DNA from: a virus
Length of the DNA stretch: 29,167 nt
Direction: 5' to 3' (one strand)
Virus record (IMG/VR): IMGVR_UViG_3300046616_000123
Location: 1-29,167 of that record
The notes below the pieces were generated by a model. That model was not told the DNA's origin, ran no database searches, and worked only from the letters and a program-made list of their open reading frames with translations. Both the position numbers and the translations under genes were made by a program. Below, piece by piece: positions 1-29,167 of the stretch. Numbering within the stretch: position 1 is the first letter of the stretch; each line of letters opens with the position of its first letter.

Positions 1-87
1 CGCGACTCTGTTTCTTCGTGAAGCGAGATCATACGCTGTAACGCGCACGCCGCCCACTGCGGCCGCTCGCGGCGCGCCGCGAAACTG

Positions 88-116
88 TTGCCCGGGGATT
101 GCAAATCAGCGATAAT
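88..116 (+). promoter_or_regulatory. Sigma70-like promoter of the tRNA-Leu gene
   Basis: A -35 box TTGCCC (88-93) is separated by exactly 17 bases from a -10 box GATAAT (111-116), which is close to consensus. Transcription would start near 123, about 46 bases before the tRNA. The rest of 1-168 shows no convincing coding sequence and is taken as chromosomal intergenic DNA. Confidence 0.6.
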
Positions 117-168
117 GCGCAGGATTAGCAGCGGCCGGCCTCGTGCCTGAAGCTGGCTGGCGTGTAAT

Positions 169-253
169 GCCTCGGTGGTGAAATTGGTAGACGCAGCGGA
201 CTCAAAATCCGCCGCCGCAAGGCGTGCCGGTTCGATTCCGGCCCGGGGCACCA
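169..253 (+). tRNA. tRNA-Leu (anticodon CAA)
   Basis: The acceptor stem pairs GCCTCGG (169-175) with CCGGGGC (243-249) with one T-G wobble. A discriminator A (250) and an encoded CCA (251-253) follow. The T arm is GCCGG / TTCGATT / CCGGC (226-242). The anticodon loop CTCAAAA in the stem GCGGA/TCCGC gives anticodon CAA, decoding UUG. A long variable arm (CGCCGCAAGGCG) marks a class II tRNA such as tRNA-Leu. An integrase gene starts 184 bases downstream, so the 3' half of this gene is the likely integration target and was rebuilt by the phage copy on insertion. Confidence 0.97.
226..253 (+). other. attL: Candidate attL core in the 3' end of tRNA-Leu
   Basis: Tyrosine integrases of this kind usually recombine inside the T arm and acceptor stem of a tRNA gene. 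The T stem-loop plus CCA end directly abuts phage DNA carrying the integrase gene. The duplicate that would define the core exactly (attR) is not in this window, so the limits are inferred. Confidence 0.45.
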
Positions 254-284
254 CGAACACTCTCAGCAATCCGCATCAAAAGCC

Positions 285-318
285 CGCTTTCTAAGTGTTT
301 TCAAGCACTTAGGAAGCG
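285..318. repeat. Long inverted repeat next to attL
   Basis: Two 13-base arms, CGCTTTCTAAGTG (285-297) and CACTTAGGAAGCG (306-318), are complementary except for one T-G pair, around an 8-base loop TTTTCAAG. No T-run follows on the plus strand, so a standard intrinsic terminator for the tRNA transcript is unlikely. Its place between the tRNA end and the integrase gene suggests a protein-binding or structural element of the attachment region, but this is inference. Confidence 0.6.
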
Positions 319-377
319 CGCCTCCCTCTCTGACTTCCTGCAAAACATCGCTTTTCCCCGCTTAATCTCAGCACTGG

Positions 378-410
378 TTACGCACGTTTTACGCAATAAT
401 TACGCACGAC
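378..410 (+). repeat. Three direct repeats TTACGCA with 11-bp period before the integrase gene
   Basis: TTACGCA begins at 378, 389 and 400, exactly 11 bases (about one helical turn) apart, with loosely similar four-base tails. The array ends 26 bases before the integrase ATG. Helically phased short repeats beside an attachment site are typical of integrase arm-type or excisionase binding sites. They could also act as an operator, because they overlap the space where the integrase promoter must lie. The binding protein is not known from the sequence. Confidence 0.5.
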
Positions 411-436
411 GTTAAGCAGGCAAGGAAAGAAGGGAC

Positions 437-1453
437 ATGGCATCCATTAAGAAGCATGGCAGCGGCTGGCGCGCGCAGTTGGCAGTGCTCGGCGTGCGCG
501 AGTCGAAGGTATTCTCGACCAAAGCCGAAGCCAATACCTGGTCAGCCCAGCGCGAGACCGAGATCCGATCCGAGAAGGCGACCGGCGTTCAGCGCGGCCG
601 CACCGTCGACGAGGCGTTCCGGCGGTATGAGAAGGAGGTCTCGGTCCACAAGCGCGGGCACCGATGGGAGGCGATCCGCCTGGCGGCCATAGGCCGCATG
701 ACGATCGACGGCGTCGCACTGCAGGACATGAAGCTGGTCGACGTGACCTCGGACATCCTGGGCAAATGGCGCGACGCGCGGATCAAGGTCGACCAGGTGA
801 AGGGGGCGACCGTGAATCGCGACCTGACCCTGATATCGCACGTGTTCGCGGTGGCCGCGAAGGAATGGAAGTGGATTGCCACCAGCCCGACCACCAACGT
901 CCGCAGGCCGGCAGAGTCGGCGCCGCGCGACCGCCTCTATACGGATGAAGAGATCGACCGTCTCTGCCTGGCACTCGGATTCGACCCCGACAGCAATGAT
1001 CAGGCTGACAGTGTGTCGCAGCGGATTGCCGTCGCTTTCCTGTTCGCGATCGAGACGGCGATGCGCGCCGGCGAAATCTGCCAGCTCGAGCCGACATGGG
1101 TGCGCGAGAACGTTGCGCACCTGCCGGCGTCCGCAACAAAGAACGGTACAAAGCGAGACGTGCCTCTATCGAAACGAGCGGTCCACCTGCTCAAGTTCCT
1201 GCCGGAGCCAGCCGAGGGCGAGACCATTTTCGGTCTCACGACCGCCTCGCTCGACGCGCTGTTTCGCAAGGCCCGAAACCGCGCGCTCGTCGAGGACGCG
1301 ACGTTCCACGACACGCGCCACCTGGCCATCACGCGCCTGGCGCAGAAGCTCGGTGTGCTCGATCTCGCCCGAATGGTTGGCCACCGCGACCTGCGCCAGC
1401 TGCAGGTGTACTACAACGAGACGGCCGCCAACATGGCCGCACGCCTCGACTGA
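437..1453 (+). CDS. int: Tyrosine-recombinase phage integrase
   Basis: This 338-residue protein catalyses site-specific integration and, probably with an excisionase, excision of the prophage at the adjacent tRNA-Leu gene. Residues 1-55 resemble a short arm-binding domain beginning MASIKKHGSGWRAQL. About 60-155 form the SAM-like core-binding domain. About 165-338 form the catalytic domain with R210 (in AMRAGE), K235 (TKNG), H291 and R294 (HDTRH), H316 (VGH) and the nucleophile Y325 (VYYNE; chosen by the nine-residue spacing from H316, Y326 being the alternative). The length is normal for the family and no catalytic residue is missing. The ATG is preceded by the purine-rich AAGAAGGG ribosome-binding site. 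The gene points away from the tRNA, and the 11-bp repeats just upstream suggest self-regulation. Confidence 0.95.
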   Translation: MASIKKHGSGWRAQLAVLGVRESKVFSTKAEANTWSAQRETEIRSEKATGVQRGRTVDEAFRRYEKEVSVHKRGHRWEAIRLAAIGRMTIDGVALQDMKLVDVTSDILGKWRDARIKVDQVKGATVNRDLTLISHVFAVAAKEWKWIATSPTTNVRRPAESAPRDRLYTDEEIDRLCLALGFDPDSNDQADSVSQRIAVAFLFAIETAMRAGEICQLEPTWVRENVAHLPASATKNGTKRDVPLSKRAVHLLKFLPEPAEGETIFGLTTASLDALFRKARNRALVEDATFHDTRHLAITRLAQKLGVLDLARMVGHRDLRQLQVYYNETAANMAARLD

Positions 1454-1567
1454 CCATGCAGGAGCGCGCCGTCGCCCTTGAGGGCCGTCCGCCTGCTCGT
1501 TGACTAGGAGCAAGTTACTGTAAATCCAACGACGCCACAATGCCTCAATACCCACAGAGGAGGCATC

Positions 1568-2059
1568 ATGGCAATCGACGCATACTTGCAGATCGACGGC
1601 ATCAAGGGCGAATCGACGGACGAGCGTCACAAGAGCTGGATCGAGGTGTCGCATGTCGGCTGGAACGTGCACCAGCCGCGGGCGGCGTCGGTGTCGACTG
1701 CCGGCGGGCACACCAATGGGCGCGCGGAGCTGTCTCAGGTCGCGTTCCGCAAGCTGGCCGACATGTCGTCGCCGATGCTGCAGCAGACCTGCGCGATGGG
1801 CAAGACGCTGGCGCGGGCCAAGTTCGAGTTCATGCGCGCCGACGGCGACGGCAAGCCGGTCTGCTACTACACCGTCGAGCTGGAGAACGTAATGATTTCC
1901 GGCGTCACGCCCAACAGCGGCGCCGGCGGCACGATCGAGGAGACGGTCCACCTGGCGTACTCGAAGATCAAGTGGACCTACGTCAAGCAGAGCATTCGCG
2001 GCGGCGCCGAGGGCCAGACCGCCGGCGGCTGGGACGCGGCCGCGAACAAGGCCGCGTGA
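1568..2059 (+). CDS. hcp: Hcp-family type VI secretion tube protein (prophage cargo)
   Basis: The 163-residue product matches the Hcp1 family along its whole length: start MAIDAYLQIDGIKGES, the internal segment STAGGHTNGRAEL, the strand IKWTYVKQ, and the terminal signature GGWDAAANKAA. Hcp hexamers stack into the inner tube of the contractile type VI secretion system and chaperone small effectors inside their pore. A perfect ribosome-binding site (AGAGGAGG) precedes the ATG. No sheath, baseplate or ATPase gene of that system occurs in the window, so this is an orphan Hcp that must use machinery encoded elsewhere. It is followed by an effector and an immunity gene in one short operon. Hcp resembles phage tail-tube proteins, but the close match to secreted Hcp and the divorce from the tail operon argue against a virion role. 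Confidence 0.93.
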   Translation: MAIDAYLQIDGIKGESTDERHKSWIEVSHVGWNVHQPRAASVSTAGGHTNGRAELSQVAFRKLADMSSPMLQQTCAMGKTLARAKFEFMRADGDGKPVCYYTVELENVMISGVTPNSGAGGTIEETVHLAYSKIKWTYVKQSIRGGAEGQTAGGWDAAANKAA

Positions 2060-2070
2060 GGGCACCGGCC

Positions 2071-2517
2071 ATGCCGCGCAACGTGATCTACCAGGGCGAC
2101 CTCGACGAACTGCTCGAGGAATACCGCAACCGGTTCGTGATGGACGGGGAATGCGCCAAGCTGCCGCAGGGGCTGACGGACGTCGGCCACACCAGCCGCT
2201 GGCAGCCGGGGCCGCGCGTGGTCGACCTCGCCTACCTGCTGCCCGGCACCGTGATCGCCAACTTCAAGTTCGAGAACGGCCACGCGCGCTACCCAAACAT
2301 GCACGGCTACCACGCGGGGTTGTTCCTGCGCTACGAGCGCCAGACAATGTCCACCGGTGCGGTCAGCCTGTTCGTGATGATCGACCAGTGGCGCGGCAAC
2401 CATCCGAAGCCGGTGGGGACGCGGCCGGTGCCGGGGTTCACGCCCGAGTTCGCGGCAGCGCACCACATCTACCCCAGTGACAATGCCAACGACTTCTATG
2501 TGGTGGTGGTGCCATGA
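2071..2517 (+). CDS. BPSL0067-family putative T6SS amidase effector
   Basis: The 148-residue protein has the BPSL0067-family pattern: a catalytic-type cysteine C28 in DGECAKL, a W-x-x-G segment near 44-47, the strand GTVIANF (59-65), H78 and H81 in MHGYHAGLFL, and DQW at 105-107. Together these resemble a papain/NlpC-like cysteine peptidase with a C28-H81 pair, expected to cut peptide bonds in peptidoglycan of the target cell's periplasm. There is no signal peptide, as expected for cargo loaded into Hcp. The gene starts 11 bases after hcp with a GAGGG ribosome-binding site. Its stop overlaps the start of the immunity gene (ATGA), so the two are translationally coupled. The family assignment is from motif recall; the enzymatic activity is inferred. 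Confidence 0.8.
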   Translation: MPRNVIYQGDLDELLEEYRNRFVMDGECAKLPQGLTDVGHTSRWQPGPRVVDLAYLLPGTVIANFKFENGHARYPNMHGYHAGLFLRYERQTMSTGAVSLFVMIDQWRGNHPKPVGTRPVPGFTPEFAAAHHIYPSDNANDFYVVVVP

Positions 2518-2918
2518 AAACAGTTCTTCTCGCCGGCCTGCTGTTCGCCGCAGGCGCGCAGGCCCAGGTGGCCGAGTGCCCCAAATTCTATCCGTGGCAG
2601 GATACGGTGCTGGCCGAGGTGCCGTACCAGCACCACGGCAAGGGCGTGGTGGCCAAGCAGCGGCTGGCCGGCGCCGGCGCGTTCTGGGGCGATTTCAACG
2701 ACAATGCCGAGATCCACGGCGGCCCCGAGAAGAAGGTCAAGGGCGGCACCGACATCGAGCTGCCGACCAACACCAGGTGGCTGGTCTGCTGGTACGGTCA
2801 GGGCCGCGCGACCAGCTGGTGGGAGGAGCTCAAGACCGAGGGCAAGGCCGCGAACTGCACGCTGCAGATCCGGGAGGGCGGCCGCGATCCAATGGATATC
2901 AAGCTGGTCTGCAAGTAG
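2514..2918 (+). CDS. STY0301-like periplasmic immunity protein
   Basis: The 134-residue product begins with a clear Sec signal peptide (MKTVLLAGLLFAAGAQA, cleavage predicted after A17). The mature domain contains four cysteines (C22, C92, C115, C133), compatible with two disulfides and a periplasmic location. Its pattern (CPKFYPWQD near the mature start, WLVCWYG around 89-95, a closing cysteine) resembles the STY0301 family often found beside BPSL0067 effectors. The likely job is to bind and block the amidase that sister cells inject. It overlaps the effector gene by four bases. Its stop codon lies one base from the stop of the convergent spanin gene, with no terminator visible between them. 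Confidence 0.75.
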   Translation: MKTVLLAGLLFAAGAQAQVAECPKFYPWQDTVLAEVPYQHHGKGVVAKQRLAGAGAFWGDFNDNAEIHGGPEKKVKGGTDIELPTNTRWLVCWYGQGRATSWWEELKTEGKAANCTLQIREGGRDPMDIKLVCK

Positions 2919-2919
2919 G

Positions 2920-3501
2920 CTACTGCGGCGGCGCGGCCACCCCCTCGACGCCCGCCGCCCACTCCCCTGCCCGCCCGTTGATCGCTAACTGCTGCCCGGC
3001 ATAGAAGGCGCGCCAGCCGAGGGTTTTCTCGCGCCAGACGCGGCAGCTGGTGGCGTTGTCGACTTGGACGGCGGCGACTTCATCGAGCGGAATGCCGGCG
3101 GGTTCTCGGTCAGAATCGGCGGCGGGTCCTGCAGCGTCACCTGACCAGACGGCGTCGAGGACGCGCACGAAGCCAGCATTGACAGCAAAACGTAGGTCAT
3201 CAGCTGGCTGGATGTATTTCGGAATATCGACTTCAATTTGTTTTCCTTCGACGTAGATTTTCTGGATGCGGTCGCGCCACCGGGTTTCGATGACGGTGAC
3301 CACCTTGGCCTGGCGCGCGGCGATGCGCACGGTCTGGGCGGCCTGCTGGCTTACGTAGGCTTCCATCGAGGCGGCGCCGTGGCGCGCCTCGTGCAGTCGC
3401 CCCAGGCCGTACACGGCCAGCAGCAGCACGACAAGCGCGGCCCACTTCGCCCACCACGGCAGGACTACAGCCCGGGCGCGCTGGATCACTTCGCCGATCA
3501 C
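2920..3501 (-). CDS. Rz: Rz-like inner-membrane spanin
   Basis: The predicted 193-residue protein starts at GTG (3501), whose last bases overlap the TGA of the endolysin gene (GTGA), so it is translationally coupled. It has a single N-terminal membrane anchor (about 15-34, WWAKWAALVVLLLAVYGLG) followed by a periplasmic region with a helical segment (about 40-90). That is the i-spanin layout: Rz joins an outer-membrane lipoprotein (Rz1) and fuses the two membranes in the last step of lysis. The identification rests on topology, on position after the endolysin, and on the lipoprotein gene nested inside it in another frame. A much longer open frame reaches upstream but only reads the endolysin gene out of frame. 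Confidence 0.75.
   Translation of the reverse strand: MIGEVIQRARAVVLPWWAKWAALVVLLLAVYGLGRLHEARHGAASMEAYVSQQAAQTVRIAARQAKVVTVIETRWRDRIQKIYVEGKQIEVDIPKYIQPADDLRFAVNAGFVRVLDAVWSGDAAGPAADSDREPAGIPLDEVAAVQVDNATSCRVWREKTLGWRAFYAGQQLAINGRAGEWAAGVEGVAAPPQ
2985..3236 (-). CDS. Rz1: Rz1-like outer-membrane lipoprotein spanin, nested in Rz
   Basis: This 83-residue frame lies wholly inside the Rz gene in a different frame. It has a basic start (MKSIFR), a hydrophobic stretch and a lipobox LASC with the lipidated cysteine at residue 24. An internal methionine at 13 would give a shorter signal ending at the same cysteine. The mature part is short, rich in proline and serine (DPPPILTENPP, then KSPPSKSTTPP), as expected for Rz1. 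It should sit in the inner leaflet of the outer membrane and pair with the Rz periplasmic domain. Full nesting of Rz1 within Rz is the lambda arrangement, which supports both calls. Confidence 0.75.
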   Translation of the reverse strand: MKSIFRNTSSQLMTYVLLSMLASCASSTPSGQVTLQDPPPILTENPPAFRSMKSPPSKSTTPPAAASGARKPSAGAPSMPGSS

Positions 3502-4457
3502 GTCTGCACCTGCAGGAAGGCGACGTATTTCGCGCGGCGCACCAGCAGCACGTTGCGGACGTGCTCGCGGTTGATGTCGCAGGCCGAGCGCCCGCCGTAT
3601 AGCGGTTGGCGCGACTTCATGCAATGCGCCTCCACCTGGCCGAACCACTGGCCCGGGTCGCAGCCCTTCGTGAGCGCGCACGCGCGACGCTCCTTCTGCA
3701 CGTCGCCAGGGCCGCCGTTGTAGGCGGCATCGGCGAAGGGGAGTACCGCGGGAGTCTGGTGAAACGGGCGCGCCGCATCGCGGCTCAACAGGACGATGCC
3801 GCGCAGCTGCAGGTCGGGCCGCTCGTAAGCGTTGGACCATGACCATTCGCTCAACTCGCTGCCATAGCGCGCGCGCAGGTCGGTCAGCGCATCAAAGCGC
3901 AAGGTGCCATCGGCGCGATAAGCACGCGTGATCTGACCCAGGCCAGCCCCTTCCTCGCGTGCGGTCTTCAGGCGTGCGCCTGGGTTCCAACAGCGCGGCG
4001 ACTTCAGGCTCACACACGACTCCTGCTCGACCAGTGCGCACAGCGCGGCCGGATCAGGATGGTCCGCCCACAGACGCTGCTGCTCGGCCTTCAGTACCGG
4101 GCAGTATTTGATGGCGCCTGGCGGTAGTTCGTCCGCGCGCGCGCGCGGCGCGAATACCATCAGCAGCGCGGCCAGCACGACCGCCATTGCGATCAGCGCG
4201 AGACCGGCGCCGGTGGCGCTCTCGCCGGCGCGACGGAACAGCGTGCGCATGTCGGCCTCGGGGTAGTCCAGCAACGCCTTGCGCGCCCAGTGTGCCGCCG
4301 CGACGGCCCACACGCCCTGGACGAGCGCGAGGCCGCCCAACAGCGTCGACAGCCCCCCGTCGGGGTCCGAGTGAAGCGAGCCGAACAGCGCCGCCAGCGC
4401 GCCACCGAACAGGAACAAAGACCGATGCCGCAGTATTGCCGAGATGATGTTTTTCAT
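3498..4457 (-). CDS. Membrane-anchored SLT-type endolysin (lytic transglycosylase)
   Basis: The 319-residue product carries a C-terminal lysozyme-like SLT domain (about 112-319) with the catalytic glutamate in VEQES (E146 by pattern), GLGQITRAY (172-180) and AAYNGGPG (244-251). It should cut the glycan strands of peptidoglycan. The first 105 residues hold three hydrophobic segments (about 13-27, 37-56, 83-103), unusual for an endolysin. The third segment with MRTLFRR before it and ARA/DE after it looks like a complete signal peptide starting at internal M70 (ATG at 4250, GAGG upstream). So a shorter secreted form and a longer membrane form may both be made. The start at 4457 shares the A of the preceding TAA stop. 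A holin-endolysin fusion is the alternative reading. Confidence 0.8.
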   Translation of the reverse strand: MKNIISAILRHRSLFLFGGALAALFGSLHSDPDGGLSTLLGGLALVQGVWAVAAAHWARKALLDYPEADMRTLFRRAGESATGAGLALIAMAVVLAALLMVFAPRARADELPPGAIKYCPVLKAEQQRLWADHPDPAALCALVEQESCVSLKSPRCWNPGARLKTAREEGAGLGQITRAYRADGTLRFDALTDLRARYGSELSEWSWSNAYERPDLQLRGIVLLSRDAARPFHQTPAVLPFADAAYNGGPGDVQKERRACALTKGCDPGQWFGQVEAHCMKSRQPLYGGRSACDINREHVRNVLLVRRAKYVAFLQVQT

Positions 4458-4645
4458 TATTTGAACCCTTTCAGAGATCCGTAAGCGATGATGCCGAGAA
4501 TTGCGGTAATGATGGCCTTCCACGCCAGCGCCCACATGCCGCGCCCGAGGTTGCCGTAAAAGCGATCCGTTAAGCGGTCCTCGAGCTCGTCGGCCAGTGC
4601 TTTTACGTCGTCGTCGGTCAAATGTCTTTCGTGGTTTTCAGGCAT
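4457..4645 (-). CDS. Small one-TM protein, holin candidate
   Basis: The 62-residue protein has an acidic N-terminal helix (DDDVKALADELEDRLTDRFYG) and one transmembrane segment near residues 38-56 (ALAWKAIITAILGIIAYGS), ending in a lysine-rich tail. Its stop overlaps the endolysin start (TAATG). Size, topology and position directly before the endolysin fit a small pinholin-like or holin-accessory protein that times lysis, but no family was recognised. A purine-rich GGAG lies about ten bases before the ATG. Confidence 0.6.
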   Translation of the reverse strand: MPENHERHLTDDDVKALADELEDRLTDRFYGNLGRGMWALAWKAIITAILGIIAYGSLKGFK

Positions 4646-4692
4646 GTACGATCACTCCGTTAATTGGATTTGGGTGGAAGTGTTTTTTACGG

Positions 4693-4706
4693 TGCAGACG
4701 TCTGCA
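4693..4706. repeat. 14-bp palindrome TGCAGACGTCTGCA (copy 1, intergenic)
   Basis: A perfect palindrome lies in the 91-base gap before the lysis genes (4646-4736). An identical copy occurs at 23813 and two one-base variants at 9884 and 12471. Its position suggests an operator or host-protein site, but no binding protein can be named. The rest of the gap shows only the ribosome-binding site of the 62-residue gene. Confidence 0.55.
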
Positions 4707-4736
4707 ATCGGATGGGACAGTGGGGAACTGCCAATG

Positions 4737-5096
4737 TCAGCCGGCGGGGAAACTTCGTGCTTGCGCACGCTCGTCGACCAAGGCTTTAACTTCGGCGCTC
4801 GCAGCGTCGATCACGCCCTTGTCCACCTCATAATCCAGTGCCTGCTCGAGCAGGCGCATGTCGACGCGCGCCGCATTGCCGGCATCGCGCGCCTCGAGGC
4901 AAGCCTGGTTGTAGCGGGCCACCTGCACCTGCTCTTCTTCGGTGAGCTGGTACATGCCCGCAGCGGCTGCGGTCACGATGCGGTTGATGATCGACTCCTG
5001 GTCCGGCGGGAACTCGGACCGGATCATGCTTTCCGTGCGATTTACGATGTCGGCCTCGGTCCAGCGGTCGTCGGCCATCATGTCAATGAAGCTCAT
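4737..5096 (-). CDS. Hypothetical phage protein between tail fibre and lysis genes
   Basis: This is a 119-residue, acidic, probably all-helical soluble protein (MSFIDMMADDRWTEADIVNR at the start). It has no membrane segment or signal peptide. It starts two bases after the tail fibre stop codon, so the two genes are co-transcribed. I do not recognise the family. By position it may be a small tail-fibre-associated or assembly protein, but the sequence itself does not show that. Confidence 0.7.
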   Translation of the reverse strand: MSFIDMMADDRWTEADIVNRTESMIRSEFPPDQESIINRIVTAAAAGMYQLTEEEQVQVARYNQACLEARDAGNAARVDMRLLEQALDYEVDKGVIDAASAEVKALVDERAQARSFPAG

Positions 5097-5098
5097 GT

Positions 5099-8000
5099 TT
5101 AGTTACTCCTGTTGGCGGTGATCTGGACCCATACAGCGCCGGGCGACACACCGAAGTTCACGGTTTCGCGGTACCCGTCAAAGCTGACGGTGTAATCCTT
5201 GGTGCTGCCGAGTCGTTTCTTGGTGCCGGCGACAAATGCGCCCTTGGTGGTGTAGCCGATCGGCAGCTGAAAAGCTGTCTGCGCGGTGATGCCGTCGAAG
5301 TCGAAAGGAATCTCTTCCTTGGCCATCGCCCGACGGGCGTCATCACGCCGGCGAAGCTCGTCGCGCAGCAGCATGGCCGGCTGCACGTAGCGACCGGAAG
5401 CCGAGCCGGCGGTGATGTGCGCGCCCTGGCCGGCGGCGAGCGTCGACACTGCGCCAACCTGGGTGGCGGCGCTCTCAACCAGCTGCAGGCCGTGGAATGC
5501 AGAGCGCCCCCACGAGGTGCCAACGTGCAGGATGTCAGCAGTGTCGTCGTAAGCCAGGGCGGTGACCGCATTGCTGGTGCCATCAAGTGTGCACCTGGCG
5601 CTCGGCTGGAACAGGGCCAACTCGTCGCGGTAAGCTTGCGCGATCTGATCGGTCGACAATCCGGTAGCGGTCGCACGCCACAGCGCCAGTGTCCCGTTGT
5701 AGGGATTGGCCCCATCATAGGAGGTACCCAGCCGAAAGGTCGCAGCTGCGTTACTGACGGTGCCGGCACAGGCAGCAGACCCAACCAGTAACGTGTCAAT
5801 GTATGCATAGAGCGTCCCGCCAACGCGCTGCATGACCAGCTGGTGCCAGACAGCGTCGCAGAGGTTTGCGCTGCCGGTGATCGTCACCCCTGCCGCCCGC
5901 GCCTTGATAAATCCAGAGGCATCCTGGAACGCGTCAAACGTGGTGGCACCACCGGAGGAAGGCCCGCGAGACATCATGAAGGGCTGCGTGGAGCTGGTCG
6001 CAGCCGCTTTGAACCAACCCATCACACAAAAGTCACCGGTCCCGAAGTCCAAATCGCTGTTGTACGGTTGCTCCAGGTAGTTCGCAGCGCTAAAGCCGCT
6101 GAAGCCTACGAGTTGAGCGCCAGCGGCAACCGGGCCTTTGGTAATGCTGCCATTGATGATGGTTCCGTTGGCTTTGACGCTACGATCCGGTGACGCCAGT
6201 TTGACGCTCACGTTGTCGATCGTGACGACCACGGCGGCGGTGCGCGTGAAGTTTACGTACGACACGGCGCCGGTCGCCGTGAAGGTGAAGGTGCGCTTCG
6301 TCCCTACCGGCGTGGTCGCCGAAACGGTGTTGTAAATCGTCGCGCCGCCGATGACGGTGCCGACGGTGGCGATGACCGGATTGCCTCCGACGTCGAACGT
6401 AACCGTATAGCTGCGACCAGCCACCGTGGCGTACGCCTGCGACAAGAGTGCAGGATTGGCCCCATCAGGAGAAAGCTGCGCTGCGCCAGCGTTCCAAGTG
6501 ACTGTCGAAGCACCGCTCACCTGCATCTGCCAACCGGACAGGTCGGCCGTGAAGGCGCCGTTCACAGCCATCTCGCCACTGCCGGCAACGGTCTCCGTTA
6601 CGGTATCTGCGAGCCAAGCTGCCCGAATGTCCCCCACCATCCATCCGCTGTTGTATCCGATGGCGATAGCGGCAACCATGCCCTTAGCCGGCGTGGCCGG
6701 ATTTTCCTTGAGCAGAGACAGGCCGGCCGAATCGCTGCCTACCCCGAGCACTCCCTTAACTGGCGCCAGGCGGCTGGATCCGCTTGCCAACAGTGCAGGA
6801 ATACTGCTGATGCTATACGACGAAAGCGCGAATGATCCCGCCAGCAAACCGATGCTTCGCGCGTAATGGATGAAGCTATTTCCGCTGACAGACGCGAACA
6901 ACGAGCCATCCGCTCCTATTGCAACTGACTTGTAGGCACTGGTCGAGGAACTGTTCACCACGGTGCCGTCCTGCTTGATGACGCTGGCACCGCCCCCGGT
7001 TGCCACAGCGACAGTCAACGTGGGCAGGCCCGTTGCCGGATCAATCGGCGCGCCCGGCAGCGTGACAATCGCCACGTCGAATACCTGCAGCGCCGCCAGT
7101 AAGGTGCTCGAAAGCTTCGCGTAGGTTTCACTGGTGTTGCGCGCGGCAATGCCCGAGGGCTTAGCGTAGACGCCGGTGAACGTATTGCCCTTCACGTACT
7201 TAGTGGTCTGGTCCTTGACAAAGTCCGTCACCCAGAGGCCACCGAACCAGGTGCCGGTATCAGTCGCCCCAACCAGCAGCACGCCATTAAGGACCGCAAT
7301 ACTGGTGATCTTGTCCGATGGAACGCTTTTTGCGGTGACCTCGCCCGTAGCCGAGCCAGCGAAAACCATCCACATTGGCGCACCAGGCTGGGTAACGTCG
7401 TAACACACGATCCGGCCCAACTCGGCGGCAATCGCTACCAGTTGCGGGAACTCGCGCGTATTCCCTCGGAATACCTCCGTTTGCGTCGGTGCGGCACTAG
7501 TGCCACCGATTGTGTAGAACTTGCCGTCCGTCGTGTTCTGGTAGAAGTCGCCAACGGCCGCGCCGGACACCGCCCATGCCGCCGCCAGGTTGGCCAGCTG
7601 GCCGCGCCATTTCCCGGTGCAGATCGCCTCGTTGTACCAGCTCGCATGCAAGCAGCGCTTGCGCCAGGCGCCGCCGTCGCTATCCTTCGAAGTGTCGTAC
7701 AGCGCAACGTCGACGATCGCGCCGAAGTGGATCGACTGGCTGAACGCCGCGAGCTGCTCCGCCGGCGCCGCGCTTGCCGCCCATGCCGCGATCGCCTGGT
7801 CGCGCGCCGTGGCCGCTTGCGTTGCGCTACTGGACGCCGCCCCCATTGCGGTATTGGCATTCGCGTTTGCAGTCGCCGCAGCACCAGCATTTGCCGCCGC
7901 AGCCGTGGAGCTGTTCGCCGCATTCACTTCGCTCGTGTGCGCGGCTGCCGCACTGGCCGCTGCCGCCGTCGCGCTACCTCCCGCGTTGGTTGCCGAAGTC

Positions 8001-8353
8001 GCAGCGTTGCTGGCGCTCGTGTCGGCCCCGGTCTTGGACGTTGCCGCCGCCGTCGCCGCCGACGACGCCGCCGTTGAGCTGTTCGCCGCATTCACTTCGC
8101 TCGTGTGCGCGGCTGCCGCGCTGGCCGCTGCCCCCGTCGCGCTGGCGTCAGCGGCAGTCCTGTCGGCCGCCGTTGCGGTGGCGGCGGCTGCAGCGGCGCC
8201 AGCGCTGACCGCCGCGGCCTGGGCGTTCGCGCCCGCCCCGGAAGCGGCATTGTCCAGGAACGACTTCTGCACGTTCACCGCCGCCAGCGTCGCATTCACG
8301 CTGTCGGAAAGGGCCGACACTGATGCGACCAGGTCATCGATTGATACTGTCAT
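5099..8353 (-). CDS. Tail fibre / receptor-binding protein with lectin-like domains
   Basis: The 1084-residue protein starts at ATG 8353 with GGGAAAG upstream; a TTG four codons earlier lies inside a terminator U-run and is unlikely. Residues 1-35 probably attach to the tail tip. About 36-190 are an Ala/Ser/Thr-rich helical shaft with a 56-residue duplication (HTSEVNAANSSTAA at 83 and 139). A long beta-rich part (about 205-590) follows. About 591-720 look like a CBM4_9-type carbohydrate-binding fold ending in TIDNVSVKL. About 721-917 look like a concanavalin-A/LamG lectin domain (FCVMGWFK, WHQLVMQR, YIDTLLVGS). About 918-1084 form a small C-terminal cap. It most likely binds surface sugars of the host. 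Domain names are by pattern, not by search. Confidence 0.85.
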   Translation of the reverse strand: MTVSIDDLVASVSALSDSVNATLAAVNVQKSFLDNAASGAGANAQAAAVSAGAAAAAATATAADRTAADASATGAAASAAAAHTSEVNAANSSTAASSAATAAATSKTGADTSASNAATSATNAGGSATAAAASAAAAHTSEVNAANSSTAAAANAGAAATANANANTAMGAASSSATQAATARDQAIAAWAASAAPAEQLAAFSQSIHFGAIVDVALYDTSKDSDGGAWRKRCLHASWYNEAICTGKWRGQLANLAAAWAVSGAAVGDFYQNTTDGKFYTIGGTSAAPTQTEVFRGNTREFPQLVAIAAELGRIVCYDVTQPGAPMWMVFAGSATGEVTAKSVPSDKITSIAVLNGVLLVGATDTGTWFGGLWVTDFVKDQTTKYVKGNTFTGVYAKPSGIAARNTSETYAKLSSTLLAALQVFDVAIVTLPGAPIDPATGLPTLTVAVATGGGASVIKQDGTVVNSSSTSAYKSVAIGADGSLFASVSGNSFIHYARSIGLLAGSFALSSYSISSIPALLASGSSRLAPVKGVLGVGSDSAGLSLLKENPATPAKGMVAAIAIGYNSGWMVGDIRAAWLADTVTETVAGSGEMAVNGAFTADLSGWQMQVSGASTVTWNAGAAQLSPDGANPALLSQAYATVAGRSYTVTFDVGGNPVIATVGTVIGGATIYNTVSATTPVGTKRTFTFTATGAVSYVNFTRTAAVVVTIDNVSVKLASPDRSVKANGTIINGSITKGPVAAGAQLVGFSGFSAANYLEQPYNSDLDFGTGDFCVMGWFKAAATSSTQPFMMSRGPSSGGATTFDAFQDASGFIKARAAGVTITGSANLCDAVWHQLVMQRVGGTLYAYIDTLLVGSAACAGTVSNAAATFRLGTSYDGANPYNGTLALWRATATGLSTDQIAQAYRDELALFQPSARCTLDGTSNAVTALAYDDTADILHVGTSWGRSAFHGLQLVESAATQVGAVSTLAAGQGAHITAGSASGRYVQPAMLLRDELRRRDDARRAMAKEEIPFDFDGITAQTAFQLPIGYTTKGAFVAGTKKRLGSTKDYTVSFDGYRETVNFGVSPGAVWVQITANRSN
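7908..7975. repeat. Direct repeat copy in tail fibre shaft (unit 2)
   Basis: Bases 7908-7975 repeat 8076-8143 with two mismatches, the first 44 bases being identical. The offset of 168 bases equals 56 codons, so the repeat lengthens the Ala/Ser-rich helical shaft in frame. Near-identity at DNA level suggests a recent duplication or ongoing homogenisation. Confidence 0.8.
8076..8143. repeat. Direct repeat copy in tail fibre shaft (unit 1)
   Basis: Partner of the repeat at 7908-7975, encoding the more N-terminal HTSEVNAANSSTAA segment. Recombination between the two copies would delete or add 56 residues of shaft in frame. Confidence 0.8.
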
Positions 8354-8363
8354 AGACTTTCCC

Positions 8364-8387
8364 AAAAAAAGCCCCCAAGGCGGGGGC
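8364..8387 (-). terminator. Intrinsic terminator directly before the tail fibre gene
   Basis: On the minus strand a GCCCCC-GCCTT-GGGGGC hairpin is followed at once by seven T. It lies between the chaperone gene (ends 8407) and the tail fibre ATG (8353). No room remains for a separate tail fibre promoter, so fibre expression needs readthrough, as by a Q-modified polymerase. Confidence 0.85.
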
Positions 8388-8406
8388 GTTGTAGTTCAAG
8401 AGGAGC

Positions 8407-8892
8407 TCACTCGGGAACGGATGGCCACACAACGTTACGCGGAAACCCGGGCTGCTCCGGCACGTCGGCCAGCTGCTGCTGGTAGTCGGCCCAGGCCTGC
8501 GGAACAGGCTCACCGAGCCGGATCGCGCGCAGCATCACGCCATCGCCTACCGCAAACAACGCATCGCGCTTCGCCCGCACCTCGGCCGCGATATCGGCAT
8601 CGGTTTTCACGTACACCCAGCGCTTGGTCACGGCGTCCCACTCATGCGCCTGCGACGGCCGCGACGGCTGGTAATCGACCACCTGGCCAGTCTCCACGTC
8701 GACGCGCTGGCAAAGGCCGTCGTAGTCCCCCACGATGCAGCTCTTACCCTCTCCCACTAGCATCTGCAGCCGATCGCTATCCTGCAGGAGCACCGAGTAT
8801 TCGATCAGGCCCGTCTGCCGGTCGTACACCGAGTAATGCCCAGGCGTTCGAATCAACCCCGGCCGGGTCGGGCCAGTTACGGTTTCGCTCAT
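8407..8892 (-). CDS. Phage tail fibre assembly chaperone-like protein
   Basis: The 161-residue protein has an N-terminal part that restates fibre-like sequence (TPGHYSVYDRQTGLIEY) and ends in the motif pattern W-x-x-Y-x-x-x-L with QPGFP-x-x-VVWP. That C-terminal pattern is typical of the Phage_tail_APC/tail-fibre-assembly group. Such proteins help the neighbouring fibre fold and attach and are not thought to be in the virion. Its ATG overlaps the stop of the J-like gene by four bases (ATGA), giving translational coupling. A strong terminator follows it. Confidence 0.7.
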   Translation of the reverse strand: MSETVTGPTRPGLIRTPGHYSVYDRQTGLIEYSVLLQDSDRLQMLVGEGKSCIVGDYDGLCQRVDVETGQVVDYQPSRPSQAHEWDAVTKRWVYVKTDADIAAEVRAKRDALFAVGDGVMLRAIRLGEPVPQAWADYQQQLADVPEQPGFPRNVVWPSVPE

Positions 8893-11800
8893 CGCTTAAT
8901 TACCTCCAGCTTGATCTTGTGGTTCGAAAGGTTGCCGTTCCAGCTGTTGAGGTTGCCGCCACCACCACCGCCACGGAAAATGAAGCCGATGTTCAGGTAG
9001 TTGCCCGCGTGACACGTGTACATATCCTCGAAGAACATCAGGATGTTGGCGTTCTGGCTGAATGCCGTCGCCGAGAAAACCCGAATGGTCATGCTCGACA
9101 CCAGTGCATCGTTCGATCGGCTCCGCTCTTCACAGAACACGTAGAAGTACATCTCCTGCCCGCCTGCGGCGTAGGTGTAATTCGAGATCATTCCGGACGG
9201 CGTGATGATCACCGCCTCATCGAAGCCGGCCGTGTTGTCGTACCGGATGGAATGACTCACCTGGTTCGGGTAACCAGAACTCGTATCCGTGTATGAGAAA
9301 TACAGCACCTCGGCCGCCGAACTCGGCGCCATGTCGTAGGTTCCGATCTTCTGGTACGTCCCCCACACGTTGGGCCAGTAGGCGGCAGTCGCAGCGGCCG
9401 ACGTTGCAGCGTTCAGAAGATTCTGGCGCTCCGAGTACACGGTCGAAAACTTCGCATTGAAGGTTGCTCCCACGATCGTGGTGTCGACGCTCAGGCTATT
9501 CCAGGTCGGAATGCCGTTCAGGTATGTCGTCAGCGCCGTAATCGCATTGTCGTAAGCCGTGCGAGAAATCCCGAGGTTTGCGGCTGTGCTGTCGATACCT
9601 GACTGCTCCGCGAGAATCGCGTTGTAGTTCGCGATTACTGCCGGCTTCTCCGCGATCGATAGCACGTTGTCATCCGAGAACTTCGCAAGATCAGCCTTCG
9701 CCTTTGCCGCATCAGTTGCGGCATTTTGCGCCGCAGTCTGCGCGGCCGCGATCGCCGCAACCTGCGCAGCGGTCGCGCCATACGTCGCGTTGTCCTCCGG
9801 CTTGCCCGCCCCCCCTACCCCGCTCCAGGTGGCCGTGCTGGCTGCCTTCGCGGTAATACCGTTTTCGAGCAGCTGGCGCGCAGTGTAGACGTCTGCAAAT
9901 TTCTGATTCAGCTGTGCAGGGTCTGGCAACTGCGTGTCCTGCGACGTGTCGTTCCACGCCGGATTCAAGCTCCCCAGGTAGGCCGTCAGCGCGTCGACCG
10001 CAGCGTCGTAGGCAACCGCCGACTGGCCGAATGTCAGCGCCTGGGCGTCCAGTCCGCCCGTGCCGTTGCGCTCGGAGATGATGGCGTTATAGTCGCGGAT
10101 GATGGCCGGCTTCTCGCCCTTGGACAGCCAGCCGTCGTCGCTGATCTTGCCGATCTCCGCGAGCGCCGTATCGGCGGCCGCCTGCGCCGTCGCCGCCTTG
10201 TTCGATGCGATCTTCGCGTTGAGGCTTGCGATGGTCTGGTTCAGCGCATCCGCTGCGGTGCCCGTGCCGGCGCGCGCATCCAGGAAGTCGACGTCGCCGA
10301 TGATGACATTCGTTTCCATCGTCGCATTGGCAGACTCGTTGCCGCGCGAGTCGACTGCCTCGATCGCGAAATCGTAGATGCCATCGTGCGGGCCGTGCGT
10401 CTCGTAAGGCGACGACTTCAACAGGCCGGTATGCAGCTGCGGCATGCCGAACCATGGAGCATTCGAGCCAAATGGGCGGTACCGGATCCGGTATCCGCCG
10501 CCGGCAGTCACGTCCTGCGGCGCCAGGTCGGCCAGCCAGCTGAACACCCGCGTGCCGTCCGCCCGCACCACCACGTTGAACCCTTCCACGTCGGGTGGCG
10601 GCAGCTTGAGCATTTTCCCCGTCACCGCGAACGCCGTCGGCTCGACGTCGGACAGCTGCTGCCTGCCGCCGCCGAACTGGTTGAATGCCAGCAGCTTCAC
10701 GTAGATCGTCTTGCCCAGGTAGTCGCTGGTCAAGGCAATCTTGGCCACCGTCTCATCGATCCGGACGAAAGGCTCGCCGGCAGCGTGCGCGATGGCCTTG
10801 CTGCGGTAGCCACCCCGGTTCAGGGTCGCGAGATCGTATGACCCAGGCCCGGTCAAGGTGGCGTCCTGGTAGGCGATGAACTCACCACCGGCGTAACACA
10901 GCGTCGTCAACAGAACCGCATCGTCGCGAGTCCCCGACAGCATCTGGCCGCCGGCGGCCAGCGCGATCGAGACGGACTGAGTCGCGATCCCTGGCGATGC
11001 CGCTACCGGCAGCGCCGACTGCAGCGTGCCGATGCGCGAGATGCCGTTGATCCGCCCTTCCTGCCGGTAGGTTTCGCCGTCCAGGCTGATCCATACCTCG
11101 CAGCCACCATAGGTCTCACCGCCGCCGGTGGCGATCCAGACATCGAGCGCATCGTTGCTGACCGCCAGCTCAACTGGCGCCTCGAAAATGACTGGCGCCA
11201 GTGCGTTCCCGGGCGGGGCGTTGAAGTTTGCTGCGTACCCCACCGCCGGCTGCGTGCTGTAGGTCGCCGCGTTGCAGACGTTCAGCGGGAACTCTTCGGC
11301 CGTCACGGTCAGGTCCCCGGCGTCGTTCTCCTCGATCGAGAGGATCCGAACCGGCACCCGGTCCATGCCCATGCCGCTGTCGGTCAGCGTGACCAGGTCC
11401 ATTGGATCCAGCAGGGCCTTGTTCCAGCCCAGTGTGAATTCGAACGTGTTGCGGATGTAGAGCGCGCGCTGCAGCATGAGCTGCGCCACGCTGCGCGCCG
11501 CGGCCGGGTCGCACAGTTCCTTGATCTCGACCACGTCCATCGCGCGCAGGCCGAACAACTCGATGTTGGCCTGGTCTTTCGCTTCGACGATCTCCTCGTT
11601 GTAATTGTTGTCCCGGTTGTAGAACTTGACCCGGACGCAGTTGTAGGCGTCGGCGGCAGGCTTGCGCGTCGCCTTGATCGGATCGCTACCGCTGTCCCCG
11701 AGGAAGTCGTCGTCGGTCAGGTCGTACACCGGCGTGACGTTTGGCGTGTAGGTCACGCCATTGCCGGTCGCCGCGATATCGCCGAACGGGACAAAGCTCA

Positions 11801-12545
11801 GCTTGCCCTGGGAATACACGACGCCAGAGTTCGTAACCTTCATCAAGGTGGACAGCATCTCGCGCGCCGCCGCCTGCTCGAGGTAGGCCGGACTGATGAA
11901 GATGTCGTTGGCCACGCAATACTGGCTGAACAGCGTCATGTCGCCCAGCTTCCCGGCCGGGAAGCCTGCCCCGTGCAGCGGGTTGGTCAGCAGGTCGACC
12001 ACGACATCACGCGGGTTTGCATCCTTGATCGTGCCGGAATATGCCGAGGCGGTCTCGATCTCGAAGCTGTGGTTCAGCAGGTCCGCGTTGTCGCCCAGCG
12101 CGTAATTGCTGCCGGCGACATACACCAGGCCGCGATAGGCCAGCGCCTCCTGCGGATGTTTGGTCTGCATCCAGCCAGGTGCGAGCTGCGCGAAGTCTCC
12201 CTGCGCGAAGGAAAGCCCCATCTGCGCGCACGCGTCGACATCGTCGACAAACACCTCCTTCTGGCGCCATACGCGCGGAATGGCGGTGACGATGCCTTCG
12301 CACAGCGCCATGATCACGGCAGCCGTATAGGTGTAGCTCGTGCTTGAGGCGCCGCCACCGCCCTTGCCGCCCTGCGACTGCTGATGTCCGGTCGACTTCA
12401 GGTCGCCGTACCAGATCAGATTGGCCGCCACCCGAGGCTTACCGTAAGCCAGCGGAATCGGCCGGCCGCGTGTAGACGTCTGCAATCGCAGCGACGTGAC
12501 CGGACTGGAGCTCGGCGCAGAGCGCCCCCCGAAAATACCGCTCAT
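8889..12545 (-). CDS. J-like tail tip / host-specificity protein
   Basis: At 1218 residues this is the large central tail-tip protein. The N-terminal part (TSLRLQTSTRGRPIPLAYGKPRVA, with a Gly-rich loop near 60-66) and the middle region to about 420 match the Phage-tail_3/baseplate-hub type. About 640-740 look like a fibronectin III-like domain. About 790-1060 contain two copies of a helical module (each with ISDDGWLSKGEKPAII- or FSDDNVLSIAEKPAVI-like starts and VYTARQLL/VYSERQNLL-like ends). The last 120 residues are beta-rich with a Gly run (GGGGGG), probably the exposed tip. It forms the end of the tail tube and contacts the cell. It overlaps the NlpC/P60 gene by four bases. Confidence 0.88.
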   Translation of the reverse strand: MSGIFGGRSAPSSSPVTSLRLQTSTRGRPIPLAYGKPRVAANLIWYGDLKSTGHQQSQGGKGGGGASSTSYTYTAAVIMALCEGIVTAIPRVWRQKEVFVDDVDACAQMGLSFAQGDFAQLAPGWMQTKHPQEALAYRGLVYVAGSNYALGDNADLLNHSFEIETASAYSGTIKDANPRDVVVDLLTNPLHGAGFPAGKLGDMTLFSQYCVANDIFISPAYLEQAAAREMLSTLMKVTNSGVVYSQGKLSFVPFGDIAATGNGVTYTPNVTPVYDLTDDDFLGDSGSDPIKATRKPAADAYNCVRVKFYNRDNNYNEEIVEAKDQANIELFGLRAMDVVEIKELCDPAAARSVAQLMLQRALYIRNTFEFTLGWNKALLDPMDLVTLTDSGMGMDRVPVRILSIEENDAGDLTVTAEEFPLNVCNAATYSTQPAVGYAANFNAPPGNALAPVIFEAPVELAVSNDALDVWIATGGGETYGGCEVWISLDGETYRQEGRINGISRIGTLQSALPVAASPGIATQSVSIALAAGGQMLSGTRDDAVLLTTLCYAGGEFIAYQDATLTGPGSYDLATLNRGGYRSKAIAHAAGEPFVRIDETVAKIALTSDYLGKTIYVKLLAFNQFGGGRQQLSDVEPTAFAVTGKMLKLPPPDVEGFNVVVRADGTRVFSWLADLAPQDVTAGGGYRIRYRPFGSNAPWFGMPQLHTGLLKSSPYETHGPHDGIYDFAIEAVDSRGNESANATMETNVIIGDVDFLDARAGTGTAADALNQTIASLNAKIASNKAATAQAAADTALAEIGKISDDGWLSKGEKPAIIRDYNAIISERNGTGGLDAQALTFGQSAVAYDAAVDALTAYLGSLNPAWNDTSQDTQLPDPAQLNQKFADVYTARQLLENGITAKAASTATWSGVGGAGKPEDNATYGATAAQVAAIAAAQTAAQNAATDAAKAKADLAKFSDDNVLSIAEKPAVIANYNAILAEQSGIDSTAANLGISRTAYDNAITALTTYLNGIPTWNSLSVDTTIVGATFNAKFSTVYSERQNLLNAATSAAATAAYWPNVWGTYQKIGTYDMAPSSAAEVLYFSYTDTSSGYPNQVSHSIRYDNTAGFDEAVIITPSGMISNYTYAAGGQEMYFYVFCEERSRSNDALVSSMTIRVFSATAFSQNANILMFFEDMYTCHAGNYLNIGFIFRGGGGGGNLNSWNGNLSNHKIKLEVIKR
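9884..9897. repeat. Palindrome variant TGTAGACGTCTGCA (copy 2)
   Basis: One base from the perfect 14-bp palindrome at 4693. It is inside the J-like gene, where it encodes part of FADVYTAR in the first helical module. Confidence 0.45.
12471..12484. repeat. Palindrome variant TGTAGACGTCTGCA (copy 3)
   Basis: Same variant as at 9884, near the 5' end of the J-like gene, where it encodes LQTST through codons (TTG, TCT, ACA) that look uncommon for this GC-rich DNA. It shares 15 bases (AGACGTCTGCAATCG) with the intergenic copy at 4696-4710. Confidence 0.45.
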
Positions 12546-12967
12546 GCTTGATCCTTAAAAATGCTGTAGAAACCGCGCAGCCGGCCGCCGAGCGGTGCCG
12601 CGGTTGCATCGGCGAGGATGCAACCGTCGCGCAGGTACGAGTGAACCACCGTCGGCCATTCAAGGACGATGGCGCCGTGCGACACGCAGCGCCCGAACTG
12701 GAACAAAGCGATATCGCCCGGTTGCGGCACCTCGACCGGGCGCGCGTACTGCTTGACCCAGCCAAGATAGCGTTCCTCGTCGCGATGCAGGTGCCAATCT
12801 GGCGGGTATGGCTTCGGATCGACGTCCGGGATCAGGCCACAGGCCCTGAAGACTTCGATCAGCAGCATGGCGCAATCGACGCCAGCGCCCTTTACGCGCC
12901 CTTGGTGGTGGTACGGTGTGCCCAACCACGCGCGCGCCTCCTGGACCACTTCCTGACGCGCCGTCAT
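12542..12967 (-). CDS. NlpC/P60-family tail tip peptidase (lambda K-like)
   Basis: The 141-residue protein has the NlpC/P60 cysteine-peptidase core: C32 in GVDCAMLL, H98 in SHGAIV and H109 in VVHSY. A PQPGDIALFQFG segment just before the histidine is typical of phage tail members. It likely trims or opens peptidoglycan locally during DNA entry or acts in tail-tip assembly. The start at 12967 was chosen because it gives a four-base ATGA overlap with the DUF2163 stop; an upstream in-frame extension only reads the neighbouring gene. It is half the length of lambda gpK, matching the single-domain versions seen with DUF2163 partners. Confidence 0.88.
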   Translation of the reverse strand: MTARQEVVQEARAWLGTPYHHQGRVKGAGVDCAMLLIEVFRACGLIPDVDPKPYPPDWHLHRDEERYLGWVKQYARPVEVPQPGDIALFQFGRCVSHGAIVLEWPTVVHSYLRDGCILADATAAPLGGRLRGFYSIFKDQA

Positions 12968-13818
12968 GTCGCCGTCTCCGGGTCCGGCACGAACGGGAAG
13001 CCGCGGAAGTGCACCACGTTGGCGAACTTGCTTTCGCAGGTCGCCTTCACCTTGTCGCAACCGGGATAGGCGGTGAACGTATCGCCGTTCTGAACGGGCG
13101 CCAGCAGCGGCAGGGCCAGCGTGAATACGCCGTTTGCAAACTGGCGCACTGACCGTGTGACGCCGGCATTCGCACCCGACGTGAACACGATCGTGCCCAA
13201 GGTGAAATAGTCGCTCGGGTTCGCCAGCGCCGAAGCAACCTGCGTCACCGAGTTGTTGGTCGCGGCGCCGTTGACCGCGAACGCCGCCCGGTTCAATCCG
13301 CAGGCGCTGTCGAACAACGTGTTACCGCATCCCGACTGGTAGAAATTGCGTGGAAGCTGGGTGTCCAGCAGCTCGAGCTCCGACTTGATCGTCAGCGTCG
13401 CAGCCGTGCGCCCACAGTCGAGATCCGAGACGCGGCCGGAAAACAGCACGATCGATCCCAGCGAGGTATCGCCCCAGCTCGGCATGAAGATTTTCTCCAG
13501 CTGCAGGGTGGCGCCGTCGAGGGCCCCGTTGCGCGCGGCCGCGATCCAGGGCACACCGTTCAGCGTGTCCCCCGGCCCGGGATTGACGGTCACTTCCAGA
13601 GTGTCCACCTCGAGGCCGACGGTGCTGCGCGTCTTGCTGCGCGCGATCAGGAAACTCTTGAACAGGTTTCCGGCAGCGGTCAAGTCCATGTCCGCGCCGG
13701 TGTAGCGCAAGGTGTAGCCGCCGTTGAGGGTCAGCGTGTACAGGTCCGCCATCAGGAACTGCGTGCCCGAGTTCAGGTAGGCGATCAGTGCGGGCGATGC
13801 TGCTTTCATCTTGCTCAC
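12964..13818 (-). CDS. DUF2163-family tail tip protein
   Basis: The 284-residue protein resembles the DUF2163/BR0599 group (gene-transfer-agent gp14 type): an N-terminal half ending in a beta-domain with LFSGRVSDLDCGR, and a C-terminal cysteine cluster (FYQSGCGNTLFDSACGLNR; YPGCDKVKATCESKFANVVHFRGFPFVP) that probably binds iron-sulfur or zinc. It sits between DUF2460 and NlpC/P60, the standard tail-tip order, and replaces lambda gpL. GTG at 13818 overlaps the preceding TGA (GTGA); an ATG at 13809 is an equally possible start. Confidence 0.85.
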   Translation of the reverse strand: MSKMKAASPALIAYLNSGTQFLMADLYTLTLNGGYTLRYTGADMDLTAAGNLFKSFLIARSKTRSTVGLEVDTLEVTVNPGPGDTLNGVPWIAAARNGALDGATLQLEKIFMPSWGDTSLGSIVLFSGRVSDLDCGRTAATLTIKSELELLDTQLPRNFYQSGCGNTLFDSACGLNRAAFAVNGAATNNSVTQVASALANPSDYFTLGTIVFTSGANAGVTRSVRQFANGVFTLALPLLAPVQNGDTFTAYPGCDKVKATCESKFANVVHFRGFPFVPDPETAT

Positions 13819-14405
13819 TTCACGGTGATGAGTTCGACCTTCTTGGCCTGCCAGAGGTCTTTCATGAAATTGTCGAACTCGATGCTGTCGCGGACGAAGC
13901 GACAGCGGTAGTAAAAACTCCCCGACCAGGAGAGCGCAGCACCGCCAGCAGGCGCTGCCGCGAACGTCACGGTTCCGCTATTCACGTCGGCGGTGAAGCC
14001 GGCCTGCTGCTGGACGCCGTTGATGAAGATCGTTGGCGCCGCCTGCAGCGCCGCGACCGGCTCCACGAATCCACCATAAGGACGAGTCAGCTGGAACTTG
14101 GTCCTGATGCCATCGCCGATTCCAAAAGCAGCCTGGCTCGCCAGGTTGTCCGACGCGTCCGAGTACAGGAACGAATCGAAGCTGCCCTGGCGCGCGTTGA
14201 AGAACCCGACCAGCTGCTGCAGCTCCTGCAGCGCATTGGCCCGCAGAACCTCGTACGCGAGCGTAAGCGTCCAGATTGGAAGGGAGTAGTACGCGGCGCG
14301 CAGCTCGCGCCCGCTCACTGCCTTCTGGATGCGGGTCGACCACGACGGCGCTTTCCCCACGGACCACGACAGCCCCGGCAGGACCGGAAAAACTGCATTA
14401 CCCAT
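13815..14405 (-). CDS. DUF2460-family distal tail protein (lambda M-like position)
   Basis: The 196-residue protein begins MGNAVFPVLPGLSWSVGKAP and contains the DUF2460 pattern: ALQELQQLVGFFNARQGSFDSFLYSDASDN (a block around 55-90), an FQLTRPYGG segment, and a C-terminal RDSIEFDNFMKDLW. It probably forms the distal tail ring linking tube and tip. The chosen start at 14405 overlaps the tape measure stop by eight bases; the frame extends further upstream only across the tape measure gene. Its stop overlaps the DUF2163 start. Confidence 0.85.
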   Translation of the reverse strand: MGNAVFPVLPGLSWSVGKAPSWSTRIQKAVSGRELRAAYYSLPIWTLTLAYEVLRANALQELQQLVGFFNARQGSFDSFLYSDASDNLASQAAFGIGDGIRTKFQLTRPYGGFVEPVAALQAAPTIFINGVQQQAGFTADVNSGTVTFAAAPAGGAALSWSGSFYYRCRFVRDSIEFDNFMKDLWQAKKVELITVK

Positions 14406-17094
14406 TCGCGAAATTCCTTCCTTGCTTGCGCAGCGCCGCCACCAGGGCATTGCCATTGCTCTCGAATAGACGCTTGACGCTTTGCGCGTCGACGGCGTGC
14501 ACGTGCAGGTGCACGTCGCCGCCGCCGCCGCCGCCGCCCTCGGCCATATTGCGTACCGCGTCAGCCTGCGCTGCCGGCAGCACCATCTCGCGCTCGTGCA
14601 GCTGCGTCATCGGGTTGACGCCGGCTGGAATGTCATAGCCGCCGCGCGCACTTGCGATATGGCCGGCGAAGCCGATCACCGCGCCAGTTGCCGCGACCGC
14701 CATTACCGGAGCCAGGAACGGGCCCACATACGGGATGCCGGCAATGGCCGCATAGACCGACGCAGCTGCCTCCCAGGCCTTGATCGCGATGTTCTTGATC
14801 GCGGACCAGGCATTGGCCATCACCGATTGCGTCGCGGCCCACCAGTCGCTTGTCACGCGCGCTGTGTTGCCGGCGACCGTGGCGGCGGTCTGCGTGGACT
14901 CCCCCATAACCCACATGCCGATCTTCTTGGCGATGAACTGGCTGAACGCACCAAGCGTCGCCTGCCAGGCCTTCCCCAGCCCTTTCTGCAGCGTATTGGC
15001 GCCGCTGATCATCCCGGCAAACGCATCCTCATAGGACGAGCGCATGCTGCCGGTCAATTGCAGCCAGGGCGCCTGTGACTGCTGGGCGCCGCGGGCGTTG
15101 ATCTGCGCCATCGTGTCGACGTGCTTGCGCTGCGCCTCCTCGAGCTGGGCGTGGATCTGTGCCATCGCTGTCGGGTTGCGGTCGGGCGATTGCTCGAGCA
15201 ACGCCAGTTCGGCCGCCAGCGCCTGCTGCTTGACCGCGTAGCGCCGGCCCTCGAACGCGCGTTCGAGCTCGATCATCTTGGCTGCACTGATCTCGCGCGT
15301 ACTCAGCTGCGACTCGGCGTCTCGCTGCTCGGCGTCGATGTCAGCCAGCGCGGCGGCGCGCTTCGCCTGCTCGATCACCTGGTTGGTGGCCAGCGTCTGC
15401 TCGGCGAGTTTGCGCTGTTCCTTGGCGATTTCGCCAAGGGCCGCTTTCGCTTCCTTGCTGTCGGCGCCGTAGCGCGCCTTTAGCTGGTCGTAGATGGTGG
15501 TCGCGATCGCGATCCGCTGTTCGTGGTTGTTGCGGTACTCCTCGAGCGCTGCCTTCTCGCCGGCGATCTGGCTCTCGAAGGCCGCCTGCCGAATGTCCTT
15601 CTCCAGGCCGAGATACTTGGCCTGCACTTGGTTTCGCTCGTCGACCGACAGCTTCGCCGTCTGCAGCAGGTTCTTCCAGTAGTCGCGCTCGCGCGCCTTG
15701 CCGTATTCCTGCGCCGTCCCGGCCAGCACTTGGGCCCTCTCGAAGCCGTCCTTGTCCTGCGCGAGCTTCGCTTCCCAGCCTGCCATGCGCGACTGCTTGT
15801 CGCTGTTGAAATCGTAGGTTGGCCCGCCGGCACTGCCAGGCTTTTCCTGCCCCGCCGGCGCGGCCTGCTTCGGGCCGCGCAAGGCGATATCGTTCATCTT
15901 GTCCTTGGCTTGCTGCGCATGTTCCTTCATGCGGTCCCAGTGCTTGGCAACGACGCCTTCGATCTCGGCCATGCCTCCTTCCCAGGCTGCTGCCGCGCCC
16001 GCGAAGTCGCCCCGGGCGAAGCTGGTAAGAAATTTCATCAAGCGCGCGCCAAGTCGACCGATACCCTCGACAAATCCGACGACGAATTCGAGGTTTTCGC
16101 GGAACAGAAGTTGGAGGCCAACGAGGAAGATCTCGATGCCCTTCAGCGCATTCGTGAAGACATCGATGGCGGATGGCGCGGAACCTCCCATGACCGAGCT
16201 GACTTCCTGGCCAATCGCGCTAAACACGTCGGATACCACCTGCCAGAGATCGCCGATCGTTTCCCCAACCATGGTGACAACACTCGCCAGTGACTCCATG
16301 GTCGAGCGAAACACGTTGCACACAGTCGGCCCGATGCTGCTGAACCAGGAACCGAGCCGCACCAGTGTCGGCAGCACCGCAGAGCCCAACTGTACTTCGA
16401 GCGACGTCATGACGAGCTTCATGTCGTTCATCGTCTCTTTGTACTGCTTGGTCTGCGCCACCCCCTCGGGCCCGACGATCAGGCCGAGATTCTCGGCCTT
16501 CGACCGCGCCTTCTCGATCTCCTCGCTGGTCAGCTTGAGCGTGCCGCGCAATTCGGCCCAGCTCTTACCGTACACCTGCACGCCGACATTGTTCTGCTCG
16601 ATCGGATTTTTGATTTCTTTGAGCTTGTCGTTCACCTCAGCCATGATCTCGGTCATCGGCCGGTACTGGCCGTTGGTGTCCTTGACCTTCACGCCCAGCT
16701 TGGCGAAGGCGTCCGAGTTGGTAATGACCTGCTTGCTCAGCTTGCTCGCGGCCGTGGTCATCAGATCGGAATCGATGCCCAGGTGCCGCATCGCCACCAT
16801 CATCACGCTGGCTTGCTGAGTGGTGACGCCGAGTGTCACGCTCAGCTTTTTGGCCTCGCCATTCCAGGCGTTCGATGCGGACACCACCTCCTTGAAGGCG
16901 GCGCCGCCGGCCAGCACCGCGGTCAGCCCGCCGATCATGCCGGTGAGCTTGCCCATCATGCTCCCGACCGACGAGAACGCCGTCTCGATCGTCTTTTGGG
17001 TTTCCTTCGAGGCAGCAATCACCCGCTTCATGCCGGCTTCGTACCCGGTGGGATCTGCGGTTACCGCGTATTCAGAAGTCTTGTCGTTGGCCAT
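14398..17094 (-). CDS. Tail tape measure protein
   Basis: The 898-residue protein starts MANDKTSEYAVTADPTGYEAGM, the usual tape-measure opening, then has long helical stretches, two hydrophobic parts (about 48-68 and about 300-365) and a long coiled coil (about 400-650). A hydrophobic segment near 775-835 (IAGIPYVGPFLAPVMAVAATG) precedes the C-terminal tail, which has seven glycines in a row and DVHLHVHAVDAQ. It sets tail length and is ejected with DNA, where it may form a membrane channel. The glycine run is coded by a (GCC)n tract on the plus strand (14518-14535). The gene follows the G/GT chaperones, as in lambda, and overlaps the end of the T frame by 34 bases. Confidence 0.93.
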   Translation of the reverse strand: MANDKTSEYAVTADPTGYEAGMKRVIAASKETQKTIETAFSSVGSMMGKLTGMIGGLTAVLAGGAAFKEVVSASNAWNGEAKKLSVTLGVTTQQASVMMVAMRHLGIDSDLMTTAASKLSKQVITNSDAFAKLGVKVKDTNGQYRPMTEIMAEVNDKLKEIKNPIEQNNVGVQVYGKSWAELRGTLKLTSEEIEKARSKAENLGLIVGPEGVAQTKQYKETMNDMKLVMTSLEVQLGSAVLPTLVRLGSWFSSIGPTVCNVFRSTMESLASVVTMVGETIGDLWQVVSDVFSAIGQEVSSVMGGSAPSAIDVFTNALKGIEIFLVGLQLLFRENLEFVVGFVEGIGRLGARLMKFLTSFARGDFAGAAAAWEGGMAEIEGVVAKHWDRMKEHAQQAKDKMNDIALRGPKQAAPAGQEKPGSAGGPTYDFNSDKQSRMAGWEAKLAQDKDGFERAQVLAGTAQEYGKARERDYWKNLLQTAKLSVDERNQVQAKYLGLEKDIRQAAFESQIAGEKAALEEYRNNHEQRIAIATTIYDQLKARYGADSKEAKAALGEIAKEQRKLAEQTLATNQVIEQAKRAAALADIDAEQRDAESQLSTREISAAKMIELERAFEGRRYAVKQQALAAELALLEQSPDRNPTAMAQIHAQLEEAQRKHVDTMAQINARGAQQSQAPWLQLTGSMRSSYEDAFAGMISGANTLQKGLGKAWQATLGAFSQFIAKKIGMWVMGESTQTAATVAGNTARVTSDWWAATQSVMANAWSAIKNIAIKAWEAAASVYAAIAGIPYVGPFLAPVMAVAATGAVIGFAGHIASARGGYDIPAGVNPMTQLHEREMVLPAAQADAVRNMAEGGGGGGGDVHLHVHAVDAQSVKRLFESNGNALVAALRKQGRNFANG

Positions 17095-17671
17095 TGTGGT
17101 GTCAGTTTCAAGTGGTCAGGCATCTGCGGCAGGTTCGCCTGCAGCTGGCCGATGTCGTCGGCAGCGCTCGTCGGCGTGGGTTCCGGCGGCGGCTTGTAGT
17201 TCAGGTAGAGCGCGGCGAGCACGTGTACTGGCGGCGAGCGCCGCCAGTATCTGTATTGCGCAAGGATGGACGGAATGTCCCACTCATTCCATGCTTGCGC
17301 CGGCGTACAGCCTGTACTGGCTACGACGTGGGCGATGGCGTCTTCGAGCCATTCCCCTCCATCGCTTCCTGCACCCGCCGCGCCATCTTTCCCGCGTCGA
17401 TCGCCAGGCCAGACACGTTCATCAGCGCCTCCCAAACGGGGATCACGTTTCCGTAATCGATGAAGTCGTCGACCTCTTCCTGCGTGATCTCGGGCTCGTT
17501 GCGCTTGAGCGAGTGGCACGCGAGCATCGACACCAGCTCGATGTCGGGCACCTGGCCAACAAACACCTGGCCAATCTTGTCGCGGAACTGCTTGACGGTC
17601 GCGGCGTTGAGCGCGGCAAGGATGCGGAGCTTCCCGCCCAGCTCAATTTCAGTGCCAGGAACGCGGCTCAT
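17061..17671 (-). CDS. Tail assembly chaperone GT (made by -1 frameshift)
   Basis: Ribosomes that slip back one base at GGGAAAG (17393 to 17387 on the minus strand) leave the G frame after K95 and read a second open frame to its stop at 17061. The fusion is 203 residues. The T part begins DGAAGAGSDGGEWLEDAIAHVV and continues with a helical block (AQAWNEWDIPSILAQYRYW) and a proline-rich tail. The T frame has no useful start codon of its own, fits the position between tail tube and tape measure, and lies in exactly the -1 frame. By analogy with lambda, GT bridges the tape measure and the tube protein during tail assembly and is absent from the virion. Confidence 0.85.
17321..17671 (-). CDS. Tail assembly chaperone G
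   Basis: This is the 116-residue unshifted product, starting MSRVPGTEIELGGKLRILAAL. It is mostly helical (TVKQFRDKIGQVF, then EITQEEVDDFIDYGNVIPVWEALMNV as two separate blocks) and ends shortly after the slip site. The start at 17671 overlaps the tail tube stop by four bases (ATGA). It should coat the tape measure protein together with the rarer GT form and keep it soluble until tube protein polymerises around it. The same frame stays open upstream to 18067 but there it only reads the tail tube gene out of frame. Confidence 0.85.
   Translation of the reverse strand: MSRVPGTEIELGGKLRILAALNAATVKQFRDKIGQVFVGQVPDIELVSMLACHSLKRNEPEITQEEVDDFIDYGNVIPVWEALMNVSGLAIDAGKMARRVQEAMEGNGSKTPSPTS
17387..17393 (-). 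other. Programmed -1 frameshift site GGGAAAG
   Basis: On the minus strand the G frame reads GCG GGA AAG, so the heptamer G-GGA-AAG has the X-XXY-YYZ layout and is identical to the lambda G/T slip site. The -1 frame is open from here for 108 codons into a plausible T domain. Confidence 0.88.
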
Positions 17672-18414
17672 TCGGAGATGCTCCAGAAACCCACGTTGCC
17701 GAATTGATCGGCGATCGCATCGAAGTCCATTTCCGGGATGATGAAATCGTCCTGCTTGGTGGCCAGCGTCAGTTTCGGCGACACGCAGGTGGGGAACGCG
17801 AGCGTGAGCATTTTCGAACCATAAGGCAGCGAAAGGTCGAGACGGCATTTCGGCGCCGGGCCCATCACCATCGACTGGATGTTGCCCTTCTTCGCGCCCG
17901 CCGCCCCGGCCGTGTACTGGAAGGCGATGTAAGCCGTTTTGGCCACGTCTGCCGCGGCGAAGGTGTAGACGCCGGCGGCCACGCTGTACTGGCCGGTGGT
18001 TGGCGCCGACGCGACGCGGGTCATCGGGACGCCGTTGCTGTCGCGCACGCCGAGGTCGGTGTTCCATGTGCCGGCGTTGGGGACGGTTGGGGTGACCGTC
18101 GCCGCGATTGCGGTACCGGTCGTGTCGTTGTAGTCGCCGATCAGGGATGCGGTCGTGGTCTGGCCGAAGAACAGGTTGTTCAGCAGCGCGCCGTTAACCT
18201 GCGCGAATTTGGCTTTGATGCCGATCTTGCCCTTGCCGCGTGCCGCATCGATGGCGAAGTTACCCTGGCCGTAGAGCAGCTTGGAATCGAAGCTGATGTC
18301 CACGGATGCATCCTGCAGTGCGCCGAACTGGACGGGCTGAGGCGATGCCAGCACGTTACCCGAGGCGTCTTGGGTGGCAGTCCCCCACATGACGCCGGTG
18401 CCAAAAAGTTGCAT
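17668..18414 (-). CDS. Major tail tube protein (lambda V-like)
   Basis: The 248-residue beta-rich protein starts MQLFGTGVMWGTATQDASG after an AAAGGAAA ribosome-binding site. An N-terminal tube domain (LASPQPVQFGALQDASVDIS and YGQGNFAIDAARG) frames a Thr/Ala/Gly-rich insertion of about 70 residues (roughly 90-170), followed by the closing strand set ending EMDFDAIADQFGNVGFWSISE. Rings of this protein form the inner tube through which DNA passes. Location between the tail terminator and the G/GT chaperones matches lambda gpV. The Thr/Ala/Gly-rich insertion may be a surface domain, but this is inference. Confidence 0.85.
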   Translation of the reverse strand: MQLFGTGVMWGTATQDASGNVLASPQPVQFGALQDASVDISFDSKLLYGQGNFAIDAARGKGKIGIKAKFAQVNGALLNNLFFGQTTTASLIGDYNDTTGTAIAATVTPTVPNAGTWNTDLGVRDSNGVPMTRVASAPTTGQYSVAAGVYTFAAADVAKTAYIAFQYTAGAAGAKKGNIQSMVMGPAPKCRLDLSLPYGSKMLTLAFPTCVSPKLTLATKQDDFIIPEMDFDAIADQFGNVGFWSISE

Positions 18415-18424
18415 GGTGTTTCCT

Positions 18425-18853
18425 TTAAAGAATGGTGCTGTTGGAGATGTCCGACGCACTCACGGTGTATCGGATTTGATATTCCAGAGTCAGGCAGCCG
18501 GCGGTCTGGTCTGCGTCGTGGTCCTCCCAGTCGGAGCCGGTGTGACGGATGCTGCTTACCAAGTCTCTCAGCTGCTGGCCCGAGGTCAGACAACGGTGGA
18601 CGGTGATCGCGATCGCATCCGCGGCATCAGGCCAAGCATCGCCGCGCTCGTGAATACTGACGTTCACTGTCAGCTCAGCCTCGTCGACCGCTCGTCCCAT
18701 CGCCCGTTTCGTCTCGCGATCTTCCTTGACGTTGATGCACGGCATTTCTTCACGAGCGAACGGGACAACCCGGCGGTGGTACGTCTGCAGGGAAGTGGCA
18801 CTGGAGAGCGCGGCGGCGAAGCGCCCCACAATCTGTTGCGTAATGCTGGGCAT
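18425..18853 (-). CDS. Tail terminator protein (lambda U-like)
   Basis: The 142-residue protein starts MPSITQQIVGRFAAALSSAT. It shows the alternating alpha/beta pattern of tail terminators, with PFAREEMPCINVKEDRE and ELTVNVSIHERGD strands and a C-terminal LEYQIRYTVSASDISN strand. It would cap the finished tail tube and form the interface with the head. Start 18853 was chosen over an upstream methionine because a GAGG ribosome-binding site precedes it and the upstream part overlaps the FII-like gene. It lies one gene before the tube protein, as lambda U does before V. Confidence 0.72.
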   Translation of the reverse strand: MPSITQQIVGRFAAALSSATSLQTYHRRVVPFAREEMPCINVKEDRETKRAMGRAVDEAELTVNVSIHERGDAWPDAADAIAITVHRCLTSGQQLRDLVSSIRHTGSDWEDHDADQTAGCLTLEYQIRYTVSASDISNSTIL

Positions 18854-18860
18854 CGCGACC

Positions 18861-19145
18861 TCACACTTTCGAAAGCGGGATGATGGAGAACTGGCCGTCA
18901 TCGAGCGGGCGCGGGGCCCGTGCGGTGTAGGCAGTGCCGTCGTGCGTGAGCGCCGTCCCGTGCTTGATGCGGGCCTCGCCGATGACGGCTGACTTGACGG
19001 TCAGCGCGTACTCGGTCGAGACGACGCCGTCGCCGGCCAGCGTCAGCAGCTCGCCGGGTGCGTCGAGGATCCCGATAAAGTCGATAGCGCCAACACTGCA
19101 AGGCTTGCCGTGATCCTCGAGGAAGGCGTCGAGATCCTCGTCCAT
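18861..19145 (-). CDS. Head-tail attachment protein (lambda FII-like)
   Basis: The 94-residue protein begins MDEDLDAFLEDHGKPCSVGA and has the beta-rich pattern of the gpFII family (GILDAPGELLTLAGDGVVSTEYALTV as a central block, closing DDGQFSIIPLSKV). Such proteins join the connector of the filled head to the tail. It lies in the lambda order after the capsid gene and before the tail terminator. Size is close to the 117 residues of lambda FII. In lambda a Z gene comes next; here none is present at this position. Confidence 0.65.
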   Translation of the reverse strand: MDEDLDAFLEDHGKPCSVGAIDFIGILDAPGELLTLAGDGVVSTEYALTVKSAVIGEARIKHGTALTHDGTAYTARAPRPLDDGQFSIIPLSKV

Positions 19146-19151
19146 AGCCGC

Positions 19152-19373
19152 TTACTGCTGCTGAGCGGCCGGGTCGTCGCCGGCAGGATCAGTGCCGGCG
19201 GCCTGTCCCTTGGGCGCGCTCTTGCGCTTCGGCTGCTCGTCAACCGGCTCGAGCTTGTGCAGATGCAACTGGGCCACGTCGTCTTCCAGATCGATCGTGT
19301 CGCCGCCGGAAGCGACTTTTCCGTCGTCGCCGCGGAAGGTAAAGCCGTCGCGAATCGTGTACTTTTTGGGCAT
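19152..19373 (-). CDS. Small hypothetical protein after the capsid gene
   Basis: This is a 73-residue protein with an ordered N-terminal part (MPKKYTIRDGFTFRGDDGKV, GGDTIDLEDDVAQLHLHKLEPV) and a flexible Lys/Pro/Ala/Gln-rich tail ending QQQ. An AGGAG ribosome-binding site precedes the ATG. Its place between capsid and FII-like gene corresponds to lambda FI or to small head-decoration or completion genes, but no family could be named. Confidence 0.65.
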   Translation of the reverse strand: MPKKYTIRDGFTFRGDDGKVASGGDTIDLEDDVAQLHLHKLEPVDEQPKRKSAPKGQAAGTDPAGDDPAAQQQ

Positions 19374-19411
19374 GTGAAACTCCTGTTTTCAGTTACTGCG
19401 TAATGGGAGAA

Positions 19412-19429
19412 TCCCGGCCGCAACCGGGA
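19412..19429 (-). other. Stem-loop between capsid gene and next gene
   Basis: TCCCGG (19412-19417) and CCGGGA (19424-19429) form a 6-bp stem with a 6-base loop in the 86-base gap after the capsid stop. Only a weak T-containing stretch follows on the minus strand, so it is more likely an RNA-stability or processing element than a strong terminator. Confidence 0.4.
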
Positions 19430-19459
19430 CGCATTGCTTACAACTCGGATCGCCAGCGA

Positions 19460-21436
19460 TTAGGCGGTGATGGCGTCGCTCATGACAGCGAACGACTGTG
19501 CGTGGCGCACACCGATGTCGACGCTTTGCAGCACGCGCAGCTCGACACCGCCCGCTTCGTAGATGCCGGCGGCGTACGGGTTCGGCAGGATTTCGACTAC
19601 GCCCCACTCGCCGACCAGCACTTGCGACCAGTCGCCGAAGAACACCTCCGACAGGTTGGTGCCGGTGCCCTTGGTCAGGTTCGAACGCGCCTGGTTGGTA
19701 CGCGCGACCGTGTAGCCGTTGATCTCGCCCGGGGTGCCGGAGCGCTGGCCCATCGGCGAGTTCGTCCACAGGTACTGGCCGGTGGTCGACTTCAGCTTCT
19801 TCAGCGTACCGACCGCCTTCGCGTTGGTCAGGTAGGCCATCGCGCCTTCGTCCGCGTTGTTCGACGCAACGAAGGTTTCCAGGTCGATCAGGTTGTCGAG
19901 CGTCAGCGCGCCACCATTCACACCGCCAATGACCGAGCCGATGCCGGCCTGGTTGGCGATACCGAGCGGCTGTGCCGCCGAACCGCTGCCCGAGAGCCCA
20001 GCCAGGTCGATGCCCAGTGCGATCGTCGCCAGGAGGTCAGCGCGGGCCAGCATCTCGACGTCCGGCGAGGACTGCTGCAGCATGTTCCGGGTGATGACCG
20101 ACAGCGCGCCGATGTGCTTCGGGCTCATGCTGATCTTGTCGAACGCACCGCCGGCTTGCGACAACGTGCCGCCTTCGCCAACCCAGTAGACTTGGCCGGC
20201 GGCTTTCTGTCGTGGGATGTCGATGTTGCCGACCAGGCCGGACAGCATCTGCGCGCCCATCGCCAGGATGCGCGCCTTGTTGCGCAGCAGCTCGATGAAG
20301 CTGCCGGACAGCAGGTTGGTAGCGACGATGTTGGAACCGCCCGACGTGGCGCTGAGGCCGGCGCCGGTGCCGAAGCTGTAGTCGGCTGCGCGCATGGCAA
20401 AGCGCAGGTTGGTCGGCATGAAGATGCCGGCGGTGGTCTTGCCCGAGCGTTTGCCGATGTCCTGCGACACTTCGCGCTCGAAGCCTGCTTCCTTCCAGGC
20501 GTTGGCTTCGCCCAGGCGTTCGGCCGTCGCGGCACGGATCGCGCGGAGCAGGCTGTACTTGGCCTTTTCCTTGTCGGTCATGTCCGGGTTCGGGTTGCTG
20601 CCCAGCGATGCCACGCCGGCATTGCGCGCCAGCTCCTGGTTCAGGACGACGCCGCGCGCCATCTCGATCGGCGCCTTCAGCGTAATCAGCGCATTGCGCA
20701 CGGCGTCCGGCACCTGGTGCGCCTTGCACATCGCTTCGATTTCGGTCGTGCGGGCCAGCTCGAGCGCGGCCAAGTCAACCGGAGGTTTCACAACAGCCGC
20801 GCCACCGCCGGCTGCGCCTTCGCCTGCGGCATCCCGCAGCGCGTGTTTGCGTTTAAAGGGCATTTCGTTTCCTTCTTCGTTGTCGGCGGATGCCGGGTTG
20901 GATTGCGAGCGCTTTACGAGCACGCTCTTTTCATCGTTCGCGGCCGCGCGTCCCATACCCACTGAGGTATCGGCTGGCATGGTCACAAACGAAATTTCGT
21001 AGACGTCCCACTTCGTGGCCGTGTAGGTGTCGGCGTCGTCATTGCACAGGTATTCGCTGGCCAGGTAGCGGACCGACACGTTTTGCAGGATGCCGTCAGC
21101 AACCTGATTCATCGCCCAGGTACCGCGGTCATCCTTTCCGAATCGGACGGTGCAGTAGCCGCGCTTGTCCGCGCCGATCCACGCCTTCTCTACGACGCCG
21201 AGCAGATCGTCCTGGTCGTGATTGAACAGCAGTGGGCCGCCGGAGTTGATGCGCGCGAGGTCGGCCGCGCCGGGTGCATGGCTGAGGATCTCGTCGCCGA
21301 ACCACATCGGCACCGGCGTCTCGCTCGAGAACGAGAACGTCACCGTGCGCGCTTCGATATCCACGACGCCGACCGGAACTTCGGTGGCGTCGCCATCGGT
21401 GGCCGCCAACCGCAGGAAGCGAACGAGCGGCTTCAT
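19460..21436 (-). CDS. Prohead protease-major capsid protein fusion (HK97 type)
   Basis: The 658-residue product joins two normally separate proteins. Residues 1-165 form an HK97-type prohead protease with H73 (FNHDQDD), S121 (QNVSVRYL) and E147 (YEISFVTMPAD) as the likely catalytic set. About 190-330 form a helical scaffold-like delta region. About 330-658 form the HK97-fold major capsid protein (FMPTNLRFAMRAADYSF, IPRQKAAGQVYWVGEGG, FFGDWSQVLVGEWG). The protease would cut itself and the delta region away during head maturation. The first ATG (21436) has no good ribosome-binding site, whereas AAAGGAG lies seven bases before an in-frame ATC at 21478 that would add 14 residues (ISTKKTKLADGVNQ). 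No separate scaffold or protease gene exists nearby. Confidence 0.9.
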   Translation of the reverse strand: MKPLVRFLRLAATDGDATEVPVGVVDIEARTVTFSFSSETPVPMWFGDEILSHAPGAADLARINSGGPLLFNHDQDDLLGVVEKAWIGADKRGYCTVRFGKDDRGTWAMNQVADGILQNVSVRYLASEYLCNDDADTYTATKWDVYEISFVTMPADTSVGMGRAAANDEKSVLVKRSQSNPASADNEEGNEMPFKRKHALRDAAGEGAAGGGAAVVKPPVDLAALELARTTEIEAMCKAHQVPDAVRNALITLKAPIEMARGVVLNQELARNAGVASLGSNPNPDMTDKEKAKYSLLRAIRAATAERLGEANAWKEAGFEREVSQDIGKRSGKTTAGIFMPTNLRFAMRAADYSFGTGAGLSATSGGSNIVATNLLSGSFIELLRNKARILAMGAQMLSGLVGNIDIPRQKAAGQVYWVGEGGTLSQAGGAFDKISMSPKHIGALSVITRNMLQQSSPDVEMLARADLLATIALGIDLAGLSGSGSAAQPLGIANQAGIGSVIGGVNGGALTLDNLIDLETFVASNNADEGAMAYLTNAKAVGTLKKLKSTTGQYLWTNSPMGQRSGTPGEINGYTVARTNQARSNLTKGTGTNLSEVFFGDWSQVLVGEWGVVEILPNPYAAGIYEAGGVELRVLQSVDIGVRHAQSFAVMSDAITA

Positions 21437-21547
21437 CTGGTTGACGCCATCGGCAAGTTTTGTTTTCTTGGTGCTGATGGTTTTGCTCCTTTCAATGCAA
21501 AAAGCGCACGCGGCGAACGGGTGGGCTTTAGTCAGGTCAGAAAATCG

Positions 21548-23191
21548 TTACTCGGATGCGGCCTCGGCCGCAGAAGCTTCCTCGCTGGCATCGCCGCCTG
21601 CGCTCGTACCAGCGCTGGCCGCATCTGCAGGTGCTGGGGCGCCGGCCTGCTCCGCGCCCTTGCCATCGACTTGGCCGGGGTCGGTGTCGAACACCAGCTC
21701 GAGTTCCTTCATCATGTCGAGCTCGGCCCGGCGCTGCTTGAACACGTCCTCGGCGTCCGAGTGTTCGGACGTGAGACCGATCACATCGCTCACCGTCATG
21801 AAGCCAGAGCGCACCGCCTTCTGGTACGCCGCCACTTCCTTGGCCGGGTCGATCCACGACCAGCCGCGCGGCTTGAAGCGAACGTCCCAGTATTTCTTCG
21901 GCTTCGTGTAGTAGTCCGGGAACGAGAGCTCGCCGGCCAGCACCGCGGCCTCCATCCATTCGCGGTGAATCTTTGCCCGGAAGTTTCGGATCAGCCAGCC
22001 CTGCAGGACGCGCCACATGTCGCGGTCATCGAGCAGCGCCAGGCGCGAGGCGCTGTAGTTGCTCTGCGAGTAGTCCCCGGAAACGCTCGCGTAGGAGACG
22101 CCAACGCCGGTCGCGAAGGCCCGCAGCATGTAGCGCATGAACGGATCCATGCCCGTGTTTGGTCGGCTTGGGTTGAAGCCTTGGAATGTCTCGCCAGGCT
22201 GCAGTTGCTGGAACGTTCCCGGCTCCATCGTGAGGGTCGGCGGGGCGCGGCCGTCATCGTCGTCGCCGTCGACCAGGTCGTCGGGGGTCAACCCCTCTTC
22301 GGACTGGATGATGCCGACGATCGACGCCGCCGCGCGGGCCGCCACGATCTCGGCTTCCTCGTAGCCCTGCATGTTGCGCAGCCGCTTGAGCGTCGCATGA
22401 AACCATGGAACGCCTCGGGTCTGCCCGATCCGTTCGGGGATGAACAGGTGTTCGATATCTTCAGCCGGCACGCGGAGCAGCGCGCTTTCAACGAACGAGC
22501 TGAACTGATAGTCCCCCGGGTGCGTCGGGTAGAGCCAGTACGCGACAGGCCGCCCCCACTTGTTTTGCTCGACGCCCATCCGGATCGTGTTGCCGTTCTC
22601 GGCCCGGGCAACGCTCCACTGGTCGACCAGCCGGTCGGCCTCGATCAGTTCGAGCGCGAACGGGACCCGGCCCTTGCCGAACGGCAGCCGCACCTTCCGG
22701 ACCAGCACCTCGCCATTCTCCGGGATGGAGCCCATGATGAGGCGCTCCATGTCAGCGAAGCAAAGCTTGCCGGCTGGGTCGCAGGTATCCTTGTCGCCCC
22801 AGTCTTCCCAGGCCGACTCGATCGAGTCGTTGACGTTGGTGAGCAGCTTGCCCCCGGCGGTCTTCACCTGGGCCTGCACGCCGATGCCGCTACCGACGAC
22901 ATTGTTCTTGATGAGACGGATCGCCGCCTTCGCATACTCGTTGTCGCGCACCAGCTCGCGCGATCGCGCGCGCAGCACGCGCAGGCTGGTGATGATCTCG
23001 CTGTCGGCTGAGGTGTTGAGCGCGGTCCAGTCGGAATTGAGCCGGCTCATCGCGGCGCCGGCGTACATGCGCTTGCCCGCGCGCCCCTTCGACAGCAGTG
23101 CCTTTTGCGCCGAGCGCTGGGCATTCCACTCCCGCAGGACCACGGAGCCTGTCTGGCTTACCCGCTCTTCGTTATAGAACTTTTTGACCAC
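21548..23191 (-). CDS. Portal protein (lambda B family)
   Basis: The 547-residue protein matches lambda-type portals: an N-terminal block with SDWTALNTSADSEIITSLRVLRARSRELVRDN, the core (SIPENGEVLVRKVR, ELIEADRLVDQW, GVEQNKWGRPVAYWLYP, EDIEHLFIPERIGQTRGVPWF) and an Ala/Glu-rich C-terminal tail. A dodecamer of it forms the DNA entry channel at one head vertex and docks terminase. The GTG start at 23191 directly follows the TAA of the gpW-like gene, with GTGAGG as ribosome-binding site. About 110 bases separate it from the protease-capsid gene, and that gap holds only the strong ribosome-binding site described there. Confidence 0.92.
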   Translation of the reverse strand: MVKKFYNEERVSQTGSVVLREWNAQRSAQKALLSKGRAGKRMYAGAAMSRLNSDWTALNTSADSEIITSLRVLRARSRELVRDNEYAKAAIRLIKNNVVGSGIGVQAQVKTAGGKLLTNVNDSIESAWEDWGDKDTCDPAGKLCFADMERLIMGSIPENGEVLVRKVRLPFGKGRVPFALELIEADRLVDQWSVARAENGNTIRMGVEQNKWGRPVAYWLYPTHPGDYQFSSFVESALLRVPAEDIEHLFIPERIGQTRGVPWFHATLKRLRNMQGYEEAEIVAARAAASIVGIIQSEEGLTPDDLVDGDDDDGRAPPTLTMEPGTFQQLQPGETFQGFNPSRPNTGMDPFMRYMLRAFATGVGVSYASVSGDYSQSNYSASRLALLDDRDMWRVLQGWLIRNFRAKIHREWMEAAVLAGELSFPDYYTKPKKYWDVRFKPRGWSWIDPAKEVAAYQKAVRSGFMTVSDVIGLTSEHSDAEDVFKQRRAELDMMKELELVFDTDPGQVDGKGAEQAGAPAPADAASAGTSAGGDASEEASAAEAASE

Positions 23192-23719
23192 TTAGAACCT
23201 CACCAGCAGTTTGGACGGCTTGCGCTTCTCGGAATTGACTCGACGCTGCCAGAAGCCGCGCACCTGGAGCAGATCGGCCAGGGAGTGGAACTCGGTCTGG
23301 CGCGTGCCGATGGTGTAGCTCTTGACCTTGCCGCTCGACGACTTGAACGAGGCCAGCGCGGCTTCGCAGTCGGCCAGCGCCTTCTCGGCCGCGGTGCGGC
23401 TGTCGATCGAGCCAGTGATCGCGGCCACGTCGGCCAACACCACCAGGCCGCCGGTTGCCGCGGTCTTGCGTTCGTCTCCGCGACTCAGGTAGGCCGCCCA
23501 CAGGTACGTACCGGCCTGCAGCGACTGGCTTTGCAGCGTCGAGATGCCGGTCATCCAGCCATCGGAATTGGCCGTCCCGAGCAGCGTGAGCTGGGTAGGG
23601 CCGCGCAATTCGTAGGTCAGCACCCAGTCCAGGCTCGTGTAGCGCACCCCGCCCAACGTCACCGGGTCGTCGTTCCAGATGGCCGAATCGCCGGCGTAGA
23701 GTTTGGTTAGATTTTTCAT
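23192..23719 (-). CDS. gpW-like head-tail joining protein with extra N-terminal domain
   Basis: The C-terminal 65 residues (LADCEAALASFKSSSGKVKSY, FHSLADLLQVRGFWQRRV) resemble lambda gpW, including its helix-strand-helix layout and position between terminase and portal. The first 105 residues are beta-rich (YAGDSAIWNDDPVTLGG, TYLWAAYLSRGDERKT) and look like an Ig-like domain not found in 68-residue gpW. gpW-type proteins stop DNA leakage from the filled head and prepare the connector for the tail. The ATG lies one base from the terminase stop TAG in a tightly packed junction. Confidence 0.65.
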   Translation of the reverse strand: MKNLTKLYAGDSAIWNDDPVTLGGVRYTSLDWVLTYELRGPTQLTLLGTANSDGWMTGISTLQSQSLQAGTYLWAAYLSRGDERKTAATGGLVVLADVAAITGSIDSRTAAEKALADCEAALASFKSSSGKVKSYTIGTRQTEFHSLADLLQVRGFWQRRVNSEKRKPSKLLVRF

Positions 23720-23722
23720 TGT

Positions 23723-25855
23723 CTAGAACTTGGTTGCGGAGTAGCCACCTACTCGACTGCGCACACGGCCGCGCTTCTTGGCCGCTGGCGGCGCCGGGGA
23801 CGGTGCGGGTTGTGCAGACGTCTGCACTGGCGCGGGTGCCTGCTCTTCGGCTTCGTCCTGGTCGACCTGCTCCTGCACCTCATCGGCGTCAGCCGGGCTG
23901 TCGGCCAGCGGATCGGCCGGGGGCGGCGGAGCCGTTTCGGCGCCGGCGAAGATTTCTTTCTGGCGCAGCTGCTTCTCCATCGCATCCCAGTGCCCCGGCT
24001 TGAGCAGGTGCAGCTTGAGCGACATCGCCGCGTGCAGCGCGTAGACCTCGCAGTCGAGCGCCTCGTTGCGCGTGCTCGCCCGCTTCGTCCACACCTTGCG
24101 GTTCTTCTGCGTCTTGTGCGGGACCTTGATCTCGCTGGTGATCTGGTCCCAGTAGTCGGGCCGCACCGACTTGTACCAGTGCAGGCGCCCCGGCCCACTG
24201 CCGGTCAGGCGCAGCCGGCCGTCGATGATCAGGTCCTTCGCTCGCGTCGTGCCGACGATGTACGGCGTCACGCCGGACGGGTGCGGCTTGTGCTTGCGGG
24301 TCACGTCGACCGAGGTGCGCGGCTTCGAGAAGATCTCCTTCGGCGCGCCCAACTGCTCGGACGCTCCCTTGATTGCCATGTAACCGCGGCCCTTACGGGC
24401 ACGCACATACGAGTACACCGCGTCGGTAGTCGCGCCGTCCGACGAGTCGAGCGAGACAGCGCGGATCCTCAAGCTGTTGCCGCTCGCGTGCACGAAATCG
24501 GCCTCCAGCAGCAGGTCCAGGTCAAGCCAGGCGCCGGCGTTGGGGACCAGTGTCTGGCCATGGATCTCGCCCCAGTACACCAGCCACGACTCCATCCCCC
24601 GCCCCCAGGCGCGGATGACGACAGCCAGGCGGTCGTGCTGCACGTCGACGCCGGCCGTGAGCACCATGCCGCCCCACGGTACTGACTTCTCGTCGTAGTC
24701 CTCGGCGCGCTCGAGCAGCGCATCGCCCTTCGGCAGGTCGCTCTTGTACTCGTAGGTCAGCCCCTCGCTGCTGTTGCGGAAGGCGCGCATCTTGGTGTCG
24801 TCGCCGCTGCGCAGCAGGTGCTCGGCAGTGAGGTACTTTTCCATCAGCTTCTGCAGCGTCGAGCCAGGGAACGGCGAGTACAGCTCGTTGATGTAGAAGC
24901 CCGCGATACCGTAGAACGGCGCCGTCGCAACCCACACCGCCTTGCGCACGTTGCGGTTTTTCTCGGCGTCGGTCCACAGGCTGCCGCAGTGCGGGCAGAT
25001 GTAGCGCGCGCTCTCCGGCCGCACGTGGCCGAACACCTCGTGGTTGAAGCTGGGGTCCTCCAGGGCTTGGACGTTTTCCCACATCAGCACGTGCGACTCG
25101 CCGCAATCGTGGCACGGCACCATGAACTTGCGCTGGTCGCTCGACAGGTAGGCCGCCTCGATGCGCGAGACGCCCTTGATCGTCGGCGTGCCGCCGAAGA
25201 TCACCTTGCTGCGCGCGTAGGTCTTGACCCGCTCCTCGAGCAGCGTGATTGTGTCGCCCTGGTCGCGCACGTTGTCGTTACAGTCGTCCGGCTCCTCGAC
25301 CGCGACGACCGGCGCCGGCGTCGACTTCACCGAGCTTGGCGAGTTCGAGCCGACCAGCTTCAGGAAGCCACCAGCGAAAGTCTTGAAATCCCAGCGGTTG
25401 TCGCCGGCCTTGCGGCGGTCGATCTGCAGCTTCGATGCAACGGGAGGCGTGACCTCGGCCATCGGGATCAGCTTCTCTTCGTTGAATTCCTTGGCCGCCT
25501 TTTCCTTGGCGAACATGATGATCATCGGCGTGGGGTCCACGTCGATCTTGCGCCCCACGTAGTTGAGCAGCACGCCATCTGTCCACGCCACCTGGGCCGA
25601 CTTCATCGCCACGACCTTCCTCACGGCCGGATCGTCCAGCGCCTCGTGCATGCCGAACACCCACGGCGTCAAGTCCGGGTTGTAGCGCCCTGGTAGCGCC
25701 GAGGCCTTGACCGAGAGCCGCCTATTCTGGCGCGCCCACTCCGTCAGCCCGATCTGGTCCGGCGGTGCTACCGCTTGGCATAGCCGCGAGATCATCGCGC
25801 GTACTGCCGGCGTCGTATCGAGCGAGGTGCCGGAGGGCATCGTGAGTGGTTGCAT
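23723..25855 (-). CDS. Terminase large subunit (GpA family)
   Basis: The 710-residue protein packages DNA and cuts cos. The ATPase domain has a Walker A-like KSAQVAWTDG (85-94) and Walker B-like VVAVEEPD (183-190). Two CxxC pairs (CHDC at 248-251 and CPHC at 287-290) form a zinc site as in other GpA proteins. The nuclease domain starts around 400 with VLTAGVDVQHDRLAVVIRAWG. The C-terminal 80 residues are Pro/Ala/Glu-rich and end in basic residues, probably the portal-binding tail. Start 25855 has AGGTG upstream but overlaps the small subunit by 134 bases; the internal M21 (25795) is an alternative. The palindrome copy at 23813 is inside its 3' end. Confidence 0.92.
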   Translation of the reverse strand: MQPLTMPSGTSLDTTPAVRAMISRLCQAVAPPDQIGLTEWARQNRRLSVKASALPGRYNPDLTPWVFGMHEALDDPAVRKVVAMKSAQVAWTDGVLLNYVGRKIDVDPTPMIIMFAKEKAAKEFNEEKLIPMAEVTPPVASKLQIDRRKAGDNRWDFKTFAGGFLKLVGSNSPSSVKSTPAPVVAVEEPDDCNDNVRDQGDTITLLEERVKTYARSKVIFGGTPTIKGVSRIEAAYLSSDQRKFMVPCHDCGESHVLMWENVQALEDPSFNHEVFGHVRPESARYICPHCGSLWTDAEKNRNVRKAVWVATAPFYGIAGFYINELYSPFPGSTLQKLMEKYLTAEHLLRSGDDTKMRAFRNSSEGLTYEYKSDLPKGDALLERAEDYDEKSVPWGGMVLTAGVDVQHDRLAVVIRAWGRGMESWLVYWGEIHGQTLVPNAGAWLDLDLLLEADFVHASGNSLRIRAVSLDSSDGATTDAVYSYVRARKGRGYMAIKGASEQLGAPKEIFSKPRTSVDVTRKHKPHPSGVTPYIVGTTRAKDLIIDGRLRLTGSGPGRLHWYKSVRPDYWDQITSEIKVPHKTQKNRKVWTKRASTRNEALDCEVYALHAAMSLKLHLLKPGHWDAMEKQLRQKEIFAGAETAPPPPADPLADSPADADEVQEQVDQDEAEEQAPAPVQTSAQPAPSPAPPAAKKRGRVRSRVGGYSATKF
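23813..23826. repeat. 14-bp palindrome TGCAGACGTCTGCA (copy 4, in terminase gene)
   Basis: Identical to the intergenic copy at 4693; flanking bases extend it to a 16-bp perfect palindrome GTGCAGACGTCTGCAC (23812-23827). It encodes VQTSAQ in the low-complexity terminase tail, where codon choice is little constrained. Confidence 0.55.
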
Positions 25856-26252
25856 TCAGCACCTGGATATCGACATCGATGCCATGCAGCTGGTCGAGGT
25901 CGGCCTTGAGTTTGTCGTCGCGCGCCAGCAGCTCGGTGCGGAACGCGGCAAACATTTGCTGCAGCTCCGGCTCCAGCTGGGCGATGTTGATCAGTTGGCC
26001 CTTCTTCTCGGCCAGCGTGTATTGCTTCAGCTCGCGGTCGACGCGCTCGGTCAGCACACGCTCGCGCACCAGGTCGAGACCGTCGTCGGTCTTGTGGCCA
26101 GCAGCCTGCGCGCGCAGCTGGCGGATGTAGGCGACGCGAATCTGGTCCAGCGTCGCGGTGCGCCAGTCGATGTCGAGCTTCTTCATCAGCTCGGACACGT
26201 TCTGCTGCGCCAGGTCGAGGTGATCGGCGATGGCTTGTTGGGTCAGTTGCAT
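25722..26252 (-). CDS. Terminase small subunit
   Basis: The 176-residue protein starts MQLTQQAIADHLDLAQQNVSELMKKL, a winged-helix/HTH DNA-binding motif as in lambda Nu1 and DUF1441 proteins. It continues with a helical region (LDQIRVAYIRQLRAQAAG, LTERVDRELKQYTLAEKKG). It recognises the cos region and loads the large subunit. The gene begins only about ten bases from the cos-like motif, closer than in lambda, so part of the recognition site may lie in coding DNA. The C-terminal 45 residues lie in DNA shared with the large subunit if that protein starts at 25855. Confidence 0.88.
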   Translation of the reverse strand: MQLTQQAIADHLDLAQQNVSELMKKLDIDWRTATLDQIRVAYIRQLRAQAAGHKTDDGLDLVRERVLTERVDRELKQYTLAEKKGQLINIAQLEPELQQMFAAFRTELLARDDKLKADLDQLHGIDVDIQVLNATTHDALRHLARYDAGSTRDDLAAMPSGSTAGPDRADGVGAPE

Positions 26253-26262
26253 GGATTTACAC

Positions 26263-26320
26263 CCCCCTAGCCTTTTTCAGAACTAGCGAGAAATCGGGGT
26301 CTTCGCACCCGCAGGTGTCG
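26263..26320 (-). other. cos: cos-like packaging site
   Basis: The minus strand carries TCGCTAGTTCTGAAAAAGG (26289 to 26271), nearly the same as TCGCTATTTATGAAAA beside the lambda cohesive end. Just before it is a hyphenated dyad GGGT-N6-ACCC (26297-26310) that would suit staggered terminase nicks. The site directly precedes the terminase small subunit gene, the position of cos in lambda. The nick positions and overhang cannot be read from sequence alone. If correct, the genome is linearised here, and gpZ and the 50-residue gene lie at the right end of virion DNA. Confidence 0.75.
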
Positions 26321-26345
26321 ATTGCCGGTAAGGACCCGGGAATTT

Positions 26346-26498
26346 TCAATGGTCGAGCCACAACCAGGTGAAGCACTCGGCGACCTTCGCGTCCCAGCGC
26401 GCGGCATAGCGACGACAGATCCGATAGCGACGCCACATGCCACGCACCGCACGGCAGAAGCGGGTGAGCATCGTTCCTTGCTGTACGGGCTGGGCCAT
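26346..26498 (-). CDS. 50-residue basic, Trp/Cys-rich protein
   Basis: A 50-codon frame runs from ATG 26498 to TGA 26346: MAQPVQQGTMLTRF, then a basic block MWRRYRICRRYAARW, then VAECFTWLWLDH. A good ribosome-binding site (GAAGG, seven bases away) and third positions that are mostly G/C support it. It starts ten bases after the gpZ-like gene and ends just before the cos-like site. The overlapping longer frame (26257-26511) crosses the cos-like site and looks less natural. The basic aromatic helix could bind DNA or membrane; no family is recognised. Confidence 0.55.
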   Translation of the reverse strand: MAQPVQQGTMLTRFCRAVRGMWRRYRICRRYAARWDAKVAECFTWLWLDH

Positions 26499-26507
26499 GG
26501 CGAACCT

Positions 26508-27083
26508 TCACGTGAGACGATCGATCTGCTGCCGCAAAATGTCGGGGAACTTCTCAAGCACCAACCGCTGCAGCGTCTCCTGGACGGCAGCATTCGCCAT
26601 ACCGTCAGGGACGGATGGGCCGAACAACTCCTTGATCGGCAGTCCGCTCCACACAGTCCGGCTGCCCTTGGTGGTTTTCTTGTGCTGCGCACCCACCCGG
26701 ACGAATACGCCCTTGTGCCCGCTGGGCATCGTGGCGATGAACGCGTGCGTGATCACTTTGCGTCCGTGGAGCACATCGACCGATACGCCCTTTGCCGTCT
26801 GCCGCGCGCCGTACGCGGAGAGCGGGATCGGGTTGCCCGATGCCGTAACGCGCGCGGTCAGGTTGCCCGCCACCGCGCGGCTGATCTTCAGGCCTTTCTT
26901 GATATCGCTGACCTTCAGCTTGTAGCCGGCATCGCGTATCGAGCGCGCCGCACCGGTCTTCACCTGGTCGATCATCTTGTTGAGTGCACGAGGCACGGCA
27001 ACCGAGCGCACCTCGCGCTTCTTGTTGCCGACATCGGCGATGATGCGGTCCATGCTGCCGCGTACGTCCACCTTGATCGCCAT
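26508..27083 (-). CDS. gpZ-like minor tail protein, displaced next to cos
   Basis: The 191-residue protein (MAIKVDVRGSMDRIIADVGN, a VPRALNKMIDQVKTGAARSIRD block, then SGLPIKELFGPSVPDGMANAAVQETLQRLVLEKFP) matches the Phage_Z minor tail family. The segment IKELFGPSVP is highly characteristic. In lambda, Z lies between FII and U and is needed for tails to join heads properly. Here that slot is empty and the gene sits upstream of the cos-like site. Start 27083 was preferred to an ATG 15 bases earlier because the family starts near MAIKV. The region 27084-27446 upstream holds no gene: see promoter and terminators. Confidence 0.82.
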   Translation of the reverse strand: MAIKVDVRGSMDRIIADVGNKKREVRSVAVPRALNKMIDQVKTGAARSIRDAGYKLKVSDIKKGLKISRAVAGNLTARVTASGNPIPLSAYGARQTAKGVSVDVLHGRKVITHAFIATMPSGHKGVFVRVGAQHKKTTKGSRTVWSGLPIKELFGPSVPDGMANAAVQETLQRLVLEKFPDILRQQIDRLT

Positions 27084-27170
27084 CGCCGTGCCCCACAACT
27101 TTGCGCCTCCGTCCGTCCTGCCAAACCCTTGAGGTTAGCGCGGTGTCGGTCTACCATTGGCGCGTCGAAT

Positions 27171-27193
27171 AAAAAAGCCCGGAAGGCCCGGGC
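27171..27193 (-). terminator. Intrinsic terminator t3 (promoter-distal)
   Basis: On the minus strand GCCCGG-GCCTT-CCGGGC is followed by TTTTTT. It is the last of three tandem terminators before the gpZ and packaging genes. Confidence 0.85.
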
Positions 27194-27269
27194 AAACGAA
27201 CGAACGATCTTTGTATCCCCCGCTTTGCAGCGGATCGAGACAGGATCACCACCTTTCGTCGTTGAGAAT

Positions 27270-27299
27270 AAAAAAGCCGGCGCCGTACAGCACGCCGGC
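27270..27299 (-). terminator. Intrinsic terminator t2
   Basis: On the minus strand GCCGGCG and CGCCGGC pair around a ten-base loop and are followed by TTTTTT. The stem is seven G-C pairs. Confidence 0.85.
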
Positions 27300-27303
27300 A
27301 AAA

Positions 27304-27321
27304 TAGCTGAGTGATCAGCTA
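27304..27321. repeat. Perfect inverted repeat between terminators
   Basis: TAGCTGA (27304-27310) and TCAGCTA (27315-27321) flank GTGA. The 7-bp hairpin lies between terminators t2 and t1 and has no T-run. It may be an RNA signal or protein site; function unknown. Confidence 0.5.
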
Positions 27322-27335
27322 CTTAGGACTGGAAA

Positions 27336-27370
27336 CAAAAAGCCCCGCGTGGTCTGCACCAGGCGAGGCT
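27336..27370 (-). terminator. Intrinsic terminator t1 (promoter-proximal)
   Basis: On the minus strand AGCCTCGC and GCGGGGCT pair (one wobble), with an inner TGGT/ACCA pairing, followed by TTTTTG. It lies about 45 bases beyond the predicted start of the pR'-like transcript. Confidence 0.8.
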
Positions 27371-27420
27371 TTGGAAATCGAAAAATTGACTCAAGGCACA
27401 ATGGCTTCGAGAATGGCCAA

Positions 27421-27450
27421 AATGTACCTTGGCTGTAACACTTCCGTCAA
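27421..27450 (-). promoter_or_regulatory. pR'-like late promoter candidate
   Basis: On the minus strand TTGACG (27450-27445) overlaps the stop codon of the Q-like gene. After 18 bases comes TACATT (27426-27421), four of six matches to the -10 consensus. Transcripts would start near 27414 and run into three terminators, like lambda pR' and tR'. No other promoter is evident in the 363-base gap 27084-27446. Confidence 0.55.
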
Positions 27451-28424
27451 GAAATTTCTGTCGGTTCGGCAACACCATCTGCCACGAGCCTGCCGTCCAA
27501 CCGCGCGATCGCCATTTCCTCGAGCTCCCGCAGCTTGTTCTTCAGCTTGAACGACGCCCGCTGATACACCATGGGGTTGCCGCCGAACGACTCTGCCAGG
27601 TCGCGAAAGCTGATGTCCATCTTCTTGTGGTTGGCAAACACCCGACCCAGCATGCAGTCGAGTGCCAGCGGTTTGATGCGTGGGAACAGCGGCTGGAGCC
27701 AATCCGACAATCCCTTAATCGCATCGATTCGCTCTGCGGAGAAGGCGAAGCGTCGGCGAGGCTGGCTTGCCCCGTCAGTTGGCTTTCCGCTGTCAGTGAG
27801 GCTGCAACCCGACAGCCTGTCGAGCGCGATCTGCGCAGCGCGTTCGTGCGACTCGGCCGTCATCAGCTCGGCGCCAATGTCGCGCACCGAGTCGCGCGCC
27901 GCATGGTACTGAGCGCGCGCCGTCTCCTGCGTGGCCGCCCGCGTGATGTTCTTCTCGCAGGTCAGGTGAAACTCTCGCGCAGCTTCCAGCTCGGCGCGCG
28001 CCTGCTGCATCCTGGTGCGCGCGGATGACACCTTTTTCCGCTCCCGCTCAAGCGCGGCCATCAACTGCTGTCGGCTAACATCATCGTTGCCCACGTCCTC
28101 GAAATCCGTTTGCCCGAATTTCGCTTGCAGCACCCACATCTCCGGCGGCGGCAACTGCTTCACCGCCTGGGTGATCATGGCGCATTGCGCCCGGACCTCC
28201 GTGCTGGTCAACCCGCCGAAGTTGATCGATTCCGATGGCGCGCCTCGCAACTGGTCGAGCCATGTGCGCTGCTTTCCTTCCAGCCTGATCGACTCCAGCA
28301 CCCGGATCAATGCCTTGCGCAGGGGCGCGTCCTGCGTTGCCTCCTGCGACATCACCAGGAAGGCGACGTGCACCGCCTGCCCGGTGCTGCCGAATACTGC
28401 ATCCATTTCCAACCTTGCTCCCAT
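27447..28424 (-). CDS. Q-like late antiterminator candidate
   Basis: The 325-residue protein has an N-terminal part with DAPLRKALIRVLESIRLEGK and QAVKQLPPPEMWVLQAKFGQ. A long helical, basic middle follows (about 115-200). A C-terminal helix-turn-helix-like segment includes FRDLAESFGGNPMVYQ and LKNKLRELEEMA (about 270-310). This resembles DUF1133/Q-type antiterminators in outline. Position supports it: its stop overlaps a pR'-like -35 box, and three terminators and the whole late operon follow. Such a protein would load on polymerase near that promoter and let it pass terminators. It is longer than most Q proteins (about 200-230), so a different regulator such as a sigma-like activator remains possible. 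It begins directly after the stop of the 101-residue gene. Confidence 0.5.
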   Translation of the reverse strand: MGARLEMDAVFGSTGQAVHVAFLVMSQEATQDAPLRKALIRVLESIRLEGKQRTWLDQLRGAPSESINFGGLTSTEVRAQCAMITQAVKQLPPPEMWVLQAKFGQTDFEDVGNDDVSRQQLMAALERERKKVSSARTRMQQARAELEAAREFHLTCEKNITRAATQETARAQYHAARDSVRDIGAELMTAESHERAAQIALDRLSGCSLTDSGKPTDGASQPRRRFAFSAERIDAIKGLSDWLQPLFPRIKPLALDCMLGRVFANHKKMDISFRDLAESFGGNPMVYQRASFKLKNKLRELEEMAIARLDGRLVADGVAEPTEIS

Positions 28425-28730
28425 TCACTTCACCCCTTTCAGTTTTTCCCGCTGCTGCATGGCAGCGAATTTTGTGACCTGCTCGTCCTCTTGCTCCCCT
28501 GCGGGCCGGTTGACCACGTAGGGGTGTCCCCGCTTGTCCCACTGCACCCGTACCCTCACCGGGCTTGGCGTGCCGACCGTGTGCCCGTTCTCCTGGGCGA
28601 AAAACACCGGCTCGCCCTTCATCGCCTTTTTGATCTGGCCGTCGATCGATGCCGTCCCGAACGCCGCCCGCATTTCGTCGATCCATGCTGCCGTGACCGG
28701 CATCTGCTCCCGCATTCCGCCTTTCGCCAC
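28425..28730 (-). CDS. Hypothetical early phage protein
   Basis: The 101-residue protein starts at GTG 28730 with a strong GGGAGGTG ribosome-binding site. It contains WIDEMRAAFGTASIDGQIKK, a beta-type middle (GEPVFFAQENGHTVGT, VRVRVQWDKRG) and a charged helical end (EDEQVTKFAAMQQREKLKG). It is the first gene after the iteron region and is tightly joined to the Q-like gene (stop next to ATG). No family was recognised; a small regulatory or replication-accessory role is possible but not shown. Confidence 0.7.
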   Translation of the reverse strand: MAKGGMREQMPVTAAWIDEMRAAFGTASIDGQIKKAMKGEPVFFAQENGHTVGTPSPVRVRVQWDKRGHPYVVNRPAGEQEDEQVTKFAAMQQREKLKGVK

Positions 28731-28768
28731 TACACCTCCCCGTTTTGCTTTTCGTTTCTTTTTAGCAA

Positions 28769-28853
28769 ACCCTCAACATCCTCAACATACTGTCAACATG
28801 CCTAAGCTTTTGTTTTCGTTATGTTTATTGACTGTATTGAGACTATTGAGGGT
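28769..28853. repeat. Iteron module 1: two inverted clusters of 9-bp repeats
   Basis: Cluster 1 reads ACCCTCAAC (28769), ATCCTCAAC (28778) and, after two extra bases, ACTGTCAAC (28789-28797). A 29-base AT-rich spacer follows. Cluster 2 is the reverse orientation: ATTGACTGT (28827), ATTGAGACT (28836), ATTGAGGGT (28845-28853). Outer units are ACCCTCAAY and inner units end GTCAAY. The layout is that of an iteron origin or a multi-site operator. Confidence 0.75.
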
Positions 28854-28943
28854 TAAATTGAAATTGAGTCGAATTTAAATTCGCCGCCTCTTCTCTTGGC
28901 TTGCCTTTACTTGCGCTTCCGCGTGCGCGTGGAGCCTCAAAAA

Positions 28944-29026
28944 ACCCTCAATACCCTCAACACCGTCAATATTCCCTTTCCATTCATATACTTACGCTTG
29001 TTGACACTTGCTCGAATGTTGAGGGT
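28944..29026. repeat. Iteron module 2: second copy of the inverted iteron layout
   Basis: Cluster 3 reads ACCCTCAAT (28944), ACCCTCAAC (28953), ACCGTCAAT (28962-28970) as perfect 9-bp tandem units. A 29-base spacer follows, the same length as in module 1. Cluster 4 in reverse has GTTGACACT (29000), a degenerate TGCTCGAAT (29009) and GTTGAGGGT (29018-29026). Module 2 is offset from module 1 by 173 bases. The last unit runs into the stop codon of the gene at the window edge. The whole gap 28731-29025 has no other gene. Confidence 0.75.
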
Positions 29027-29167
29027 CAACCCTCCACATGACCGCCGCCACGATGCCGGTACGCCTTCAACTTGGTCTCGAACACCGAACTGGCGGCCTC
29101 GGCCCACTCGCGCAGGGTCTTGCCGGGCGGGTGATCACCCACCAGGAACACCATGCGCTGTTTCACC
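29026..29167 (-). CDS. Partial hypothetical protein at window edge
   Basis: The minus strand is open from the window end to a TGA at 29028-29026. The last residues read MVFLVGDHPPGKTLREWAEAA, then a helix with FETKLKAYRHRGGG, ending HVEG. At least 46 codons are present; the start may lie beyond 29167 or at an internal GTG/ATG. Codon use with G/C third positions is typical of the prophage genes. The N-terminal part is missing, so no function can be given; its place upstream of the iteron region makes a replication or regulatory role possible. Confidence 0.55.
   Translation of the reverse strand, partial: VKQRMVFLVGDHPPGKTLREWAEAASSVFETKLKAYRHRGGGHVEG

Follow-up and report, generated by a model that had tools for sequence, protein, structure and literature searches.

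A conserved array of 9-bp repeats directly 3' of a phage primase-helicase gene as a putative replication origin

The stretch of DNA analysed here, called the window throughout and belonging to a prophage of a soil bacterium, is a whole IMG/VR record and contig of 29,167 bp (IMGVR_UViG_3300046616_000123). It opens with a tRNA-Leu, the only match in an Rfam scan, and an integrase; a minus-strand structural module of lambda type follows, and the window ends inside a gene at 29167. Translation identifies the gene broken by the right edge as the C-terminus of a primase-helicase. Its stop codon (29026-29028) lies inside an array of short repeats, and the element described below therefore occupies the intergenic space that follows the primase gene on its 3' side (Table 1); most of the phage early region falls outside this contig. 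A search of known phages with the DNA of this region gave no match. The family of the 101-aa protein encoded downstream, which carries the pattern KG..MREQMP, is also found in phages with unrelated primases. The next protein (27447-28424; 325 aa, PHROG 17923) has some 90 aa inserted in its central part relative to its counterpart in a relative's locus (L010:6261-6968).

Table 1. Features of the repeat element and the adjoining genes in the window.
Feature	Position	Strand	Basis or remark
Primase-helicase (putative initiator), last 46 codons and stop	29026..29167	-	Translation; rest beyond contig end
Unit over last primase codons, beside stop (GTGGAGGGT)	29029..29037	-	Unit model
Cluster A outer unit, GTTGAGGGT	29018..29026	+	Unit model, strict-unit count
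Cluster A inner unit, GTTGACACT, 18 bp from A outer unit	29000..29008	+	Unit model, strict-unit count
Spacer 1, 29 bp	28971..28999	.	Spacer measurement
Cluster B, three tandem 9-bp units (28962, 28953, 28944)	28944..28970	-	Unit model
Alternating pyrimidine-purine tract, CGCGTGCGCGTG	28920..28931	.	Longest run of the region sits here in 50/50 loci
AT-rich stretch, 21% GC, candidate unwinding region	28855..28882	.	Base composition
Cluster C, three tandem 9-bp units (28845, 28836, 28827)	28827..28853	+	Unit model
Spacer 2, 29 bp	28798..28826	.	Spacer measurement
Cluster D, units at 28789, 28778 and 28769 (pitch 11 and 9)	28769..28797	-	Unit model
Downstream 101-aa gene	28425..28730	-	No Pfam or PHROG match

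The repeat unit was defined strictly as RTTGA[GC][ACG][GC]T, and ten such units fall within 28731-29030 while the remaining 28.9 kb holds three; dinucleotide shuffles gave a mean of 0.05 units and a maximum of 2, with none of 5000 reaching ten. The original prediction had described four clusters, both inner spacers exactly 29 bp long and an offset of 173 bp between two modules in an AT-rich region, all of which is present in the sequence, the region having the lowest GC content of the window (42% versus 64%). The range given for it, 28769-29026, takes in the clusters and leaves out the opposite-strand unit over the last primase codons (ACCCTCCAC), which together with the outer unit of cluster A forms a head-to-head palindrome.

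The last 46 codons of the primase-helicase gene (ending in VKQRMVFLVGDHPPGKTLREWAEAASSVFETKLKAYRHRGGGHVEG-stop) match a 954-aa homologue in one of the relatives (L010:2841-5705), which matches DUF5906 (E=2e-19) as well as VapE-like helicase and DNA-primase profiles. The gene product is classed as a Toprim/DUF5906 (SF3-like) primase-helicase and a putative initiator; the forecast that the cognate initiator would be encoded just right of the window thus holds for this candidate, the end of which is inside the window. The protein has a Walker-A SF3 helicase fold and a D5/NrS-1-like C-terminal region, as expected of the SF3/D5 type. When the C-terminal half was modelled (pLDDT 81), the best fold match was the C-terminal region (CTR) of the NrS-1 primase (E 1e-21), followed by SaPI5 Pri-Rep. 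The last 133 residues are modelled as H-H-H-E-E-H (pLDDT 87), and the best matches of this C-terminal domain, which are weak (best E 0.04), are DNA-bound winged-helix domains from replication terminator protein and from Orc1/Cdc6. The list of the best 50 matches for the domain model does not include 1KA8, the origin-binding domain of P4. The TIGR01613 profile for P4-family primases gave an E of 2e-5, below its cut-off, and an hhalign comparison of the primase-helicase with P4 alpha was not significant.

Scans of IMG/VR and of named genomes with the downstream gene and the primase supplied the relatives; from each locus we took the sequence that follows the primase stop and fitted the 9-bp unit model to it. 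The loci come from Massilia, Duganella, Janthinobacterium, Herbaspirillum, Solimicrobium, Paucimonas, Formivibrio and Tepidimonas. The element lies directly 3' of the primase gene in 47 non-redundant relatives, and both this fixed place and the layout are conserved: in the orientation of the primase gene, a unit over the stop is followed by cluster A, a spacer, cluster B, a middle part, cluster C, a second spacer and cluster D. In the relatives, cluster A has two units 18-19 bp apart, clusters B and C have three tandem units each and cluster D has three units with a pitch of 11-12 and 9. Spacer 1 measures 27-29 bp in 46/46 non-redundant loci and spacer 2 in 43/44, so that the length of the predicted 29-bp spacing is kept among relatives and its exactness is not. 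The middle part between B and C varies from 70 to 100 bp; it comprises an alternating tract and, ahead of cluster C, a stretch rich in AT.

Comparison of the spacers by in-register identity (gapped local alignment was without power) gave an identity of 0.467 between spacer 1 and the reverse complement of spacer 2 (0.253 when shuffled) and of 0.330 between the two spacers read directly (0.294 when shuffled), the reverse-complement likeness being the greater (Wilcoxon p = 6e-4). Across the family the modules are therefore mirror images. The proposed duplication thus stands insofar as there are two modules, which form a mirror pair across the relatives and not a direct duplication, although the window alone fits either arrangement. 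The suggestion that position in the cluster dictates the unit variant survives as a tendency and not as a rule in the counts across relatives, where the GAC-type inner unit is seen in cluster C in 18/23, in A in 9/24 and in D in 5/22, and the GAGGGT outer unit in cluster D in 15/22, in C in 11/23 and in A in 9/26.

The spacers of many elements also hold an 18-bp motif, AACCCGCATGRATRCTGG, which occurs with any iteron word and in either orientation (spacers of L026-L031, L035-L047, L053, L100, L103, L104, L005 and L008; further loci L120, L122-L125, L127-L129 and L150-L157); the window's own spacers are without it. It is rare in intergenic host DNA, with eight exact matches in 60 genomes of one family and none for the reversed control, and the host matches include a site upstream of priA in Paucimonas. 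At this Paucimonas site (L129) the spacer cores AAGTATTTGAATTTAAAGG and AACCCGCATAAATACTGG stand close together near a DnaA-box-like sequence. On a Formivibrio MAG contig (L123/L130) there is a further array resembling an origin; its word is GGGTAGGAT, it contains the spacer motif and it is without an alternating tract. We considered the spacer core as a host factor site and set this aside, its occurrences being rare and scattered; IHF sites in the spacers were likewise dropped, as a by-eye resemblance in some relatives.

The middle part of the element has a component that is absent from the original prediction. When each 340-bp region is searched for its longest run of alternating pyrimidines and purines, this run falls directly after cluster B in 50/50 loci, with a length of 10-32 bp and with letters that vary (CG, CA, TG and TA steps are all found). 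The run in the window is 12 bp long and nine runs in the window attain that length, so the evidence for the tract is its fixed place. Such a tract also separates B from C in Stenotrophomonas S1, in Pseudomonas Turba, LPPA56 and PG1, in Halomonas H4907 and in L005 and L008, and is absent there in Moraxella Mcat6, in P4 crr and in L123. As to what it might do, a Z-form or easy unstacking are guesses.

Three unit words occur among the relatives, GTTGAGGGT (type I), GTGATGGGT (type II) and GTGAAGGGT (type III), each with distinct primase C-termini. Within the primase C-terminal motif [ST][LF]X[ED]W, residue X is R or K in 25/26 proteins with type I units and A, S, G or Q in 19/19 proteins with type II or III units, and it pairs with unit position 4, which is G in type I and A in types II and III; the window primase carries TLREWAE, with the Arg typical of type I. 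One locus (L058) is an exception to this match. The match corresponds to 2-3 independent changes on the helicase-core tree and a tree-aware test was not significant, for which reason the covariation of residue and base is suggestive and not proven. A further locus (L045) has, after the primase stop (1620 onwards), the deviating word ATTGGGCGG / TTAGGCGG though its primase has the type I Arg, which could possibly be a further specificity.

The repeat word goes with the primase and not with the downstream gene, as exchanges in both directions show. In L005 and L008 the 101-aa downstream gene of the window is kept, the primase differs (a DUF5906 protein of another branch, or VapE) and the repeat words, GTTAACAGG and CCAACCTNN, differ from that of the window, whereas L035-L044 mostly have a different downstream gene and yet the same primase type and words. 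The 101-aa gene is thus retained or swapped without regard to repeat type. In named phages of Pseudomonas, Halomonas, Stenotrophomonas and Moraxella, the primases of which show 31-43% identity, an element of this kind again lies 3' of the primase gene and carries different words. This behaviour bears on the other function first suggested for the array, a cooperative operator with DNA looping; in this reading a repressor or activator bound to the repeats would control the late or structural operon that begins downstream. The element does lie upstream of the structural operon and its fixed-spacing iterons would suit cooperative binding, but the words change with the primase gene upstream and not with the operon downstream, and a promoter and terminator scan of the region found none, including no sigma-70-like promoter, so the operator is not favoured; in Turba and LPPA56, moreover, the element is followed by a short reverse-strand gene, a holin or unannotated genes. 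We regard an operator as very unlikely. Even less probable is a packaging site (cos/cosB) bound by the phage's lambda-type terminase, an idea that draws on the GpA-type terminase gene about 2.5 kb from the element and on the repeated terminase sites of lambda cosB; against it, the words co-vary with the primase, the terminase genes are several genes distant and several named phages with the element have adjoining lysis genes and not terminase genes.

Taken with its position, its conservation, the match of word and primase and its likeness to P4 crr and PICI origins, the element is very probably an origin of replication, or a cis region essential for replication, that is read by the phage's own primase-helicase, which supports the origin that had been proposed as one of two functions. 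The Toprim/DUF5906 primase-helicase would recognise the origin at the place where its own gene ends, with its C-terminal winged-helix-like domain binding the 9-bp iterons. The mirror pair formed by A|29|B and C|29|D would position two SF3-type helicase rings on either side of the central alternating tract and AT-rich stretch; this centre would open, and the loaded rings would then copy the DNA bidirectionally. Scans of nine longer contigs showed no GC-skew switch at the element, a result that is uninformative because gene direction dominates the skew. The layout recurs with other repeat words in dozens of phages. A broader proposal, which we put forward tentatively and hold to be somewhat doubtful, is that of a widespread undescribed class of origins in which mirror half origins load two head-to-head SF3 rings, the alternating tract is a separate working part and the word is swapped together with the primase C-terminal domain while the geometry stays fixed.

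The layout provides a sequence rule to locate origins in many temperate phages for which 'primase' alone is annotated, and it suggests a role in DNA recognition for the C-terminal domain beside NrS-1/D5-type helicases. The loci also form a natural series of matched initiator-iteron pairs in which origin specificity changes and geometry is kept, and the fixed alternating tract is a testable part of the element.

A literature search, mostly without subscription papers, found no paper describing these phage origins. Among known systems, lambda ori likewise has phage iterons beside an AT-rich stretch, and the string CCCTCAA occurs in lambda iterons too. The lambda iterons are inverted repeats inside gene O, the product of which is not a helicase, whereas the array here is intergenic with one unit overlapping the 3' end of a gene. 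The pri-rep-ori organisation of PICIs and SaPIs is closer, as E. coli PICI origins, which work in plasmids, are located 3' of rep and have iterons in two sets, one on either side of an AT-rich region (PMC6092414), as in the element; by published description they differ in the initiator subfamily, and the four fixed-spacer clusters and the alternating tract are found here. By fold and by profile, the helicase part matches the NrS-1 primase-polymerase best; that protein also has a C-terminal Tail domain, which its authors term novel and required for hexamer assembly (PMC7102993). The N-terminus of NrS-1 is a PrimPol, whereas the protein here matches other DNA-primase profiles.

The nearest known element is crr of the satellite P4. 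The array had been thought to have a geometry of no described element, and this claim fails since the annotated P4 crr (NC_001609) has nearly the same one. Like the element here, crr lies directly 3' of a primase-helicase gene (alpha in P4); it has two modules of 120 bp that are 180 bp apart, compared with an offset of 173 bp here, both share the module order > < (<) < | spacer | > > with 9- and 18-bp pitches, and the P4 word GTGAACAGT is the type III unit. In addition to crr, P4 depends on ori1 as a second site, and the element here might therefore be necessary and not sufficient. From this parallel comes the remaining alternative, an accessory cis region that the primase-helicase binds and needs while the strands open at another origin, as P4 replication starts at ori1 about 4.5 kb away; we consider it improbable, because the lowest-GC stretch lies within the element itself, together with a central alternating tract that crr is without, and because in PICIs a single such region 3' of rep is self-sufficient (PMC6092414). 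There are also differences from P4: the crr modules are direct repeats whereas those here are mirror images across the relatives, the P4 spacer is 35 bp long compared with 27-29 bp, and the initiator appears to form a subfamily distinct from P4 alpha, with no confident profile match to it. The new aspects are the mirror modules, the alternating tract, the occurrence in full-size siphophages and the co-variation of initiator and iteron.
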